Shown piece by piece: positions 1 to 64,000 of a DNA stretch of 64,000 bases. Each line of letters starts with the position of its first letter. Position 1 is the first letter of the stretch. A model generated the notes under the pieces. The model had not been told where the DNA came from. It saw only the letters and a program-made list of their open reading frames with translations, and did not search any database. The translations under genes and the position numbers were made by a program. Source of the stretch: Bacteroidota bacterium (GTDB taxonomy: Bacteria; Bacteroidota; Bacteroidia; Chitinophagales; Chitinophagaceae); NCBI GenBank assembly GCA_018267545.1, contig JAFDYG010000466.1:243918-307917 (forward strand), read 5' to 3'.

Positions 1-12
1 TGCGGAAGGCAT
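1..12 (-). CDS. Start of a downstream eCIS gene, probably PAAR-type tip protein (partial)
   Basis: An ATG on the minus strand lies one base after the stop codon of the VgrG-type gene (TGA-C-ATG), and the four visible codons read M-P-S-A. In injection-system operons a PAAR-domain spike-tip gene commonly follows the VgrG spike, and such proteins often begin with a short Met-Pro-Ala/Ser-Ala stretch. Only four codons are visible, so the assignment rests on position and is an inference; the gene continues beyond the left edge. Confidence 0.35.
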
Positions 13-13
13 G

Positions 14-1792
14 TCAATTTATTTTTACGATCGAGCCGCTGATTTCGGTGATGCCCTGGGCGGCTACTTTGGCCAGGGCTCCTTCTACGTCTACGTTGGC
101 GTCGGCCTTTATCGAAATCGAGGCGGCGCCGATGGATAAGGTGGCGCCAGCGGAGATGTCGAGGTTGGCGGCCGCCTTGATCTTGATATCGAGGGGGCTG
201 TCGACCGTGATGCCGCTGGTGTCCATGGTGATTTTGTTGCTATTCTGATCTTTGATCTCCACTTTGGTCCCCTGCTCGTCGAGCTGTATGCTGTTGCCTG
301 CAGGGGTATCTATCGTGATGGTTTTGGTTTGGTCGTTGAAATGTACGCGCATCTTGCTGCGTGTCGTGAATCCCTTTTCATTGTTTGCGTCCTGTGGAGT
401 TATGGGCGCTTGTTTGGCGCTGCTGTGCAACATGCCCAGGACTACGGCGTGACGGGGGTCGTCGTTGATAAATCCAACGATCACCTCGTCTCCAATCTCG
501 GGCATGAAGAAAGCGCCTCTGTCGCTGCCTGCGTCGAGGCTGGCGATGCGGGTCCATATACCTTGCGCGTTATTGTCGATGACGGGCACCTTTACCTGAA
601 TGCGAAACTCGCCGTCGGGGTCGTTCTCCAGCTTTACCACCACACCGATCTGCAGGCCATGGACGGCGCCGATGAGGCCTGCGGCTTGCGGGTCGTTGAC
701 GTTGGAGTAGACATCGGAGTACCGTTCGGGGTCGAGGCCGAACTGGATATGTGTATCCCAGGTACCGGCTGTTATGTCCTGGCGGACGGCGGTGACGTAT
801 ACGTTGCCGTTAAAGCGGTCGCCGATGCCGTCGAGCTTGGCCATGTCGCCGGGGTTGATGCCGGAGAAGCCGGTCACTCTGGCGCGGCCCCTGGTTTTGG
901 ACAGGCGGCTGCGTAGCATCAGGCCGTCGACCCAGCCTTGCAGCTCCTGCTCGAGGAGGTAGCCGCTGTGGTGCATCTGGTATTTTTCGGGGCTGACGGC
1001 TCCGGCGAGGTCGCTGCCCGAGAGATTTCCTGGTTGCTGAAAGCTGGAGGCTTCGGTGGTATCGGCGTTGAATAGCGTTTGGTTGGCGTGGTCCCAGGAA
1101 GTCGCTTCCACCTTCTTCCATTGGTCGCGGGCGTCCATCTCGGCTTCGAACTCGATGACGGAGAAGCCGTAGGTGACCTGCACTACGGGTTGGGTAGAAG
1201 TGTCGGGTGGGGCGATCCTGATCTTGCCGTCCTGTACGATCACGAGCATGCCGTTGGCTTCGGCGCGCATCAGCAGGAAGTCCCAGTCGGTGATGTGGTG
1301 CTGAACGAGCTGTTTGTGTGTGAGAGTCGTTGTCTTGAGGTCGCTGCTCAGCCCCGAATATCCTCCGATGACCTCATCGAAAATCTCGCTGTCCTTTTTA
1401 TTCTCGAAATAGCGGCTGTTGCGGCCGAGGGTCATTTTAACCGTTTCGTCGCGGCATTCTACGGTGAGCTGGGTATTACCGTTCTCCTTTACTTTTATCG
1501 ACTGGCGTGTGATCACTCCTTTGAAGGCCTGGCTGTTGGTGCCGTCGAAGCCCAGGCTGATGGTGATACTTTTGCCGGGGATAAAAGTATTGCTATTGCT
1601 GAGCTCGAAATTCCGTTGAGCGGCGTCTCCGTCCCTGACGACGATGCGGGCCACGGGGATTCGGTTCACCTCCTTCATGATGCTGATGTTCATGATCTGG
1701 TAGGTGGCGTCGATGGCCGTACCGTCTACTTCGATGGCGAAGGTGACGACGTCGTGTGTCGAGGGATTTGGAATCAAGAGTTCATCAGCCAT
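14..1792 (-). CDS. VgrG/Pvc8-type central spike protein of the contractile injection system
   Basis: The 592-aa product has the architecture of the trimeric spike under the tail tube: a phage late-control-D/gp27-like part (about residues 15-370), a gp5-type OB-fold (about 375-455, with the typical PEIGDEVIVGF and DDPRHAVVLGMLH signatures), and a C-terminal stretch of short alternating repeats (about 495-590) expected to form the beta-helix needle. It has no extra C-terminal effector domain, so cargo is probably loaded elsewhere. Its start overlaps the stop of the LysM gene by 8 bp, which suggests translational coupling. In eCIS particles this protein sits at the baseplate centre and carries the PAAR tip. 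Family assignment is firm; eCIS rather than T6SS follows from the sheath, LysM, DUF4255 and DUF5908 neighbours. Confidence 0.93.
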   Translation of the reverse strand: MADELLIPNPSTHDVVTFAIEVDGTAIDATYQIMNISIMKEVNRIPVARIVVRDGDAAQRNFELSNSNTFIPGKSITISLGFDGTNSQAFKGVITRQSIKVKENGNTQLTVECRDETVKMTLGRNSRYFENKKDSEIFDEVIGGYSGLSSDLKTTTLTHKQLVQHHITDWDFLLMRAEANGMLVIVQDGKIRIAPPDTSTQPVVQVTYGFSVIEFEAEMDARDQWKKVEATSWDHANQTLFNADTTEASSFQQPGNLSGSDLAGAVSPEKYQMHHSGYLLEQELQGWVDGLMLRSRLSKTRGRARVTGFSGINPGDMAKLDGIGDRFNGNVYVTAVRQDITAGTWDTHIQFGLDPERYSDVYSNVNDPQAAGLIGAVHGLQIGVVVKLENDPDGEFRIQVKVPVIDNNAQGIWTRIASLDAGSDRGAFFMPEIGDEVIVGFINDDPRHAVVLGMLHSSAKQAPITPQDANNEKGFTTRSKMRVHFNDQTKTITIDTPAGNSIQLDEQGTKVEIKDQNSNKITMDTSGITVDSPLDIKIKAAANLDISAGATLSIGAASISIKADANVDVEGALAKVAAQGITEISGSIVKIN

Positions 1793-2501
1793 TGCTCGAG
1801 AGCTTTATTAATGGTGGAAAGGATAACTGTACGCCAGGTTTTAACCTTCTTACCGTCGTCAGTCCGTTATAGGCTCCTACCTCGGATAGGAACCCGGGGT
1901 CGTTGTAGATGTTATACGTCATATTATCCAGGCGATCACCCTGGGTCACTTTCCGGTAGTGAGTGAGGTCCGGAGAAGTGAGCTTGGACTCGGCCAGGAT
2001 TTCCTCCCGCGACTTGTGGTGCAGGAAGGTGGCGTTGATCTTTACGCGAAGGGGGCTGCCATCGGGTTCGAAGAGAGTATAATTGATATCGACGTTGGCC
2101 AGGACGCAGCGAAACTTGACGTCCGAGCCCCACATGACGATCAGGAAATTGGGCCGGTGGATACCGCCGTCTACGTAATAGGCACAATCCAGGAAATCCT
2201 GGAGCTGTTTTGTCACGGGCTTGGTGATATAATCGCTGGTTTTGCCCGAATAGCCTTCCATAGTCCTGGTGCCGTCGAGGATGAACTCGAGGCGGAACTC
2301 TTCCGGTGCGGTGGAGCGGTAGCGGATCTCGGTGCCTTCGTTGCCATGTCCCTGTTGCTGGTCGACGCTCACTTTGAAATTCTTCGTGAAGGTCTCCGGG
2401 TTGATGGGGGCAACGAACTTGAGGTCTGTCCGTTCGTTTTGAAATTGCCGGTCGGTGAAGGATCGGATGATCAGCTTCTCCAGTTTTTTTCTATCGCCCA
2501 T
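1785..2501 (-). CDS. LysM-containing tube/baseplate protein (Pvc7/Afp7-like)
   Basis: The 238-aa protein matches the eCIS family that joins the inner tube to the spike. A beta-rich gp53/tube-like part covers about residues 1-175, including the hallmark start in which a segment rich in N-P-E-T-F leads into YRSTAPEEFRLEF, and a LysM-like module covers about 178-232 (HYRKVTQGDRLDNMTY, then a hydrophobic LSFPPL end). There is no signal peptide, as expected for a cytoplasmically assembled particle. The gene overlaps the DUF5908 gene upstream by 11 bp and the VgrG gene downstream by 8 bp, so the three are probably translated as a unit. In T4 terms the LysM protein corresponds to gp53. Confidence 0.9.
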   Translation of the reverse strand: MGDRKKLEKLIIRSFTDRQFQNERTDLKFVAPINPETFTKNFKVSVDQQQGHGNEGTEIRYRSTAPEEFRLEFILDGTRTMEGYSGKTSDYITKPVTKQLQDFLDCAYYVDGGIHRPNFLIVMWGSDVKFRCVLANVDINYTLFEPDGSPLRVKINATFLHHKSREEILAESKLTSPDLTHYRKVTQGDRLDNMTYNIYNDPGFLSEVGAYNGLTTVRRLKPGVQLSFPPLIKLSSNG

Positions 2502-2661
2502 GTTGTTCTTTTAAGATTTCCAGGATTTTGTCTACGCATATTTTCACCAGCTGCTCGGGGGACGTACTATCCCCCGAGCTGGCGTCCGGCTTGGAGTTTC
2601 CCGTTCTACCGTCTTCGGTGACCGTGGCTCTGATGACTAGTTCTCTAATCTCTACCGGCAT
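2491..2661 (-). CDS. Small DUF5908-family eCIS protein
   Basis: A 56-codon gene fills the gap between the second tube gene and the LysM gene. The N-terminus reads MPVEIRELVIRATV, the conserved opening of the DUF5908 family, followed by a polar, probably disordered middle (about residues 15-35) and a helical end (LVKICVDKILEILKEQ). DUF5908 proteins are known as small, uncharacterised members of Bacteroidota injection-system operons. The gene begins 3 bp after the tube gene's stop codon and its last 11 bases overlap the start of the LysM gene in another frame, which argues that it is translated. Role unknown; it may be a chaperone or small baseplate adaptor (inference). Confidence 0.87.
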   Translation of the reverse strand: MPVEIRELVIRATVTEDGRTGNSKPDASSGDSTSPEQLVKICVDKILEILKEQHGR

Positions 2662-2664
2662 ATA

Positions 2665-3126
2665 TTATCCTTTATCGGTAAAAAGAAGACGATTATAATT
2701 CAATTCCAGTGTCTCCAGGAGCACTTCACCGCGCTCGGCGTTTAGCTCGCCGATCTTCCAGCTCCGGGGCCATACGTTGTTGATGGTCCATTGGAGGAGG
2801 GGTTTGTGCTGTTCGTCCAGCAAATAAATGTGGACGGTGGAGAGGGGCTGGTATTTTTCTTCATCGAATGTCCGTTTCAGCCAGGTCGTCAGGCCGGAGG
2901 CGCCGGGGCCTAGCAGCCCTCGTTTGAGCACTAGCGGGCCGTACTTTCTCCGGGTGGGGATGACGTGTTCGAAACGGTTTTCGCCTCCTTCCCGGATGGT
3001 TTCGGTGTCGATCGTCGAATCCAGTCCTGTTACGGACTGGAAGCGGATATCGACGGCCTTTGCCGTATCCAGGGTGAAATTCACGCGGAAGTGGAAATTG
3101 ACATTCTGATAAAAACTATCGGCCAT
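2665..3126 (-). CDS. Phage-tail-tube-like protein 2 (tube initiator, Afp5/Pvc5-type)
   Basis: The 153-aa protein belongs to the T4 gp19-like tail tube superfamily. It has the paired signatures of the fold: FRVNF followed by FQSVTGLD near residues 13-37, then LVLKRGLL and a C-terminal LLDEQHKPLLQWTINNVWP segment shared with the neighbouring tube gene. It is a paralogue of the adjacent 154-aa protein with low overall identity. In eCIS operons a second, diverged tube protein usually forms the first ring on the spike, and its position next to LysM and VgrG fits that. The initiator role is inferred from order; the tube fold is well supported. Confidence 0.88.
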   Translation of the reverse strand: MADSFYQNVNFHFRVNFTLDTAKAVDIRFQSVTGLDSTIDTETIREGGENRFEHVIPTRRKYGPLVLKRGLLGPGASGLTTWLKRTFDEEKYQPLSTVHIYLLDEQHKPLLQWTINNVWPRSWKIGELNAERGEVLLETLELNYNRLLFTDKG

Positions 3127-3161
3127 GTGGTCGGCTTTTATGGTTTGGATGCAACGGCCTG

Positions 3162-3626
3162 TTAAGCGTTGGCTTCAACGATCTTGAGCCCTTCGTGGAC
3201 GAGGTCCATCGACTCTATGGCGACTTCGTTGGCGTCGGCTTTCAGGTTCGTGGACTGAACCTTGGAAGGCCAGGCTTTCGACAGCGCCCAGGTGATGATG
3301 GGTTTGTGCTCTTCGTCCAGGAGCTTGATCGTGATATCCCTTCTGAATTTTTCTGCGCCTTCCTGGAACATCATCGTCTTCTTCCAAAGCTCGAAATATT
3401 TGAAATCGCCGAGGAAAGTGCCGCGTTTGAGAGTGATGTTTGCGTATTTGGTGAGGCCGGGTTGCTTCGTCTTATGATAGACCGGGCTATTGCCTTCGCG
3501 GTATTCGATGACTTCTGTTTCGAAATCGAGGCCGCTGACCTCCGTAAAACCAAAGCGATCTTCGCCCCATTCGACTTGGAAGTGGAATTTCGGGAGGGGA
3601 TAATTCTTTTTAGGATCGTCTGCCAT
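3162..3626 (-). CDS. Phage-tail-tube-like protein 1 (main inner tube, Afp1/Pvc1-type)
   Basis: The 154-aa protein is a T4 gp19-like tube subunit: FHFQVEW, FTEVSGLD (about residues 14-34), ITLKRGTF, and LLDEEHKPIITWALSKAWP (about 105-123), the last motif being typical of eCIS tube proteins. It would stack as hexameric rings inside the sheath and form the conduit for cargo. Length and motif order match the abundant tube subunit. It lies 35 bp upstream of its diverged paralogue and 34 bp downstream of a Cys/His-rich helical protein, whose insertion between sheath and tube genes is less usual. Confidence 0.9.
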   Translation of the reverse strand: MADDPKKNYPLPKFHFQVEWGEDRFGFTEVSGLDFETEVIEYREGNSPVYHKTKQPGLTKYANITLKRGTFLGDFKYFELWKKTMMFQEGAEKFRRDITIKLLDEEHKPIITWALSKAWPSKVQSTNLKADANEVAIESMDLVHEGLKIVEANA

Positions 3627-3660
3627 ACATTAATTTTTAAAAGCGTGATTGGATTGATGT

Positions 3661-4665
3661 TTATTTTGTTGGAGCTGGCGTGGGAGCTGGGGCTGTCGGG
3701 GCCGCACACCGGGTAGCGGGGTCGACGGCTTTGATGACTGCGTCCAGCCCGTCTTTCCATGCCTTGTATTTGTCCCGTTGTTTAGTGACTTCGAGGAGCC
3801 TGGTGTTCAGCTCGTCTACGACTTGATTGTCCTCTTCGAAGATCGTGGAGATCTCCTCGTAGTAATCGCTGTCGCAGATGGGGAACTCGAGCATGGGTTC
3901 GAGGCCGATGTCTTCGATCTGTCCTTCGCCCTGGTGAACGTGGTGGTGATGGGGGCGACCGGGTTTTTGGATATTGCCTCCGTAGCAGTGTTCGTCGCAG
4001 TGGAAGGCGTTCTTCCATTCGTGCAGGACGGTATGGAGACCGAAGTGGTGACCCAGGTTTTTGTCGAGGCGATTAGCCAGGTCGACTGCGGCGATAAAGG
4101 CGTCGAACAGGCCGTCGCGGGTTGCGATGACGGCGTCGAGCTTCTTGCCATAGTCGGTGATCAGGGTGCGTACGCTTGCCGTGGGGGGCAGGCCGGGATT
4201 GTTGATACACTGGACGCAGTTGACGAGGACGTCGTACTTCCTTTTCAGGTGGTCCAGCTGCATATAGAAATCCCGGATCATGCAATAAAGAATCCTTATG
4301 GACTTCACCGTCAGCTCGGAATTCTTTTCGATCCGGTACAGGTGGTGGAGAAGGATCTCCAGCTGGTGGCAGACTTTGCGTGCGGCGTCGTCCACTTTAG
4401 TCAGCTCGTCGTACCAGGTCTTCCAGAAGTCGCGCTGGGTTTTCATGTAATTGAGGTGGTTGGTAATGGCGGTCACCTCTTTGTCGGCTGCGTTGAGCTG
4501 GGCGGTCACTTCGTTGTACTCTTCCATCCAGCCGTCGAAGCAGCAATCCCCGGAGCCGGTGGGAGGATCCTCGGGTTTGCCCCCGGGTTTCTTCCTCTCG
4601 CAGCACTCCTTCACCTTAGGATCCCAGTCAGCTATTTCGCAATTTTTATAGTTAAGTATGAGCAT
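3661..4665 (-). CDS. Cys/His-rich helical protein of the injection-system operon, unknown function
   Basis: I do not recognise the family of this 334-aa protein. The first 30 residues carry paired cysteines (KECCERK, then GDCC), followed by long helical segments rich in E, K, D and W (about residues 45-215, including DFWKTWYDEL). Near residue 238 is a histidine cluster (RPHHHHVHQ) next to two CxxxC-like cysteines (HCDEHC). A further helical stretch and an A/P/T-rich tail end the protein. There is no signal peptide or membrane segment. It sits inside the operon between the structural genes with 30-35 bp gaps, so co-expression with sheath and tube is likely. The Cys/His content suggests metal binding (inference). 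It resembles the neighbouring 343-aa protein in layout. Confidence 0.75.
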   Translation of the reverse strand: MLILNYKNCEIADWDPKVKECCERKKPGGKPEDPPTGSGDCCFDGWMEEYNEVTAQLNAADKEVTAITNHLNYMKTQRDFWKTWYDELTKVDDAARKVCHQLEILLHHLYRIEKNSELTVKSIRILYCMIRDFYMQLDHLKRKYDVLVNCVQCINNPGLPPTASVRTLITDYGKKLDAVIATRDGLFDAFIAAVDLANRLDKNLGHHFGLHTVLHEWKNAFHCDEHCYGGNIQKPGRPHHHHVHQGEGQIEDIGLEPMLEFPICDSDYYEEISTIFEEDNQVVDELNTRLLEVTKQRDKYKAWKDGLDAVIKAVDPATRCAAPTAPAPTPAPTK

Positions 4666-4695
4666 GGTCTTTTGTTTTGTTGGTGAGTCAAAAGT

Positions 4696-5727
4696 TTAGG
4701 CGTTCGATGGTTGCTGTGCGGGCGACTTGCCGACCAGGTCCGAGAAAGTGTCCCGGACTTCGCCGCAGATGTCACAGATTTCGCACAGACACTTGTCCAG
4801 CCTTGGTTCGCAGTGACCTTTGCCGATCTCTACGCAGCCGCATTTCGGACAGCAGATCTCGGATACCGTCTTGTACACGCCGTCGTAGTCACAGCGTTGG
4901 TTGTACAAATCGATAATCGAGTCGGTGCGGTCTGCGAGGGATTGTACCAGGTCCTTTTGGGTGTTATCGAGGTCCGTCTTGCGCGTCTTGATCGTGGTGG
5001 TGAGGATGTTGTCGAAATCGACGGCGCGAGTGGACAGCTCGGTTTGGAGGGGGACGAGGCTGCCGATGTTTCCGAACTTCTGGACGCCGATGACGTCGGA
5101 AGAGGCCTTGAAGATGGAGTCGATGTCGAAGGCGAGACCGGCCTTGGGCATGCAAACCATGAGCTTGAGGATTTCTTCTGCGTCCTTGCAGCCTTCGGGG
5201 GGATTGGGGGACTGGTTGTCGTCCTTGCAGCTATCTGGATTTTTTCCGGTGATGATACACCACTGGGACGTGCTGCAGCTGTCGTTGAGGGAATTCTCCA
5301 GCTTCACCGCGGCATCGCGAAGGTCGGCGACTTTGGCTTTTACATCTTTAACGGTATTGAAGATGTTTTTAAGGGCGGTCGCGAGGTTGTCGTCCCAGGT
5401 CTTGTAGCTGGCGACGTTGATCGTGATACGCTTATTTGCCTGCATCAGCTGGGAGCCCATGCTGATCTCCGTGTTGACGTACCGCTGGAGATTGTCTTGG
5501 GTGCGAAGGAACTTTCGTTCTTTCTTTTTGTACAGGGTCTCTTTACCGTCATAGGCGATCTCGAGCTTTTTGACGTTATCGCGGGAGGTCATCAGATTGG
5601 TACAATACACCTTCTTGACCGTGTTGATCTTTTTCTGCGTGGCGTTGTCCCTTTCTTCACAGTCGGGGATGTCGCTGGGCTGGTGCTGGTTCCGGTCGTT
5701 CCTTTGATTTTGGTATGACGTAGCCAT
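4696..5727 (-). CDS. Cys-rich coiled-coil protein of the injection-system operon, unknown function
   Basis: This 343-aa protein is unrecognised. A polar, Gln/Asn-rich start leads into long predicted helices (about residues 25-150 and 195-280, heptad-like K/E/L patterns), interrupted by a Cys-containing loop (about 150-185). The C-terminal 60 residues form a dense cysteine cluster (EICCPKCGC, then CLCEICDICGE) that looks like one or two treble-clef or zinc-ribbon knuckles. It lies 22 bp downstream of the sheath gene. Like its neighbour it combines a helical body with cysteine clusters and W-D/Y-D motifs, so the two may be distant paralogues. Possible roles are sheath-tube assembly, a cap adaptor, or a cargo/plug component; none can be shown from sequence. 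Confidence 0.75.
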   Translation of the reverse strand: MATSYQNQRNDRNQHQPSDIPDCEERDNATQKKINTVKKVYCTNLMTSRDNVKKLEIAYDGKETLYKKKERKFLRTQDNLQRYVNTEISMGSQLMQANKRITINVASYKTWDDNLATALKNIFNTVKDVKAKVADLRDAAVKLENSLNDSCSTSQWCIITGKNPDSCKDDNQSPNPPEGCKDAEEILKLMVCMPKAGLAFDIDSIFKASSDVIGVQKFGNIGSLVPLQTELSTRAVDFDNILTTTIKTRKTDLDNTQKDLVQSLADRTDSIIDLYNQRCDYDGVYKTVSEICCPKCGCVEIGKGHCEPRLDKCLCEICDICGEVRDTFSDLVGKSPAQQPSNA

Positions 5728-5749
5728 AATGAGTTTTTTTTAGCGTGCT

Positions 5750-7192
5750 TTAATTTTCGGCCAGCATTTTATGCATGAACTGCAGGATGATGAACTCTGC
5801 GGGGCGGACGGCTGCCAGGCCGATCTGTATAATCATGCGTCCTTCCCAGATATCGAGCTCGGTCATAGTTTGTCCCAGGCCGATATGTACGAAGAAGGCT
5901 TCCTTGGTGGAGGCTCCCATGAGGGCTCCGGCCTTCCATTGCTGGGTGAGGAAATTCTCGATCATGGCTTTTATGCGGGTCCATGTGTTCTCGTCGTTGG
6001 GTTCGAAAACAAATTGGTCGGCGGCGTTCTTGACAGAAGTCTCTACCATGATAAAGAAGCGGCGGACGGAGATGTAGCGCCATTCGTTGTCGTTGCCGGC
6101 GAGAGTGCGGGCGCCCCAGATGAAGGCGGGGCCGCGGCCGGGGAAGCTGCGGATAACGTTGATGGACTTACCTGCGTTTGCGTCGACGTTGAGCGTCTTC
6201 TGCTGGTCGTTGGTAATAGAAACCTCGGGTTTGATGGCCGAGATGATACTTACGTTGGCGGGGGCCTTCCATACGCCGCGGCTGCTGTCGACGGCGGCGT
6301 AGACGCCTACGGCAGCGGCGGAGACGGGGAGCAGGATAGTGTAATCGGCGATTGCCCGTTGTGCCATGGTATAGGCGCTGTTCGACTTAGTCTTTGCGTC
6401 GGCCATATTACCGTCGAAGATCGTTGCGCCTGTTGTGTCCTTAACCGTCAGCTTTACGTCGGCGTCGGCGTATACGAAATCGAGATCGACGTAGATGCGG
6501 GGGTAGTAGACGGCGGCGTATTTTAAATTAGCCGGGTCCTGAACGAGATTGGCGTTGCGGAGGTCGCCTACGTTATCGTGGGGCGGGTTGCCTGCGGCGA
6601 CGGCGGTGTCGTCGATCCATACGTCCAGAACGGTGAACCGGTCTTTTAGATTGGCGCACTGTTGAATGGCGAGATTATGGAGGCCATAGTAATTATCTTT
6701 TGTCAGGCTCATGGCGTCGGGGAAGACGATGAGAGTGACGTCGAATAGTTTTTCGATTTCGGTCAAGCCTGCTTCAAGCTTGGCCCGGTCGGGTGTTCCT
6801 CCAGCGGCGGGGTAGGTGTCTACGGACACGATGTAGCAATCGCCGCCGCCGTTCTTGAAGAACATCTGCAGGGCGTAATACATCATAAACGTGGGCATGT
6901 TCTTCGTCTTTTTGACCGTGGTGGGGCTGCTCTTCGACAGATCGATGGAGACGACGATGTCCGTTTCGTGAGGAGCGGGAGCTGCGAGATTCGGCGTACA
7001 GAAAAACTGTTCGTATTCGAAGATCGAGGAGATCTTGACCGGTTTTTTGACGGTGGAGCCCGGTTCGGTTTCGTCGGGGGCTGTTTCGGTGTAACCGATG
7101 AATGCGGGGATTGCTGTCTCGACGGACGCGATGGAAGGCGGGAGCTTGGGGATTTCTTCTATATACACTCCCGGCGTTTTGTAATCTGCCAT
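5750..7192 (-). CDS. Phage tail sheath family protein (contractile sheath)
   Basis: The 480-aa product starts with the sheath signature YKTPGVYIEE followed by AIPAFIGYTE (about residues 4-38) and ends with the conserved C-terminal handshake region, including VEPSV-like strands and a final LDIWEGRMIIQIGLAAVRPAEF segment (about 446-468). The protein forms the contractile outer tube of the particle. Its length is typical for a full-size eCIS sheath (Afp2-4 / Pvc2-4). Only one sheath gene is visible here, whereas Afp and PVC have three and many Bacteroidota clusters have one or two. The gene is transcribed with the cap gene upstream and the tube genes downstream. Confidence 0.94.
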   Translation of the reverse strand: MADYKTPGVYIEEIPKLPPSIASVETAIPAFIGYTETAPDETEPGSTVKKPVKISSIFEYEQFFCTPNLAAPAPHETDIVVSIDLSKSSPTTVKKTKNMPTFMMYYALQMFFKNGGGDCYIVSVDTYPAAGGTPDRAKLEAGLTEIEKLFDVTLIVFPDAMSLTKDNYYGLHNLAIQQCANLKDRFTVLDVWIDDTAVAAGNPPHDNVGDLRNANLVQDPANLKYAAVYYPRIYVDLDFVYADADVKLTVKDTTGATIFDGNMADAKTKSNSAYTMAQRAIADYTILLPVSAAAVGVYAAVDSSRGVWKAPANVSIISAIKPEVSITNDQQKTLNVDANAGKSINVIRSFPGRGPAFIWGARTLAGNDNEWRYISVRRFFIMVETSVKNAADQFVFEPNDENTWTRIKAMIENFLTQQWKAGALMGASTKEAFFVHIGLGQTMTELDIWEGRMIIQIGLAAVRPAEFIILQFMHKMLAEN

Positions 7193-7266
7193 AGTTTTAG
7201 TCTTTTTTTTGTGTGAAAATTTTTAACTGATTTTTTAAAAAAGTGTGTGTGGTGGGGGGATGGGTT

Positions 7267-8562
7267 TCATGGGCCGAGGGGGAAGATGTCGGACTCCGGG
7301 ACGATGATATCTGCGAAGATCTGCTGTCCTTCGGGCTTGACGGGATAAAAGAGTTTTGGATTGGGCAGCTTTGTGCCTTGCACCGGGATGGGTGCGTAGG
7401 TTTGGGGCTGCGGTATGGCCGAAACGAGATTGTTCCCGGTTAGCTTTAGCGTACCGCCGTGGCTGTCTTTTAAAAGCTTTCCCTGGTCGTTTATATAGCG
7501 CCAGAAGGCGTAGCGGCTTTTTATAAAGACCTCGAAAACCGGCGGGGCGATAGCGACGCTGTTATCGGTGTTGAGCCGGGTAAGGAGGAGGCCTTTGCTG
7601 TCGATGCAATTGAAGGCGGGGTCGCCGGGCTGGCTATAGATATTGATCATTCCCCAGGCCTCTTCTGTTTCTGCGGTTGCCTGGAGGAAGAAGAGCTTAT
7701 AATTTTTGTTGTATCCGCCGTCGCCGGTGACGGAGAGGATATAGAGGGCGGCGGTTTCGGTGACGGAGGAGGGAAGTGTTTTTAGCTTTGACTCGTCGAA
7801 GCGGAGCTGAACGTTTTGCAAGGGGCTATCGCTTTTGACGGTATTGGTAAAGATCGTATTGTTATCCTTGTCTTTGAGGGTAAAGCTGGCGTTTTTGACG
7901 TTATCGGCAGGAGTGAAGTAATACTGAAAAGAGGGATAGACGAGGATGCGGTCCGCTTCGGTCAGGAAGCTTTTCCCGATGACGGGTGCGAAATGAGGAT
8001 TGCCGCTGCTATCGACATAAAAGGCGTTGACGATGCCACCGGACTGGGAGAGCTCGCCCTGTTCGTAAGCCGTTCCGGCGATTTGGGTCGGGACGGTGTT
8101 GGTGAGGAAGGGGAAGATTTTGGGCCCCGTGGTATTGTCGTTGGATATATAATAAATGGCGTTGAAGGCGGGTTTAAAGCGCCGGTTGGTATAACTATCG
8201 AAATCGGCGTTGGTACGAACCAGGAGGATGGGGACGTTGAGACCGGTGGGCAGGGGGGCTACTGGTTTGAAGGCGATCTTGCCACCGTCGGAAGTTCTGA
8301 GGACTTCCGTGGCTATTTTAAAGCCCGAGTAGGTGGGGACGAGCTTCAGTCTGTAATTTTTATACAGGGTAGCGGCGCTTGCGGGAATCCGGTAGTCGAT
8401 GTCGCTGTTGATGCTACGTTGTGTGCGATCGAAGAAGTCCTGGAGGAAGGCGTCTCTTGCTGCGGCGTTTGCGGCGCCGAAGATGGAAGTTCCGTCGGAT
8501 TTTGTAAGGTAGAACTCGTGAAGGAGCCGTACCTCGAATAATATCTTATAGATCGTTGTCAT
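7267..8562 (-). CDS. eCIS-operon protein of unknown function, 431 aa
   Basis: This gene overlaps the DUF4255 gene by 4 bp (ATGA) and precedes the sheath gene by 74 bp, so it belongs to the operon. The protein has no signal peptide or membrane segment. It opens with an aromatic-rich segment (YKILFEVRLLHEFYL), then is beta-rich throughout, with about 200 residues that read like two immunoglobulin-like or sheath-decorating domains. I recall similar second-position genes in Bacteroidota injection-system clusters but cannot name a family. Possible roles are a particle surface or cap-associated protein. The function is unknown. Confidence 0.72.
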   Translation of the reverse strand: MTTIYKILFEVRLLHEFYLTKSDGTSIFGAANAAARDAFLQDFFDRTQRSINSDIDYRIPASAATLYKNYRLKLVPTYSGFKIATEVLRTSDGGKIAFKPVAPLPTGLNVPILLVRTNADFDSYTNRRFKPAFNAIYYISNDNTTGPKIFPFLTNTVPTQIAGTAYEQGELSQSGGIVNAFYVDSSGNPHFAPVIGKSFLTEADRILVYPSFQYYFTPADNVKNASFTLKDKDNNTIFTNTVKSDSPLQNVQLRFDESKLKTLPSSVTETAALYILSVTGDGGYNKNYKLFFLQATAETEEAWGMINIYSQPGDPAFNCIDSKGLLLTRLNTDNSVAIAPPVFEVFIKSRYAFWRYINDQGKLLKDSHGGTLKLTGNNLVSAIPQPQTYAPIPVQGTKLPNPKLFYPVKPEGQQIFADIIVPESDIFPLGP

Positions 8563-9182
8563 CCGCGATTTTTCGTTGAGTTGGAAAGATTGGCGTTTAC
8601 TTCTTCGATCAGCGGCACGTCGCGGAGGCGTTTACGTCCGGAGATGGCCACCAGCCGGAGCTTGTACATGACGGAAGGCATTTGTTTGCCGCCGAGGACG
8701 CCCCAGAGGTGGTTGATCTGTTCGAAAGTGAGTGTATATAATTCGGGTTTTATCTTGAAGTCGGTGATGTCGTCGAACTGGCTGCTGAGCCTGGAGGGGT
8801 CGTAGGCGGTGAAGGAATTTTTTCCCTGAAAGAACCGGATAACGTGGGAAAGTCTGGCCAGGGAGTCGATATATTCGGAATCGCCGGAGATGGACTTGCT
8901 GCTGCAGGAAATGAGCAGGTAGAGGTTGAGATAGACGGGAGGATTTTCATAGCGGGCGTTTCCGGCACCGTCTTTTTTGAGGGCGGGAGTATTTTTCAGC
9001 GTGCTTTCTTCTTCTATGTTGACGATAGTGAAGACGATACTATTATCGATATTGGTCGTATTATTACTATCCAATAAGGCGATATTCTCGATGACCACCA
9101 TCGTTTCCGGATGAGCATAGCCGTTAACTCTGAGATATTCCACGAATTCATCCCGAAGCAGCTCAATTGTTGTGTCGATCAT
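8559..9182 (-). CDS. DUF4255 / Pvc16-N domain protein (tail terminator/cap)
   Basis: From the internal ATG chosen here the protein is 207 aa and begins MIDTTIELLRDEFVEYL, the usual start for this family; an upstream in-frame ATG at 9269 would add 29 residues lacking family features. The domain covers residues 1-180, with VFTIVNIEEE, YLNLYLLISC and FEQINHLWGVLGGK as recognisable segments. Pvc16/Afp16 forms the terminator ring that ends tube and sheath polymerisation. It is the first gene of the visible operon. The only sequence upstream for nearly 600 bp is non-coding, so the operon promoter should lie there. Confidence 0.9.
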   Translation of the reverse strand: MIDTTIELLRDEFVEYLRVNGYAHPETMVVIENIALLDSNNTTNIDNSIVFTIVNIEEESTLKNTPALKKDGAGNARYENPPVYLNLYLLISCSSKSISGDSEYIDSLARLSHVIRFFQGKNSFTAYDPSRLSSQFDDITDFKIKPELYTLTFEQINHLWGVLGGKQMPSVMYKLRLVAISGRKRLRDVPLIEEVNANLSNSTKNRG

Positions 9183-9710
9183 ACTAATGACAAGGCTTTT
9201 AATAGTGTTACAGTCCAGGCAAAGCGCTTCCGTTCCGCCTTTGGGCGGGTATTGAATACTGTTATGCATTCAACTGGGGCACAGCGATTCACGTACGAAA
9301 AAACACCGTTTTTCGAATGAATGAGAATGTGATTACAGTCACGGGTAAGCCGTTACAAACGGTAGGTGGTTAGGGTTGTTCCTTGAGCGGAAGTTAAGGG
9401 AGTTCGGATAGTAGGTCTGTTGGTTCTAGATTGTAGTGTAGGTGATAGATAGATGCAAATGTTAGGAAACTATCTGGAATTGTCAATACCATTTACTGGT
9501 AATGCGTAGTTTTCCGTGTTAGCATGTTGTAAGAACTACGAATATAGAACTGTTTGCGAAATATGATGCAATGATCGTTGAAATTTTTTTTCCGGTCAAG
9601 GGTTAAAACACCTCTTTTCTATTTGTCGGTAATACTTAATCCTAGGGTAACATTGTTGGGAAGAAATGTGGGGGTGGCTGTTATAGGAAGTGAACTTTCC
9701 AGTGAAAATC
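9183..9710. other. Non-coding region upstream of the eCIS operon
   Basis: About 530 bp without a convincing gene separate the first eCIS gene (minus strand) from the START-domain gene (plus strand). The stretch is more A/T-rich than its surroundings and holds an inverted repeat (CGAAAAA, 6-nt spacer, TTTTTCG) at 9296-9315, about 115 bp upstream of the cap gene's ATG. I found no clear TAnnTTTG promoter on the minus strand. The unusual length for this compact genome suggests a long 5' leader or several regulator sites. Confidence 0.5.
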
Positions 9711-9738
9711 TTGTTTTGCGGTAAAATGGGTAAGTTTG
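9710..9738 (+). promoter_or_regulatory. Bacteroidota-type promoter for the START-domain gene
   Basis: A perfect -7 element TAAGTTTG (9731-9738) is preceded at 17 bp by CTTG (9710-9713), close to the -33 element TTTG. Transcription would start near 9745, giving a leader of roughly 23 nt before the ATG at 9768. Confidence 0.5.
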
Positions 9739-9767
9739 AAGTGGATTTTTCCTAATGATTTGACCTA

Positions 9768-10418
9768 ATGACCGGCAAAATGAGATGTGTCTTAACTATT
9801 CTACTATTAGGACTTTGTTTATTCGGGTATAGCCAGGACGACTGGAAATTGAAGACGGATAAGGAGGGTATTTCCATTTATACGCGGACGCCTTCGGATT
9901 CCAAGTTCAAGGCGATTCGGGTAGTTTGCGATCTGGATGCTACCCTTTCTCAAATGGTAGCGGTGATTCTGGACGTGAATACGGGCGCCGAGTGGGTCTA
10001 TAGTACGAAGTCTTCTGTTTTGGTGAAACAGGTTTCCCCTTCTGAGGTTGTATATTATTCTGAAGTAAGTATTCCCTGGCCGGCGAGCAACCGGGATTTT
10101 ATTGCCCGGTTAAAGGCGGTGCAGGACACGCATACGCGAGTGGTGACAATCTATGGTCCGACGGAGCCGGGTTTTTTGCCGGTGAAGAAGGATATCGTGC
10201 GGGTTCAAAAGTCGGAGGGTAAGTGGGTGATTTATCCGTTGGGGAAGGATAGGATAAGGGTCGATTATACGTTGAAGGCGGATCCGGGGGGAGATCTTCC
10301 TGCGTGGCTCGTGAATATGTTTGTTACGAAGGGGCCTTATGAATCGTTCAAGAAATTGAAGTTACAGTTGAAGAAGCCGGCTTATGCTCATCCGAATTTG
10401 GCGTTTATTACGGATTGA
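9768..10418 (+). CDS. START-domain (lipid-binding) exported protein
   Basis: The 216-aa protein has a signal peptide (LTILLLGLCLFGYSQ, cleavage near residue 23) and a START/Bet v1-like domain over the remainder: WKLKTDKEGISIYTR, the conserved WxxASNRDF-type core (WPASNRDFIARL near residue 108) and a DYTLKADPGGDLPAWLVNMF motif near the end. START domains bind hydrophobic ligands in a deep pocket, and exported bacterial members of this length are common in Bacteroidota but have no assigned ligand. Its 3' end overlaps the convergent membrane-protein gene by 11 bp. An alternative start at the second Met (9780) would also keep the signal peptide. Confidence 0.88.
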   Translation: MTGKMRCVLTILLLGLCLFGYSQDDWKLKTDKEGISIYTRTPSDSKFKAIRVVCDLDATLSQMVAVILDVNTGAEWVYSTKSSVLVKQVSPSEVVYYSEVSIPWPASNRDFIARLKAVQDTHTRVVTIYGPTEPGFLPVKKDIVRVQKSEGKWVIYPLGKDRIRVDYTLKADPGGDLPAWLVNMFVTKGPYESFKKLKLQLKKPAYAHPNLAFITD

Positions 10419-10959
10419 GAGGGGGGGTGTCTTCGGTTGGGGAAGCTTGAAAAATCCTGCTAAGTAATTGTTGGGTCGATCTGACCTGTTCCTGTAATCC
10501 GGCGTTGGGAATGATAAAGGCGATGACGGCGATGGTCAATGAAGCGGTTATCATTTTCCGGGTGTTTTCGGGTGGATGGTCGAAATTGACGATGATTGAA
10601 ACGAGGGACCAGGCCAGGATGATCAGGCTTATGCACCATGCGGCGGCTGCTTTTAAAGTTCTTCCGGTCCCGGGTCTGATCTGAATCTGAATGAGTGTTT
10701 GTTCTCCCGACGGGATAAAGGTTCCGAATACTTCACGGGGGGATTTTTGCCAATTTTTATTGACTGAAAAAGAAGAATAATCAAATCTGCCATAGTAAAG
10801 CTTGCTTTTGCTGCTCCAGGGCATCGTTGTTTGAAAACTGCCGGACGTGTCCACTTCTTCCTCAAACCTTTGCCGTAGCTGTTCCATGGGGAGGCTGGTA
10901 ACGAGGGTGAATTCTTTTATGGGAAAGAGGCGTTGCAGCAAGGTCATGGGGATGATCAA
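10408..10959 (-). CDS. Small two-helix membrane protein, unknown function
   Basis: The 183-aa protein has a soluble N-terminal part (residues 1-100, predicted beta/alpha, with a [10 protein letters not shown] stretch) and two hydrophobic helices (about 105-127 and 138-155) near the C-terminus, ending in a Pro-rich tail. I do not recognise a family. It overlaps the end of the hybrid histidine kinase gene by 4 bp and so is translationally coupled to it. It may therefore serve in the same signalling pathway, but that is an inference from position. Confidence 0.65.
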
Positions 10960-12692
10960 TTGAGCCCTAAATGTAATAAAATGTTGCGGTGCATCTCGTC
11001 GGGTCTGAAGGGTTTGTGGAGGAAGCCGTTGAAGCCGTGCTTTTGGAGGTCGTCGTACATGTTTTCGTAGACGGCTGCGGTAAAGGCGATGGCGGGGACG
11101 TGCTTGTTGACGGTGCGGATCTGGGTGATGAGCTCCTTGCCGTCCATGAGGGGCATTTCGAGGTCGACGAGGAGGAGGTCGAACGACTGCTGCTGGAAGA
11201 TCTCCCAGGCGACCAGGCCGTTTTCTGCGGTATCGATGCTGGCGCCCCAGCTGTGGAGGAAGCGGCGGGCGATTTTCATATTGACGGTATTGTCTTCGAC
11301 CAGGAGGATCTTGACGCCGTTGAGCTTCTTTAGTCCACGGAGCTGCTCGGTGGGAAGGATGATATTGCGTTGCTCGAAGGAGAGCAGGAGCGTGAAATAG
11401 AAAGTACTTCCCTTGTCGGGGGTGCTGTTGACTTTGAGCTGTCCGCCCATCTTTTTGACCAGCTCTTTACAGATGCTTAGACCCAGACCGGAGCCGCCGT
11501 ATTTGCGGGTTGTTTCGGCGTCGGCCTGTGTGAAGCTGTCGAAGATGATGGGCATCTTTTCGGGTGGTATCCCGATGCCTGTGTCGGCGACGGCGAAATA
11601 GATTTCTGCTCCTGCTTCTGTCAGGTGGTTGACGTGGGCGGTTAGGGTGACCGAGCCGATCTCGGTAAACTTAACGGCGTTGGACAGAAGGTTGAGAATA
11701 ATTTGTTTGAGCCGCATCTCGTCACCGATTACCTTTTTATCGCCAGGAAGAGTGGAAATTTCCAGAAACAGCTGGATATTCTTTTGATGTATCGTAGTCG
11801 TGACGGCGTCGGCGGCTTGATGCAGGGTTTGGCTGAGGTCGAAGGGTTCGCTGACGAACTCGAGCTTGCCTTCGTCGAGCTTGTTGAAGTCGAGGACTTC
11901 ATTGACGAGGTGGAGCATGTGTTCGGAAGAATCCTTCAAGATCTTGAAATTATCGCTTTCGTGCAGGTGGTCGAAGTCCTGGATTAGCAGGTGTGTAGTG
12001 CCGATGATGGCATTGAGCGGTGTTCGCAGCTCGTGGCTCATGTTGCTCATGAAGCGGGTTTTGGCTGCGGCTGCTTTTTCGGCTTTTTCCTTGGCTTGCA
12101 GGATTTCGAACTCGGCCTGCTGGAGGGAGGCGATGTGTTTCTTGTTTTTTTTCTCCTTTGCGTCGAGGAGGTTGAGAACCACATAGAAGAAGACGATGAC
12201 CAATAAGAAATTGATGGTGATATTCAGCTTCAGGTGATTGCTGTCGACGGCCTCGCTTACTGGTTCCAGGCGGGTATGATAGGGAAGGAACAGTACGATG
12301 GCGAGGAGGTTGAGTGCGGTGGCGATGATAAAGACGGTAACGACCAGGTCGTTTTTGCGGACCCGGAGGAAGAAGATCATGGCCATGACGAAGGGAAACA
12401 GGTATAGGTATGCGCCCTGATGAGTGCCTTGAACATAGCAGAGAGAAAAGGCGTGGAGGTTGACGAAGAAAATGCTGAGCAGGGTGGGGACGCCGAAGAG
12501 GCCCTTTAGGTTCAGCAGGACGAAGATGAAGAGGACGACGATGCCGCAGATTTCGATCGTGGCGCTATTGTCCATTCCGTCAATGACATAATACAGGAAA
12601 TTGATGAAGTTACAGCCCATGGCGAGCACAATGAAGGTATTGAGCTGCCAGAACCTGGCTTTTGTACTGGGTGATGTAACCTGGTTATTCAA
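10956..12692 (-). CDS. Membrane-bound hybrid sensor histidine kinase with receiver domain
   Basis: The 578-aa protein has about six N-terminal membrane helices (residues 17-175), a short coiled coil (180-210), a HisKA domain with phospho-acceptor His220 ([10 protein letters not shown]), a HATPase domain (N box NAVKF near 340; G1 [10 protein letters not shown] near 371; G2 GGSGLGLSI near 399) and a receiver domain with Asp510 (LLLVDLEMP), Thr538 (AFTA) and Lys560 (HKPF). There is no periplasmic sensor domain, so the stimulus is probably sensed within the membrane. With the receiver fused and no separate regulator or DNA-binding domain nearby, its output partner must be encoded elsewhere. The 183-aa membrane protein follows with a 4-bp overlap. 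Confidence 0.93.
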
Positions 12693-12827
12693 CTTAGATA
12701 AGTGGATTGAGTCACTTTAAAATTAAACTAAATGTTTAGCGCCCACAAGGTTTATTTTATTGTGCGGGGCTCTGATTTACTTGAAAATATGTCCTTTGTA
12801 AGGGTTTTCTTTTATTCAGGAATTCTT

Positions 12828-13406
12828 TTATTGTTTGGAGACGGGTAGATAGAATTCGCCGTTGGAGAGGACTTTTTTGTCGGAGCTGGTAGGTAGGGAG
12901 CCGACTTGCGAATACCAGAAATCTCCGCCGAAAGTTCCTTTTACGGTAGAGGTGCTGATATCGCTGATTACTATTTTCAATGGATTGCCGGTGCTGGCAT
13001 GAAGGCCGGCAGAGTAGATGATGGAGGTGCTTCCGGGGTTGTATACGCCGGCTACCAGGAAGTTCGGGCTGCCGTCTTCGGAGTAGGTGCCGGGGACGAT
13101 GGCGTTACCGGAGGTCGAGCCGCCGATGGTGATGTTGATACCTTCGAGGCTGGTTGTTGCGGCGTTGGCGACCATGGCGAGGTTCGTTGCGCCGGAGTTG
13201 GTGGTCACGATGGCCATGGCGTTTGTCTTGAACGTTTTGGTTGCGCCGTCCATGGAGAATTTTATGTAGTAGCCGGTGGTTGTTCCTCCGTTGTTGTTGC
13301 CGCCGTTGTTGTTATTGTTGTTGTTACCGGTACCTGTTTCGGTCGATGTATTTTTACTGCAGGAGAATAGGAATAAAGTCAGCAGGAGAACGCAAAACTT
13401 TTGCAT
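12828..13406 (-). CDS. Asn/Gly-linker lipoprotein, unknown function
   Basis: The 192-aa protein begins with a lipoprotein signal (LTLFLFSCSKN, lipid-accepting Cys near residue 16). A low-complexity Asn/Gly/Thr linker follows (about residues 22-45), then a beta-rich domain starting YYIKFSMDGATKTFK. The linker is encoded by repeated AAC/AAT codons and looks prone to length variation. Small lipoproteins of this design, with a sugar-like N/G tether between lipid and a beta-sandwich, are frequent in Chitinophagaceae and usually surface exposed. Function unknown. It is divergent from the downstream membrane-protein gene, whose promoter overlaps its start. Confidence 0.8.
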   Translation of the reverse strand: MQKFCVLLLTLFLFSCSKNTSTETGTGNNNNNNNGGNNNGGTTTGYYIKFSMDGATKTFKTNAMAIVTTNSGATNLAMVANAATTSLEGINITIGGSTSGNAIVPGTYSEDGSPNFLVAGVYNPGSTSIIYSAGLHASTGNPLKIVISDISTSTVKGTFGGDFWYSQVGSLPTSSDKKVLSNGEFYLPVSKQ

Positions 13407-13433
13407 ATAGGTTCGGGGATTGTATTAGGTTTG
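13400..13433 (+). promoter_or_regulatory. Promoter for the PQ-loop-like membrane protein gene
   Basis: TTTG (13400-13403), a 22-bp spacer and a perfect TAGGTTTG (13426-13433) match the Bacteroidota -33/-7 consensus. The start codon at 13463 follows 29 bp later. The -33 element lies inside the first codons of the divergent lipoprotein gene, so the two may interfere in transcription. Confidence 0.55.
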
Positions 13434-13462
13434 CTGGCAAGATAGATAAAATATTGTATATA

Positions 13463-14041
13463 ATGGTAACAGGTAGTTTGGAGCGGGTGATTGGGATTAT
13501 AGCCGGTATCATGATTGGGAGCGCACAGATTTTTTACCTGGGAAATACGCTTCGCCGAAAGATTACGCCGAGTATACTATCGTGGCTGGGCTGGGCTTTT
13601 TTGATGGGAACGAGTGTGGTTTCGCAGGTGGTGAGCAAGGGTTGGCAGTGGAGTCTGACCTCGATTTTATGTTCGACGGCGGGCTGTGTAATCATTGTGC
13701 TGGGGGCTGTGTTTGTGCGGAATTTTTCGTTGCTGGCCCGCGACTGGATTTTTTTGATTCTTGGATTGGGTTGTTTAGGCTTGTACTATCTATCGAAGGA
13801 TGCGTGGGTGACGACGATCTTTGCGATATTGGCGGACGGGGTGCTTGGGATACCTACGATTGTGAAGGCTTGGAAGGAGCCGGCTTCGGAGCGATCGGTA
13901 GCGTGGATATTGGGAGCGGGGTCATCGGTGCTGGCGTTAAGCATTTGTTTTGGGCATGATATGCTGTATGCTTTGTTTCCGATTTATTTGGTTTTGTTTA
14001 ACGGGGGCATGGCCTGGTTGACCTGGGTTAGGAAAGTTTAG
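13463..14041 (+). CDS. Integral membrane protein, PQ-loop/SemiSWEET-like duplication
   Basis: The start is placed at 13463 (MVTGSLERVIG); the frame is open 74 codons further upstream but that part is antisense to the lipoprotein gene. The 192-aa product has about six to seven membrane helices. Two segments resemble each other: AQIFYLGNTLRRKITPSILSW (near residue 20) and LGIPTIVKAWKEPASERSVAW (near 138), each a helix, a charged loop with Pro-Ser/Thr-Glu and a Trp-led helix, as in PQ-loop proteins. That family includes small sugar or amino-acid transporters. The relationship is my pattern reading and needs a profile search. Confidence 0.65.
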   Translation: MVTGSLERVIGIIAGIMIGSAQIFYLGNTLRRKITPSILSWLGWAFLMGTSVVSQVVSKGWQWSLTSILCSTAGCVIIVLGAVFVRNFSLLARDWIFLILGLGCLGLYYLSKDAWVTTIFAILADGVLGIPTIVKAWKEPASERSVAWILGAGSSVLALSICFGHDMLYALFPIYLVLFNGGMAWLTWVRKV

Positions 14042-14112
14042 GAATGATCTTTGTGTATGGTATTCTTGCAGAAATAAATTTATGTTTCTATATTGCGGAA
14101 TCCAAACATCGT

Positions 14113-14532
14113 ATGAAAAAACTACTCCTCTTTGCACTTTTTCTTCCCTTTGTCGGGGGCTCGTCGTTTATGAGAGCTACTTCCACGATTACTTTAGCGG
14201 ACGTCAGAACGGGCAAATGGCCAATCAGTCTCGAACAATGGACGGGGCATCGCGATACGGCTTTTGTGCTGCTTTTTCGTGATCAGCAGGTTATGGTCGG
14301 GGAGGTGATGGATACGCTGCCGTTCAAGAATTTGAGCCAGCTGCGTTATCTGGACAGCGCCTTTTCGGTGTTGAATAACAATGGGGATCTGGCGCGGTTT
14401 TCGGATTTTACGATCAAGCGGTCGACGACCAGGGTCGATGGTACTTCTTATCTGCTGCGTTATAAGGAAGGAACGACGGAGTTCCGGCAGCCGGAGGTAG
14501 CTATTTTAAGGGGGACCATTCGAAAGTTATAG
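14113..14532 (+). CDS. Small exported protein, paralogue A of a tandem pair
   Basis: The start is taken at 14113 (MKKLLLFALFLPF), which gives a signal peptide and a mature protein of about 120 aa; the 23 codons open upstream contain nothing protein-like. The mature part has segments TITLADVR, WPISLEQW, RDTAFVLLFRDQQ, LPFKNLSQLRYLDSAFS and FTIKRST, all matched in the next gene. No known family comes to mind. The pair probably arose by duplication; this copy lacks the Pro/Lys-rich insert of the second. Confidence 0.75.
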   Translation: MKKLLLFALFLPFVGGSSFMRATSTITLADVRTGKWPISLEQWTGHRDTAFVLLFRDQQVMVGEVMDTLPFKNLSQLRYLDSAFSVLNNNGDLARFSDFTIKRSTTRVDGTSYLLRYKEGTTEFRQPEVAILRGTIRKL

Positions 14533-14646
14533 GTGCGCCCGAGGTTTTGCAAGTTATCCACCATTACAATAATCCCGTTTTCTGTTCGTTATTGGTAACC
14601 GGAAGTATCCGATTTTTTCTGATACCTAAGAAAATACGTCACTGAT

Positions 14647-15186
14647 ATGAAAAAGCTTCTTCTCTTAGTCTTATTTACACCTTTTTTCAAGCGGTCCGAG
14701 GCGCAGTTCACGCTGACCAATTCTTCGACTATCAGTCTTGTAGAATTGCGTGCGGCTACTGAAACCTGGCCTTTGGATTTACAGCGCGTCATCAAGGATC
14801 GCGATACTACGTATGCGCTTTCCTACCGTGATCAGCAGTTCGGCAATTCTGTGGTGATGGCCAGCTTGAAGTTCAAGGATAAGGCGCAGCTGAAGTATTT
14901 TCAGCAGGCTTTGTCTTCGTTGGCGCAATTGGGTACGGGTACTACGGCCAATTTCAAGGGCTTTAGCATCAAGCGGGCCGACGTCATGAAGGATGCGCCT
15001 TCTGCTCCTCAGGCGCCCAAGCCCGATCCGAAGAGCGCGAAGAACGCTGCTCCTCCAGCTCCGGTCAAGAGGGGGCCTGCGAAGGTCGGTGAGGTTTGGT
15101 ATCTGTTGACTTGTGACGATGGGACGGTCACCAATTTCCAGCAGTCGGAAGCGGATAAGATGGTTGCGGCGATTTTGCCGTTGTAA
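14647..15186 (+). CDS. Small exported protein, paralogue B of a tandem pair
   Basis: The 179-aa protein has a signal peptide (MKKLLLLVLFTPFF...EAQ) and shares with the preceding gene, in order, TISLVELR, WPLDLQR, RDTTYALSYRDQQF, LKFKDKAQLKYFQQALS and FSIKRAD. It differs by a Pro/Ala/Lys-rich insert (about residues 120-145) before a C-terminal strand pair (VWYLLTCDDGTVTNFQ). No enzymatic motif is visible. The two lie 114 bp apart, with an intrinsic terminator after this gene. The function is unknown. Confidence 0.78.
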   Translation: MKKLLLLVLFTPFFKRSEAQFTLTNSSTISLVELRAATETWPLDLQRVIKDRDTTYALSYRDQQFGNSVVMASLKFKDKAQLKYFQQALSSLAQLGTGTTANFKGFSIKRADVMKDAPSAPQAPKPDPKSAKNAAPPAPVKRGPAKVGEVWYLLTCDDGTVTNFQQSEADKMVAAILPL

Positions 15187-15258
15187 AGTAGAAAATCCAA
15201 TAGAGCGCTGGGCCGTACCAGTTTTTTCTCGGTGCGGACCGGGCTCGCCAATAATACT

Positions 15259-15296
15259 TGCGGGTCATCCTGACGGATGGCCCGCATCTTTTTTTT
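15259..15296 (+). terminator. Rho-independent terminator after the tandem paralogues
   Basis: A 12-bp stem (TGCGGGTCATCC / GGATGGCCCGCA, one G-T wobble) with loop TGAC is followed by TCTTTTTTTT. It ends the transcript of the paralogue pair 73 bp after the stop codon. Confidence 0.9.
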
Positions 15297-15326
15297 CGGT
15301 AACTTGAAGGACCTTATTTCTTATTT

Positions 15327-16430
15327 ATGAAAAAATACCTTTCTATTGCTGCCGTGGCCTGTGTGGCCTTTTTGAGCTTTACGCGGTTTTCTTCACCTCC
15401 TTCACGTCACCGTTTTCTTTATGTCGCTGCACCGGGGATCCGTAATTACCTGGAATATGGCGGGCATGGGTTGCTGGTATTCGACATGGATAATCAGTTC
15501 CAGTTTGTGAAGCGGATTGCTACGGCGGGTCTCGACGAGAAGGGGCAGCCTTCCAATGTCAAGGGTGTGGCGGTAAGCCTGTATACGAATTGTATTTATA
15601 TCAGCACACTTCAGGCTTTGCAGTGCCTGGACTTGCAGACGGACAAGCTGGTTTGGGAGAAGAAGTATGAAGGCGGCTGTGACAGGATGTCGATCAGCCC
15701 GGATGGGAAGACCATCTATCTGCCGTCTTTGGAGGGGGATGACTGGAAGGTGCTGGATGCGAGGACGGGGGAGGTACTGCATAAGGTGGTTACGCGTTCG
15801 GGCTCGCACAATACCGTTTATGGACCGGATGGCAAGAAGGTGTACCTGGAGGGGCTTAGGTCCAACTATCTGACCGTCGTGAAAACGTCGGACTATAGTG
15901 TAACGCAGGCTGGGCCTTTCTTCAATCATATTCGTCCTTTTACGATCGATTCGCGGCAGGAGCGGTGCTATGTCAACTGCGACAGCTTACTGGGATTCGA
16001 AGTCGGGGACTTGCGCAGCGGAAAGATGATCGAGCATGTCGACGTGCAGGGATATAAGCAGGGGCCGGTGAAGCGGCATGGCTGTCCGTCGCATGGAATC
16101 GCGCTGAGTCCCGACGAACAGGAGCTGTGGCTGGCGGATGGTTTCAACGAAGCTGTGCATGTGTTTTCGTTAAAGGGGGGTAAGGCGCGTCAAATGCAGA
16201 CGATCAAGGTGAGAGAGCAGCCTGGCTGGATTACGTTTAGCATCGATGGAAAGTATGCGTTGCCTTCGACGGGTGAGGTGATCGATGCAAAGACAAAGGC
16301 AGTGGTGACGGCACTTAAGGATGAGAAGGGGGCGCCTGTCGAGAGTGAGAAAATGGTGGAGGTGCAGTTTGAAGGGGGAAAGCCGGTGAAGGCGGGGGAT
16401 CAGTTTGGGATTGGGCGGGTTAAGGGGTAG
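15327..16430 (+). CDS. Exported YVTN/YncE-type beta-propeller protein
   Basis: The 367-aa protein has a signal peptide (MKKYLSIAAVACVAFLSF) and then repeats of about 45 residues with a phrase such as ISPDGKTIYLPS, YGPDGKKVYLEG, LSPDEQELWLAD and FSIDGKYALPS, the pattern of a seven-bladed propeller that stores a quinoprotein-like or YVTN fold. No quinone ligands or catalytic motif are evident, so a binding or scaffolding role is more likely than enzymatic activity. It is transcribed after the terminator at 15259 and precedes an S9 peptidase gene by 130 bp. Exact ligand unknown. Confidence 0.82.
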   Translation: MKKYLSIAAVACVAFLSFTRFSSPPSRHRFLYVAAPGIRNYLEYGGHGLLVFDMDNQFQFVKRIATAGLDEKGQPSNVKGVAVSLYTNCIYISTLQALQCLDLQTDKLVWEKKYEGGCDRMSISPDGKTIYLPSLEGDDWKVLDARTGEVLHKVVTRSGSHNTVYGPDGKKVYLEGLRSNYLTVVKTSDYSVTQAGPFFNHIRPFTIDSRQERCYVNCDSLLGFEVGDLRSGKMIEHVDVQGYKQGPVKRHGCPSHGIALSPDEQELWLADGFNEAVHVFSLKGGKARQMQTIKVREQPGWITFSIDGKYALPSTGEVIDAKTKAVVTALKDEKGAPVESEKMVEVQFEGGKPVKAGDQFGIGRVKG

Positions 16431-16560
16431 TGTGGGTTGAGGGGTAGTGTTTTTGCCGTTGGGAAGGCGGGGTCGATCCGGTCATCATTTTTTATGGCCG
16501 GAAGGGTATTTTGCTGTAAATTCAGCCCCTCACAGCGAACTAACTGCTGTATCTACCACC

Positions 16561-18774
16561 ATGAGCAAATACTTTTTCTCTACTATCGCGCTATCGCTGG
16601 CTTTGACCACACAGGCGCAACAACCCACTGCTGTTACAACTGAAGATTATTCTCGCGCCGAGCGGATGCTCGGGTACAATGCCGACCAGCTGGTCGACCG
16701 AGCGAATGTGCGTCCCAACTGGTTGCCGGGGGACAAGTTCTGGTATAGGGTATTGACTGCGCAGGGCAGTGAATATGTATTGGTCGACCCGGTAAAGGGG
16801 ACGAGGACGGCTGCGCCGGATTTGAAGCAATTGGGGGTGGATGCCCCGGCTCCTGGCGGAGGTGGCGGACGTAGAGGAGGAGGGGGTGAGCTGCTGTCGC
16901 CCGATGGGAAGAAAGCGATTTTTATCCGGAATTATAATTTGTGGGTGAAGAATGTGGCTACGGGTGCGGAGACCCAGCTGACCACCGATGGCGTCAAGGA
17001 CTACGGGTATGCTACGGACAATGCGGGCTGGAAGAGCAGCGACCGCCCGATACTGGGCTGGTCTGCGGATTCGAGGAAGATCATTACCAACCAACAAGAC
17101 GAACGGAATGTGGGTGATATGTACCTGGTGACGACCAATGTCGGTCATCCGACGTTGAAGGCCTGGAAGTACCCATTGCCCGGGGATAAGGAAATCGCGA
17201 TGATCCATCGCGTGATCATCAATGTAGATACGCCGAAGGTGATCTTTCTGAAGATCCCGGCTGATCCGCATCGTGCAACGTTGAGCGACGACATCGCCAG
17301 CAGCGGTACGCTGGACGACGTACAATTCAATGAAGATGCTTCCGAGCTGGCTTTTGTATCGACCAGCCGCGACCATAAGATCGAGAAAGTCCGGATTGCC
17401 GATGCTGCGACGGGGGATGTCAGGGAAGTGTTTACCGAAACGGTAGCCACGCAGTTCGAGTCGGGCCGGAACGCGATCGACTGGCGTTATCTCGGCAAGT
17501 CGAACGAGATCATCTGGTATTCCGAGCGGGATAACTGGGGGCACCTATATCTATATGATTCGAAAACGGGGCAGCTGAAGAATCAGATCACCAAAGGAGA
17601 ATGGGTAGTTTCGAGATTGGTAAAGATCGACGAGAAGAAGCGTCTGATCTATTTCCTGGCGGTGGGCCGCGAGGGTGGAAATCCTTACTTCAATAAGCTG
17701 TACCGTGTCGGTTTCGATGGAAAGAAGCTGACCCTGCTGACCCCGGAAGAGGGGAACCATGCGGTGACGCTGTCTCCTGAAGGAAATTATATCGTAGACA
17801 GCTATTCCCAGCCCGACGTACCGCCGGTTACGGTTTTGCGCAACCTGGATGGGAAAGTCGTTACGGCATTGGAAAAGGCGGATATCTCCCGTCTTGCCGC
17901 TACTGGATGGAAGGCGCCCCGTCCGATCACGGTGAAGGCTGCGGATGGCAAGACCGATATCTACGGATTGATGTTTGTGCCTTCGAATATGGATTCCACG
18001 AAGAAGTATCCGATAATAGACTATATCTATCCGGGTCCGCAGGGGGGTAGCATCGGTGGTGCGTGGGGCTTTACGGTTTCCCGCGGAGACCATCAAGCCC
18101 TGGCCGAGCTGGGATTCATCGTGGTGGCTATCGAGGGTACGAGCAATCCTTATCGTTCGAAGAGCTTCCATGATATGAGCTATGGTGATATGTCCACGAA
18201 TACGCTGGCTGACCAGGTCGCCGGTATCAAGGAGCTGGCAAGCCGTCATTCTTATATCGACGTCGACAAGGTCGGGATCTGGGGGCATTCCGGCGGTGGA
18301 TTTGCCACGGCGGGGGCGATGTTCCGTTTCCCCGACTTCTTCAAGGTTGGTATTTCCGAATCGGGTAACCATGAAAACCGTAACTACGAAGACGATTGGG
18401 GCGAGCGTTATGACGGTTTGCTGACGATCGGAGCTGATGGGAAGTCGAACTATGAAATGCAGGCCAATCAGAACTATGCCAAGAACCTGAAGGGAAAGCT
18501 CATGTTGGCGCATGGCTTGATGGACAATAATGTGCCTCCTTACAATACGATGCTGGTAGTGGAAGCGCTTGAAAAAGCGAACAAGAGCTTCGACCTGGTA
18601 GTGTTCCCGAATAGTCCGCACTCGTATGGTCAGTATGGCCCTTATATGATGCGTCGCCGTTGGGATTACTTTGTAAAGAACCTGGCGGGTAAGGAACCTC
18701 CGGTAAACTATGAATTGAAGATGCGGCAGGACCCGCGGCTTGGCGGAGAAGAGATGCCGAGGGGAAGAAGGTAA
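16561..18774 (+). CDS. S9B dipeptidyl peptidase IV-like peptidase
   Basis: The start is placed at 16561 because MSKYFFSTIALSLALTTQAQ is a complete signal peptide; the frame stays open 38 codons upstream. The 737-aa product has an N-terminal DPPIV-type eight-bladed propeller (about residues 80-470) and a C-terminal alpha/beta hydrolase. The catalytic triad is Ser577 (WGHSGGGF), Asp655 (HGLMDNNVPP) and His687 (SPHSYG); the spacing of 78 and 32 residues equals that of human DPP-IV. A Gly/Arg-rich loop at about residues 98-110 is unusual. It is expected to cleave X-Pro or related N-terminal dipeptides in the periplasm. The TfoX-N gene follows after 16 bp. Confidence 0.95.
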   Translation: MSKYFFSTIALSLALTTQAQQPTAVTTEDYSRAERMLGYNADQLVDRANVRPNWLPGDKFWYRVLTAQGSEYVLVDPVKGTRTAAPDLKQLGVDAPAPGGGGGRRGGGGELLSPDGKKAIFIRNYNLWVKNVATGAETQLTTDGVKDYGYATDNAGWKSSDRPILGWSADSRKIITNQQDERNVGDMYLVTTNVGHPTLKAWKYPLPGDKEIAMIHRVIINVDTPKVIFLKIPADPHRATLSDDIASSGTLDDVQFNEDASELAFVSTSRDHKIEKVRIADAATGDVREVFTETVATQFESGRNAIDWRYLGKSNEIIWYSERDNWGHLYLYDSKTGQLKNQITKGEWVVSRLVKIDEKKRLIYFLAVGREGGNPYFNKLYRVGFDGKKLTLLTPEEGNHAVTLSPEGNYIVDSYSQPDVPPVTVLRNLDGKVVTALEKADISRLAATGWKAPRPITVKAADGKTDIYGLMFVPSNMDSTKKYPIIDYIYPGPQGGSIGGAWGFTVSRGDHQALAELGFIVVAIEGTSNPYRSKSFHDMSYGDMSTNTLADQVAGIKELASRHSYIDVDKVGIWGHSGGGFATAGAMFRFPDFFKVGISESGNHENRNYEDDWGERYDGLLTIGADGKSNYEMQANQNYAKNLKGKLMLAHGLMDNNVPPYNTMLVVEALEKANKSFDLVVFPNSPHSYGQYGPYMMRRRWDYFVKNLAGKEPPVNYELKMRQDPRLGGEEMPRGRR

Positions 18775-18790
18775 ATAGTAATCTTTTATT

Positions 18791-19186
18791 ATGCCTTATA
18801 GCGAGAGATTGGCCGACCGGATACGGGAGGCCCTGGTCGACGTGCCCAAGGTGGAAGAGAAGAAGATGTTTCGGGGGATGACCTTTATGGTCGACGACAA
18901 GATGTGTATCAGTGTAGGTCCGGACCGGATTATGTGCCGGATTGATCCGGATCTGCACGATCAATTGTTGGAGGAGAAGCCTTGCCGGGCGATGGTGATG
19001 AAGGGGAGGGAGTATAAGGGGTATATCCTGGTTAATGAGGAGGATTTGCAGAGGAAAAAGGAGCTGGATTTTTGGATAGATCTTTGTTTGGATTTTAATA
19101 AGAGGGCGAAGTCGTCGAAGAAGAAGGCGGGGACGCCTGCGAAGGCTGCGGCTGGGAAGAAGAAGGCGGGGCCCAAGAAGAAGTAA
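18791..19186 (+). CDS. TfoX N-terminal-domain protein with Lys/Ala-rich tail
   Basis: The 131-aa protein carries the TfoX-N fold (YSERLADRIREAL, then VEEKKMFRGMTFMVDDKMCISV and the DRIMCRIDPDLHDQLLEEKPC segment). Full-length TfoX/Sxy proteins regulate competence in proteobacteria, but stand-alone TfoX-N proteins such as this are widespread and uncharacterised. The last 25 residues are Lys/Ala/Gly-rich (KKKAGTPAKAAAGKKKAG), similar to histone H1 tails, and could bind DNA or RNA. Gene position only 16 bp after the S9 peptidase suggests one transcript, although the functions seem unrelated. Confidence 0.85.
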   Translation: MPYSERLADRIREALVDVPKVEEKKMFRGMTFMVDDKMCISVGPDRIMCRIDPDLHDQLLEEKPCRAMVMKGREYKGYILVNEEDLQRKKELDFWIDLCLDFNKRAKSSKKKAGTPAKAAAGKKKAGPKKK

Positions 19187-19222
19187 TCTGTTCTGTTGCT
19201 AACCAAAAACAATAAACCTACT

Positions 19223-21472
19223 ATGGAAGATTTAAGCCAGACCTTTCATCCGATTAAAGAATTGCTGCATCCCAAGTCTCTGAAGGAAAAAGAGCTCATG
19301 AGCCATGATAAGCCCCTTACGTTGAAGGCTGAGCAGTCCTATCCTTTGACGCTGGAAAACATTACGTTTTCGTTTGGCGCTGGGGCGGCGATGGACGTGT
19401 TGTTGTTCAACGACGAGAACGATGTCGATGACAGTGCTTTTTTGGGGGCGAAGGATATGCCGATCGTGTTCAATACGGCGAGCGAGGCCTATCTCAAGTA
19501 TGCGAATACGGTGACGGCGAAGGCGAATCAGCAGATTACGCTTGCGCAGCTCGGCTTCGACCTGGATTTGTCGGCTTCGGGCAGCGCGAAGTGTCTATAT
19601 TATAAGAAGCATCCCAATAGCCAGCTGGTGAGGGATGCTTTTATGGAAGACCTGAAACATTTCAAGACCATCTTCAAGTGGGAAGATGTCGAGAACCTGG
19701 AAGAGAATAATGGGCTGGGTTTTTTGGTGAGCGGGAGTCTTTCCTGTAATCTGAAAGTCAGCTGGTCGAATATTCTGTCTACGGGTATCAGCACCCTGAG
19801 CAGCAAGCTGCCTGTGCCTGTGACCCTGGATATAAGTCTGCTTCCTTCCTTTACGGCTTCTTTTGCCGTGACAGTGTCCGATGACTTTTCGTATCTGCTG
19901 AAGAAGCAGGCCGGGGGGCAGTATCTGATCTCGGTCTGCAAGAAGAAGTCGAACAATACAGCCGTTACGTTCGGTTCTTCTATCGGTGTGCAATTTGCCG
20001 ACCCGACCGAGCTGGGCAACCAGGTAGGCGCTCTTTGCGACAAGGTGATACAGTCTACGCTGGGCAGCACGATTACCGAGATCAATACGGCGGTTCAGAA
20101 TTTCAAGCAGGGGAAGAAGGCGCCTATCGTAGATAAGCTCTTCAAGCTGTTTCAGCTGGACAAGATGCCGGCGCCCATCGACCTGCTGACGCCGCAGCTG
20201 AAGGCGCTGGAGAAGGATATCTCCGACGCCATTACCAAGCTGGCGACGGAGAGTGTTTCGATGTCTCTTACCTATCAGTATAACCGGATCGAAGAGAAGA
20301 AGGAGCTGTTGAGCGTTGTGGTAGCCGGGAGTGATCTGAAGAAGTATCATGGCGATCTGTTGAAATTCAAGATGGGAGGATTGCTAAACGATATGAGGAG
20401 CGAGCAGGTTCCTTTTACGCTGGTTTCCTATCTGAATGAAAAGGTGCTGACCGTCACGAAGTCCTGGGGGCTGGGTTTGACGCTCTTCAACTTCACTCTT
20501 TTGACCACCAAGAACTATACGCAGGATAAGGATACCATCCTGACCAACCTGAAGGGGGACAAGAACCAGATCTCGCTGGACCGGATCAGTGGATATAAAT
20601 GGAAGCTGATCAAGGGCAGCGGGGGATATACGGCTCAAATGACCGCTGCGATGCCGGAATATTCGGCGGTTACCACGATCGACGGTTTTGATTTTACCTT
20701 TTTGTTGAATACCGTTTTGAAGGACACCAGCATGGACGAGAAGGATTTTCGGGCCTACCTGGACAGGGGTTCTCTTTGGGGGGCGGTCAATACGGCGGAT
20801 GTGGACCGGCTTGTCGACAAATACAAAGACGCTATCGGAAAGAGTGTATTGGTCGAGGGGAAGCTGGTCTTTCCGCCGGCTGTGATGCGGGCATTGATCG
20901 CTCAGCTGGCGGCAGACGGATGGGGTACGAACAGCAAGAAACAGCTTGCGAAGGCTATGGGAGCGTCGATGAGCTTCCTGGCGGAATTTTCTCTGCGGGC
21001 GAACCCGCAGGTACGGCTGGATACCTATGCGCCTTTGTTCAGCAGCTATCTGGATACTCCCGATTTGGAACCTTCTGAATATGCTGCGATGGTAGAGGAG
21101 GAGCTGCAGGGTTTGAATGATCCCGATAACCTGTCGAAGTTCGAAGTAAATCCGGCGAACTGGACGTTCGATGATTATTTCGCCGGAGTGATACGAGCGA
21201 ATCCGACGCTGCAGGCAGATTTCGTGGACTTCTTTACCGGAATGACCGACTTGCAGAGCCGGATACAGTCCAGGTCAAGGTGGTCCGACTTCAATATCTC
21301 TTATAAGAAACTGATGGGATATCAGCAATATCCGTTTGGCCTGCTGGCGATGGGTCGATTGTTATTGCAATATGCGACCGATCTCAACCTGGTCAAGGAT
21401 GTCAAGAAGGTATTGACGTTTACCTATGGTCCGGACAAGAGTCCGACGGTCGTTAATTGTTCGGTCGTATAG
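19223..21472 (+). CDS. Large protein of unknown family, 749 aa
   Basis: The start is placed at 19223 (MEDLSQTFHPIKELLH); an ATG-less extension of nine codons to 19196 is possible. I do not recognise a family. The protein has no signal peptide. Residues 40-280 read as beta-rich, with alternating hydrophobic strands (SGSLSCNLKVSW, VTLDISLLPSFTASFAVTV). Residues 280-375 form amphipathic helices, and a second beta-rich part (about 390-520) repeats the style of the first. The last 200 residues are helical (FDDYFAGVIRANPTL, LLAMGRLLLQYA). The alternation suggests a lipid-contacting or pore-type protein, but this is only an impression. It overlaps the convergent GH43 gene by 20 bp. Confidence 0.7.
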   Translation: MEDLSQTFHPIKELLHPKSLKEKELMSHDKPLTLKAEQSYPLTLENITFSFGAGAAMDVLLFNDENDVDDSAFLGAKDMPIVFNTASEAYLKYANTVTAKANQQITLAQLGFDLDLSASGSAKCLYYKKHPNSQLVRDAFMEDLKHFKTIFKWEDVENLEENNGLGFLVSGSLSCNLKVSWSNILSTGISTLSSKLPVPVTLDISLLPSFTASFAVTVSDDFSYLLKKQAGGQYLISVCKKKSNNTAVTFGSSIGVQFADPTELGNQVGALCDKVIQSTLGSTITEINTAVQNFKQGKKAPIVDKLFKLFQLDKMPAPIDLLTPQLKALEKDISDAITKLATESVSMSLTYQYNRIEEKKELLSVVVAGSDLKKYHGDLLKFKMGGLLNDMRSEQVPFTLVSYLNEKVLTVTKSWGLGLTLFNFTLLTTKNYTQDKDTILTNLKGDKNQISLDRISGYKWKLIKGSGGYTAQMTAAMPEYSAVTTIDGFDFTFLLNTVLKDTSMDEKDFRAYLDRGSLWGAVNTADVDRLVDKYKDAIGKSVLVEGKLVFPPAVMRALIAQLAADGWGTNSKKQLAKAMGASMSFLAEFSLRANPQVRLDTYAPLFSSYLDTPDLEPSEYAAMVEEELQGLNDPDNLSKFEVNPANWTFDDYFAGVIRANPTLQADFVDFFTGMTDLQSRIQSRSRWSDFNISYKKLMGYQQYPFGLLAMGRLLLQYATDLNLVKDVKKVLTFTYGPDKSPTVVNCSVV

Positions 21473-22406
21473 GACGGGCGGTCACTCCTTCTTTGGTGAT
21501 CTTCACCGGCTTGATCGTGCCATCGGGGTTGAAATACATGTGATCGATACAAGTGACGCGGTGGTTGGCGTCGGTTTCTCCGAGGGGACGGCGGTGGTAG
21601 ACGATGTAATAGTCTTCGGTGTTGGGGATGTGGATCACTGAGTGGTGTCCTGCGCCGGTTGCGACGGTGGTATCCTGCTGGAGGATTTTGCCGATGCGTT
21701 TGAAGGGGCCGGTGGGGGAATCGGCGACGGCATAGGCAACGGAGTAATTGGGGCCGGTCCAGCCGCCTTCGGACCACATAAAATAATACTTGTCGTTTTT
21801 GCGGAACATAAATGGACCCTCGACATAATTGTCGGGGGTTATTTCTTTGAAGGTGGTTCCGTCGGGGAAGGGGAGGAAGCCTGTGAAATCGGGTTTGAGG
21901 CGGGCGATGTTGCAGTGGCGCCAGCCGCCGTAGATCATATAATACTGGCCGTCTTTGTCCTGGAAGATGGCCTGGTCGATGGGTTGGGCGCCGTTATGGA
22001 ATTTGTCGATGAGGGGGTGTTTGAGGTAGTCTTTGTAGGGGCCTTCGGGTTTGTCGGCGATGGCTACGCCGATTCCGCCGTATGAGGAGTCGTTTTGGAT
22101 GTCGTTGGCGGCGAAGAAGAAGTAATATTTTCCGTCTTTTTTTGTGATGGCGGGGGCCCACATGGCGCGTTTGGCCCAGCGGATGGCGTTTGTGTCGAGG
22201 ATATTGGCGTGTTTTTGCCAGTGGACGAGGTCGGTGGAGGAGAAGGCGTCGAAGTGGACCTGGTTGTTATATTTATCGGAGAAGGTGGGGTAGACCCAAT
22301 AGGTGTTGTCGAAGATGATCGCTTCGGGGTCGGCGTACCAGCCGGGGAAAATTTGGGCTTGTGTGACTGAACTATAGAGGAGGAAGATAAAAATTAGTGT
22401 TCTCAT
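21453..22406 (-). CDS. Glycoside hydrolase family 43 protein
   Basis: The start is set at 22406 (MRTLIFIFLLYSSVTQAQ), giving a signal peptide; the upstream Met at 22454 lies in a terminator hairpin. The 317-aa mature-type protein is a five-bladed propeller with GH43 catalytic residues in order: Asp in WYADPEAI (general base), Asp in DQAIFQD (pKa modulator) and Glu in YVEGPFMF (acid). A conserved AGHHSVIHI motif also supports the family. GH43 enzymes hydrolyse arabinose or xylose linkages; the subfamily cannot be given from sequence alone. The strand neighbours the T9SS-sorted protein gene, with a terminator between them. Confidence 0.92.
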   Translation of the reverse strand: MRTLIFIFLLYSSVTQAQIFPGWYADPEAIIFDNTYWVYPTFSDKYNNQVHFDAFSSTDLVHWQKHANILDTNAIRWAKRAMWAPAITKKDGKYYFFFAANDIQNDSSYGGIGVAIADKPEGPYKDYLKHPLIDKFHNGAQPIDQAIFQDKDGQYYMIYGGWRHCNIARLKPDFTGFLPFPDGTTFKEITPDNYVEGPFMFRKNDKYYFMWSEGGWTGPNYSVAYAVADSPTGPFKRIGKILQQDTTVATGAGHHSVIHIPNTEDYYIVYHRRPLGETDANHRVTCIDHMYFNPDGTIKPVKITKEGVTARPIRPNN

Positions 22407-22422
22407 AAGTTGCAATATAATA

Positions 22423-22452
22423 CAAAAGCCCTCCAATTGGAGGGCCTTTTGC
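22423..22452 (-). terminator. Intrinsic terminator of the T9SS-sorted protein gene
   Basis: Read on the minus strand, a stem AAAAGGCCCTCC / GGAGGGCTTTT with one bulge and an AATT loop is followed by a T-rich stretch. It lies 21 bp after the stop codon of the large gene and just upstream of the GH43 start. Confidence 0.82.
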
Positions 22453-22472
22453 ATTGTCCTGGTTCTACGTTC

Positions 22473-25400
22473 TTATTGGACGATCAGCTTTTGAGTAGCT
22501 TGAGTTCCGTCTGCCAGTGTGATGCGCAGGAGGTAGTAGCCTCTGGGCCAGCTGGAAGTCGGGATGTCTTTGGCCGTTTCGCTGAACTGGAGCTGTTGAT
22601 AGAGGACACCTGCGTCGGTGAAGACGCTGACCGTTTTGACTCCCATATTGCCTGTCGTAATCGTAAAGACGTTGTTCGTAACCGGGTTGGGGTACACCTT
22701 CACCTGGGCTTCGGTGGCGCTGGTTGTGCCGACTACGCGAATAGTCGAGAAGGAGTGGTTGCCGGTATATTCGTTAGACTGGATGCGATAGTAGAGGCGG
22801 CCGGTTGGCGTGTTCTGGTCGACAAAACCATACGCGGTTTGGATGGAAGTAGCGGTCACCGTTGCGATATGGCTGAAGTCGACGCCGTTGGTGCTGCGTA
22901 GTACGTCGAAGGATGCTACGTCGCCGGGGGCGCCGGTCTTCCAGTCGAGACGGACGTCGGAGCCCTGGCGGATGGCCGTGAAGGACTCGAACTTGACGGG
23001 CAGCACGCCCGGGATAGAAGAGACGGCAAGAGTAGACGTAAACTTCTTAAGATTATCGTTGCTCAGGTTCTTGGCGATGACGTTGTCGCCGTAGAAGACG
23101 TGGTCGCCGTCGTCGTTGATGACCTGGAGCTTGTCCAGGGAGAGCTGTCCGCCTTCGTTGACCGGTAGCACGGCTTCTGCGTTGAGGCCTGTCAGGTCGA
23201 AGGAAGTCAGCTGTACGGGAACTTCGTTGCGGTCGCCGGTCCAGCGAAAGAGGGCCGGGATGTTTGTTGCGCCTGTGCTGCCTGCGACGATCACATAAGT
23301 GCCGTTGGGCAGGCGGACGATGTCGCGGATTCCTCGGCCGCCGAGATCGAACTCGATGGGAGCGTCGATGGTGGGGTTTGTCGTGGTGCCATTGAAGTAG
23401 TCCTCGAAGTTTTCGATCGGGGCGATGATAGCTTTGTGTCCCACGGGTATGAGGGGAGCGCGGAAACCGATATAGAGAGTCGAGCCATTGGGGGCGAAGG
23501 CCATACCTTCTATATTGAAGCCATTGTCGGTCTTGGCGTCGACGCCGTCTTTGGCGCTATTGGTGAAATCGAGGCTATTGGCGTCTCCCCATGCGATCAG
23601 CTTGTTGCGGAGTCCGGCGATATAACCTGCCAGCGTGAAGCTGGTGGCGGAGCCGGTGCCGCTGATGTCGACACCGATCACGCGGTCACGATTCGGCTTA
23701 TTGGAAAAGTCGCTGCCGTTGCTCATGGAGCCCAGCCAGTAGCTGCGTCCGCCGACGGTGGGGCTGGGGGCGGATGCTTCCACATCCACCTCTTTAAAGG
23801 CGCCGGGCGAGCCATCGGTGAGGTTGAGGCCGTTGCCGGCGCTGTAATCATACTTCTTTACGGGCAGGCCGGAGCTGTTCCGATTGTATACGTACAGCAT
23901 GTTGTGCTCGTCGTCGGCGATCACCATGTAGTCGTCGTCCAGCGGGATGGCTGCGGAAGCGTCGGCGATGCCGGTGAACCAGCGGCTGCTGGCTGTGGCG
24001 GACTCGGAGGCGGCGTAGTGCAGGACGTACTGGCCGTGGAGCGTACCGTCGTAAACGTCCAGGGTAATGTTGGCATAGCCGGTTGCAAGCGGTGTTATCT
24101 TGAGCAGGCGGGAAGCTCCGGCGCCGGTGAGCGGCAGGTTGGCATCCGGGACTACGGCCTGGTTGTCGCTGCTAACTGTTACGGTCAGGCTATTCACCGG
24201 TGTGGCGTCGTCACCGATGGTGAAGGCGATGCCGAGGGTGCTGACTGGGTCGGTGGCGTCGTTGGTGACGCCGCTGAGGGTAAAGGCATTGGCTGGTGGT
24301 ACGGTAGCGCCGCCGTCGATAAGGTTGGAAGTAGTAGTGACGTCCATGTCGATGGTGGGCGTGCCGGGGTCTACGACGGTGCATGGGTTATAGGGAGTGC
24401 CGCCGAGGGAGCTTTTACCGGGGCTGCCGATGCTGCCGCTGATGGCGGTAACGGAGGCTTCGCCGTCGCCGACGGTGGAAAGCGTCCAGCTGGTGATGAT
24501 ATTTCTGCCGAGGGCGGCGGAGCTGACCCAGGCGCTTTTGCCATCGGTTCTGGGGCCACCAAGGTTTTGGTCGTCATAAGTCAGCCGGTCGATGAGGATG
24601 CCGTTATTATCGTATAGATTGATCTCGTCGGCCCGGCCCAGGTTGACGGTGTTGCCGCCAATAATCTTTACTCCGTTACAGAGGTTCCAGTCCGAGCGGA
24701 AGTCGCTTTCGGTATTTTCGGTGAGGATGACGGATTCGCCTGGGTGTACAATTCCGAAGGCGCTGAGGCTGACGGCTCCGGGTGTTTCGCCGTTGTCGGA
24801 ATAGCTCCACCCGGTCATATCGATGTCGGTGGCGCCGGTGTTGGTAAACTCGACAAACTCTCTGGGGGAGGAATTATACATGTATTCGGTGATCCGCATC
24901 GGGTTGGAGGATACGTCGTTGTCGGCGATGGAGATGGTAACGGAAGAAGGAGTTCCGACCGTGATACCCGAGGTGGGGCTGCCGATCGTGATAGTTGCTT
25001 TTTCCGGGTCTTCTACCTCGTTGTCGTCTATTATAGTAAGGGTGGCTGTGCTGGTGGTGGCGCCGTTGGGGATGGTGATGGCGATGCCGGAGATGCTATA
25101 ATCGCTGCCGGTTAGGTGATTACCGGAGACCGAGACGCTTACAGATTGGTCGCCGGTAACGGGTGCAGAGGCCGTGGCGGTCAGCGTGACTACGGTACCG
25201 GCTGCTTCGGATGCGGTGGTCGTAGAGGCCGAGAGCGTAACCGTGGGATTGGGGGGAGGGGGTGTCGTGGTGCCGGCGGGTGCGAAGGCTAGTCCTTTTA
25301 GGATGGTTGTGCTGGTGGCGGTATAGAGGGTGCTGGTGGCGGTTATGTTGATATCTGTGTTATAGCCATTTCCGTCGATGACCTTCATCAGGCTGTTGCC

Positions 25401-26282
25401 GCCGGTGGAGTTGTTGCCCGAGACCAGGTAGAGCTCGGCTCCGGCGGTGGGGCCGGTGCCTGTTTTTTGGGCGGTCAATCCAAAGCCGCCGAAGCCCGTG
25501 GAATATGGAGTGCCGTTGACGGTCCAGGCGCCGCTGACGAGGGAATATTTGGTGATCGTGCCGGCTGTGACGGAGCTGGATGCTACGACATAGAGGATGT
25601 CGTAGACGCCGTCATCATTAGAGGAGAGCATATAGAAATCCTGAAAATTGCTTTCTGCGCCCAGGCCGGGAAGACCGGTCAGCGTGTTGCCGGAGAGTGT
25701 GCCGACCTGTACGGAGGGAGCCATGTTGGCGTTGCCGATATAGACGGTATTGCCGAAGGCCTTGGCGGACTTGACGTTAACGGCTGGGTCGGGGCTGGTG
25801 GCGCCGTTGATGTAGATACCGCTTTGGTCGGCGATGATGAAGTCGGTGTTGTTGAGGCTTGTGGCGGCGCGGGTTTGCTGACCGGAGTTGCCGGTATAGG
25901 TGGTTTTTATGCTAAAATTCTGGTTGCCGTCGAGGGTGCCAACGGCGCGGGGATTGAGGCCGTTGGCATTGCCGGTGCTGGCGGTGTTGACTCCTGTAAA
26001 GCAGAGGAGGGAGCCATCTTTAGTTGTGGAGAGATAGCCTGTTGTGCCGGCGCTGGCGGAGATGCGGAAGGGGGTTGAAGCGTCGCCGATGGCTTTGCTC
26101 GAGATCGGATTTGTTTGGTTGGGTGTTGTGGTATTGAGCTCGAGGATATGGATGGTAGTATTGTTTGCGACAGCGTCGCCCTGGATGACGGCGATGTGGC
26201 CGGTGCCGAATTGGGCTTGGATGTGTCCGGTTAGGAGGAGGGTAAGGGTAAGGAGGGGAAGACTGCGTAGAACTTTTATCAT
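22473..26282 (-). CDS. Large T9SS-sorted multidomain surface protein (Calx-beta, lamin-tail, C-terminal sorting domain)
   Basis: The start is set at 26282 (MIKVLRSLPLLTLTLLL), a signal peptide; 21 bp of extra frame lie upstream. The 1269-aa product contains an N-terminal propeller-like part (about residues 25-345), a Calx-beta-like domain (350-455; VTLSASTTTASEAAGTVV, TLTIIDDNEVEDPEKATI), a lamin-tail domain (460-610; MRITEYMYNSSPREFVEFTNTG), cadherin-like strands, and a second propeller region (about 770-1080; NIEGMAFAPNGSTLYIGFRAPL) like esterase-like phytase proteins. The last 80 residues (VKVYPNPVTNNVFTI, then GYYLLRI) form a type A Por secretion sorting domain, so the protein should be exported by T9SS and anchored or released at the surface. 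Enzymatic activity is not certain. Confidence 0.88.
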   Translation of the reverse strand: MIKVLRSLPLLTLTLLLTGHIQAQFGTGHIAVIQGDAVANNTTIHILELNTTTPNQTNPISSKAIGDASTPFRISASAGTTGYLSTTKDGSLLCFTGVNTASTGNANGLNPRAVGTLDGNQNFSIKTTYTGNSGQQTRAATSLNNTDFIIADQSGIYINGATSPDPAVNVKSAKAFGNTVYIGNANMAPSVQVGTLSGNTLTGLPGLGAESNFQDFYMLSSNDDGVYDILYVVASSSVTAGTITKYSLVSGAWTVNGTPYSTGFGGFGLTAQKTGTGPTAGAELYLVSGNNSTGGNSLMKVIDGNGYNTDINITATSTLYTATSTTILKGLAFAPAGTTTPPPPNPTVTLSASTTTASEAAGTVVTLTATASAPVTGDQSVSVSVSGNHLTGSDYSISGIAITIPNGATTSTATLTIIDDNEVEDPEKATITIGSPTSGITVGTPSSVTISIADNDVSSNPMRITEYMYNSSPREFVEFTNTGATDIDMTGWSYSDNGETPGAVSLSAFGIVHPGESVILTENTESDFRSDWNLCNGVKIIGGNTVNLGRADEINLYDNNGILIDRLTYDDQNLGGPRTDGKSAWVSSAALGRNIITSWTLSTVGDGEASVTAISGSIGSPGKSSLGGTPYNPCTVVDPGTPTIDMDVTTTSNLIDGGATVPPANAFTLSGVTNDATDPVSTLGIAFTIGDDATPVNSLTVTVSSDNQAVVPDANLPLTGAGASRLLKITPLATGYANITLDVYDGTLHGQYVLHYAASESATASSRWFTGIADASAAIPLDDDYMVIADDEHNMLYVYNRNSSGLPVKKYDYSAGNGLNLTDGSPGAFKEVDVEASAPSPTVGGRSYWLGSMSNGSDFSNKPNRDRVIGVDISGTGSATSFTLAGYIAGLRNKLIAWGDANSLDFTNSAKDGVDAKTDNGFNIEGMAFAPNGSTLYIGFRAPLIPVGHKAIIAPIENFEDYFNGTTTNPTIDAPIEFDLGGRGIRDIVRLPNGTYVIVAGSTGATNIPALFRWTGDRNEVPVQLTSFDLTGLNAEAVLPVNEGGQLSLDKLQVINDDGDHVFYGDNVIAKNLSNDNLKKFTSTLAVSSIPGVLPVKFESFTAIRQGSDVRLDWKTGAPGDVASFDVLRSTNGVDFSHIATVTATSIQTAYGFVDQNTPTGRLYYRIQSNEYTGNHSFSTIRVVGTTSATEAQVKVYPNPVTNNVFTITTGNMGVKTVSVFTDAGVLYQQLQFSETAKDIPTSSWPRGYYLLRITLADGTQATQKLIVQ

Positions 26283-26317
26283 AAGCCGTGTAGTTTCCGG
26301 CAAAGGTTTTTCCTGCC

Positions 26318-26355
26318 GGTAACGCCAATGTTACCGCTATGTTACCTTAATGTTA
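26318..26355 (-). promoter_or_regulatory. Phased TAACAT repeats upstream of the T9SS-sorted protein gene
   Basis: On the minus strand TAACAT occurs three times at exactly 11-bp steps (26350-26355, 26339-26344, 26328-26333), 46-73 bp upstream of the start codon, followed by the inverted partner GTTACC/GGTAAC at 26318-26335. Repeats in helical phase on one DNA face are typical of sites for dimeric or tandem-binding regulators such as LytTR-type proteins. The regulator is unknown. Confidence 0.45.
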
Positions 26356-26415
26356 AGCGTTGGCGGGAAGGGGTATGGGGGGTGGCTGGGTGGGGCTAGG
26401 CTGCGGGGAAGGTTT

Positions 26416-27072
26416 TTAGTGGGTTATTTTATAAACGACCCAGAAAGCAAGGGTCATTAGGCCGATGAAGAAGATTTTTCTACCGTGCTCGCGGGTGGCG
26501 GGGGAGTAGAGGTGGACGTTCTGGCCGTTGGGCAGGGTTTTGTGGGTAAAGGCCAGCAGGTAGCCGATGAGTATGCCGGGGAAGCTGCCGAAGACTGAGA
26601 AGAAGTAGCCAAGGACGATCCAGGTGGTCTGGTTTTTTTCGGGTTCGGGTTTGGCGAGCTCTTCGATGCGTTGTTCCTTGAGGGTTTCTATCGTGGAGGG
26701 GGTGACGGGATGGCCGCGTTCTGCGAGCAGCTTTTGGGCGAGGGCATAGTCGAAGTGCCCCCATTCGTCGGGTTTGGCGATGATCTCCATCAGCTCTCTA
26801 TTGGAGAAGGACAGGAGGTAGTAGTGGGAGGGCACATCGTCGACCTGTTGCTGGTAATATTCTTCGAGTACGGCATGGGCCCGGTCGAAGCGGTCGGCTT
26901 TGATCTTGAGGTGGATGGTCGGTTCGAAGGAATTGTTGGCGTAGGAGGGATCGAAGTTTGCCGATTCATCGACGATTTCTGTTTCGATGCCAAGCTCTTG
27001 CAGCTTGCCGGCGATGATGGCGGCCAATTCGGGGTCGTTGAACTTTTGGAAGGTTCGAAAGGCTTCGGTCAT
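26416..27072 (-). CDS. DUF2007-domain membrane protein
   Basis: The 218-aa protein starts with a DUF2007-type domain (about residues 1-75; TFQKFNDPELAAIIAGKL, GIETEIVDES, HLKIKADRFDRAHAVLEEYY), a ferredoxin-like fold predicted to act in signalling. A polar middle follows (75-145), then two membrane helices (about 150-172 and 195-215). No ligand or partner is known. The gene stands alone: it is separated from the large T9SS gene by a 134-bp regulator-site region and from the divergent serine hydrolase gene by 56 bp. Confidence 0.8.
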   Translation of the reverse strand: MTEAFRTFQKFNDPELAAIIAGKLQELGIETEIVDESANFDPSYANNSFEPTIHLKIKADRFDRAHAVLEEYYQQQVDDVPSHYYLLSFSNRELMEIIAKPDEWGHFDYALAQKLLAERGHPVTPSTIETLKEQRIEELAKPEPEKNQTTWIVLGYFFSVFGSFPGILIGYLLAFTHKTLPNGQNVHLYSPATREHGRKIFFIGLMTLAFWVVYKITH

Positions 27073-27081
27073 GATAAACGG

Positions 27082-27114
27082 TTTGGATAAGGAACGGAAA
27101 TTACGTTATTTTAG
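27082..27114 (+). promoter_or_regulatory. Possible promoter of the serine hydrolase gene
   Basis: TTTG (27082-27085), 21-bp spacer and TATTTTAG (27107-27114, one mismatch to TAnnTTTG) sit directly upstream of the ATG at 27129. Transcription would start only about 7 bp before the ATG, so the leader would be very short. Confidence 0.35.
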
Positions 27115-27128
27115 TTCAAATAACCAAG

Positions 27129-28643
27129 ATGAAGAAACAGCTGCTTTTGGCTTTTTTATGCTTGCCTTTTTGCGCTCTTTTTGCCCAGTCGCCTGCGTTT
27201 GTCACCGATAGCCTGGATGGCTATATCCGGCAGGGGATGGAGGACTGGAAGGTTCCGGGACTGGCGCTGGTCATCGTAAAGGATGGGAAGATTGTGCTGG
27301 CAAAGGGTTATGGGGTAAAGGACGTCAGCTCCAAGGAGCCCGTGGATGAGAATACGCCCTTTATGATTGCCAGCAATACCAAGCTTTTTACCGCGACGGC
27401 GCTGGCTCAGCTGGAGTATGATCACAAGCTGAACCTGGATGACAAGGTGACAAAATATCTTACCGATTTCCGGTTATATGATACAGTTAGCAGCCAGCTG
27501 GTTTCGATTCGGGATATCCTTAGTCACCGGATTGGCACGAAGACCTTCCAGGGAGATTTTACGTTTTGGAATAGCAATTTGAGCAGGGAGGAAATCATCC
27601 GCCGGATACGGCTGTTGAAGCCATCGAATCCTTTCCGGCAGACCTGGGGTTACTGTAATAGCTGTTTTTTGACGGCGGGCCAGGTGATTCCGCGGGTGAC
27701 GGGGAAGGCCTGGGAGGAATATGTGCAGGACAGTCTGCTCATGCCGTTGCAGATGACGCATACCTATACCAGCCTTCGGCTGGTGCCGTCGTCGGTTCGT
27801 CTGCCGCAGCCGTATACGACGTCCTTTAGCGGGGAGCTGCATCCGGTGCCGCTGGACCATTGGGACAATCTGGGCCCGGCTGCAGACCTGATCAGCAATG
27901 TATCCGATCTGAGTCATTGGCTTCTCTTTCAGCTGGACAGCGGCCGTTATGAGGGGAAGCGGGTCCTTCCTTTTTCGGTCCTGCAGAAGACGAGGGACAT
28001 CGCTTCCATTATCAGCAGCCGAAAGTCATCCGCTACGCCTACGCATATCATGGGATACGGACTCGGCGTACAGGTAGACGACTATAATGGCCGGCAGGTT
28101 TACTGGCATACGGGTGGGGCTGCGGGGATGGTCAGTGTGGTGACCTTTGTCCCTGAGGAAAGGCTTGGCCTGGCGATATTGACCAATCAGGACAACCAGG
28201 ACTTCTTCGTCTTGCTCCGTCATCAGCTACTGGATGCGTATCTGGGCGTGCCCTACCGGAACCGGAGCAAGAATGCTCTTCCGGGATTTCAGCGGGTGAT
28301 GACCGATACGATGGCGACCATCAATGGATGGAAGGCGAGAGTAAAGGGTAGCGCTGTGCCGATGGGACTGGATGCCTATAGCGGGCATTATACGAACCCC
28401 ATCTATGGTTCGCTGGATGTCAGGAAGGAGGGAGGAAGGCTGGTAGTAAAATTCAATAGTCATGAGAATCTGACGGCGAAGCTGGACTATATGGATAATG
28501 GGGAGTGGCTGTTGCAGTATGATAATATCGAATATGGGATCTTCTCGACAAAATTCGAAATAAATGGGGGGAAGGTAACTGGCTTACAAACAAGGCAGAG
28601 CGATTTTGTAGAGATCGATGGGTACCTGTTTAAGAAGCAATAA
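27129..28643 (+). CDS. Serine hydrolase of the class C beta-lactamase/penicillin-binding fold
   Basis: The 504-aa protein has a signal peptide (QLLLAFLCLPFCALFAQ), then a beta-lactamase-type domain (about residues 28-375) with SxxK motif SNTK near residue 81, a YCN tyrosine motif (WGYCNSCFLTAGQ near 175) and HTGG near 330 in place of KTG. A C-terminal DUF3471-like beta-barrel (about 410-500) follows. Such enzymes are exported peptidases or esterases rather than true antibiotic-resistance enzymes. The next gene, 15 bp downstream, has the same fold but is not a close copy. Confidence 0.9.
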   Translation: MKKQLLLAFLCLPFCALFAQSPAFVTDSLDGYIRQGMEDWKVPGLALVIVKDGKIVLAKGYGVKDVSSKEPVDENTPFMIASNTKLFTATALAQLEYDHKLNLDDKVTKYLTDFRLYDTVSSQLVSIRDILSHRIGTKTFQGDFTFWNSNLSREEIIRRIRLLKPSNPFRQTWGYCNSCFLTAGQVIPRVTGKAWEEYVQDSLLMPLQMTHTYTSLRLVPSSVRLPQPYTTSFSGELHPVPLDHWDNLGPAADLISNVSDLSHWLLFQLDSGRYEGKRVLPFSVLQKTRDIASIISSRKSSATPTHIMGYGLGVQVDDYNGRQVYWHTGGAAGMVSVVTFVPEERLGLAILTNQDNQDFFVLLRHQLLDAYLGVPYRNRSKNALPGFQRVMTDTMATINGWKARVKGSAVPMGLDAYSGHYTNPIYGSLDVRKEGGRLVVKFNSHENLTAKLDYMDNGEWLLQYDNIEYGIFSTKFEINGGKVTGLQTRQSDFVEIDGYLFKKQ

Positions 28644-28694
28644 TTAAACTTTTGGGCTTTGCAGGAGTCAATGGGTTTGACAAAAACCTTTTGT

Positions 28695-29768
28695 ATGCAA
28701 ATGCGGATAATCTTTCTGTGGGTGGCGCTTTTTTTGGTGGGTTCGGGTGAGGTTGCAAAGGCGCAGTCTTCGTTTGGGAAAGTGGATGAATGGATGGCGG
28801 AGAACGTGAAGGATATGGGAGGCAGGGCTATCCTGATGGTGTACAAGGATGGAAAGGTGATATATCTGAAGTCGGTCAACGATATGAACCGGCGGCAGAA
28901 GATGGTCAATAAATTCATTGCGCGTAAGCAGGGCAGGGAGGCGGATCTGGACGAATATACGATGCAAAGCCGGCAGCCCATCGCGAGCTGTAGCAAGTGG
29001 TTGAGCGCGGCGTTGGTGATGACGTTTGTAGATGAAGGGAAGCTGGATCTGTCGGACTCGGTGGGTAAGTATTTGCCGGCGTTGTCGGCGAGCGGGAAGG
29101 GCGGGATTACGGTTCGGCAGTGTCTTTCGCATCTGACGGGGATCAAGGAGCCGCCTTTGAAGGAGACGATTAAAGATTGGAAGGGTGTTACGAGTATGGA
29201 CCAGGCGATCGGGGCGATTGCGGAGATGCCGATGGAGGGGGAGCCGGGGAAAGTTTTTCATTATAGCAATGCGGGTTTACAGATAGCGGGGGCCATCCTG
29301 GAGAAGATCAGCGGGAAGTCCTTCGAGACTTTATTTGCGGAGCGGATTGCCGGTCCGCTGGGGATGAAGAATACCGATTTCGGCAGGGGGCCGGTGGCTA
29401 TGCCTGCGGGCGGCGCCAGCAGCACGCCGGAGGACTATATGCGTTTTTTGGTGATGATACTGGATAAGGGAATGTACAAGGGGCAGCGGATACTTAGCGA
29501 GAAGAGTATTGCGGAGATGCAGGTGAACAGGATTACTTCCGATGTTACGATTGCGTATTCTCCTGCGGAGATGGCGCCGGGATTGGGTTATGGATATGGG
29601 GAATGGGTGATGGGGAAGGCGGTGACCAGCCCGGGGTTGTTCGGGAGTTTTCCGTGGGTTGATCCAGGGGGCCGGTATTGTGCTTTTTTGATGACTTTTT
29701 ATATCAAGAATGATGGGCGTGGGGAACGGTATGCGAGCTTGAAGGGGTTGGTGGATGAAGCGTTGTAA
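28695..29768 (+). CDS. Second serine hydrolase (beta-lactamase family)
   Basis: The start used here (28695) gives a short signal peptide (MRIIFLWVALFLVGSGEVAKAQ); 28659 is an alternative. The 357-aa product carries SCSK (SxxK near residue 97) and YSNAG (near 190) motifs of the class C beta-lactamase fold. The C-terminal KTG-like element is degenerate and the DUF3471 barrel of the previous gene is absent. With the hydrolase gene before it and the M23 endopeptidase gene after it, the three make a probable operon handling cell-wall peptides or other secreted substrates. Confidence 0.88.
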   Translation: MQMRIIFLWVALFLVGSGEVAKAQSSFGKVDEWMAENVKDMGGRAILMVYKDGKVIYLKSVNDMNRRQKMVNKFIARKQGREADLDEYTMQSRQPIASCSKWLSAALVMTFVDEGKLDLSDSVGKYLPALSASGKGGITVRQCLSHLTGIKEPPLKETIKDWKGVTSMDQAIGAIAEMPMEGEPGKVFHYSNAGLQIAGAILEKISGKSFETLFAERIAGPLGMKNTDFGRGPVAMPAGGASSTPEDYMRFLVMILDKGMYKGQRILSEKSIAEMQVNRITSDVTIAYSPAEMAPGLGYGYGEWVMGKAVTSPGLFGSFPWVDPGGRYCAFLMTFYIKNDGRGERYASLKGLVDEAL

Positions 29769-29797
29769 GAAGGGGAATAAATGAGTATATTCAGCTT

Positions 29798-30343
29798 ATG
29801 AAATGGTTTCTGCGGCTAAGGCCGATCCCTAAAATCCTGATGGGTTTACTCGTTATTTTGGTTGTTGGTTTTTTGCTTCCCCAGCACTTGAGCATGCCGG
29901 TGGAAGGCGCCACGCGGGCGAGCTACGATCAACATTCTTATTGGGCCTATCCGTGGGGCGAATCGGTGACGCATAAGGGCGTGGATATTTTTGCCAGAAC
30001 AGGAACGAATGTGCATCCGGCGACGGCGGGGTTGGTTGTCTATGCGGGGCAGAACAGGCTTGGGGGGAATGTCGTCTTTGTGCTGGGGCCGAAGTGGCGG
30101 GTTCATTACTATGCTCATCTGCAGGAGATAAAGACGAGGACGTTTGCGGTGGTGGGCAAGGGGGCTGTGCTGGGGACGGTGGGGGCGACGGGGAATGCCA
30201 AGGGAAAGCCTTCGCATCTTCATTATCATATCCGAACGTATATTCCTTACTTCTGGCATACGGATAAGAGCATACAGGGGTGGCAGAAGGCTTATTTCGT
30301 GAACCCGATTCCGTATTTAAATCAAAGCTTCGAGCATGCTTAG
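29798..30343 (+). CDS. M23 family metallopeptidase (LytM-type endopeptidase)
   Basis: The 181-aa protein has one N-terminal membrane anchor (about residues 12-30) and a lysostaphin-type domain with zinc ligands His and Asp in HKGVDIF (near residue 64) and His in HLHYH (near 146), plus the typical YYAHL motif. It should cut peptide bridges or crosslinks in peptidoglycan. There is no coiled coil or LysM, so it is a minimal form. The 3' end overlaps the convergent kinase gene by 27 bp. It is part of the same set as the two serine hydrolases. Confidence 0.92.
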   Translation: MKWFLRLRPIPKILMGLLVILVVGFLLPQHLSMPVEGATRASYDQHSYWAYPWGESVTHKGVDIFARTGTNVHPATAGLVVYAGQNRLGGNVVFVLGPKWRVHYYAHLQEIKTRTFAVVGKGAVLGTVGATGNAKGKPSHLHYHIRTYIPYFWHTDKSIQGWQKAYFVNPIPYLNQSFEHA

Positions 30344-31372
30344 ATAGCGGGGCATTTTCTGCTGATAGAGGGCCAGGAGGGTGGACTGGTTGGAGGCACG
30401 GACGAAGTTATGTTCTTCGTATTGGCGGCCGTAGTAGATATCGTCTTGTAAATAGTCTGTCAGGAATCGAAGGGCCTGCATATACATCATGAAGGCTCCT
30501 GAATACACGAATGCTTCTTTTTCTTCGCGGGTCAATTGTTCCTTTGTTTCTTCGAGGTAACCTTCCAGGATGGCCTGGAAATATGCGTCGCGGACGTCGA
30601 TGTGACGGTATTCTTTTTCTTCTTCGGATACGGGGGAGAGATAGGTCCGGAGCATGTCACCGACGTCGCTGATGAGATAGCCGGGCATCATGGTGTCGAG
30701 GTCGATTACGCAGATGCCTTTTTCTTGTGCATCGAACAGGATGTTGCTGATTTTGGTGTCGTGGTGGGTGACGCGGCGGTGAAAGTTGGGGTTGGTCAGG
30801 ATGGATTCGTATTGGGTGACAATGTTGCTTTGTTTTTTGAGATAGCTTATCAGGGATTCGGCGTGTAGGAGTCGCTGGGGATTGCCTTTTTCGAGGGCGA
30901 TTTTGAAGTCCTTGTAGCGGCGGGAGAGGTTGTGGAAGCCGGGAAGGGTAGAGTGGAGGGTATCGGCGGGGAATTGGGCGAGCATGCGGGTGAAGGCGCC
31001 GAAGGTTCGGGCTGCTTCGTAGGCCTGGGTGGGGTTGGAGGCGACGTCGATGGTTGTGGAGCCTTCGATGAAGGGGTAGAGGCGGAAATATTGATTTGGG
31101 GTGGGGACGAGGAGCGTTTGGCCGGTGAGGGTCCTTGCTGGGCGGGGGAAGATGGCGTCGGGATAGTGGATGGCGAGGTAGTCGCTGACCTTGTCGATAT
31201 TTTCTGCGATCTGTTCAGGGTGGCGGAAAACTGCTTCGTTTATTCGTTGGAGGATGAAATTGCCTTTTTGGGGGGCGTGGATTTTCCAGGTACGGTTGAT
31301 CAGGCCTGTGCCGTGTGGAATGGCTTGTGTGTTTGGTTCAAAGCCGTAGGCGGCCAGGATTGCGTCCAGCAT
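30317..31372 (-). CDS. APH-fold phosphotransferase (N-acetylhexosamine kinase-like)
   Basis: The 351-aa cytoplasmic protein has the aminoglycoside-phosphotransferase fold: the nucleotide-loop region QRINEAVFRHPEQIAENIDK near residue 43, the catalytic loop THHDTKISNILFD (Asp near 196), and the metal-binding IDLDTMMPGYLISDVGD (near 216-232). Bacteroidota members of this type act as N-acetylhexosamine or homoserine kinases. I favour a sugar kinase because the glycosidase and peptidase genes nearby handle sugar or wall material, but this is an inference. A strong minus-strand terminator lies only 29 bp upstream of its start. Confidence 0.85.
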   Translation of the reverse strand: MLDAILAAYGFEPNTQAIPHGTGLINRTWKIHAPQKGNFILQRINEAVFRHPEQIAENIDKVSDYLAIHYPDAIFPRPARTLTGQTLLVPTPNQYFRLYPFIEGSTTIDVASNPTQAYEAARTFGAFTRMLAQFPADTLHSTLPGFHNLSRRYKDFKIALEKGNPQRLLHAESLISYLKKQSNIVTQYESILTNPNFHRRVTHHDTKISNILFDAQEKGICVIDLDTMMPGYLISDVGDMLRTYLSPVSEEEKEYRHIDVRDAYFQAILEGYLEETKEQLTREEKEAFVYSGAFMMYMQALRFLTDYLQDDIYYGRQYEEHNFVRASNQSTLLALYQQKMPRYLSMLEALI

Positions 31373-31400
31373 GAGGGAGCGGGTTCGTTTAGGGGTAAAA

Positions 31401-31434
31401 ATAATAAAAAAACCCGCCGGGGTTGCAGCGGGTT
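31401..31434 (-). terminator. Minus-strand intrinsic terminator upstream of the kinase gene
   Basis: On the minus strand, AACCCGC - 10-nt loop - GCGGGTT is followed by TTTTTTTATTATTTTT. It sits 29 bp before the kinase start codon, so either it ends a small upstream RNA or it is an attenuator in the kinase leader. Confidence 0.75.
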
Positions 31435-31480
31435 AATTCATTCACTGTAAAGGGTTCGATTTGGTTGCTACAGTGTCAGA
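31401..31480 (-). ncRNA. Candidate small RNA ending at the kinase-leader terminator
   Basis: The minus strand reads, in order, a stem-loop CACTGTA (31475-31469) to TACAGTG (31449-31443) with a 19-nt loop, a 8-nt linker, then the terminator hairpin and U-tract. No protein frame fits. The layout (one long-loop hairpin plus terminator) is typical of small RNAs. Its 5' end is not determined. It resembles the candidate upstream of susC. Confidence 0.35.
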
Positions 31481-32113
31481 GACAGGCTCCGGTTTTCTAC
31501 GGGTAGGGACCTAGGGTTGAAAAGGGGTCGGGTACGGATGGCCCGGGTTAATGGGCCGGGTTTAGCGGCTTGGGTTGTAAGCAGGGGTCGGGTACGGATG
31601 GTTTGGGTCATAATAGGGGTCGGATACGGATTTTTCCAGCGGTCAAGGTTTCGAGGGCCAAGGCCTGGGTTTAGGTGCGAAGGTTGGGTTGGGGTAGTTC
31701 GGGTGTAGAGCCGGGTACGGACGGTTTAGAGGTGACAGGCCGGGTAAAGGGGTTGTGCTCAGGTACGATAGGCCGGGGCGTTCAGGGGTAGTGGTTTTTC
31801 GGATTAATTGGATTTTTGAATTTCTTAGATTTTAGCAACGGTCGTTTAGCATGTCGGTTTTTCGGAGTAACTGGATTTTGCAACGGTTATTTTTTGGGTT
31901 GTCGTTCGATCGTTTGACCACACAAAGATGCGACAGAAGGCTTTGTCTGCCTCGTTTTTGCATAGCCGATTACATAAGTTGCTTGGTTAACTTAACGGGT
32001 GTTAGGAACAAACACCTAGAACTTGGTATTTCCCGAAGTAAAAACTCGTGCTTTTACGAAGGTTTTAGTCTTTCGGGGGGCTGTTTTTTGGTCTAAAATC
32101 GGGATATTTGAGA
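31435..32113. repeat. Gene-free G-rich region with degenerate direct repeats
   Basis: No convincing gene lies in about 680 bp. A 19-bp unit AGGGGTCGGGTACGGATGG occurs at 31523-31541 and 31583-31601, exactly 60 bp apart. Degenerate copies sit at 31615-31632 and 31711-31724. A second repeat (GGTTTTTCGGATTAATTGG / GGTTTTTCGGAGTAACTGG, each ending in GCAACGG) occurs at 31793-31841 and 31856-31886. The plus strand is strikingly rich in G. Probable decayed or regulatory DNA. Confidence 0.65.
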
Positions 32114-32695
32114 ATGGCAGCGAATGAGATCAAGATTATCGGTACGGAAGTCCTTTCCGACAATTGGTATACATTACGAAAGATAACCTATCAGCAATTA
32201 AAGAAAGACGGTACGTGGGAGACGCATAGCCGGGAGGCGTATGACAGGGGCAATGGGGCCGCTATCCTTTTGTATAATAAAGCGTCGAGGAAGGTTATAT
32301 TGACGAGACAGTTCCGGTTGCCGACCTATGTCAATGGAAACTCCGATGGGATGTTGATCGAAGCTTGTGCGGGGTTGCTGGACAAGGATAATCCGGAAGA
32401 TGCCATACGGCGTGAGACGGAGGAGGAGACGGGCTATAAGGTTTCTGCTATAGAGAAGGTCTATGAAGCCTATATGTCGCCGGGTTCGGTGACCGAGATA
32501 CTTTATTTCTTTATTGCGGAGTACTCCAGCGACATGAAGGTAAACGAGGGGGGCGGGGTTGCGGAGGAGCAGGAGAATATCGAAGTGCTGGAGCTATCGT
32601 TCGACCGGGCTGTGCAGATGATGGAAACGGGTGAGATCAAGGATGGGAAGACGATCATGCTGCTGCAGCATATGAAGCTGAAAAATATTCTTTAA
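32114..32695 (+). CDS. nudK: NudK-like Nudix hydrolase (GDP-mannose pyrophosphatase type)
   Basis: The ATG at 32114 is preferred to the TTG two codons earlier. The 193-aa protein carries a Nudix box (AGLLDKDNPEDAIRRETEEETGY near residues 85-107) with the REx2EE core, followed by the subfamily signature YMSPGSVTEILYFFIAEY. That signature belongs to the ADP-ribose/GDP-mannose pyrophosphatase NudK, where it contributes to substrate choice. Expected reaction: hydrolysis of GDP-mannose (or ADP-ribose) to a monophosphate and sugar phosphate in the cytoplasm. It lies 13 bp before the carboxylesterase gene, apparently co-transcribed with it. Confidence 0.9.
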   Translation: MAANEIKIIGTEVLSDNWYTLRKITYQQLKKDGTWETHSREAYDRGNGAAILLYNKASRKVILTRQFRLPTYVNGNSDGMLIEACAGLLDKDNPEDAIRRETEEETGYKVSAIEKVYEAYMSPGSVTEILYFFIAEYSSDMKVNEGGGVAEEQENIEVLELSFDRAVQMMETGEIKDGKTIMLLQHMKLKNIL

Positions 32696-32708
32696 ATACG
32701 ATCAATTC

Positions 32709-34244
32709 ATGAGAAAGCTTGCCATCATGGGTCTGATGTGCTGGACCCTTTTCACCAGTGTTGCATATGGACAGTTACAAGTAAAAACCGCCAATGGCAT
32801 CGTGGAAGGTGTTTTGGAGAAGAGTGGTGTGCGGTCGTTCAAGGGAATTCCTTTTGCGGCTCCGCCGGTGGGTGAGCTGCGATGGGCCGCTCCTCAGCCG
32901 GTTCGGTCCTGGACGGGGGTTCGAAAGGCGGATCATTTTGCTGCGATGGGTGTACAACCGCCTATCTATAGCGATATGGTTTTTCGGGCCGATGGTAAGA
33001 ATGAGGACTGTCTTTATCTCAATGTATGGGCGCCTCCGGGTGGGGGAAAGAACCTGCCGGTGCTACTTTATTTCTTTGGAGGAGGGTTTATTGCCGGAGA
33101 TGGGTCGGAAAATAGATATGACGGAGAAAGTATGGCGACGAAGGGAATCGTTTCGGTTACTATTACCTATCGGGTGGGGGTATTTGGATTTCTGTCGCAT
33201 CCCGATCTGACGAAGGAGTCGCCTCATCATGCGTCTGGAAACTATGGTTTGCTGGATCAGTCTGCCGCCCTGCACTGGGTGAGGGAGAATATCAAGGCGT
33301 TCGGGGGTGATCCGAACCGGATAACAATTGCGGGTGAGTCTGCGGGTTCGACGTCGGTGTGTGCGCAGATGGCTTCGCCGTTGTCGAGGGGGCTGATTGC
33401 CGGGGCGATCGGAGAGAGCGGTTCGATACTGGGGGGTACGCCGGTTACCTTATACAGCGCCGAGCAGATCGGAGTGAAATTTGCCCAAAGCTGCGGTGTC
33501 AATTCTATTGCGGAGCTAAGGGCGATGCCGGCGGACAAGGTGCTGGAGGCTGCGGGGAAGTTCAGTGGCTATCGTTTTCCTGCGTGCATCGACGGTTATT
33601 TTCTGCCCAAGGCGCCGGTGGCGATCTTCAAGGCTGGGGAGCAGGCACACGTACCCTTGCTGGCGGGATGGAATTCGGATGAGGGCAGCTACAAGTCTAT
33701 TGTGGGTAACGATGCGCCGGCTACTAAAGAAAACTATGAGAAGGGAGTTCGAAAATTATATGGCGCCGGAGCGGATTCCGTTTTGCAGCTGTATCCGGTT
33801 GCTACGGATGCCGATGTCGAGCAGGTAGGTACGGAGCTGGCGAATGATCGGGGGATTGCGTTCAATACCTGGCGCTGGTTGGATATGCAAAGTCAGACGG
33901 GGGGCAAGCCGGTTTACCGATATTTCTTCGAGCGGGCGAGACCGGAGGCAAAGCCGGCGCGGGGCGCGGTGCATTCGGCCGAGATCGAATATGCGCTGGG
34001 TGACCTTTCCTTGAATAAGGTCTATTCGTGGACGGCGGATGACTTTGCGATCTCCAAGACGATGCAGGAGTACTTTGCCAACTTCATCAAGAATGGAAAT
34101 CCGAATGGACCGGGATTGCCGGAATGGCAAGCTGTCAAGAGCGGGGTTCCGGCATCGGTCATGCATATCAACGTGCAGACCCGGGCGGAGACGGAGACAC
34201 ACCGGGATCGGTACTTACATTGGGAAGGGAGGGCTGCGTTATGA
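32709..34244 (+). CDS. Type B carboxylesterase
   Basis: The 511-aa protein has a signal peptide (MCWTLFTSVAYG near residue 20) and the alpha/beta-hydrolase of the carboxylesterase type B family, opening with the VKTANGIVEG and FKGIPFAAPPVGELRW signature. The catalytic triad is Ser211 (GESAG), Glu325 (NSDEG) and His422 (GAVHSAE). The oxyanion-hole loop FGGGF is at about residue 122. Exported members hydrolyse short-chain esters. The stop codon overlaps the start of the dipeptidase gene (ATGA), so the two are translationally coupled. Confidence 0.94.
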   Translation: MRKLAIMGLMCWTLFTSVAYGQLQVKTANGIVEGVLEKSGVRSFKGIPFAAPPVGELRWAAPQPVRSWTGVRKADHFAAMGVQPPIYSDMVFRADGKNEDCLYLNVWAPPGGGKNLPVLLYFFGGGFIAGDGSENRYDGESMATKGIVSVTITYRVGVFGFLSHPDLTKESPHHASGNYGLLDQSAALHWVRENIKAFGGDPNRITIAGESAGSTSVCAQMASPLSRGLIAGAIGESGSILGGTPVTLYSAEQIGVKFAQSCGVNSIAELRAMPADKVLEAAGKFSGYRFPACIDGYFLPKAPVAIFKAGEQAHVPLLAGWNSDEGSYKSIVGNDAPATKENYEKGVRKLYGAGADSVLQLYPVATDADVEQVGTELANDRGIAFNTWRWLDMQSQTGGKPVYRYFFERARPEAKPARGAVHSAEIEYALGDLSLNKVYSWTADDFAISKTMQEYFANFIKNGNPNGPGLPEWQAVKSGVPASVMHINVQTRAETETHRDRYLHWEGRAAL

Positions 34245-35428
34245 TTATTCGATCAATACTTTATTGCGCTTTGGCGTTGGTCCCTTTTTATGGGATGGGC
34301 CAGGCTTATGTTACCGTTCATGAAAAGGCGTTGGTGGCGGATACGCACAATGACGTGCTGAGCTCGGCGACGTTGATGGGGCTGGATATCGGTACAGATT
34401 TGAAAGGGAAGACTCATTCCGACCTGGCGCGTTTCAAGAAAGGTGGTGTGGATGTACAAGTCTTTTCGATCTTTTGCGATGAGCGTTATGGTACGGGTAG
34501 TGCGTTTCAGCGGGCCAACCAGGAGATCGACTCGCTGTATGCCATTGCGGGGAGGAATCCGGGGAAAATGGAAGTCGTAAAGGAACCGGGGGACCTGGTC
34601 CGGGTGGTGAAGCAGCATAAGCTGGCGGCGATGATGGGAGTAGAAGGGGGGCATATGATAGAGGACCGGATGGACTACCTGGATAGCTTGTACCGGAGGG
34701 GTGTCCGTTATATGACGCTGACCTGGAACAATAGCACTTCGTGGGCTACCTCGGCTTTTGAAGAGTCGTCAAAGGCGTTTACGGTGACGCCTTATGGGCT
34801 TACGGAGAGGGGTGTGGCGATTGTCCGGAGGATGAATGAGCTGGGGATGATGGTAGACCTTTCGCATGTGGGAGAGAAGACTTTTTGGGATGCGATTCGA
34901 ACAACGACCAAGCCGGTGCTGGTCTCACATAGCTCGGTCTATGCTTTGTGTCCGGTACCAAGGAATTTGAAGGACGATCAGATCAAGGCTGTCGGTCAGA
35001 ATGGGGGTGTCATCATGGTCAATTTCTATTCGGGTTTTTTAGATAGCACCTATACGCGAAGAGTGGGTGAATTCCTGAAACGTCATAAGGAGCAGGTAGA
35101 TTCCATGGTGGCGGTGAAGGCGCCGAACTATGCGATCAACGAATTCTTGTCGAAGGCATACCCCGGGGAGGCGGATTCCTTGCGGGCGCCTTTGTCTTTG
35201 CTGATCGATCATATCGACTATATCGTCAAGCTGGCCGGGGTAGATCATGTGGGACTGGGGTCGGACTTCGACGGGATCGAATCACCGCCAAAGGAATTGG
35301 ATGATGTGACGACCTACCCGATTATTACGAGAGAATTGATGAAGAGGGGATATGGGAAGGGGGATGTCGAGAAGATACTGGGAGGGAATTTTATCCGGGT
35401 GTACCGGGCGAATGCGGTAAAGGGGTAA
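34241..35428 (+). CDS. M19 family membrane dipeptidase
   Basis: The start overlaps the preceding esterase stop as ATGA; the frame is open 39 codons upstream but coding there is the esterase in another frame. The 395-aa protein has a signal peptide (MIIRSILYCALALVPFYGMGQ) and the renal-dipeptidase signature: zinc ligands His and Asp in ADTHNDV, the bridging Glu in GVEGGH, His in SHVGEKT and His in VSHSS, then GLGSDFDG near the end. It cleaves dipeptides in the periplasm. Coupling to the esterase hints at joint processing of a peptide ester or a shared substrate; this is inference. Confidence 0.93.
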   Translation: MIIRSILYCALALVPFYGMGQAYVTVHEKALVADTHNDVLSSATLMGLDIGTDLKGKTHSDLARFKKGGVDVQVFSIFCDERYGTGSAFQRANQEIDSLYAIAGRNPGKMEVVKEPGDLVRVVKQHKLAAMMGVEGGHMIEDRMDYLDSLYRRGVRYMTLTWNNSTSWATSAFEESSKAFTVTPYGLTERGVAIVRRMNELGMMVDLSHVGEKTFWDAIRTTTKPVLVSHSSVYALCPVPRNLKDDQIKAVGQNGGVIMVNFYSGFLDSTYTRRVGEFLKRHKEQVDSMVAVKAPNYAINEFLSKAYPGEADSLRAPLSLLIDHIDYIVKLAGVDHVGLGSDFDGIESPPKELDDVTTYPIITRELMKRGYGKGDVEKILGGNFIRVYRANAVKG

Positions 35429-35466
35429 ATTAGGGGTAAAATTGTTTTTGACACAAACCACTATCT

Positions 35467-36072
35467 ATGACCACTAAACCCTTTGCACCTTTACTTCTTT
35501 CTTGCTTTCTTTTCTGTTCCTGCGGGCAATTGGATTCTTCCGACAGCAATAGTCCCGAGCCTCCGGTGAGCACAACGGCGACTTTTGCCGTGCAGCCGAT
35601 GAAGGTGATCCGGGCTGCGGATGTAAGACTTTCATATATCGGGAAGACGGTGACGGATACGTCGGTTTTCTACCAGGTGGTATCTACCTATGGGGGGAAA
35701 TCGGTGGGGTTCAATCTTAGTCTTCCTTCCGGTGGGCAGTCGGGGAGCGCCCGGTTTTCTTCGAGGGGTGGTATCAGCGATGACTTTCTTCGTCTTCTGC
35801 AAAAGCTGTATGGTGTGAAATCGGATACAGTGGCCAAGTTTAGGCAGGATGCTTTTGCGGACTGTTTTAACCTTGCAGAAGTATACAAGGCAGATAGCGG
35901 GATGGTCGCCGGTTTTCAGAATAAGCTAATTTTTAGGGAGGAGGCCGATAGCTCGATGCCGGAAATGTATATAAATGTGAACGACAAGGAGCACTGGGTC
36001 GACTTTTTAGAGAAGGATAGCATTTATCGCGAGTCCTTGCTGCGACGTTTAACAGAACCTCATGGGAAGTAA
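35467..36072 (+). CDS. Small lipoprotein, unknown function
   Basis: The 201-aa protein has a lipoprotein signal (LLSCFLFCSCG, lipid-accepting Cys near residue 19) and a Ser/Asn/Pro-rich tether (about 20-40). The rest is mixed alpha/beta with segments such as VRLSYIGKTVTD and FRQDAFADCFNLAEVYKADS. No family is recognised. The 3' end overlaps the DUF5995 gene by 11 bp, so the pair is probably translated together and perhaps acts together. Confidence 0.75.
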   Translation: MTTKPFAPLLLSCFLFCSCGQLDSSDSNSPEPPVSTTATFAVQPMKVIRAADVRLSYIGKTVTDTSVFYQVVSTYGGKSVGFNLSLPSGGQSGSARFSSRGGISDDFLRLLQKLYGVKSDTVAKFRQDAFADCFNLAEVYKADSGMVAGFQNKLIFREEADSSMPEMYINVNDKEHWVDFLEKDSIYRESLLRRLTEPHGK

Positions 36073-36847
36073 TACCAGTGCGACAACGATCGACGAAGTC
36101 CTGCTGCGACTCAGCGCGATCATCAAGGAAAGTCAGGAATCGGGGGACCGGTGTGGCTTCTTCGCTACCTTGTACCACAAGGTCACGGAGCGGGTCAAGG
36201 AGGGGATCGATAAGGGGCAGTTCGAGGATGGGAAGCGGATGGAGAAATTGGATGTGCTGTTTGCCAATCGATACCTGGATGCGCTGGCGACCTGGAAGGC
36301 GGGCGGGACGCCGACGGCTTCGTGGAAGATTGCGTTCGAAGCCTGTCAGCGCGGTTCGGTGATCATACTACAACATCTTCTGTTGGGTATCAGCGCGCAT
36401 ATCAACCTGGACCTGGGGATTGCTGCTGCTGAAACGATGGCGGGGCAGGAGCTGGGGCCTATCGAAAAAGACTTCGATAATATCAATACCATTTTGGGAG
36501 CGATGACCTATGAGGTGATCAATGAGATCAATCGATTATCGCCTTTGATTTCTTTGATCGGGAAGCATTCGAAGAATACCGAATCGGTATTGGTACAGTT
36601 TAGCATGACCAATGCGAGAGATGGGGCCTGGTGTTTTGCGGAAGATTTGTTCAAGCTGTCGGGGGATAAGTATGTGGCTTGTATAGCAGATAGGGATGCC
36701 AGCATTGCCAAGCTGGGGCATACGCTTGTGCATTTCAGGGCGATGCTGCGGTTGACGATATGGTTTATCTATCTATTCGAGTGTAAGCGTCCGCGTCGCA
36801 TCATCGAAGTGCTTCAGGAGAGGAGGACCTTTATACACGTAAAATGA
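36062..36847 (+). CDS. DUF5995 family protein
   Basis: The 261-aa protein has the DUF5995 signatures: GDRCGFFATLYHKVTERV (near residue 28), FANRYLDALATWKAGG (near 67), and a helical HLLLGISAHINLDLGIAAAE motif (near 105). It is a helical, cytoplasmic protein with no signal peptide. The family is widespread in Bacteroidota and Actinobacteria and has no established function; the NLDLGIA helix may bind a cofactor, but that is unproven. Gene overlap suggests coupling to the small lipoprotein upstream. Confidence 0.85.
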   Translation: MGSNTSATTIDEVLLRLSAIIKESQESGDRCGFFATLYHKVTERVKEGIDKGQFEDGKRMEKLDVLFANRYLDALATWKAGGTPTASWKIAFEACQRGSVIILQHLLLGISAHINLDLGIAAAETMAGQELGPIEKDFDNINTILGAMTYEVINEINRLSPLISLIGKHSKNTESVLVQFSMTNARDGAWCFAEDLFKLSGDKYVACIADRDASIAKLGHTLVHFRAMLRLTIWFIYLFECKRPRRIIEVLQERRTFIHVK

Positions 36848-36868
36848 CCCGAGCTTTTGACTCGGGTC
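36846..36868. terminator. Hairpin between the DUF5995 gene and the convergent mini-lipoprotein gene
   Basis: A perfect 8-bp stem GACCCGAG / CTCGGGTC with a 7-nt loop overlaps the stop codon of DUF5995. On the minus strand it is followed by ATTTTA, a weak U-tract, so it may act as a bidirectional terminator for the two convergent genes. Confidence 0.55.
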
Positions 36869-36904
36869 GGTGATGGGGAACGGTATAAATTAGTTGTGAA
36901 CTTA

Positions 36905-37090
36905 TTAGTTATGAACGTCCAGTTCGAAGTTGACTCCAGCGGGGGGAGGCGTATGATGACGATCGTACCATCCGCGGGAATGGTGATGATTGTGGTGATA
37001 GTAGTGAGATTCGTAACAGCTGGTTAACGAAAAAGCTACTACGCCTATGAAGAGGGCGGCGCTGACAATGTTTTTTATCGTGTGTTTCAT
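36905..37090 (-). CDS. His-rich mini-lipoprotein
   Basis: A 61-codon gene is taken from the ATG at 37090. It has a lipoprotein-like signal peptide (MKHTIKNIVSAALFIGVVAF, then SLTSC) and a mature part of about 37 residues with seven or more histidines (YHHNHHHSRGWYDRHH) ending in hydrophobic-polar FELDVHN. Such short His-rich lipoproteins may bind zinc, copper or nickel at the cell surface. No family is recognised. It sits alone on the minus strand. Confidence 0.6.
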   Translation of the reverse strand: MKHTIKNIVSAALFIGVVAFSLTSCYESHYYHHNHHHSRGWYDRHHTPPPAGVNFELDVHN

Positions 37091-37273
37091 GTCGTGTGGT
37101 TTTCCGATAGAGTTGTAAAAACCTTGCCAATTGAAATGGATATTGAAATCAGGCATTTAACGCGGGAAATGCTTTAGAATTGTGGATAATTTTCCACTAA
37201 TTATGCAAAGAAGATCTTGGAGATAGACAACTGAATATGGGAGAGGTATGTGGTGTACTGATGGCTACAGGGG

Positions 37274-37306
37274 AAAAAAAGTGGGTCACTACGGCCATAG
37301 TGACCC
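37274..37306 (-). terminator. Intrinsic terminator of the ankyrin/cyclase-fold operon
   Basis: On the minus strand GGGTCACTA - TGGCCG - TAGTGACCC (9-bp perfect stem) is followed by ACTTTTTTT. It lies about 240 bp after the stop codon of the cyclase-fold gene, implying a long 3' untranslated region. Confidence 0.75.
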
Positions 37307-37391
37307 GATGATTGATGATACAAAAGAGCTCGTTCAAAAAATTACTGGATTTAGCAACGGGGCTCCTATCGATATAAGGGGTTAGGGGTTT

Positions 37392-37444
37392 CCCGGCATG
37401 TAATGCCGGGATAATCTCTACGAGATTAAAAGTATTTTAATCTC
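37392..37444. repeat. Pair of adjacent perfect hairpins with GTA loops
   Basis: CCCGGCAT-GTA-ATGCCGGG (37392-37410) is followed after 11 bp by GAGATTAAAA-GTA-TTTTAATCTC (37422-37444). A third, mutually exclusive hairpin TAATCTC-TAC-GAGATTA (37412-37428) shares an arm with the second. Such clustered palindromes resemble REP/BIME elements or a structured 3' end. Confidence 0.55.
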
Positions 37445-37547
37445 TTCATCTAAAAAATAGACCCTAGGGTCCGAAATGGTTGGATATGTGGGGGTTAAGC
37501 CCCTACATGGCAGGGTTATGGGGGAAGTTGGGCTTATGAGGGTAGGG

Positions 37548-38657
37548 TTATGGTGTTTGTTTGGGAGGGGTGTCAGCTTTCGTCTGGCTATAGACGTCGG
37601 GTAGGGAGTTGAGGAGGGCGAGGGCGGACCAGCTGGTGGCGGTGGCCGAGATGTATTGGTTTTCGTCGTAAGGGGGGAAGTCGCTGGTGAAGAAGGGTTG
37701 GATGGCGAAGGCTCTTGTTTCGACGATCCAGGCTCCGGTGGGGTCTTGTTGTTTGAGGAGCCAGGCGATGCCTTTTTGGTAGGCGGGGTCCTGGGGGTGG
37801 AGCATACCGGTTTCGGATAGGGCGTAGAGAGTTTGTCCGGTGGCATAGGCGTCGCCGGTCATTGTGGGTAGCTGGGACCAGCTGCCGTCGGGTTTTTGCT
37901 TGGAAAGAATGAGGGTGGAGATCTTCTCTTTTTGCTGTTTGGAGCTACCGCTCCAGTATAGGCCGAGCAGCTGAAAATTCAATTCCTGTGGTATATCGGT
38001 CTTGGTCGTTTCGAGCCAGGTGCGGGTGCGTTTGGTGAGCTGTTCTATGCGGCTGGCCTGGGCGGGTGCGGCGTAGAGCTGGATGGCGCGGACGCATAGG
38101 GCGGCGAGGTGGATCTCTCCGGACTCGAGCGGAGTGCGGCCATATTCTGCGCCGAAGCTACCGTCGGCCTTTTGGTGGTTGACAAGAAAATCGATGGCGA
38201 TGTCGGTGTAGGGGCTGGGCGGGCATTTCTCCGCGGCCATACCCAGGAGAACATAGGGGGCTATGAATTTGGCGGGGACGAATTCGTCGGGTGTGTTGAT
38301 GTTGCATGCGAAGCGGATGTCGCCGATCATGGATTCGATGCGTTGGGTTTTGAAGGTGTCGACGAAGGTGATGCCTTTTTGGAGGCTTTTTTCTTCGATC
38401 ATGGAGGTTATAGTGTTATGATGGCAGGAGGCGCAGTGGAGCTTTGCGCGGGCGGTGAATTTGTAGCCGCTGGTTTGGAGGAGGGAAAGGCTTTTGGTGA
38501 CGGCGAGGCGGATGTCGGTGGGGGAGGGTTCGGCGCCGCTGAGGGGGGGGGCGTTATTGGGCTCGGGGGCGATTGGTTTTATCCAACCGATAGTGACTGC
38601 AGAGAGAGTTACCAGCAGGATGGTAGCGAGTGTGGTATAGAATATTTTGGAGCGCAT
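37548..38657 (-). CDS. Exported terpenoid-cyclase-fold protein with a CxxCH haem motif
   Basis: The 369-aa protein has an N-terminal membrane or signal segment (TLATILLVTLSAVTIGW) and a CASCHH motif near residue 78, the c-type haem attachment pattern CxxCH. The rest is alpha/alpha-toroid in style: repeats ending in W or F with DGSF/DGSW (QKADGSFG near 172, QKPDGSWSQL near 257, DPTGAWI near 310), as in squalene-cyclase and prenyltransferase repeats. The catalytic Asp motif DXDD of cyclases is absent, so it is not a terpene cyclase. It is separated by 6 bp from the ankyrin gene upstream. Function unknown. Confidence 0.82.
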   Translation of the reverse strand: MRSKIFYTTLATILLVTLSAVTIGWIKPIAPEPNNAPPLSGAEPSPTDIRLAVTKSLSLLQTSGYKFTARAKLHCASCHHNTITSMIEEKSLQKGITFVDTFKTQRIESMIGDIRFACNINTPDEFVPAKFIAPYVLLGMAAEKCPPSPYTDIAIDFLVNHQKADGSFGAEYGRTPLESGEIHLAALCVRAIQLYAAPAQASRIEQLTKRTRTWLETTKTDIPQELNFQLLGLYWSGSSKQQKEKISTLILSKQKPDGSWSQLPTMTGDAYATGQTLYALSETGMLHPQDPAYQKGIAWLLKQQDPTGAWIVETRAFAIQPFFTSDFPPYDENQYISATATSWSALALLNSLPDVYSQTKADTPPKQTP

Positions 38658-38663
38658 ATATTG

Positions 38664-39695
38664 TTATTTAGCGGATGATTGAAGGAGCTGAACGGAACGG
38701 GTGTAGCCTTTTTTGCGGGCGAGGGAAATGGCGTCAGTGCCGTCCTTTGCTTTGATGGAGGCGAGGGCGCCGTGTTCGAGTAAGGCTTGTGTGAGGGTGG
38801 GATGATCGATCTCGGCCTGTTGGAGGCACATCAGCGCGGTATAGCCCTTGGCGCATTTGGCGTTGACGTCAGCGCCGTGTTCAAGCAGGTAGAAGAAGGA
38901 AGGCTCGTCGTCGTTGAGGCCTGTTAGCATGAGGGGTGTCAGGCCGGCGAGTGGGGGTAGGAAGGTATGTGGTAAGCTGACGTTTACGTTAGCGCCGTGG
39001 TCGACCAACATTTTGAGAGTCAGGAAAGTTCGGTAGACGGTGGCGTTATTGATGGGATAGTCACCGAGGGAGGTGCTGTCGTTTGGATTGAAGCCCATGT
39101 CGAGCAGGGCGCCGAGCAATACCGTATCGTTTGTCGTGGCGGCCTGGTATAATAAGATTGGTTTTGGGGAACAGTGTTTGGGGTCGGCGCCGTGTGCGAT
39201 CATTGCTTTGAGCAAGGGGGTGGCGCCGGGGAAGGAGACTAGTTTTACCAGGGGCGTATAGTGTTCTTTTGAAAGCATGTTGGGGTTGGCTCCGTGATCG
39301 AGCAGTAGGAGAGTTTTCTCCTCGTTGGGGACGGCCATCCAGAGTGCGGTGAGGCTGTCGGCGTTGGCGTAGTTGGGGTTGGCTCCGTGGTCGAGGAGGA
39401 CTTTCATTTCTTCTGTGGTGCCACTGAGGGCGGCGATCATCAGGGCGGAGAAGCCGTCGAGGGTTTCGTTGGGGTTGGCGCCGGAGGACAGGTGTTTTTG
39501 GAGTGTGGGGAGGTCGCCGGAGCGGATGATGCGGAAGAGGGTGGTGTCGGGCGCTGGCGGGGTGTGTGGGGCTGTGGAGTGTGCGGACAGCGTTGCGGAG
39601 GTTGCAGTGGGGTGGGGGCCTTGTGCTGATAGATACGTGGGGAGGCATAGAATGCATATGCCTATCCATCGGGAGATCGAGTAGGAGTGTCGCAT
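38664..39695 (-). CDS. Exported ankyrin-repeat protein
   Basis: The 343-aa protein has a signal peptide (WIGICILCLPTYLSAQ) and about eight ankyrin repeats (residues 50-340), with repeated LLDHGANPN/LLEHGADVN phrases and TPL/TAL turns. It should be a periplasmic or surface scaffold for protein-protein contact. It lies 6 bp upstream of the haem-motif cyclase-fold gene, so the two are in one operon. I recall fused ankyrin-CxxCH-cyclase-fold proteins in Acidobacteria, which supports a physical link (recollection, not checked). Confidence 0.9.
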   Translation of the reverse strand: MRHSYSISRWIGICILCLPTYLSAQGPHPTATSATLSAHSTAPHTPPAPDTTLFRIIRSGDLPTLQKHLSSGANPNETLDGFSALMIAALSGTTEEMKVLLDHGANPNYANADSLTALWMAVPNEEKTLLLLDHGANPNMLSKEHYTPLVKLVSFPGATPLLKAMIAHGADPKHCSPKPILLYQAATTNDTVLLGALLDMGFNPNDSTSLGDYPINNATVYRTFLTLKMLVDHGANVNVSLPHTFLPPLAGLTPLMLTGLNDDEPSFFYLLEHGADVNAKCAKGYTALMCLQQAEIDHPTLTQALLEHGALASIKAKDGTDAISLARKKGYTRSVQLLQSSAK

Positions 39696-39819
39696 AAATG
39701 ATATTGTTTAACCGGTGGCGTGGTTCGAGGAGGACTCGTCAAAAATTCAGGAAGTTGGTAGTGTGGGTGGCGGGTTAGTGCTAAAATAAGTAAAAGGGTT
39801 GGAATTTGCAAGCGCGGAT

Positions 39820-40242
39820 TTAGGGTTTGGGGGTTAGGAGTGGGGTGATGCGGGCTTCTATGGCCTTCAGATACTGCTCTATTTGGGCTTGTTTGGTGTC
39901 GGGAATGTCTCCAAATAACAGGTCGGCTGTTTCCTGGGCGAGGCGTTCTGCCTGCTGTAGGATTTTTTTTCCTTCTTTGGTAATGGTGAGGAGGCGGGCG
40001 CGTCTGTCCGCGGGGTCTACTTCTTCGGAGAGGAGTCCGGCGCGGATCATGCGATTGAGAATATCGATGCCGGTGGTGGGTTCGAAGAGGAGGTTGATGC
40101 TGATGATATCTGTTTTGCGGGTTGTTTTGCGGGTGTTGATGTTGTGGAGGAAGTAATACCATTCGAGCTCGATGCCGAGGGCTTCGCGGAGGGATTGTTT
40201 CAGGTGAGTGCGTTGGATGCTGGCGACATTTTTTATGAAGAA
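39820..40242 (-). CDS. MarR-family regulator without a visible start codon
   Basis: The frame is open from 40242 (after a stop at 40243-40245) to the stop at 39820. It encodes a winged-helix MarR fold: a helical part (GIELEWYYFLHNINTRK), the recognition region (TDIISINLLFEPTTGIDILNRMI), the wing (DPADRRARLLTITKEG) and a C-terminal dimer helix. No ATG, GTG or TTG precedes the DNA-binding part; the first ATG in frame (40050) is inside it. CTG at 40203 or ATA/ATC further upstream would be needed. An ATG at 40227-40229 is in another frame and reaches a stop within nine codons, so a small indel is possible. Confidence 0.65.
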   Translation of the reverse strand, partial: FFIKNVASIQRTHLKQSLREALGIELEWYYFLHNINTRKTTRKTDIISINLLFEPTTGIDILNRMIRAGLLSEEVDPADRRARLLTITKEGKKILQQAERLAQETADLLFGDIPDTKQAQIEQYLKAIEARITPLLTPKP

Positions 40243-40570
40243 TTATATCGTATTGTTTCGGGAACCTGATGGGAGAGAGATTCCGCATGAGGAAGAAGAT
40301 CTGCTAAGGCATCGTCAGAATTGGAAGGAGTGGTTTGACGTTTGGGGGGCGAAGGGGAATTTGGCCGGCGGGAGTGCGTTGACTTTGAATGGGAAGGTGA
40401 TCAAGGGGGAAGGGCTGGTAAGTGAGGGGATTCATCGGGTTGGGACGGAGATTATAGGAGGATTTTTGTTGTTGAAGGCGGAGAACCTGGAAGAGGCGGT
40501 AGGGATTGCGGAGAGCTGTCCGATCTATGAGTTCGATGGATATGCGGAAGTGCGGGAGATGCAGGGTTAG
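40235..40570 (+). CDS. YCII-related domain protein
   Basis: The ATG at 40235 gives MKNYIVLFREPDGREIP, a standard start; a GTG nine codons earlier (40208) is possible but not needed. The 111-aa protein is a YCII-like ferredoxin fold with an active-site-like Asp/His pattern (EEDLLRHRQNWKEWF; GFLLLKAENLEEAVGIAESCP). Proteins of this kind in Bacteroidota often sit next to RNA polymerase sigma factors or regulators; here the divergent neighbour is the MarR gene, with their 5' ends overlapping or nearly so. The function is unknown. Confidence 0.85.
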   Translation: MKNYIVLFREPDGREIPHEEEDLLRHRQNWKEWFDVWGAKGNLAGGSALTLNGKVIKGEGLVSEGIHRVGTEIIGGFLLLKAENLEEAVGIAESCPIYEFDGYAEVREMQG

Positions 40571-41088
40571 CTGATGGGGCCGGAGCGCATTTCGATGAGG
40601 TGTTTGGTGAAGCCGGCTTTTTCGTAGGCGGTGATGGCGGGTTGGTTGGCGTGGTAGACGTCGAGGCGGAGCTCGGTGATGTTTTTGCTGTGGGCCCATT
40701 CGCGGAGGGCGGAGATGATGAGCTGATTGACGCCTTTGCCGCGGTGGGAAGGGACGACGTACATGAAGCCGAGGTAGGCGTGGAGGGAGTGGCGGAGGTA
40801 GTGTTTGGGGGTTTCGATGCGGGCGTAGCCGCAGCCGATGAGCTCGCTTTTGGGCATGGAGGTGGGGGATTGGGTGGTGGGGAGCTCGGCGGCGGGGGCG
40901 GGGGGGATGGGGGATTCGGCGACGAGGAGCTCGACTTCTGGGGCGTCGATCATGTAGGCGATATCGTAGTAATTGATGGGGTCGGGTTTCAGGGTTGGGT
41001 CGAAGGGGCGTTCGGCGGAGATGACGCCTTGCTCGAAGCGGAGGAGCGTGTCGAGATCGGCGTTAGTGGCGGGTCTGATGGAGATCAT
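40567..41088 (-). CDS. GNAT family N-acetyltransferase
   Basis: The start is placed at 41088 (MISIRPATNADLDTLL); 33 upstream codons are Pro-rich non-coding. The 173-aa protein has the GNAT fold with the acetyl-CoA pyrophosphate motif RGKGVNQLI (near residue 128) and a following helix, plus a C-terminal YEKAGFTKH motif. A Pro/Ala/Thr/Ser-rich insert (about residues 68-90) splits the fold between beta strands and would be a disordered loop. Acetyl acceptor unknown. It overlaps the convergent YCII gene's stop by 4 bp. Confidence 0.87.
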   Translation of the reverse strand: MISIRPATNADLDTLLRFEQGVISAERPFDPTLKPDPINYYDIAYMIDAPEVELLVAESPIPPAPAAELPTTQSPTSMPKSELIGCGYARIETPKHYLRHSLHAYLGFMYVVPSHRGKGVNQLIISALREWAHSKNITELRLDVYHANQPAITAYEKAGFTKHLIEMRSGPIS

Positions 41089-41207
41089 GTTTAAAGATAT
41101 GGGTATTGGGGGAATTGGCAAAGGGGGCGGGTAGGCCTGAGGCGAGAGTGGGGCGAGGGTGTGGGGGTGTAGGCCCGCGGTTTGCATGGATGTAGTAACT
41201 TTAGGAT

Positions 41208-42260
41208 ATGGAAAGCACCAACACCAGGATTCGGCAGCTATTGTTACTGGCTGCGATTATCGGCCTCGCTTTGTTATTATTTAAGGAGCTTTATGCCTTT
41301 TTTCCCGGCTTTTTGGGAGCGATCACCTGGTATATACTGTGTAGGGATTTTTACTCTTATTTAACGGAGAAGAAGGGGTGGAAAAAGGGGCTGACTGCCG
41401 TGCTGTTCTTGCTGGGCTTTTTGGTTTGTGCGGGGCTGCCGGTTTATCTTGGGGTACGATTGATGACGGCGAGGTTGAATTCGGTGTTTGCGGATACGCA
41501 GGAGGTGATGCAGGTGCTGCGGACGTTTTCAGGAAAGATCAAGGAGTGGACAGGGCAGGATTTGCTGACCGATGCGAATATCGGACAGCTGCAGAAGGCG
41601 GTTACGGGTTTTATTCCCACCTTATTGAATAGTACGGCAGCCATGCTGGGTAATCTGATCATGTTGCTTTTCCTTGTCTTTTTTATGTTTACCAGCCGGA
41701 AGGGGATGGAGAAGGGGCTTACGCGGTGGATTCCTTTGCGTGACGATAATATCGGTATACTGGCTAAAGAAACGAAGAGTATCGTAAGGGCCAATGCCAT
41801 TGGGATACCGCTCATCTCTCTGATCCAGGGTGTTGCCGCGCTGCTGGGATATTGGATTTTTGGGGTCAAGGATTTTGTCCTGTGGGGATTTTTGACCGGT
41901 TTGTTTGCCTTCTTTCCGGTGGTGGGGACGATGGTGATCTGGGTGCCGGTGGTCGTCTATGTTTTTTCCGCGGGGCATACGGGGCAGGGGATCGGGCTTC
42001 TTATTTATAGTGTTGTCGTAACGGGAAATATCGATACGGTGGCGAGGATTACGATTTTGAGGGGGATTGGAGATGTGCATCCCCTGGTGACGGTGCTGGG
42101 GGTTATCGTGGGGCTGAAGCTGTTCGGTTTTTGGGGATTTATTTTTGGACCGTTGCTGGTGAGCTATTTCCTTCTTTTATATAAGATCTATTGTTCGGAG
42201 TATGGAGCGTTGCACAAACCTTCAGCTTCTGCAAGCAAGGCGGAAGGCTCCGGGGGTTAG
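41208..42260 (+). CDS. AI-2E family transporter
   Basis: The 350-aa protein has seven or eight membrane helices and belongs to the AI-2E transporter family (PF01594), with the GFWGFIFGPLL motif near the end and a long polar segment (residues 70-130) between helices 2 and 3. The family was named after AI-2 export in E. coli; most members have unknown substrates and some are Na+/H+ antiporters. Its 3' end overlaps the convergent AraC gene by 39 bp. Confidence 0.88.
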   Translation: MESTNTRIRQLLLLAAIIGLALLLFKELYAFFPGFLGAITWYILCRDFYSYLTEKKGWKKGLTAVLFLLGFLVCAGLPVYLGVRLMTARLNSVFADTQEVMQVLRTFSGKIKEWTGQDLLTDANIGQLQKAVTGFIPTLLNSTAAMLGNLIMLLFLVFFMFTSRKGMEKGLTRWIPLRDDNIGILAKETKSIVRANAIGIPLISLIQGVAALLGYWIFGVKDFVLWGFLTGLFAFFPVVGTMVIWVPVVVYVFSAGHTGQGIGLLIYSVVVTGNIDTVARITILRGIGDVHPLVTVLGVIVGLKLFGFWGFIFGPLLVSYFLLLYKIYCSEYGALHKPSASASKAEGSGG

Positions 42261-43142
42261 CCCCTCTGATTTTCGAAAAGCCCGAACGAAATAATTGACG
42301 TCGTTGAAGCCACATAGGAGGCTGATCTGGCTGACGCTTTTCTTTTCGTCCGTCAGCAGCTGGCGGGCTAGCTTGATCCGTTCATTCATTATGTATTCCA
42401 GTGGTGTAAGGCCGAATTGTTCCTTGAACCATTTGTAAAAAATGTTGCGGGACAGATAGACCTTCCGGCTCAGCTGGTCGACGGCAATCTTTTCGGTGAG
42501 GTGTTCCTGTATATATTCGAGGATAAAGCTCATGCGGCTACTATTGCCGGAGCCGCTATGACTGGCCAGCTGGAGGCGCTGGCTTTGCAAGAGACGGATG
42601 AGCAGCTCTTTCAGGCTAAGGTCTGCGTAGATGTTCTTGGTGTTGTCCTCGCTGCTGCAGACGCGAATGAGCTTGTTGATCAGATCCGTCACGTCGGTAT
42701 CGTTGTGAAAATGGTATTGAGAGAAGTGGAGTGTCCAGTTTTCTTTAGCGTCTTTTGCGCTGTTGTAGTATTCGTTGAGGTAGTCGACGGTGTCGATGAT
42801 ATAAGACTTGTCTACGGCCAGGGCGATGCACTGGGTGGGATTGCCGGCCACGGCTTCGGGGAAATCGATAAACATCGTTTCGTTGGCGGGGACGATGACT
42901 GACTCGCCGGGCAGATAGTCGAATGCGGGTTCGTCGAAGAGGTGCATGATTTTCTTCCCTCTGACCATGCTGGTGATGACAAAGTCGCCGAAGCGAAGCG
43001 GGACGTTATAGCTTTGCTCGTAGCTTTCGAAGACGTTTAGCTCGCAGTGTTTGAGATTAAAGAATCGCCTGTTCTCGGTCAGTGTTTGAAGCCGGGTTGG
43101 TTGGGTAAGAGGGATAGTATTTAGAAGTTTTCTGGCAGGCAT
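42222..43142 (-). CDS. AraC-family regulator of the aldehyde dehydrogenase module
   Basis: The 306-aa protein has an N-terminal sensor domain of the AraC-N type (about residues 20-185) and a C-terminal double helix-turn-helix (about 205-305; LSRKVYLSRNIFYKWFKEQFG and VSQISLLCGFNDVNYFVRAFRKSEG). It is divergent from the aldehyde dehydrogenase gene, a common layout where the regulator turns on aldehyde dehydrogenase and DUF779 genes in response to aldehyde or alcohol. A tandem-repeat operator candidate lies in the shared region. Confidence 0.9.
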   Translation of the reverse strand: MPARKLLNTIPLTQPTRLQTLTENRRFFNLKHCELNVFESYEQSYNVPLRFGDFVITSMVRGKKIMHLFDEPAFDYLPGESVIVPANETMFIDFPEAVAGNPTQCIALAVDKSYIIDTVDYLNEYYNSAKDAKENWTLHFSQYHFHNDTDVTDLINKLIRVCSSEDNTKNIYADLSLKELLIRLLQSQRLQLASHSGSGNSSRMSFILEYIQEHLTEKIAVDQLSRKVYLSRNIFYKWFKEQFGLTPLEYIMNERIKLARQLLTDEKKSVSQISLLCGFNDVNYFVRAFRKSEGLTPGAFRLACRS

Positions 43143-43184
43143 ACCTTTAAGTTACGCCAATTTCCCGGGAAGGACAAAAGACAG

Positions 43185-43233
43185 GTACGATTGTGCTATA
43201 AATAAGTACGATAGTCATTCCTGCGGTAGGAAT
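43185..43233 (+). promoter_or_regulatory. AraC-type operator candidate: 21-bp tandem repeat and palindrome
   Basis: GTACGAT (43185-43191) and GTACGAT (43206-43212) are direct repeats, extended to GTACGATnGT, with 21 bp from start to start, two helical turns as in AraC sites. Next to them ATTCCT-GCGGT-AGGAAT (43217-43233) is a perfect palindrome. Both lie in the 139-bp region between the divergent AraC and aldehyde dehydrogenase genes. Confidence 0.5.
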
Positions 43234-43281
43234 TGTTTGGCAATTTAGCATCATTAATTCACCTCTTAAAATTGCTTTGCC

Positions 43282-44817
43282 ATGAGTACTTCCGCAACGG
43301 CCGTCGCACCGGCATCCAATGTGGCGTCACGCCCATCCTTTAAAGAAAAATACGATCATTTCATCGGTGGTAAATGGGTAGCTCCCGATGGGGGGCAATA
43401 CTTCGACAATATTTCGCCTATCGACGGTAAGGCCTTCACTCAGGCGGCGCGAGGGAATGCCCGTGATATCGAGAAGGCGCTGGATGCTGCACATGCGGCG
43501 TTTCCCTTGTGGAGCAAGACTGGAGCTGCCTATCGTAGCAATCTATTATTAAAGATTGCGCAGATTATCGAGGATAACCTTGAATATCTGGCTATTGTGG
43601 AGACCATCGACAATGGCAAGGCGATAAGGGAGACCAGGGCTGCGGATTTGCCGCTGGTTGTGGATCACTTCCGGTATTTCGCCGGGGTTCTTCGTTCCGA
43701 AGAGGGGACGATCAGCGAGCATGACGAGACGACGGTCAGCATCAACCTGCACGAGCCTATCGGGGTTGTGGGGCAGATCATTCCCTGGAATTTTCCTTTG
43801 CTGATGGCGGCCTGGAAGATGGCCCCTGCATTAGCCGCGGGCTGCTGTGTAGTTGTCAAGCCGGCCGAGCAGACGCCTACGAGCATTATGGTCCTGATGG
43901 AGCTGGTCGGGCATCTGTTGCCGCCGGGAGTGCTGAATATCGTTACGGGTTTTGGTCCGGAGGCTGGGAAGCCGCTGGCAACGTCTCCGCGAGTACAGAA
44001 AGTCGCGTTTACCGGGGAGACAACAACGGGCCGGCTGATCATGCAGTATGCTTCTGAAAATCTTATCCCTGTCACGATGGAGCTGGGGGGCAAGAGTCCG
44101 AACATCTTTTTCGAGTCGGTGATGGATGCCGACGATGAATTTCTCGACAAGGCCGTAGAGGGAGCTGTTATGTTTGCTCTCAATCAGGGAGAGGTCTGTA
44201 CTTGTCCCAGCCGTATCCTGGTACACGAAAAAATATACGAGCCGTTTATGGAGCGGGTTATTCGCCGGACGAAGGCCATCAAGATGGGCAATCCGTTGGA
44301 TGGCACTGTCATGATGGGGGCGCAGGCGTCGGAGGATCAGTACAATAAGATACTCAGCTATCTGGAGATCGGCAAACAAGAAGGGGCCAAGGTTCTCTGT
44401 GGGGGTGAGGCTTTTCATCAGAACAGCGGTCTCGAGCACGGCTATTATATAAAGCCGACTTTGTTCAGGGGGAACAACAAGATGCGCATCTTCCAGGAAG
44501 AAATATTCGGACCTGTCAGCTGTGTCACTACCTTCAGCTCTACACAGGAAGCGATAGACATCGCAAACGATACGCTTTATGGATTAGGCGCAGGGGTGTG
44601 GACGCGTGATGCGCATGAGCTATACCAGGTGCCGAGGGCAATACAAGCCGGGAGGGTCTGGGTCAACTGTTATCATGCTTATCCTGCGCATGCGCCGTTC
44701 GGTGGTTACAAGAAATCGGGTTTTGGCAGGGAGACGCACAAAATGATGCTGAATCATTATCGTCAGACCAAAAATATGTTGATCTCTTATAGTAAAAACA
44801 AACTGGGATTCTTCTAA
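43282..44817 (+). CDS. NAD-dependent aldehyde dehydrogenase (AcoD/ExaC-type)
   Basis: The 511-aa protein is a full-length aldehyde dehydrogenase: [22 protein letters not shown], Glu267 in MELGGKSPN and the nucleophile Cys306 in GEVCTCPSR, with a second cysteine at 308 as in the acetaldehyde dehydrogenase II/ExaC type. The reaction is oxidation of an aldehyde to a carboxylic acid with NAD+. The stop codon overlaps the start of the DUF779 gene (TAATGG), so the two are coupled; DUF779 companions are a standard feature of this group. Confidence 0.95.
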
Positions 44818-45197
44818 TGGAAGTCCAACGCATCATATCTACGGAAAAGGCGGACCAACTGATCGACAAACTAAGGGCGGATCATGGTCAGCTGATGTTC
44901 CATCAGAGCGGCGGATGTTGTGACGGGTCACAGCCGATGTGTTTTGCGGAGGGCGAATTCAAGACCGGCAGCAGTGATATATGTCTAGGGGTCGTGCATG
45001 GCTGCCGGTTCTTTATGTCTTCCGATCAATACGAGTATTGGAAACACACGCAGCTGATACTCGATGTGACACCCGGCCGGGGAAGCAGCTTTTCGCTGGA
45101 AATCCCTTTAGGGGTGAGGTTTCTGACCCGGAGCCGGGTATTTACAGACGAGGAATTGCGAGCTTTGGGCCTACTGGCACCGAAGTCTGCTGAGTGA
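44817..45197 (+). CDS. DUF779-domain protein, aldehyde dehydrogenase companion
   Basis: The 126-aa protein covers the DUF779 domain: HQSGGCCDGSQPMCFAEGEF (residues 28-47) and LGVVHGCRFFMSSDQYEYWKHTQL (near 57-80). Conserved cysteines (GCCDG, PMC) may bind metal or act in redox chemistry. In many bacteria the gene is coupled to an aldehyde dehydrogenase; the role is unknown. It shares one base with the dehydrogenase gene. The 3' end overlaps the convergent DoxX gene by 56 bp. Confidence 0.9.
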   Translation: MEVQRIISTEKADQLIDKLRADHGQLMFHQSGGCCDGSQPMCFAEGEFKTGSSDICLGVVHGCRFFMSSDQYEYWKHTQLILDVTPGRGSSFSLEIPLGVRFLTRSRVFTDEELRALGLLAPKSAE

Positions 45198-45561
45198 AGG
45201 ATTTCATCCGGTTATAACATACATAAGATACTAGCAGGATGGCTAATACGGCCAGCGGGAAGATGCTTTGTCCGTTGCCGATGCCGTCGACGGCGGTGTG
45301 CGAGATAAAGGCAAACAGGAAAGTAAAGGTGAAGCCGGCGTAGGCCCATTCTTTGGCTCGGGTAGGAATTTGGGGCAGGATGAGGAGAATGGCGCCGATT
45401 ACCTTGAAGGCTGTCAGTGCGACGCGGAAATAATCGGGGTAGCCCAGGTGGCTGATTCCTTCTTTGGCTAATGCCGTGTTGAAAGTGAGGGCGGGCAGGA
45501 GTCCTTCGAAGAGGACGACGAGGGTAGTGCAGGTCCAGTAGGTGATTTTTACGCTTTTCAT
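45142..45561 (-). CDS. DoxX-family membrane protein
   Basis: The 139-aa protein has four membrane helices (about residues 8-28, 45-65, 70-90, 98-118), as in the DoxX-like family: TCTTLVVLFEGLLPALTFN and ILLILPQIPTRAKEWAYAGF. It is a small inner membrane protein, perhaps linked to quinone or redox chemistry. It lies 19 bp after the VOC gene and is probably co-transcribed. The 3' end overlaps the DUF779 gene. Confidence 0.83.
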   Translation of the reverse strand: MKSVKITYWTCTTLVVLFEGLLPALTFNTALAKEGISHLGYPDYFRVALTAFKVIGAILLILPQIPTRAKEWAYAGFTFTFLFAFISHTAVDGIGNGQSIFPLAVLAILLVSYVCYNRMKSFTQQTSVPVGPKLAIPRL

Positions 45562-45580
45562 AACACTTTAGTTTTAATGA

Positions 45581-45991
45581 TTAGTTTCTCGAATGGTTCA
45601 GCATCCAGAGGATGCCGTATTTGTCGGTGAGCTCGCCATAGGTGGCTCCCCAGAAGCTTTGGTGCAGGGGGGTGACGACCTGGCCGCCGGCGGAGAGCTT
45701 GTCGAAGCAGGCATATAGCTCGTCATCGCTGCTGCAGCTGAGGCAGAGGGCGATGGAGTTGCCTGGTTTTAAGCGGGGGCCGAGCATGTCGGAGCCCATG
45801 ACGATGACGGCGCCGTCTTTGGTCAGGGTGCCGTGGATGATGTTGGCGCCGGCTTCGGAAGGCATCTGGGCGGCCATGGGAGATTCGGCAACCTTTTGCA
45901 GGTAGATCTCGCCGCCGAGGCATTGCTGGTAGAAGGTCAGCGCCTCGCGGCATTGACCGCTGAATTGTAAGTAGGCTATAAGCTGTGTCAT
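45581..45991 (-). CDS. VOC family protein (PhnB-like)
   Basis: The 136-aa protein has the paired beta-alpha-beta-beta-beta units of the vicinal-oxygen-chelate superfamily, of the PhnB/DUF1428-like type: LQFSGQCREALTFYQQCLGG, then GANIIHGTLTKDGAVIVMGSD, ending with FWGATYGELTDKYGILWML. Its metal ligands are partly missing, as often in this subgroup, so catalytic activity is uncertain. It is the first gene of a two-gene unit with DoxX. Confidence 0.87.
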   Translation of the reverse strand: MTQLIAYLQFSGQCREALTFYQQCLGGEIYLQKVAESPMAAQMPSEAGANIIHGTLTKDGAVIVMGSDMLGPRLKPGNSIALCLSCSSDDELYACFDKLSAGGQVVTPLHQSFWGATYGELTDKYGILWMLNHSRN

Positions 45992-46012
45992 GCTGCTTCG
46001 ATTTTGTCAAAA

Positions 46013-46020
46013 CAAAGCTA
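46013..46020 (-). promoter_or_regulatory. -7 promoter element of the VOC-DoxX unit
   Basis: On the minus strand TAGCTTTG matches TAnnTTTG perfectly, 22 bp upstream of the VOC start codon. A matching TTTG -33 is not seen. An overlapping palindrome TTTTG-T-CAAAA (46002-46012) may be an operator. Confidence 0.42.
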
Positions 46021-46126
46021 GTTTGCATTTTTGGGATGGAACGGGCGGTAATCCGTCAATGTAAGGGGTTGTTTACGACAGTAAATGGGATTATCTTTAT
46101 CTCCCAAATAATAAACAGCTAGCACT

Positions 46127-47104
46127 ATGAAAAATATAGCCATCCTTGTCCCGGAGACTGCTGTGATCGAGGCGGTAGCCGATCCCCGATATGCATTTAC
46201 GGCGGTCAACGAATTCCTGAAAAGTGCAGGCCGGCAGCCTTTATTCAACATCCAGCTCGTGGGCTTGACGCCGGAGGTCAGGGTGACGGATGGGCTTTTC
46301 TCCATTCATACCGATGCTGTGCTGCGGAATGCAAGGAAGCCGGACCTGATCATTATCCCTGCGGTGAGCGGGAATATGGAGCAGGCTGTGCGATTGAACA
46401 GATATTTCTTTCACTGGGTCGTTCAACATTATAAGATGGGTACGGAAGTGGCCAGCCTTTGTCTGGGTGCTTTCCTGCTGGCGGGTTCGGGTCTGCTGGA
46501 TGGCAGGACCTGTTCGACGCACTGGCTATTCGCCAATGAATTTCGGAACATGTATCCGGAAGTGGAGCTGATCGATGAAAAGATCGTTACCGAGCAGAAT
46601 GGATTATATACCAGCGGGGGGGCTAATTCGTATTGGAATTTGCTCCTTTACCTGATCGAGAAGTATACCGATCGGGAGATGGCGATCCTTACTTCTAAAT
46701 TTTTCGTCCTGGATATCGACCGGAATAGTCAGTCTCCTTTTAGCATCTTCAAGGGGCAGAAGGTGCATAATGATGCCGAGATTGCCAAGGTGCAGGAATT
46801 TATAGAGGCGAATTACCAGGACAAGATAACGGTGGATGAGCTTTGCGAAAAGTTCGGGATTGCGCGGAGGACGTTTGAAAGAAGATTCAAGAAAGCTACG
46901 AATAATACCGTGCTGGAGTATTGGCAGCGGGTGAAGATCGAAGCGGCCAAGCGCCAGCTGGAGCTAAGCCGTAAGACGGTGGGTGAGGTAATGTACGAGG
47001 TGGGTTATAGCGATACAAAAGCTTTTAGGGATATTTTCAAGAAGGTAACGTCGATGTCTCCTGTCGACTACCGTAATAAATACAATAAAGAAGCCTTCAA
47101 CTAG
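46127..47104 (+). CDS. GlxA-type transcriptional regulator (DJ-1/PfpI domain plus AraC HTH)
   Basis: The 325-aa protein has an N-terminal DJ-1/PfpI-like domain (residues 1-185; nucleophile-elbow-like SLCLGAFLLAGSGLL near 113) and a C-terminal AraC-type double helix-turn-helix (about 225-320; VDELCEKFGIARRTFERRFKKATN and VGEVMYEVGYSDTKAFRDIFKKV). GlxA-type regulators respond to small molecules through the N-terminal domain. It is divergent from the VOC-DoxX unit and lies upstream of susC, with 307 bp of leader, and could control either. Confidence 0.92.
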   Translation: MKNIAILVPETAVIEAVADPRYAFTAVNEFLKSAGRQPLFNIQLVGLTPEVRVTDGLFSIHTDAVLRNARKPDLIIIPAVSGNMEQAVRLNRYFFHWVVQHYKMGTEVASLCLGAFLLAGSGLLDGRTCSTHWLFANEFRNMYPEVELIDEKIVTEQNGLYTSGGANSYWNLLLYLIEKYTDREMAILTSKFFVLDIDRNSQSPFSIFKGQKVHNDAEIAKVQEFIEANYQDKITVDELCEKFGIARRTFERRFKKATNNTVLEYWQRVKIEAAKRQLELSRKTVGEVMYEVGYSDTKAFRDIFKKVTSMSPVDYRNKYNKEAFN

Positions 47105-47411
47105 ACGAACAATTTGATTTAACTCTTTGTTGTGAACTCTTGATTGCCTCCCCAACATTGGGGGTTAGGTGCTCATGCATCTATTTTCTTTTTTATGTTG
47201 TCTCACTAAAATGCTAAAGCAATAATATTGCGGCACTTATTTTGTGATACAAAAATTGCGTACATATGATTACATAGCCCGCACTGTTTTTCTGTGAGGT
47301 CAATAAAAAACCGGAAGCGCTTGCAACACTCCCGGCTGAATAATGGGGCCTTACAGTGGTTATTTCCTTTAACGAGAACTTTCACTGTCAAAACCCAATC
47401 GAAACAAAAGT
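47105..47411. promoter_or_regulatory. susC upstream region with operator-like palindrome
   Basis: About 307 bp with no gene. It contains a near-perfect inverted repeat ATTTTGT-GAT-ACAAAAAT (47240-47257). A possible promoter TTTG (47241-47244) / TACATATG (47261-47268) has 16-bp spacing and one mismatch. A minus-strand terminator-like hairpin (47302-47335) and the stem ACAGTG / CACTGT (47353-47388) are also present. Confidence 0.45.
47302..47398 (-). ncRNA. Candidate antisense small RNA in the susC leader
   Basis: On the minus strand a -7 element TACTTTTG (plus 47405-47412, matches TAnnTTTG) would start an RNA near 47398. It would fold as ACAGTG...CACTGT and end at the hairpin CCGGGAG-N11-CTTCCGG plus TTTTTTATT (47302-47335). 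The wobble pair in this stem is valid only in the minus-strand RNA. Bacteroides PULs have antisense RNAs near susC (DonS type). No -33 is seen. Confidence 0.38.
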
Positions 47412-50400
47412 ATGAAATCCCCGTTTCACTGTATGCCTGTTGATACAGGTGTGCAGCCGCAATCCGGCAGGAGCCGATTGCTTGCTAGTCTGATATTGAT
47501 TATCAGTACTTTGATGATGCCCACGGCATCGATTTTAGCCAACAATTATTTTCAAACTCCCATTCAGACGCCGATTAAAGGTGTCATCAAGAATGAAAAA
47601 GGCGAGCCTTTGTCCAACGTTACTATAGTAGTAAAGGGGACGGCAAGGCAGACTCTCAGTAACGAAAGTGGTGAATTTACCATCCAAGCGGATGATTCTG
47701 CTGTGATTCAATTTACCTCCGTGGGGTATGCTGCTACGGAGATCACGGTCGGTGCAGAAAAGAATGTTACGGTCGTGATGAAACAAGCACAGGCTGCTTT
47801 AACCGAAGTAGTCGTGACCGCACTGGGTATCCGTCGCAGTGAGAAATCTCTTACCTATGCTGCTCAGCAGATAAGCGGTTCACAGCTGACGTCGGTGAAG
47901 ACCGATAACCTGATGAACAGCCTAAATGGTAAAGTAGCGGGTCTAACCATTTCTCCCAGCGCGTCCGGTGTGGGTGGATCGGCCAAGGTAATTCTTCGGG
48001 GCAGCCGTTCGGCAAATGGCAATAACCAGCCTCTTTACGTCATCGATGGTATTCCTATCAGCAATGCAAATAACGCCAATGGGCAGCCTGGCGGAACCTA
48101 TGGGGGTACACCTGACGGCGGTGACGGCATTTCCAACCTCAACCCCGAGGATATCGCCAGCATCTCCGTGCTGGAGGGCGCTTCTGCTGCTGCGTTGTAT
48201 GGCAGCCAGGCGCAGAACGGGGTCATCCTGATCAATACCAAGAAGGGAAGACCCGGCCAGACGCAAATCAATGTGACTTCTTCGGTCTTTACCGATAATA
48301 TCGCCTACAAGCCGAAGTTTCAAAATTCGTATGGTCAGACGACGCCTACGGCTACGGACAGCTGGGGTGCGGCGATCAGTGGCGGGCATGACAACCTGAA
48401 GGAGTTCTTCCAGACAGGGACGAACTGGACCAATGCCGTGAACGTTTCAGGGGGCGGAGAGAATGCGCAGACATTTTTTTCGTATGCAAATACCTGGGCC
48501 AATGGGGTTCAGCCGAACAACAAACTCTTGAGAAATAATTTTAATCTGCATGAAACGGCCCGGATGCTAAACAATAAGCTGACGGTAGACGGGAATGTGA
48601 GTTATATTACTCAAAGAATTAATAACAGCCCTGCCATCGGTCTTTATCAGAATACGCTGACGGGTTTGTACCTTTTTCCGCGTGGGCGGGATATCCTCCC
48701 TTTTAAAAACGTTTATCTGAATCCGGACAGTACGGGTTTTGCCAGGCAGAACTGGCCCTTCAACGATGGTCTTTACCAGCAGAATCCCTGGTGGATAGTC
48801 AATATGGAGCCCAGCGTAGCCAATCGTAAGCGGATCCTGTTCAACGGGAGCATTCGTTACGAGGTCGCTCCCTGGTTGAATATCCAGGCGAGGGGAAATG
48901 TGGATCGGATTAGTGACGACTATGAATTTCATATTAGCTCCGGCACCAATGCCATCTATAATAATAATGGTCATGGGCGGATGCTGATCAACAGCCAGAC
49001 GACGGAGCAGAAGTATGGCGACTTTATCGTCAACTTCAATATACCTATGAAGAGCGACTTCAAGGTGAATGGTCTGGTGGGTACCAGCATTACGGATAAT
49101 ACGACCAATGGCTTGTACCTGACGGGAGACCTGTCCACGCCCGATTTCTTTACGGCGGGCAATATCATCGCGAGCCTTCCCGGTCTGAGCTCGGTGACGA
49201 CCAGTCCGGCGACGCAATATGTTCCACCGGGTGGGCGGAACAGTCCTTTCCCTTCGCACAGCCAGCTACAGAGTGTGTTTGGGAACCTGGATGTGTCCTA
49301 TAACGATTGGGCGTATTTAACGCTAACGGGTCGTAACGACTGGTCCTCGAATCTTGCGTTCACTCCGAACATTTCCTTCTTCTATCCTTCGGTAGGTGTT
49401 TCGGTCATTCTTTCGCAGCTTTTGCATATGCCTTCCTTTGTCAACTATGGCAAGGTGCGTGGGACGTATGCAGAGGTCGGAAACACCGTTCCTCCTTATC
49501 TGACGCTGGTACAAAATACGCAGAACTCTTCGGGGCAGCTGGTTTTCAATACCGAGAATGCGTTCCGGACGTTGAAGCCGGAGAGGACAAAATCCTTCGA
49601 GTTCGGTACGGAATGGCGTTTCCTCAACAACCGTCTCAACTTCAGCTTCACCTATTATAAGACCAATACGCGCAATCAGTATTTCCCGATTCAGCCGGTG
49701 ACGGCTTCCTTGTTCTCGACGGGTTATGTCAATGCGGGGAATATCCAGAATACGGGTATCGAATTTACGCTGGGATATGACGTGATCCGTGACCGGAGCT
49801 TTACCTGGAACACGTCGTTGAATGGTGCGTTGAACCGGAATAAGATCATCGATGTCGACAGCAAGGACAGCATCCTTACGTTTGCGTTGACGCAGAATGG
49901 GAATAACGCGTATGAATCGCGGATCACGAAGGGCGGTCAGTACGGGGACATCTATGGCTACACGCTCGTGAAAGATGCGCAGGGCCGGGTGATGCTGAGT
50001 GGTGACGGAAGTGCGGCCAACCCTTATAAGCCTCAGCAGAGCAGCGTCTTCAATAAGATCGGTAATTCTGCCCCGAGGTATCAGCTGGGATGGCGGAATG
50101 ACTTTACCTATAAGAAATTCACCCTGGGCATCCTGGTCGACGGCAAGTTCGGCGGGCAGGTATTGTCGCTGACGCAGGCTATCCTGGACCAGTATGGTGT
50201 TTCGCAAGAAACGGGGGACGCTCGGAACGCCGGCGGCGTTCATATCAATGGTGTAGATGCAACGGGTAAGGCTGTCAATACGGTTGATGCGAAGACCTGG
50301 TATCAAGCGGTCGGCGGTCGTAATGGCGTCTCGGGTGAATATATCTACAGCGCTACCGTCGTTCGTTTGCGCGAGGCCTCCCTGGGATATACGCTGCCGA

Positions 50401-50585
50401 TTCCGAACGGTTTCTTCAAGTCGGTCAAGGTATCGGCTGTGGGTCGCAACCTGGCGTATTTCTACAAGAAGGCGTCCTTCGATCCTGAGCTGACGTTGTC
50501 TACGGGCAATGGTCTTTCGGGTGTCGATGTATTCAGCCAGCCTGCTTTGCGTAATGTCGGCTTTAGTGTAAATGCCAGTTTCTAA
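47412..50585 (+). CDS. SusC/RagA-family TonB-linked outer membrane protein
   Basis: The 1057-aa protein has a signal peptide-like start (residues 22-43), a carboxypeptidase-D-like domain (about 55-120; IKGVIKNEKGEPLSNVTIVVKG), the plug (about 130-270; TEVVVTALGIRRSEKSLTYAA, LMNSLNGKVAGLTI, ISVLEGASAAALYGSQAQNGVILI) and a 22-strand barrel to the end (VGFSVNASF). There is no STN domain, so no direct anti-sigma signalling is expected. It works with the SusD-like lipoprotein to import glycan or peptide across the outer membrane. Substrate unknown. Confidence 0.96.
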   Translation: MKSPFHCMPVDTGVQPQSGRSRLLASLILIISTLMMPTASILANNYFQTPIQTPIKGVIKNEKGEPLSNVTIVVKGTARQTLSNESGEFTIQADDSAVIQFTSVGYAATEITVGAEKNVTVVMKQAQAALTEVVVTALGIRRSEKSLTYAAQQISGSQLTSVKTDNLMNSLNGKVAGLTISPSASGVGGSAKVILRGSRSANGNNQPLYVIDGIPISNANNANGQPGGTYGGTPDGGDGISNLNPEDIASISVLEGASAAALYGSQAQNGVILINTKKGRPGQTQINVTSSVFTDNIAYKPKFQNSYGQTTPTATDSWGAAISGGHDNLKEFFQTGTNWTNAVNVSGGGENAQTFFSYANTWANGVQPNNKLLRNNFNLHETARMLNNKLTVDGNVSYITQRINNSPAIGLYQNTLTGLYLFPRGRDILPFKNVYLNPDSTGFARQNWPFNDGLYQQNPWWIVNMEPSVANRKRILFNGSIRYEVAPWLNIQARGNVDRISDDYEFHISSGTNAIYNNNGHGRMLINSQTTEQKYGDFIVNFNIPMKSDFKVNGLVGTSITDNTTNGLYLTGDLSTPDFFTAGNIIASLPGLSSVTTSPATQYVPPGGRNSPFPSHSQLQSVFGNLDVSYNDWAYLTLTGRNDWSSNLAFTPNISFFYPSVGVSVILSQLLHMPSFVNYGKVRGTYAEVGNTVPPYLTLVQNTQNSSGQLVFNTENAFRTLKPERTKSFEFGTEWRFLNNRLNFSFTYYKTNTRNQYFPIQPVTASLFSTGYVNAGNIQNTGIEFTLGYDVIRDRSFTWNTSLNGALNRNKIIDVDSKDSILTFALTQNGNNAYESRITKGGQYGDIYGYTLVKDAQGRVMLSGDGSAANPYKPQQSSVFNKIGNSAPRYQLGWRNDFTYKKFTLGILVDGKFGGQVLSLTQAILDQYGVSQETGDARNAGGVHINGVDATGKAVNTVDAKTWYQAVGGRNGVSGEYIYSATVVRLREASLGYTLPIPNGFFKSVKVSAVGRNLAYFYKKASFDPELTLSTGNGLSGVDVFSQPALRNVGFSVNASF

Positions 50586-50603
50586 ACCTTCTTAATTCAA
50601 GTC

Positions 50604-52187
50604 ATGAAAAAATATATTTCCATTCGTACGGCCGGTTTGTTTGCGGCGGTAGTGTTGGCCGGAAGCAGCTGTACGAAGAATTTCGAGTCGTATAATACGA
50701 ACCAGGGGTCGCTGAACAATAGTCAGACGATCGCGATACTGCCGACGGCTTATGGTCCGTTGCAGCAGTCCATTTATAGCAACTATCAGATTGCGCAGAA
50801 CCTGAGTGCGGATGCGTTTGGCGGGTTTATGATGTCGCCGACGCCTTTCAAGGCTTCCTATGATCTGAATTATTTTTTGGTCGATTCGTGGGACCGGACT
50901 GGATTTGTCGATCAGTATAACCTGGTGATGGCGCCTGTCGCCAAGATTGCGGCAACGGGTGTGCGTACGGCGAAGCCCGAGCTTTGGGCGGTGGCGTTGC
51001 TGTTACAGGTAGAAGCTATGCACCGGGTGACGGATCGTTTTGGCCCGATTCCTTATAGCAAGGCGGGTACTTCGATTACGAGCATCGCTTATGACAGTCA
51101 GAAGGACGTTTATGGATTGTTCTTCAAGCAGCTGGATACGGTTACAGCCAACTTGAATGCTTATCTTTCTTCCCGGCCTACAGATACGTCCTCGCTTGGG
51201 GCCAACGACCTGGTTTATCAGGGTCATTTGGACAAGTGGCTGAAGCTTGCCAATTCTTTGCGGTTGCGGCTGGCGATGCGGATCGTGAAGGCAGACGCGG
51301 CTACGGCTCAGGCGCAGGCAGAGAAGGCGTTGAGCGCTCCGGGCGGGTTGTTGACGACGTCGGCCGATGACGCAAAGTTTGCGCAGTCTGGTGGACGGAA
51401 CAACGATATCTGGCTCGTGACGGCTTCTTATGGCGACAACTGTCTGAATGCGGCGTTGACGACCTATATGACGGGTTATAGCGACCCACGGCTGCCGAAG
51501 TATGCAACGCCGGGTACGGACCCTGCGGTAGCGGGGAAGTATACGGGGATCCGTATTGGCATCAATATCGATTCGAAGGATACGTATAAAGGCTATGCTA
51601 CTCCGAATACGGCTACGACGTTTACGCAAACCTCTTCTCAATACCTGATGACGGCTGCGGAGGTTTGGTTCCTGAAGGCTGAAGCTGCGTTGAGGGGCTG
51701 GGCAGGCGCCGGAGATGCGAAAACGGACTATGAGACGGGTATTACCACTTCCTTCCAGCAGTGGGGTGTGAGTGCGGGTGGATATCTCTCCGATGCTACG
51801 AGCAAGCAGGCGGATTATGTGGACCCGAAGAATGCGGAGAATAATTCGGCTGCGCTGTCGTCGATCACGATACAGTGGGATGCTGCGGCTACGAACGAGG
51901 TGAAGCTGGAGCGTATCATCACGCAGAAGTGGCTGGCGATCTTCCCGGATGGGCAGGAGGCCTGGGCGGAGTTTCGCCGGACGGGTTATCCCAAGCTTTT
52001 TCCTGTCGTCAATAATATGAGCGGCGGGACCATTGATACGAAGACGCAGATTCGCCGGCTGATGTATCCGCAGAGTGAGTATACGTCAAATGGTGCGGCG
52101 GTTACCAGTGCGGTGCAGAGTCTGCTTGGCGGACCGGACAATGGCGGGACGAGATTGTGGTGGGACGTGAATAAGGCGAACTTTTAA
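50604..52187 (+). CDS. SusD/RagB-type nutrient-binding lipoprotein (SusD-like 2)
   Basis: The 527-aa protein has a lipoprotein signal (AAVVLAGSSCTK, Cys near residue 23) and the SusD-like-2 fold of TPR helices (ALLLQVEAMHRVTDRFGPIPYSKAG near residue 132, LRLRLAMRIVKADAATAQA near 215, YLMTAAEVWFLKAEAALRGWAG near 345, and the EVKLERIITQKWLAIFPDGQEAWAEFRRTGYPKL segment near 432 ending in LWWDVNKANF). It binds substrate at the surface and caps the SusC barrel. It starts 18 bp after susC. Confidence 0.95.
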   Translation: MKKYISIRTAGLFAAVVLAGSSCTKNFESYNTNQGSLNNSQTIAILPTAYGPLQQSIYSNYQIAQNLSADAFGGFMMSPTPFKASYDLNYFLVDSWDRTGFVDQYNLVMAPVAKIAATGVRTAKPELWAVALLLQVEAMHRVTDRFGPIPYSKAGTSITSIAYDSQKDVYGLFFKQLDTVTANLNAYLSSRPTDTSSLGANDLVYQGHLDKWLKLANSLRLRLAMRIVKADAATAQAQAEKALSAPGGLLTTSADDAKFAQSGGRNNDIWLVTASYGDNCLNAALTTYMTGYSDPRLPKYATPGTDPAVAGKYTGIRIGINIDSKDTYKGYATPNTATTFTQTSSQYLMTAAEVWFLKAEAALRGWAGAGDAKTDYETGITTSFQQWGVSAGGYLSDATSKQADYVDPKNAENNSAALSSITIQWDAAATNEVKLERIITQKWLAIFPDGQEAWAEFRRTGYPKLFPVVNNMSGGTIDTKTQIRRLMYPQSEYTSNGAAVTSAVQSLLGGPDNGGTRLWWDVNKANF

Positions 52188-52209
52188 GCTTATTTTCCAG
52201 CTTTTATAT

Positions 52210-52240
52210 AGGCGTGGCCCCAAGGGGCTGCGCCTTTTTT
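52210..52240 (+). terminator. Intrinsic terminator of the susCD pair
   Basis: AGGCGTGGCCCC-AA-GGGGCTGCGCCT (12-bp stem with two wobble pairs) followed by TTTTT. It lies 22 bp after the susD stop and overlaps the end of the convergent bestrophin gene. Confidence 0.88.
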
Positions 52241-53150
52241 ATGTGATATAATAATTGCCGCTTTGGTCGGGTTCGGGAATGAGGGGACGTTCGTCTATTT
52301 CGAGCAGTGAATTCTGGATGGTCCGGCAGATGGTATCGAGAGGGAGGTCGTTGGGGTCGGTGCCGAAGGGTATTTCGAGCTCCTCAGCGATGGCTTCGAG
52401 GGCGGCGTAGGTATAGGCGATGAAGACGACGATGATGGGTGTCATCCAGCCGAGGCTATCGGCAAGGCCCATGGGCAGCAGGAAGCAGTAGACGTAGACC
52501 GTCCGGTGGATCAGGACGCTGTAGGCGAAGGGGATGGGGGTATTGGCGATGCGTTCGCAGCCGCCGATGATATTCGATAATTCGTTTAATAATGAGTCGA
52601 AGGACTGTTGCCGGATGGAGTCGAGCTTTCCGGCTTGTCTTGTGGACTGGACCCATCTGCTGAGATTTTTTACCAGGAAGACGGGCTTCCAGCGGGCGGC
52701 TTTTGTCTGTGCGGCCAGGTCGGGAGGGAGGAGGCGGTCCAGGTCGGGGCCGGGGTCGGAGCCGCGGAGCTGGTGTTTGAGCGAGAAGGCGACGGCGATG
52801 ACCTTGTTTATAAAGGGGGTGGGGTCGTTGGGTTGATCTACGAGAGTATGTGCTTTTATGGCGAGGGAGCGGCATGTATTGACGAGGCTGCCCCAGATGC
52901 GGCGGCCGTCCATGAAGCGCTCGTAGCTGGCGTTGTTGCGGAAGCTAAGAAAGAGGGCCAGTGCGATACCGAAGAGCGTGAAAGGGGCGGGGTTGAGGCG
53001 GAAGCCGTGCTTGTCGAGAACGGCCTGATAGTGGACGATGATTATCGATAGGATGAGGAGGAAGCTCAATCGGGGAAGCAGCTGTGGTAATACGGAGCCG
53101 CGCCAGATGAAGAGCATTCGGAACCAGTTCTGTTTCTTGCGTATAATCAT
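52239..53150 (-). CDS. Bestrophin-like ion channel family protein
   Basis: The start is placed at 53150 (MIIRKKQNWFRMLF); an upstream Met (53228) would add 26 residues lacking family features. The 303-aa protein has four membrane segments and the family signature LFLSFRNNASYERFMDGRRIWGSLVN (near residues 62-87), FRNNASYERFxxGR being the selectivity-region motif. Bacterial bestrophins form pentameric cation or anion channels in the inner membrane. The strand is opposite to susCD. Confidence 0.93.
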   Translation of the reverse strand: MIIRKKQNWFRMLFIWRGSVLPQLLPRLSFLLILSIIIVHYQAVLDKHGFRLNPAPFTLFGIALALFLSFRNNASYERFMDGRRIWGSLVNTCRSLAIKAHTLVDQPNDPTPFINKVIAVAFSLKHQLRGSDPGPDLDRLLPPDLAAQTKAARWKPVFLVKNLSRWVQSTRQAGKLDSIRQQSFDSLLNELSNIIGGCERIANTPIPFAYSVLIHRTVYVYCFLLPMGLADSLGWMTPIIVVFIAYTYAALEAIAEELEIPFGTDPNDLPLDTICRTIQNSLLEIDERPLIPEPDQSGNYYIT

Positions 53151-53293
53151 ACTATTAAAGATCGGAATTTTCAATATTATCTCCTTATTAAATAACAATC
53201 GGGTGGGGCTGGGTGAACAGGCCTTCACGAATATGGGATGACGTTATGAATAATGCTGTTCGGGCATTATATTTATGGACAATTTAACCCCAA

Positions 53294-55246
53294 ATGAAGC
53301 GGCGCCTATCGGCATTCTCTGCCTTATTGTTACTAGCTGTGACTGCTTTGCATGCCCAAGTCACTCTTCCTCAATCTATTACTATATCGGGAGGCCCGTG
53401 TGTCAACAGTGTTCTGACTCTGACTACGCCAGTGCCGGCGCAGGAAATCGTCTGGAGTCGAGATGGGGTTGTCGTCGATAAGCAGACGGCGGTATTGCAG
53501 ACTTCAGCGACCACGGTAGCCGGGGGGAATGGAGCCGGTTCTGCGTTGAATCAGCTGGTAAATCCCGACCGGCTTTTTGTCGACGCTTATGGCAATATGT
53601 ATATCCCGGATTATGGTAATCACCGTATTGTAAAATGGGCGGCGGGGGCTACGGAGGGAGTAGTTGTCGCGGGTTTTGGAGGGATGGGTTCGGGCCCCAG
53701 TCAGTTCAACTTGCCAACCAGCGTATTTGTCGATTTGCAGGGAAATCTTTATGTAGCGGATCAGCAAAATGACAGAGTACAGAAGTGGGCGCCCGGAGCT
53801 ACCTCGGGTGTAACAGTGGCTGGCGCCGGGGGGGATCTACTTAGTCCTACCGATATCTTTATCGATCCCAAGGGGAATCTGTATGCTTCGAGCCAGGACG
53901 GAAATTGTGTCATGAAATACGTGCCTGGTGCTACTATGGGGGTTGTGGTGGCGGGTGTGCGCAATGTCGCCGGTACTTCGCTCTCCAATCTCTATGCTCC
54001 TTCAGGAATCTTTGTGGACGGGTCAGAGAATGTATACGTGTGCGACACTTATAACAACCGGGTAGTGAAATGGGCGCCTGGCGCCAGCGCGGGAGTGCTT
54101 GTCGCGGGAAGCGGCTATCAGTATTATTCAGCTGCGGACTTGTGGTATCCAACGGATGTATTTGTGGACTGTGCAGGAAATATTTATATAGCCGATAATG
54201 TCAATAACAGGATACAGAAATGGGCTCCGGGGGCTACGGCTGGTGTCACTATTTTGGGGACGACTTATCCGGGGTCTGGTCCGAACAATCTAAGCCATTC
54301 CATTGGGTTGTTTATGGATGGGAATTATACCATTTATGTTTCGGACTTCGATAACAACCGTGTACAGAAGTATGGTCTAGATATTGCGCGGAGCTATACG
54401 GCCACGGTTGAAGGTTCTTATACTGCTACTGTGAAAACGGGATGTGGTTCGATTACCTCCAATACAGTGGTGATTGGTAAAACGGGGGCGTCTTCTATCC
54501 AAATCAAGGCTTCTTCGGGAACGGTTTGTAATGGCGACTCTGTAGTATATACCGCTGATGTTGCCAACGGGGGAACGAATCCTGTTTTTCAATGGAAGAA
54601 AAACGGTGTCGATGTGGGGATGAATAGCAATACGTATGTGGAGAATAACCCGGTTAACGGGGATGCTATCAGCTGTGATTTGACGGCAAGTGGAAACTGT
54701 CTGCTGACGCCTTTTGCAACCAGCAATACCATCGCTCTATCGGTGTACCCGGCGATAGAGGGTTTTTTGCCGGAGGATACGGCTATATGTGTTTATAATA
54801 AGATACTGCTCCGGTCTTCTTCGCCTTTCAAGTCGTATAATTGGAGCGATGGCTCGAAGGGGGCTTCGATAACAGCGGATCGTGTGGGGTGGTATTGGCT
54901 CAAGGGAACCGACGACCGGGGGTGTATCGATATCGACTCAGTATTGATAACGATTAGAGATTGTCCGCTTCAAGGCGTATATATCCCCGAAGCATTCTCG
55001 CCCAATGGAGACGGAAGGAATGATCGTTTTCATCCGATCATTTACGGTAGTGTGACGAACTATCAGTTCTCCGTATTCGACCGTCAGGGGCAGCTTGTCT
55101 TTACTTCCAATAAGCCAAATGCGGGCTGGGATGGCCGGGTTGCCGGTCATTCTGCCCTATCCAATGTCTTTGCCTGGGTTTGCCGCTATCAGTTGGATGG
55201 CCAGCCTCTACAGGTGCAGAAGGGGACAGTGGTGCTTATCCGATAA
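53294..55246 (+). CDS. NHL-repeat surface protein with type B T9SS sorting domain
   Basis: The 650-aa protein has a signal peptide (AFSALLLLAVTALHAQ) and six NHL-like blades (about residues 85-365) built on the phrase FVDxxGNxYVADxxNxRVQKWAPGA (for example DAYGNMYIPDYGNHRIVKWA, DCAGNIYIADNVNNRIQKWA). Ig/PKD-like strands follow (365-570). The last 85 residues (YIPEAFSPNGDGRNDRF, then VFDRQGQLVFTS and a final WDGRVAG) are the CHU_C/gliding-motility type B sorting domain, so the protein should leave through T9SS. The S41 gene begins convergent after 2 bp. Confidence 0.9.
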   Translation: MKRRLSAFSALLLLAVTALHAQVTLPQSITISGGPCVNSVLTLTTPVPAQEIVWSRDGVVVDKQTAVLQTSATTVAGGNGAGSALNQLVNPDRLFVDAYGNMYIPDYGNHRIVKWAAGATEGVVVAGFGGMGSGPSQFNLPTSVFVDLQGNLYVADQQNDRVQKWAPGATSGVTVAGAGGDLLSPTDIFIDPKGNLYASSQDGNCVMKYVPGATMGVVVAGVRNVAGTSLSNLYAPSGIFVDGSENVYVCDTYNNRVVKWAPGASAGVLVAGSGYQYYSAADLWYPTDVFVDCAGNIYIADNVNNRIQKWAPGATAGVTILGTTYPGSGPNNLSHSIGLFMDGNYTIYVSDFDNNRVQKYGLDIARSYTATVEGSYTATVKTGCGSITSNTVVIGKTGASSIQIKASSGTVCNGDSVVYTADVANGGTNPVFQWKKNGVDVGMNSNTYVENNPVNGDAISCDLTASGNCLLTPFATSNTIALSVYPAIEGFLPEDTAICVYNKILLRSSSPFKSYNWSDGSKGASITADRVGWYWLKGTDDRGCIDIDSVLITIRDCPLQGVYIPEAFSPNGDGRNDRFHPIIYGSVTNYQFSVFDRQGQLVFTSNKPNAGWDGRVAGHSALSNVFAWVCRYQLDGQPLQVQKGTVVLIR

Positions 55247-55248
55247 GT

Positions 55249-58200
55249 TTATTTTACGGTTTTTAGCATTTCTTTTACGGCTGTTTCTATCTGTTGGTCT
55301 TCGCCGCTCAATACTTTATTATACTCGTTGGGGACGCGGATGTCCGGGTCGAGCTGGTGGTTTTCGGTTGGGTGGGTTTCTCCGGCGCCGTAGCTGGCTA
55401 CCATGGGGATACCGAAGACGATGCGGTTATTGATCTGTGTTTCCCACCATACGGCTGTTCCGGTGCCGGCTACGGGCATGCCGATCAGCTTGCCGATACC
55501 GAGCTCTTTGTAGGCGTATGGGAACATGAAGGCGTCGGAGTAATTTCCTTCGCTCATGACGACGCAGCTTGGTTTGGTCCATTTATTCAATGACTCGCCG
55601 CCCTTGGTAGTATGATTCTGGGGGTGGAGGGTGAAATACAATTTACCGCCGAGGAAGGTCACGAGGTCGTCGTGGAGCCAGCCGCCGCCGTTGAAGCGGG
55701 TGTCGACGATGAGGGCCTGTTTATCGATGTTGCGGCCGAGGACTTTGTCGAAGGTGACGCGGAAGCTGGGGTCGTCCATGCTGCGGACATGGACGTAGCC
55801 GACCTTGCCTCCGGACAGGCTATCGACCATGTGCTCCATCATGCGGGTCCAGCGATTGTAGAGCAGTGTTGCTGTTTCTGTTTGCGCTCTGATGGGCTTT
55901 ATGCTCTCTTCGTAAGAACCTTTGCTGTCGTGGAAGCTGATGAGCGTAACAAGGCCAGCTTTGTGGTTGAGGAGGGAGGCCCAGTCGGAGGATGCGGTGA
56001 TGGGGGCGCCGTCGATCCTGTCGATGATCACGCCGGGCGCCATGTGAGTGCCGTCGATGTCGAAGGGGCCGCCGGCGATGATTTCTTTTACGAGGAGGCC
56101 GTCTCCTTTTCTCGACAAGTCATAAAACAGTCCCAGGGCTGCGGTCTCGTCGCCGTTGGGGAAGTCGGGGCGGAAGCGGCCGCCGGTATGGGAGCCGTTC
56201 AGCTCGCCGAGGAATTCGCTGAGCAGGACCTGGAAGTCGTAGTTGTTATTAATATGGGGCAGGAATTGTTTGTAAGTCGTGTGGTAGTAATTCCAGTCGA
56301 CGCCCTGGAGGTTGGGGTCGAAGAACTTCTTTTTTACCTGACGCCAGGCGTGGTCGAAGATATAGGAGCGTTCGCCGGCGGCGTTGAGCTCCATTTCGGT
56401 GCTGAAGCGGACGGGGGAGACCTTGCCGTCTTCGGTGTTGACCTTATAGATACTGCCGTTGGCGAGGACGAATATAGTCTTGCCGTCTTTTGTTATTTCA
56501 AGTCTTCCGCCTTGGGCTGCGTCGAGTTTTGTTAATTGCTTCGTCTCGTGGGTGCGGAGGGTTGCTACCCAGAGGTCGAAGCCTTTTTCATAAGCTGCGA
56601 GATAGTAGAGCTTTTCTCCGTCTTTGGAAAGCTTGGCTCCGCTTAGCATGGTGCTGGTAGAGGTGAGGCGTTGGGTGCGGTCTTCGAGGTTGCGCAGGTT
56701 GGGGGTGAAGGGTTCGGTGGATTTTTTAGCGGAGTCTTTCTTTTCTATTTCGGTCTTTAAGTCAAAGTCTTCTTTGCTTAGTTCGAAGCGGTCCCAGGCT
56801 TTCTGGTCGAAGAACATGGCGAAAATGTCGGTCTGTCCGCCGCGGCTGAGGTTCTTCAGCCCTTGTTTATTGGTGGCCCAATACATCATTTTGCCGTCGA
56901 GGCCCCATTCGGGGCGTTCGTCGTTGAAGCCGCTCCAGGTGAGGTTGGTGCGTTTGCCGGAGCCGTCGTCTTTTATGAGGACTACTTCGCGGGTGTTCCA
57001 GCCGCCGCCTTCACCGGATGTGGCGAGGAGATATTTGCCGTCCGGGGACCAGGTGAAGAATTGGTCGCCGTCGGAGTAGGAGTAGTTAACTCCTTCGGGG
57101 ATGAGGGTGTTGCTGGTCTTTGTCGTGAGGTCGTATGACTTGAGAATATTTCGTTCTTCAAGGTACGCTATCTTTTTTCCGTCGGGAGAGTAGACGCCCT
57201 GGAACTCTTCTTTTGCGGTAGCGATGATGGGGGTTGTGTTGAGAAGGGTAGCGGCATAGAAATAGGGCTCGGATTTGGAGGCGATCGTAGACTGGATGAT
57301 ATCCCAGGAATCGCCTTGTTCGGCGGAATACAGCAGGCTGCGGCCGTCGGGGCTAAACTGGACCATGCGTTCCTGGTAAGGGGTGTTGGTGATGCGGCGG
57401 GTGAGGGCGCCGTCGGCGGAAGTTACGAAGATGTCTCCGCGGTAGATGAACGCGATTTGTTTGCCGTCGTTAGAAATAGCCATCTCGGAGGCTTCGCCTT
57501 TGACGGGCAAGATGGTGGTCTCGTCGCCGGAGAAGTCGGCGTCGATGATAATAGATAGCTTTTTAGGTTCCTGTCCTTCGGTCATCGTGTAGAGGTCGCC
57601 GGTATAAGTAAAAGCGAATATTCCATCGTTGCTACGGGAGAGCTGGCGGATGGGGTTCTTTTCGAGCTTTGTCAGCTGCTGGGGGTCGGTTGTTTTGTTT
57701 AAGCTGGCTTTGAAGAGATTTTGGTTGCCGTTGCGTTCGCTCAGGTAGTAAAACACGTCTCCTTTACCCCAGACCGGTTCGCGGTCTTCGCCTTTGAAAT
57801 CGGATACCTGGGTGTATTCGTGTTTGGTATTATCATAGACCCAGATGTCGCGGGTAACGGCGGATGTATGGTGTTTGCGCCAGGGGTCTTCATAGCCTTT
57901 GCGGTCCTGGAAGATAAACTTGTCGCCCTTCTCGTTGTAGTGTAGGAACTCGGTTCCGGCGGTATTGAGGAGGGTGCTGGCGCCGCCTTTGACGGGCACC
58001 TCATACAGCTTCATGAAATTGGCGTCGGAGGGGAAGCGGGCTGAAGTGTAGACGTCGTGGCGGTCGGTGCCAAAGACGATGGATGCGTCGTCTGTGGTGA
58101 AATCGTATGGGATGTCTTTGGCCGAGTTGGTGGTGAGGCGGGTGGCTTCGCCGCCACTGGCGGAGATGACATAAATGTCAAAATTTCCGTAGCGGTCGGA

Positions 58201-58443
58201 GGCAAAGGCGATCTTTTTGCCGTCGTGGCTCCATACCGGGTAGCCGTTGTAGGCGCTATTGAGGGTGAGGGCGATGGCGGAGCCGCCGGTGGAGGGTACC
58301 TTGAAGAGGTGACCTTTGTAGCCGAAGGCGATCCATTTGCCGTCGGGGGAGATGGCGGGTTGCTGGATCCAGCGGGGTTGGGATTGGGCTGTTGTGGCGT
58401 ATGCTGTGGCTGTCAGACAAAGCAAAAAGAGCAGCTTTCTCAT
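55249..58443 (-). CDS. Tricorn-like S41 family protease
   Basis: The 1064-aa protein has a signal peptide (LLFLLCLTATAYATTAQ), two PD40/WD40-like propellers (about residues 30-300 and 315-670), then a tricorn core, a PDZ domain (about 770-845) and an S41 domain (875-1060). Catalytic residues align with tricorn: Ser751-His752 (NGSHTGG), the nucleophile Ser969 followed by Asp970 (NYSDAFMF) and Glu1027 (TENHQLDPD). The Ser-to-Glu distance is 58, equal to tricorn Ser965-Glu1023. It is expected to degrade peptides in the periplasm. The gene is preceded by an FtsX-type permease gene. Confidence 0.93.
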   Translation of the reverse strand: MRKLLFLLCLTATAYATTAQSQPRWIQQPAISPDGKWIAFGYKGHLFKVPSTGGSAIALTLNSAYNGYPVWSHDGKKIAFASDRYGNFDIYVISASGGEATRLTTNSAKDIPYDFTTDDASIVFGTDRHDVYTSARFPSDANFMKLYEVPVKGGASTLLNTAGTEFLHYNEKGDKFIFQDRKGYEDPWRKHHTSAVTRDIWVYDNTKHEYTQVSDFKGEDREPVWGKGDVFYYLSERNGNQNLFKASLNKTTDPQQLTKLEKNPIRQLSRSNDGIFAFTYTGDLYTMTEGQEPKKLSIIIDADFSGDETTILPVKGEASEMAISNDGKQIAFIYRGDIFVTSADGALTRRITNTPYQERMVQFSPDGRSLLYSAEQGDSWDIIQSTIASKSEPYFYAATLLNTTPIIATAKEEFQGVYSPDGKKIAYLEERNILKSYDLTTKTSNTLIPEGVNYSYSDGDQFFTWSPDGKYLLATSGEGGGWNTREVVLIKDDGSGKRTNLTWSGFNDERPEWGLDGKMMYWATNKQGLKNLSRGGQTDIFAMFFDQKAWDRFELSKEDFDLKTEIEKKDSAKKSTEPFTPNLRNLEDRTQRLTSTSTMLSGAKLSKDGEKLYYLAAYEKGFDLWVATLRTHETKQLTKLDAAQGGRLEITKDGKTIFVLANGSIYKVNTEDGKVSPVRFSTEMELNAAGERSYIFDHAWRQVKKKFFDPNLQGVDWNYYHTTYKQFLPHINNNYDFQVLLSEFLGELNGSHTGGRFRPDFPNGDETAALGLFYDLSRKGDGLLVKEIIAGGPFDIDGTHMAPGVIIDRIDGAPITASSDWASLLNHKAGLVTLISFHDSKGSYEESIKPIRAQTETATLLYNRWTRMMEHMVDSLSGGKVGYVHVRSMDDPSFRVTFDKVLGRNIDKQALIVDTRFNGGGWLHDDLVTFLGGKLYFTLHPQNHTTKGGESLNKWTKPSCVVMSEGNYSDAFMFPYAYKELGIGKLIGMPVAGTGTAVWWETQINNRIVFGIPMVASYGAGETHPTENHQLDPDIRVPNEYNKVLSGEDQQIETAVKEMLKTVK

Positions 58444-58460
58444 GTTATCGGAGAGTTTTG

Positions 58461-58502
58461 GTTATTTTAAAAATAACGAAAAATGGGGGTTCGGCGCGCC
58501 GA
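58461..58502 (-). promoter_or_regulatory. Palindromes in the leader of the S41 protease gene
   Basis: GTTATTTT-A-AAAATAAC (58461-58477), a perfect 17-bp palindrome, lies 18 bp upstream of the start codon; TCGGCGCGCCGA (58491-58502), a perfect 12-bp palindrome, lies 48 bp upstream. Either could be an operator or part of a small hairpin leader. Confidence 0.4.
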
Positions 58503-58568
58503 CTTCTTTATTTATGAGTGATAAATTTTGCGATGGGGCTTCAACGGTGGATTTTATTCGATTTGCTT

Positions 58569-60920
58569 TTATTCGGTCCGTAGGCTTTTGACCGGGTTGG
58601 CCAGGGCTGTCTTGATAGAGTGGAAGCTGACGGTGGCGATGGCGATCAGCAGGGCCAGGAAGCCGGAGGACAGGAGCGGCCAAACGCTGGGGGAGATCCG
58701 ATAAGAGAAGTTGCGCAAGATCGAATTCATCATCAGCCAGGCGATGGGAGAGGCGATCAGGATGGATATGCAGATCAGCTTGATGAAATCGCGGGTTAGG
58801 AGCAGGGAGATTCCGGTGACGCTGGCGCCGAGGACTTTGCGGATGCCGACTTCGCGGGTGCGGTTCTCTGCTGTATAGATCGACAAGCCGAGCAGGCCCA
58901 TGCAGGATACGAAGATGGCTACCAAGGCGAAGCCGTTCAGGAGGCTGCCGGTGTTTTCGGATTCGCGGAATTTGGCGTTGTAGTCTTCGTCTGCAAAGCG
59001 GGGTTCGGTAATAAAGCCGGGATTGTACTTCTTTAGGATAGTTTCTACTGCGTGGATGCCCGCGATCGACTGTCGATTGGGGTTGAGGCGGATGCTGATG
59101 AAATTGGCTTCGGATTCGCCGCGGATGATGCAGGGGTCGGTGGCCTGGGCGGGGTTATCGATCAGGAAGTCTTTTACGACGCCGACGATGGTCCATGCCT
59201 TGCCTTCGTCTTCGAGGCGTTGACCGATGGGGTGCAGTGGGGCCATGAGGTGGGCGGTGGTCTCATTGATCACGCAGGACAAGGTGTCTTCGGGGTGTGT
59301 GGCGACGTCGATGTCGCGACCTTCGAGGAGCTGAAGACCGTTCGTCTTTACAAAATTACCCTGGGTGGTGATGAGGTTGAAATTGGGGTTGGCTTTGAGG
59401 TCCATGCCGGTCCATTTGAGGCCGGTGATAGAGCCCCGGCTTTGGGTAATCGTTGTACTGGAAAGGGAGACGGCTTCTGCGATGCCTGTGCCGGTGAGCT
59501 CGTTTTTCAATGCGGTGTAGTTCTTTTTCAGGGCGGCGGTCATGGGTTGGAACAGGAGGTTTTCCTTGTTGTATCCAATGGGTCGTTGCTGGGTATATTG
59601 AAGTTGACGGCGAAAGACCAGGGTGAGATTGATCAGCAGGATGGCGAGTACGAACTGGACGATGACCAGGACTTTTCGGGGTGTAACGAGGGCCTTGCCG
59701 GTATGGATCATGCCTTTGAGAACCTTTACGGGTTTGAATGAGGAAAGGTAGAAGGCAGGGTAGCTGCCGGCGAGGATGCCTGTGAGAAGGACGAAGGCGA
59801 CGGCGCCGAGCCAGAAGGAAGGGGAAAGCCATTCGAGAGAGAGGTGAACCCTTGCCATTTGGCTGAATACGGGTAGGAGCAGCTGTACCAATATAAGTGC
59901 AAACAGGCCGGCGATGGTTGCGAAGACGATCGATTCGCCGATAAACTGCAGGATGAGCGTATTTCGTCCGGCGCCGATTACTTTGCGGACGCCGACTTCT
60001 TTTGCTCTTTTTTCGCTGCGGGCGGTTCCGAGGTTCATGAAGTTAATACAGGCGATCAGCAGGATGACGCCGGCCAGGATGGTAAGCATGCGAATGTTGT
60101 CGATATTGCCACCGACGGGGACTCCGTTTTGAAATCTGCCGCGCAGATAGGACTCACGAAGTGGATAGAAGAAATTGTAGCTGGGTGTTTCCTGGACGGT
60201 GTGGCGGGCGGAGATATCGCTGATCTTTTTATTTAGCGCAGGCAGGTCGATGTTGGAAGGAAGCATCACGTAGGTGCTTGCATAGATGTGGTTCCAGTTC
60301 TGGACGTCGAGGTCACGGGTTTGGCCATAGGCCCAGGGCAGGACGTATTCGAAGCGGAGCCGGGAATTGTAGGGGGGATCTTTCAGGATACCTTTTACCA
60401 GCAGGGGATTGTGGTTATCGAGCACAATGGTCTTGCCGATGGGGCTGGCGTCGTCGAAAAGCTTGTGGGCGAACTGTTGGGTGATCAGGATCGAGCCGGG
60501 GTCGGCTAGTGCCTTAGGGTCTCCTTCGAGGAGGGGGAAGGTGAAGATGTCGAGGAAAGAGGAGTCGGCGTAAACGCCATCGGCTTTTAGAATCACGTCG
60601 CCATAGGTAAACAGTTTACCGGTATAAGCGACGCGGGTCATGGCCTGGACTTCGGGGAATTCTTTTTTCAGAGCGGGGCCGAGGGTGCCCGGGGTGGCGG
60701 TCCAGCATTGGGTGGAGCCGTCCATGACGCCTCTATAGTAAGTTTGGTAGATGCGGTCTTTGTTGGCGTGGAAGGTATCGGTACTTAGGTTGAACTGGAC
60801 GTTTAGCAAGAGTAGGATGGCTCCGGCCATGCCGAGGGCAAGTCCTGCGATGTTAATGAAGGAGAGGGATCGGTTGTTAGCCAGGTGGCGCAAGGCGATT
60901 CGCAGGTAGTTACGGAGCAT
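58569..60920 (-). CDS. FtsX/MacB-type ABC transporter permease
   Basis: The 783-aa protein has a MacB-like layout duplicated: TM1 (about 20-40), a periplasmic MacB-PCD (42-275), FtsX helices (about 280-440), then a second periplasmic domain (460-655) and FtsX helices (660-775). Hallmark EVGVRKVIGAGRN and REVGIRKVLGAS motifs occur after TM helices. No ATPase gene is next to it, as is usual for Bacteroidota members. It may move lipoproteins or antimicrobial peptides, or transduce force to periplasmic enzymes; none of this can be shown here. Confidence 0.93.
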   Translation of the reverse strand: MLRNYLRIALRHLANNRSLSFINIAGLALGMAGAILLLLNVQFNLSTDTFHANKDRIYQTYYRGVMDGSTQCWTATPGTLGPALKKEFPEVQAMTRVAYTGKLFTYGDVILKADGVYADSSFLDIFTFPLLEGDPKALADPGSILITQQFAHKLFDDASPIGKTIVLDNHNPLLVKGILKDPPYNSRLRFEYVLPWAYGQTRDLDVQNWNHIYASTYVMLPSNIDLPALNKKISDISARHTVQETPSYNFFYPLRESYLRGRFQNGVPVGGNIDNIRMLTILAGVILLIACINFMNLGTARSEKRAKEVGVRKVIGAGRNTLILQFIGESIVFATIAGLFALILVQLLLPVFSQMARVHLSLEWLSPSFWLGAVAFVLLTGILAGSYPAFYLSSFKPVKVLKGMIHTGKALVTPRKVLVIVQFVLAILLINLTLVFRRQLQYTQQRPIGYNKENLLFQPMTAALKKNYTALKNELTGTGIAEAVSLSSTTITQSRGSITGLKWTGMDLKANPNFNLITTQGNFVKTNGLQLLEGRDIDVATHPEDTLSCVINETTAHLMAPLHPIGQRLEDEGKAWTIVGVVKDFLIDNPAQATDPCIIRGESEANFISIRLNPNRQSIAGIHAVETILKKYNPGFITEPRFADEDYNAKFRESENTGSLLNGFALVAIFVSCMGLLGLSIYTAENRTREVGIRKVLGASVTGISLLLTRDFIKLICISILIASPIAWLMMNSILRNFSYRISPSVWPLLSSGFLALLIAIATVSFHSIKTALANPVKSLRTE

Positions 60921-61051
60921 GGTAGTAGTTTGATAGTTTTTTGTGGGCTAATAGGATGCCGGAAGTGTAAATAGTTGTTTGTTAATTATTTAGTGGATTT
61001 GTTTTGGCTGGTGGTGTTTGGTTTCGATACAATATGTGTACGGGTTGGTAT

Positions 61052-61080
61052 TTTGCTAAAAGAAGATTTACATATATTGG
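61052..61080 (+). promoter_or_regulatory. Promoter of the DUF1080 gene
   Basis: TTTG (61052-61055), 17-bp spacer and TATATTGG (61073-61080, one mismatch to TAnnTTTG) lie 21 bp upstream of the ATG at 61102. Confidence 0.42.
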
Positions 61081-61101
61081 TTGGGTATTAAAATTTGCAA
61101 T

Positions 61102-61740
61102 ATGAAAAAGATAGTTGGTTTGGCCATTTTGGCTGCGATTTTTATTGGAGGGAGTAGTTTGAAGAAGGAGCCGGCTGCGGATGGCTGGATTTCGTTGTTC
61201 GATGGGAAGAGCTTAAAGGGATGGAAGGTGGGGCAGAATGCGGGTACATTTTCGGTGGAGAATGGGGCGATTGTGGCGCATGGTGAGACGGCGCATTTGT
61301 TTTATGATGGGGATGTTAAGAATCATAATTTCAAGGACTTCGAATTCAAGGCGGAGGTGATGACCGAGCCGGGTTCGAACTCGGGAATTTATATTCATAC
61401 GCAGTACCAGGAAGGCGGCTGGCCTTCGAAGGGGTATGAGGTGCAAGTCAATAATTCGCATACGGATTGGCGCAGGACGGGGAGTTTGTATGCGATCGAA
61501 GACGTGAAGGAAGTCTATGTAAAAGACAACGAATGGTATTGGGAAGAGGTGAGTGTGAAGGGGAAGCGGATTGTGATCAAGATCAATGGTAAGACGGTGG
61601 TTGATTATACGGAACCGGAGAATGTGAAGCGGCCGAAGGATATGGCGGGAAGGGTGCTGTCGAGCGGGACGTTTGCGTTGCAGGGGCATGATCCGAAGAG
61701 CAAGGTGCACTTCAGGAATATCATGGTGAAGCCTCTTTAA
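61102..61740 (+). CDS. DUF1080 (3-keto-disaccharide hydrolase-like) exported protein
   Basis: The start is the ATG at 61102 (MKKIVGLAILAAIFIGG), not the TTG seven codons earlier. The 212-aa product has a signal peptide and a concanavalin-like DUF1080 domain: GWISLFDGKSLKGWKVG, FEFKAEVMTEPGSNSGIYIHTQ and GYEVQVNN (the substrate-face segment), ending with FALQGHDPKSKVHFRNIMVKPL. Related domains hydrolyse 3-keto glycosides. Single-domain members are frequent in this phylum, and the substrate here is unknown. Confidence 0.9.
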   Translation: MKKIVGLAILAAIFIGGSSLKKEPAADGWISLFDGKSLKGWKVGQNAGTFSVENGAIVAHGETAHLFYDGDVKNHNFKDFEFKAEVMTEPGSNSGIYIHTQYQEGGWPSKGYEVQVNNSHTDWRRTGSLYAIEDVKEVYVKDNEWYWEEVSVKGKRIVIKINGKTVVDYTEPENVKRPKDMAGRVLSSGTFALQGHDPKSKVHFRNIMVKPL

Positions 61741-61829
61741 CCGACTGGAAGGAGGTTAGCGCCGGTCTGCGGCGCAGACTTTTAGCCCTGGTTAGGCTCT
61801 GCTGAGCGGAGCCGCGGCGGAGAGGATAA

Positions 61830-62684
61830 TTACTTATATATTTTCTCCACTTGTCCATTGGCGTCATAGACCTTGGTTTCGAAGCTGAGGGGGGACTGGT
61901 CGCAGGTAAGAATTTGCATGGTGCGATGGTCTTTCAGGAATTGGGAGGGGGAGATCCCGAACATGGTGACGAGCATCTTATGAAAATGGCTGGAGTCGGT
62001 GAAGCCTGCTTCCAGGGCTGCGTCGCCGATTGGGGAGCCGTTCATGATGCGGTTGATGGCGAATCGGATTCTGCTCCATAGGATATACTTATAAAGAGAT
62101 ATGCCGGTCTGGGTCTTGAAGAGGGCCCGGAGCCGGCTTTCTGATAAATGGACGTTGGAGGCGAGAGTGGTGATGGAGAGCTGGGATGGGTCGGTGTGGG
62201 TGATCGTGCGTTCGGTGAGTGAGACGCGTGGGTCGGGTTTGGTGGTGGAGGAGGTGGTGAGTGTTTGGAGGATTTGCTGGACGATGTGCAGGATGTTTTC
62301 GGGGTTTGGGGTGAGCAGGGCTTGCTGCCATTGGTCGGGTTTGATGGAGCTGAGGAGGTCGAGGTCGGGTTCTGTGGACGGGAGGTTTGGGAGGTAGCGG
62401 GTTTGGATTTGTTGGGCGGCGGTGGTGGCGGTATCGAGGTAGATGATGAGCTGGACGCTGCCGGCAGTATCGAGCTGATGAGGGGCTTCTTCTTTTATGA
62501 TCAGACTTTTATGGGATTGCCATTCTGCTTCGCCGACACGGCAGCGGAAGCCGGACTGGATGTCGACGAGGATTTGCAGGGTATTGTGACTGTGGACGTG
62601 GGTGATGCAATTGGAGAAGAAGATGGCGGAAACGCCATTCCAGAGAAAGAAGTTAGAGCGGAAGGGGCTGGTGATTGCTTTCAT
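61830..62684 (-). CDS. AraC-family transcriptional regulator
   Basis: The 284-aa protein has a cupin-like N-terminal sensor (about residues 10-100; HVHSHNTLQILVDIQSGF) and a C-terminal AraC double helix-turn-helix (about 175-270; LSITTLASNVHLSESRLRALFKTQTG and IGDAALEAGFTDSSHFHKMLVTMFG). It is divergent from the VOC gene and overlaps no gene. Direct repeats TAATTCA at 62693-62699 and 62708-62714 (15-bp spacing) lie just before its start and may be its site. Many AraC regulators of this length respond to stress or small aromatic or sugar ligands. Confidence 0.9.
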   Translation of the reverse strand: MKAITSPFRSNFFLWNGVSAIFFSNCITHVHSHNTLQILVDIQSGFRCRVGEAEWQSHKSLIIKEEAPHQLDTAGSVQLIIYLDTATTAAQQIQTRYLPNLPSTEPDLDLLSSIKPDQWQQALLTPNPENILHIVQQILQTLTTSSTTKPDPRVSLTERTITHTDPSQLSITTLASNVHLSESRLRALFKTQTGISLYKYILWSRIRFAINRIMNGSPIGDAALEAGFTDSSHFHKMLVTMFGISPSQFLKDHRTMQILTCDQSPLSFETKVYDANGQVEKIYK

Positions 62685-62772
62685 GATGGGGGTAATTCAA
62701 TTCGGGCTAATTCAGTTATAATTTACAACTTTTTTGAGGGAGGAGGTTTTACCTTAGTAAAAACTAAAAGCT

Positions 62773-63150
62773 ATGCTAGGGAACCAAAACATCATGGCGT
62801 TTGTGGCTACGGCGGATGCCGGAAAGGCCCGGCCGTTTTATGAGGAAGTGTTGGGATTGAAGGTGAAGAGTGTGGACCAGTATGGGATTATGTTCGATGC
62901 TAATGGGATTTATCTGCGGATGTCGGCGGTGCCGAATTATAAGCCGGCGCCATATTCGGTGCTGAGCTGGACGGTGGGGGATATTCGGGCGATGATTGCG
63001 GGGCTTAGTGGGAAGGGGGTGAAGTTCGAGATTTTTCCGGGGATAGGGCAGGATGAGGTGGGGGTATGGACTGCGCCGGATGGGACGAAGGTTGCGTGGT
63101 TTAAGGACACGGATGGGAATATGCTGTCGCTGACGCAGATTGCGGGGTAG
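62773..63150 (+). CDS. VOC family protein (glyoxalase-like)
   Basis: The 125-aa protein has the vicinal-oxygen-chelate fold: MAFVATADAGKARPFYEEVLGL, a middle FDANGIYLRMS strand and the C-terminal GTKVAWFKDTDGNMLSLTQ segment carrying a Glu/His-type metal site in many members. It is a single-domain, dimer-type member. Function unknown; related proteins act as isomerases, dioxygenases or antibiotic-binding proteins. It is divergent from the AraC gene, which may control it. Confidence 0.88.
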   Translation: MLGNQNIMAFVATADAGKARPFYEEVLGLKVKSVDQYGIMFDANGIYLRMSAVPNYKPAPYSVLSWTVGDIRAMIAGLSGKGVKFEIFPGIGQDEVGVWTAPDGTKVAWFKDTDGNMLSLTQIAG

Positions 63151-63209
63151 GGGCGCGGTTGCGCCTGGGTGCGGGTGGTTTGCGCGGCTGCGGGCGGTTG
63201 TGCGGCCGG

Positions 63210-63890
63210 TTAGTTATTCGGCGATAGGAAGATCAATTGATTATTGAGCTCTTTCTCCAGCTGCTGGGCTTTGGGGATGAGCACTTCCTCTTCGATGTGG
63301 GCGTGTACGCAGAGGTCTGTTTCGAAGACCTGGAGCTGTGTCAGCAGGATGCGATAGAGGGATTCGTTGTCTTTGGGCGGTTCGTAGAGGCGGATGGTTT
63401 GACGGATGTCTTTGAGCTCGTCCTCGGTATCGTGGTGATCGTTGAGAAAGCAGTCGATGGAGTAGTCACGTCGGGCGATGAGGAAGCGGGAGAAGTCGGC
63501 GGGAGACTGGCCGGCTTCGCGCAGCTGCTGGATATAGGGCAGCAGCTTGGATTCTTCCGCCTGGATGTGTTCGGAGAGGTCCTGAACATAGCGGTGGAAG
63601 AAATTCCGGAGGGCGATGAGTATGGGGTGTTGGGATTCGTAGTGGCCGGAAAGCAGGAGGATGCTTTGCTCGATTTCGGGTAGCTTCTTGCCGAGATAAT
63701 AGACGTGTGTCCGTTGGATATAATCCACGATCATTTCGAGGGGAAAGGAGTCGAATTCCCTGGCATTGAATACCTTCTCTTCAAATACCCGCAGCAGGGT
63801 CACGATGAAATCGGTCTGCTCTCCAGATGAGGGCGGTTGAGCAGCATAGCGTTGCATCACCTGGGGGTAGAAATCACTGTTTTCGGGCAT
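63210..63890 (-). CDS. Hemerythrin-domain protein (RIC/ScdA-like)
   Basis: The start is taken at 63890 (MPENSDFYPQVMQRY); an upstream Met (63920) is possible. The 226-aa helical protein shows the hemerythrin-like metal pattern of the RIC/YtfE family: His in YIQRTHVYY (near residue 61), HIQAEE (near 108), NDHHDTEDEL (near 150) and VHAHIEEEVLIPK (near 195). Such proteins hold a di-iron site and repair iron-sulphur clusters after nitrosative or oxidative stress. The N-terminal ScdA-N domain is absent, so it is a short form. Confidence 0.85.
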   Translation of the reverse strand: MPENSDFYPQVMQRYAAQPPSSGEQTDFIVTLLRVFEEKVFNAREFDSFPLEMIVDYIQRTHVYYLGKKLPEIEQSILLLSGHYESQHPILIALRNFFHRYVQDLSEHIQAEESKLLPYIQQLREAGQSPADFSRFLIARRDYSIDCFLNDHHDTEDELKDIRQTIRLYEPPKDNESLYRILLTQLQVFETDLCVHAHIEEEVLIPKAQQLEKELNNQLIFLSPNN

Positions 63891-64000
63891 GTCCTTCCGA
63901 GGTTTTAGACTAAGCCCCAAATTTAAGGTAATTTCCTAGAAATGGAAGGGGGAAAGGGAGGAAATACCCAGGAAAGGGTATGGGGGGTGGGAATAGGGGC

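Follow-up and report, generated by a model that had tools for sequence, protein, structure and literature searches.

Two Cys-rich protein families encoded between the sheath and tube genes of a putative extracellular contractile injection system from a Bacteroidota bacterium

The window analyzed is a stretch of 64,000 nucleotides from a Bacteroidota genome (positions 243,918 to 307,917 of contig JAFDYG010000466.1). A minus-strand operon runs from position 9182 to position 14 of the window and extends 18.4 kb further to the left within the same contig, and all genes named in the initial annotation are open frames on this strand where they were placed. The gene for a Pvc16/Alg16A-like cap protein (8559..9182) is recognized by Pvc16_N (Pfam, E 2e-30). 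Its open frame spans 8559-9269, and the internal ATG at 9182 is the start in orthologues. The next gene (7267..8562) encodes a 431 aa protein, which had been listed as unknown. Its profile matches All3326 of Anabaena (7b5i) over the full length with an E of 1.4e-25 and the AlgoCIS cap adaptor (7adz) with an E of 4.7e-25, indicating by profile comparison that it is an Alg16B/All3326-like cap adaptor. Relatives are present in 15 of the 77 genomes searched. The single sheath protein (480 aa, 5750..7192) matches Phage_sheath_1C (Pfam, E 3e-12) and, among solved structures in the PDB, most closely All3325 (E 1e-137), with the AlgoCIS sheath at E 5e-126. It is followed by two genes for helical and Cys-rich proteins, which we term Y1 (343 aa, 17 Cys, 4696..5727) and Y2 (334 aa, 13 Cys, 16 His, 3661..4665). 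These had been described as two Cys/His-rich proteins; the Cys content agrees with this description, but an excess of His is found only in Y2.

Downstream of Y2 lie the genes for inner tube protein 1 (3162..3626) and for a second tube-like protein (2665..3126), both matching Phage_T4_gp19 (Pfam, E 2e-43 and 9e-37 respectively). The second is probably a Cis5/Alg5-like tube initiator, judging from its position. The reading frames of the sheath and tube genes are intact. A DUF5908 protein (2491..2661; Pfam, E 7e-17) is, from its size and position, probably the counterpart of the plug Alg6, which AlgoCIS contains according to the available text of PMC8894135. The gene at 1785..2501, previously annotated as LysM, is present, but Pfam reports no LysM domain in it; its product matches CIS_tube (Pfam, E 2e-46) and is Alg7/Cis7-like. 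The VgrG-like central spike protein (Cis8, 592 aa, 14..1792) contains Phage_base_V (Pfam, E 7e-23) and Phage_GPD (Pfam, E 6e-15). Only the start of the PAAR tip gene lies in the window (1..12, minus strand, ATG at 10-12). The whole 96-aa protein is encoded to the left of the window in the same contig (L002:19640-19930, minus strand) and matches PAAR_motif with an E of 5e-23, in agreement with the earlier proposal of a probable PAAR start.

The window thus holds the first half of the system in operon order, and the second half follows in the same contig. The left part contains, in order and tightly packed, genes for PAAR, gp25, Cis11, Cis12, the tape measure protein, a 925-aa cargo candidate, DUF4241, a DUF4157 cargo candidate and an AAA ATPase. 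The Baseplate_J score of Cis11 (21.0 bits) is just below the Pfam cut-off (21.1), and the same component matches All3317 with an E of 2e-147. The best solved-structure match of Cis12 is All3315, and Alg12 is also matched. This protein contains 38 Cys, 25 of them within residues 1201-1867. The tape measure protein, the ATPase and the DUF4157 cargo candidate match CIS_TMP (E 8e-98), AAA (E 3e-28) and eCIS_core (E 3e-31) respectively. The initial annotation took the window for the upstream half of a Bacteroidota extracellular contractile injection system (eCIS), with its cargo, ATPase and baseplate genes outside, and proposed a search of about 20 kb to the left. The gp25, Baseplate_J, tape measure, DUF4157 cargo and AAA ATPase genes all occur within 18.4 kb, so that they are not missing from the assembly. 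The gene order that it read as that of an eCIS is supported by Pfam for the cap, sheath, two tube, DUF5908 and VgrG genes.

A single cluster contains the sheath, tube, spike (VgrG and PAAR), gp25 and Baseplate_J genes that make up the core of an eCIS, and also the eCIS-specific genes for a Pvc16 cap protein, a CIS tape measure protein, an Afp12-like protein and an AAA ATPase, together with a DUF4157 (eCIS_core) cargo candidate. The open frames on both flanks look chromosomal by eye. The locus therefore almost certainly encodes a complete eCIS. By analogy with AlgoCIS, the particle would assemble in the cytoplasm, the ATPase would load cargo carrying an FF-rich leader, and the particle would be released and then fire upon contact. 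The nearest named relatives are MAG SZAS-43 and Pontibacter pamirensis.

By sequence, the structural core is nearest to the tCIS of Anabaena PCC 7120 (all3313-all3327) and to AlgoCIS of Algoriphagus machipongonensis. The sheath, Cis11 and Cis12 have their best solved matches in tCIS (All3325, All3317 and All3315) and their second-best in AlgoCIS, and the cap adaptor matches All3326. In tCIS, however, the tube gene all3324 adjoins the sheath gene all3325, indicating that tCIS has no Y1 or Y2 there, whereas here the two genes are separated by ~2.1 kb containing Y1 and Y2. tCIS also possesses the Cis19 crown and a Cis13 that bears a membrane helix; as judged from gene packing, no gene is left over here for either. 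AlgoCIS shares with this locus the cap and cap adaptor, one sheath, a DUF4157 cargo, and similar Cis11 and Cis12, but its sheath and cap adaptor have 692 and 284 aa, as compared with 480 and 431 aa here. No Y1- or Y2-like protein appears in the description of AlgoCIS in the available text of PMC8894135. AFP and PVC have the same general eCIS plan, with matches to the Pvc3/Afp3 sheath, Pvc11/Afp11 and Pvc12/Afp12, but they contain several sheath proteins and match this locus more weakly. The gut Bacteroidetes injection systems (BIS) and T6SSiv likewise belong to Bacteroidota. BIS, described in the accessible portion of PMC12210884 as having no Cis13 and no Alg19 fibres, may resemble this locus in that respect.

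The initial annotation regarded the run of unrecognized genes among structural ones as a good target. The cap adaptor gene no longer belongs to this run, but Y1 and Y2 are a real lead. They represent two new families, each helical and Cys-rich. For Y1 of the window, Pfam gives no match at E <= 0.1 and NCBIfam none above cut-off; Y2 has matches only below the curated cut-offs, and neither protein matches a PDB profile at E <= 0.001. When single members are searched at E <= 0.1, scattered Pfam matches to 31 families are obtained for each of Y1 and Y2; among the 25 best of these, no family is matched by more than two of 16 members, with best E values of 4e-4 and 7e-4. A profile search of 396 genomes belonging to the order detects Y1 in 16, and Y2 is assigned in remoter loci by position and alignment. 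The order sheath-Y1-Y2-tube is kept in all 18 loci read (the window, L010 of SZAS-43, L011 of Pontibacter pamirensis TRT317, five more and then ten more), in which sheath and tube were mostly named by eye from translations. Across Bacteroidota, the tube gene lies within 300 bases of the sheath gene in 73 of the 92 sheath rows measured, and genomes outside this order with measurable sheath rows contain no gap of Y1/Y2 size without a second sheath. The cargo differs among the six whole clusters examined, and a fibre-like gene is recognized in two of them. A 288-aa gene of genome G191 and a 213-aa gene of genome G196 have no significant Pfam match. At the phylum level, the Y1 profile weakly matches short stretches of longer frames in G244, G405 and G458 (E 2e-5 to 9e-4), which are taken as chance coiled coils.

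Cys accounts for 4.1% of the residues of Y1 and 4.4% of those of Y2 (16 rows each), as compared with 0.08-0.85% in the tube, cap adaptor, sheath and CIS_tube proteins (8 rows each), 0.17% in VgrG and 0.82% in Cis11. Cys richness is neither universal, since Y1 of G582 has just one Cys, nor confined to Y1 and Y2, since Cis12 is also rich in Cys. Only Y2 of the window and the closely related Y2 of L010 (15 His) show the excess of His; the other six Y2 rows have 1-8 and the eight Y1 rows 0-3. Against SZAS-43, the dN/dS values of Y1, Y2, the sheath and the cap adaptor are 0.055, 0.104, 0.140 and 0.196 respectively, at dS values (1.1-2.0) near saturation, indicating that Y1 and Y2 are under purifying selection. 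Beyond this close relative, identities in the same eight loci are 17-42% for Y1/Y2, 48-60% for the sheath and 61-74% for the tube; the cap adaptor drifts like Y1 and Y2 (23-34%). The predicted models, built with alignments of the window, L010 and L011 sequences, contain long helices in both proteins, but are weak (mean pLDDT 57.9 for Y2 and 41.1 for Y1). A Foldseek search with the weak Y2 model gives no match at E <= 0.001. An FF-rich leader is present in both cargo candidates here and in six DUF4157 cargos from five further genomes, with some elements missing in some rows, but not at the N termini of Y1 and Y2.

Because the position of Y1 and Y2 beside sheath and tube is fixed while the cargo varies, a role in the trunk is a better fit than one tied to a particular target or cargo. 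We consider, with a probability of about one half, that Y1 and Y2 are components of the trunk, or factors for its assembly, and remain with the particle. The fixed gene order, purifying selection, high Cys content, long helices and lack of a cargo leader all favor this role. The proteins would be co-produced with the trunk proteins and would form a heteromeric helical accessory of the particle, which might decorate the sheath-tube trunk, surround it as a collar or brace it, and which may extend as far as the Cys-rich end of Cis12 at the baseplate; alternatively, they would be a factor needed for building the particle. We guess that they would become fixed by disulfides once the particle leaves the cell. 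Disulfides matter in Alg11 of AlgoCIS (available text of PMC13314943) and in the tail of phage Milano (accessible part of PMC10811340). The trunk role is weakened by the fact that tCIS works without such a pair between sheath and tube and that the available text on AlgoCIS describes none, by the weakness of both models and the lack of a significant Foldseek match for Y2, by a Cys richness that is neither universal nor confined to Y1 and Y2, and by a sequence drift that is fast for a trunk part, although the cap adaptor drifts alike. A more specific version is rather unlikely. In it, Y1 and Y2 would be an undescribed module of contractile injection systems, a coiled-coil layer or collar on the sheath-tube trunk, heteromeric and cross-linked by disulfides, which would keep the released particle locked and loaded until it is undone when the particle fires.

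Phage tails use chaperones, and it is conceivable, if somewhat unlikely, that Y1 and Y2 are dedicated cytoplasmic assembly chaperones absent from the finished particle. This precedent, the location of the genes right between sheath and tube, the helical character and the fast sequence drift are consistent with such a role. However, ~4% Cys would be unusual for cytoplasmic chaperones, and other systems manage without Y1 and Y2, because the tube lies close to the sheath both in tCIS and in the 73 of 92 sheath rows mentioned above. The lumen of AlgoCIS measures 3.6 nm (available text of PMC8894135), and a lumen of this width could accommodate helical rods of ~38 kDa, so that Y1 and Y2, which are not core components of other eCISs, might be a cargo pair loaded into the tube. 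We regard this as unlikely, because all loci read in the lineage contain the pair whereas recognized cargo varies, and because the pair lacks the FF-rich leader and is located among trunk genes. The toxins of eCISs are often encoded at the 3' end, as stated in the accessible part of PMC8213781.

Y1 and Y2 might instead bind the target in place of tail fibres. In favor of this, the gp25-to-ATPase genes are packed and leave no fibre gene over, and no fibre gene is recognized in G191, G184 or G196. Gut Bacteroidetes injection systems without Cis13 and Alg19 use another protein instead (same portion of PMC12210884). This possibility is quite improbable, and it is weakened by G168 and G068, which have Y1 and Y2 but also encode, in the interval from cis11 to cis12, a protein with an S74 fibre chaperone domain (E 7e-6 and 1.5e-4). 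More improbable still is that the particle carries Y1 and Y2 as the two components of a helical pore-former. Y1 and Y2 are neighboring helical proteins of similar size, and ClyA structures are matched by Foldseek with the Y2 model, at non-significant values (E 0.10 and 0.11), and by the Y1 profile (E 6.5 and 8), but all these hits are at chance level and stand among numerous further long coiled coils. Of 16 sequences (eight Y1 and eight Y2), only Y2 of G068 contains a segment whose hydrophobicity would suffice for insertion into a membrane, with a 19-residue hydropathy of 2.35 as compared with 0.44-1.36 in the other 15. Neither the sequence searches nor the fold search with the weak Y2 model gives the significant match expected for a two-component alpha-pore-forming toxin. 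The idea that Y1 and Y2 replace the additional outer domains found in long sheaths was dropped, because many eCISs combine a short sheath, as judged from open-frame lengths, with no Y1/Y2 gap.

The kind of eCIS described here is already known; the new element is the conserved Y1/Y2 pair between sheath and tube, of which no report was found in the openly accessible literature covered, including PMC8894135, PMC8894136, PMC8213781, PMC12923769, PMC12210884, PMC11297309, PMC12998442, PMC13314943 and PMC10811340. Because these families, nameless in the Pfam and NCBIfam releases searched, are conserved and hold a constant place between sheath and tube, the principal genes of the trunk, and because their lineage includes a named Pontibacter strain, their role is directly testable in that strain. 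Such particles are under development for protein delivery, and a new trunk component, if true, would change the knowledge of how they are built and triggered. Y1 and Y2 were also considered as paralogues. Comparison of their profiles gives a probability of 1.8% when each is built from 8 rows and of 13% when each is built from 16 (E 0.0022, 184 columns), which is suggestive at most.

The minus strand of the window carries a run of ten genes leading leftward from position 9182 in the order cap, cap adaptor, sheath, Y1, Y2, tube, second tube-like protein, DUF5908, CIS_tube protein and VgrG. This confirms the eCIS gene run proposed in the initial annotation, which placed the cargo, ATPase and baseplate genes off the window. 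The window occupies positions 243918-307917 of contig C406, which extends 243.9 kb further to the left, and when the adjoining stretch (L002, C406:224000-243950) is read for these genes, all of them are present in an 18.4 kb continuation of the cluster. The first gene left of the window encodes PAAR (L002:19640-19930), followed by gp25 (L002:19196-19621), Cis11 (1456 aa), Cis12 (1868 aa), the tape measure protein (L002:7620-9338, with a start probably at 9248 judging from the domain start), a 925-aa cargo candidate (L002:4811-7588), a DUF4241 protein (196 aa, L002:4210-4800, DUF4241 E 3e-34), a DUF4157 cargo candidate (L002:2849-4351, starting probably at 4198) and finally an AAA ATPase (L002:1515-2852). 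Where adjacent genes in this part do not overlap, the gap between them never exceeds 31 bases, which leaves no space for additional genes, and the next listed gene beyond the left end is on the opposite strand. The genome contains one Pvc16_N match and one CIS_TMP match. The genes found left of the window, from PAAR to the AAA ATPase, support the eCIS interpretation.

The best solved-structure matches are to the Anabaena tCIS (sheath-All3325, 462 bits; Cis11-All3317, 496; Cis12-All3315, 406), followed by AlgoCIS (424, 341 and 318 bits respectively). The initial annotation also pointed to unrecognised genes among the structural ones. This holds for Y1 and Y2, but not for the 431-aa gene. Its product has no significant match when searched as a single sequence, but a profile of eight orthologues matches tCIS All3326 from end to end at E 1.4e-25, and the cap adaptor of AlgoCIS at E 4.7e-25. 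AlgoCIS without the cap adaptor forms aberrant particles with empty lumens (PMC8894135). The closest loci in named genomes are those of the MAG SZAS-43 and Pontibacter pamirensis (two of eight stretches matching a pattern). By eye, the cap-side flank genes at window 9768-14041 and SZAS-43 L010 773-4797 are in the same order, so that the two eCISs seem to occupy the same chromosomal place. This flank encodes, by eye in both genomes, a START-domain-like protein, a hybrid histidine kinase, a lipoprotein and a membrane protein.

Taken as an eCIS, the locus is ordinary. What is new is the conserved pair Y1 (343 aa) and Y2 (334 aa), the like of which was not found described in the portions of the literature searched. 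In the Anabaena tCIS, sheath all3325 and tube all3324 are numbered consecutively, whereas in the lineage of the window's genome (G000) Y1 and Y2 lie between the sheath and tube genes. Single-protein searches with Y1 or Y2 each match 4 of 77 genomes. The 77 comprise 73 genomes from a phylum sample of 392, chosen by a match to the tape measure, and four (G191, G184, G168 and G196) added because of an earlier cap adaptor match. Among 396 genomes of the order, an eight-row Y1 profile matches 16 (10 of 164 genera) but none of the six other listed genomes of the window's own genus. A 16-row Y1 profile matches 5 of 296 genomes of a phylum sample, strongly in G000 and G068; the other three matches are weak, short and inside longer frames. 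The order sheath-Y1-Y2-tube is present in all 18 loci (16 Y1-profile genomes and the SZAS-43 and P. pamirensis loci), with sheath and tube mostly identified by eye. How far each sheath lies from the tube that follows it provides a homology-independent check, made over part of the tube rows. A downstream tube is listed for 92 of 96 sheath rows (73 genomes), at 300 bases or less in 73 and at 1.5-2.3 kb in 19. By eye, 13 of these wide gaps hold a second sheath; the six without one are in G000, G191, G168, G184, G196 and G068. Four of these are the added genomes, indicating that the gap is rare among phylum-sampled eCISs (G000, G068). G168 has a second sheath-tube locus (C3:2189-3467) with no Y1/Y2 gap and 116 bases between matches.

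Cys accounts for 4.1% of Y1 and 4.4% of Y2 residues (16 rows), 0.08-0.85% in four neighbouring families (8 rows), 0.17% of VgrG, 0.82% of Cis11 and 2.0% of Cis12. Of the 38 Cys of Cis12, 25 are within residues 1201-1867, so that Cys richness is common to Y1/Y2 and the far end of this baseplate protein. The best-shared columns are C151 and C321 of Y1 (up to 13 of 16 rows) and C128, C153 and C320 of Y2 (up to 12 of 16); Y1 of G582 has a single Cys. A Y1 signature resembles G-I-Q-x-F-x-N-x-x-S-L, with a looser pattern in 13 of 16 rows. Comparison with SZAS-43 indicates purifying selection, with dN/dS of 0.055 (Y1) and 0.104 (Y2) at dS near saturation. Both proteins are predicted to be mostly helical and to include very long helices (residues 65-150 and 224-291 of Y1, 39-112 of Y2); the models, from three sequences each, are of low confidence (pLDDT 41.1 for Y1, 57.9 for Y2). 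Foldseek with this Y2 model gives 492 matches at E <= 10 and none at E <= 0.001, the top ranks being mainly coiled coils and helical bundles. The best E in PDB profile searches is 0.015 (Y2) and 0.38 (Y1).

The 925-aa and DUF4157 proteins carry an FF-rich leader, as do six DUF4157 cargos from five other genomes, some rows of this comparison not having every element. The leader is absent from Y1/Y2, from which the cargo candidates thus appear different. At least one eCIS_core protein is encoded in each of six whole clusters (G000, G191, G184, G196, G168, G068). An S74 (endosialidase chaperone) domain gene, likely encoding a tail fibre, lies between cis11 and cis12 in G168 (L033:18179-19870) and G068 (L035:17797-19530). 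No fibre gene is recognised in the whole clusters of the other four, and a 288-aa gene (G191) and a 213-aa gene (G196) have no significant match.

Gene content, order, constancy, composition and selection are observed directly; particle assembly, loading and firing would follow those of AlgoCIS and tCIS. Our guess is that Y1/Y2 are most likely a part of the trunk or needed for building it, because they lie between the sheath and tube genes and occupy the same position in all loci read, unlike the cargo and fibre genes, which vary. Their abundant Cys suggests bridges that would form outside the cell, perhaps also, we speculate, to Cis12. AlgoCIS Alg11 (PMC13314943) and phage Milano (PMC10811340) offer precedents for firing-related disulfides.

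The C-terminal stretch of the 925-aa cargo candidate gives a match to the GH-E nuclease family that stays below threshold, scoring 16.1 of 25 bits (E 0.018). Its gene adjoins the DUF4241 gene, and the two possibly form a putative toxin and immunity pair, which would indicate bacterial targets. A DUF4157 cargo of G068 (L036:11749-15051) ends in a clear WHH/colicin-type DNase domain (E 5.5e-14 and 7e-10). A DUF6851/vanadium-chloroperoxidase-like gene lies amid the cargo genes of G184 (L032:7660-9069, E 2e-29) and G196 (L038:6255-7673, E 7e-23). A ParA-like ATPase, which may position particles in the cell, is encoded near the eCIS cluster end in G168 (L034:16702-17544, AAA_31 E 5e-54), G196 (L038:5482-6300, E 4e-55) and, by eye, G191 (L030:13521-14345).
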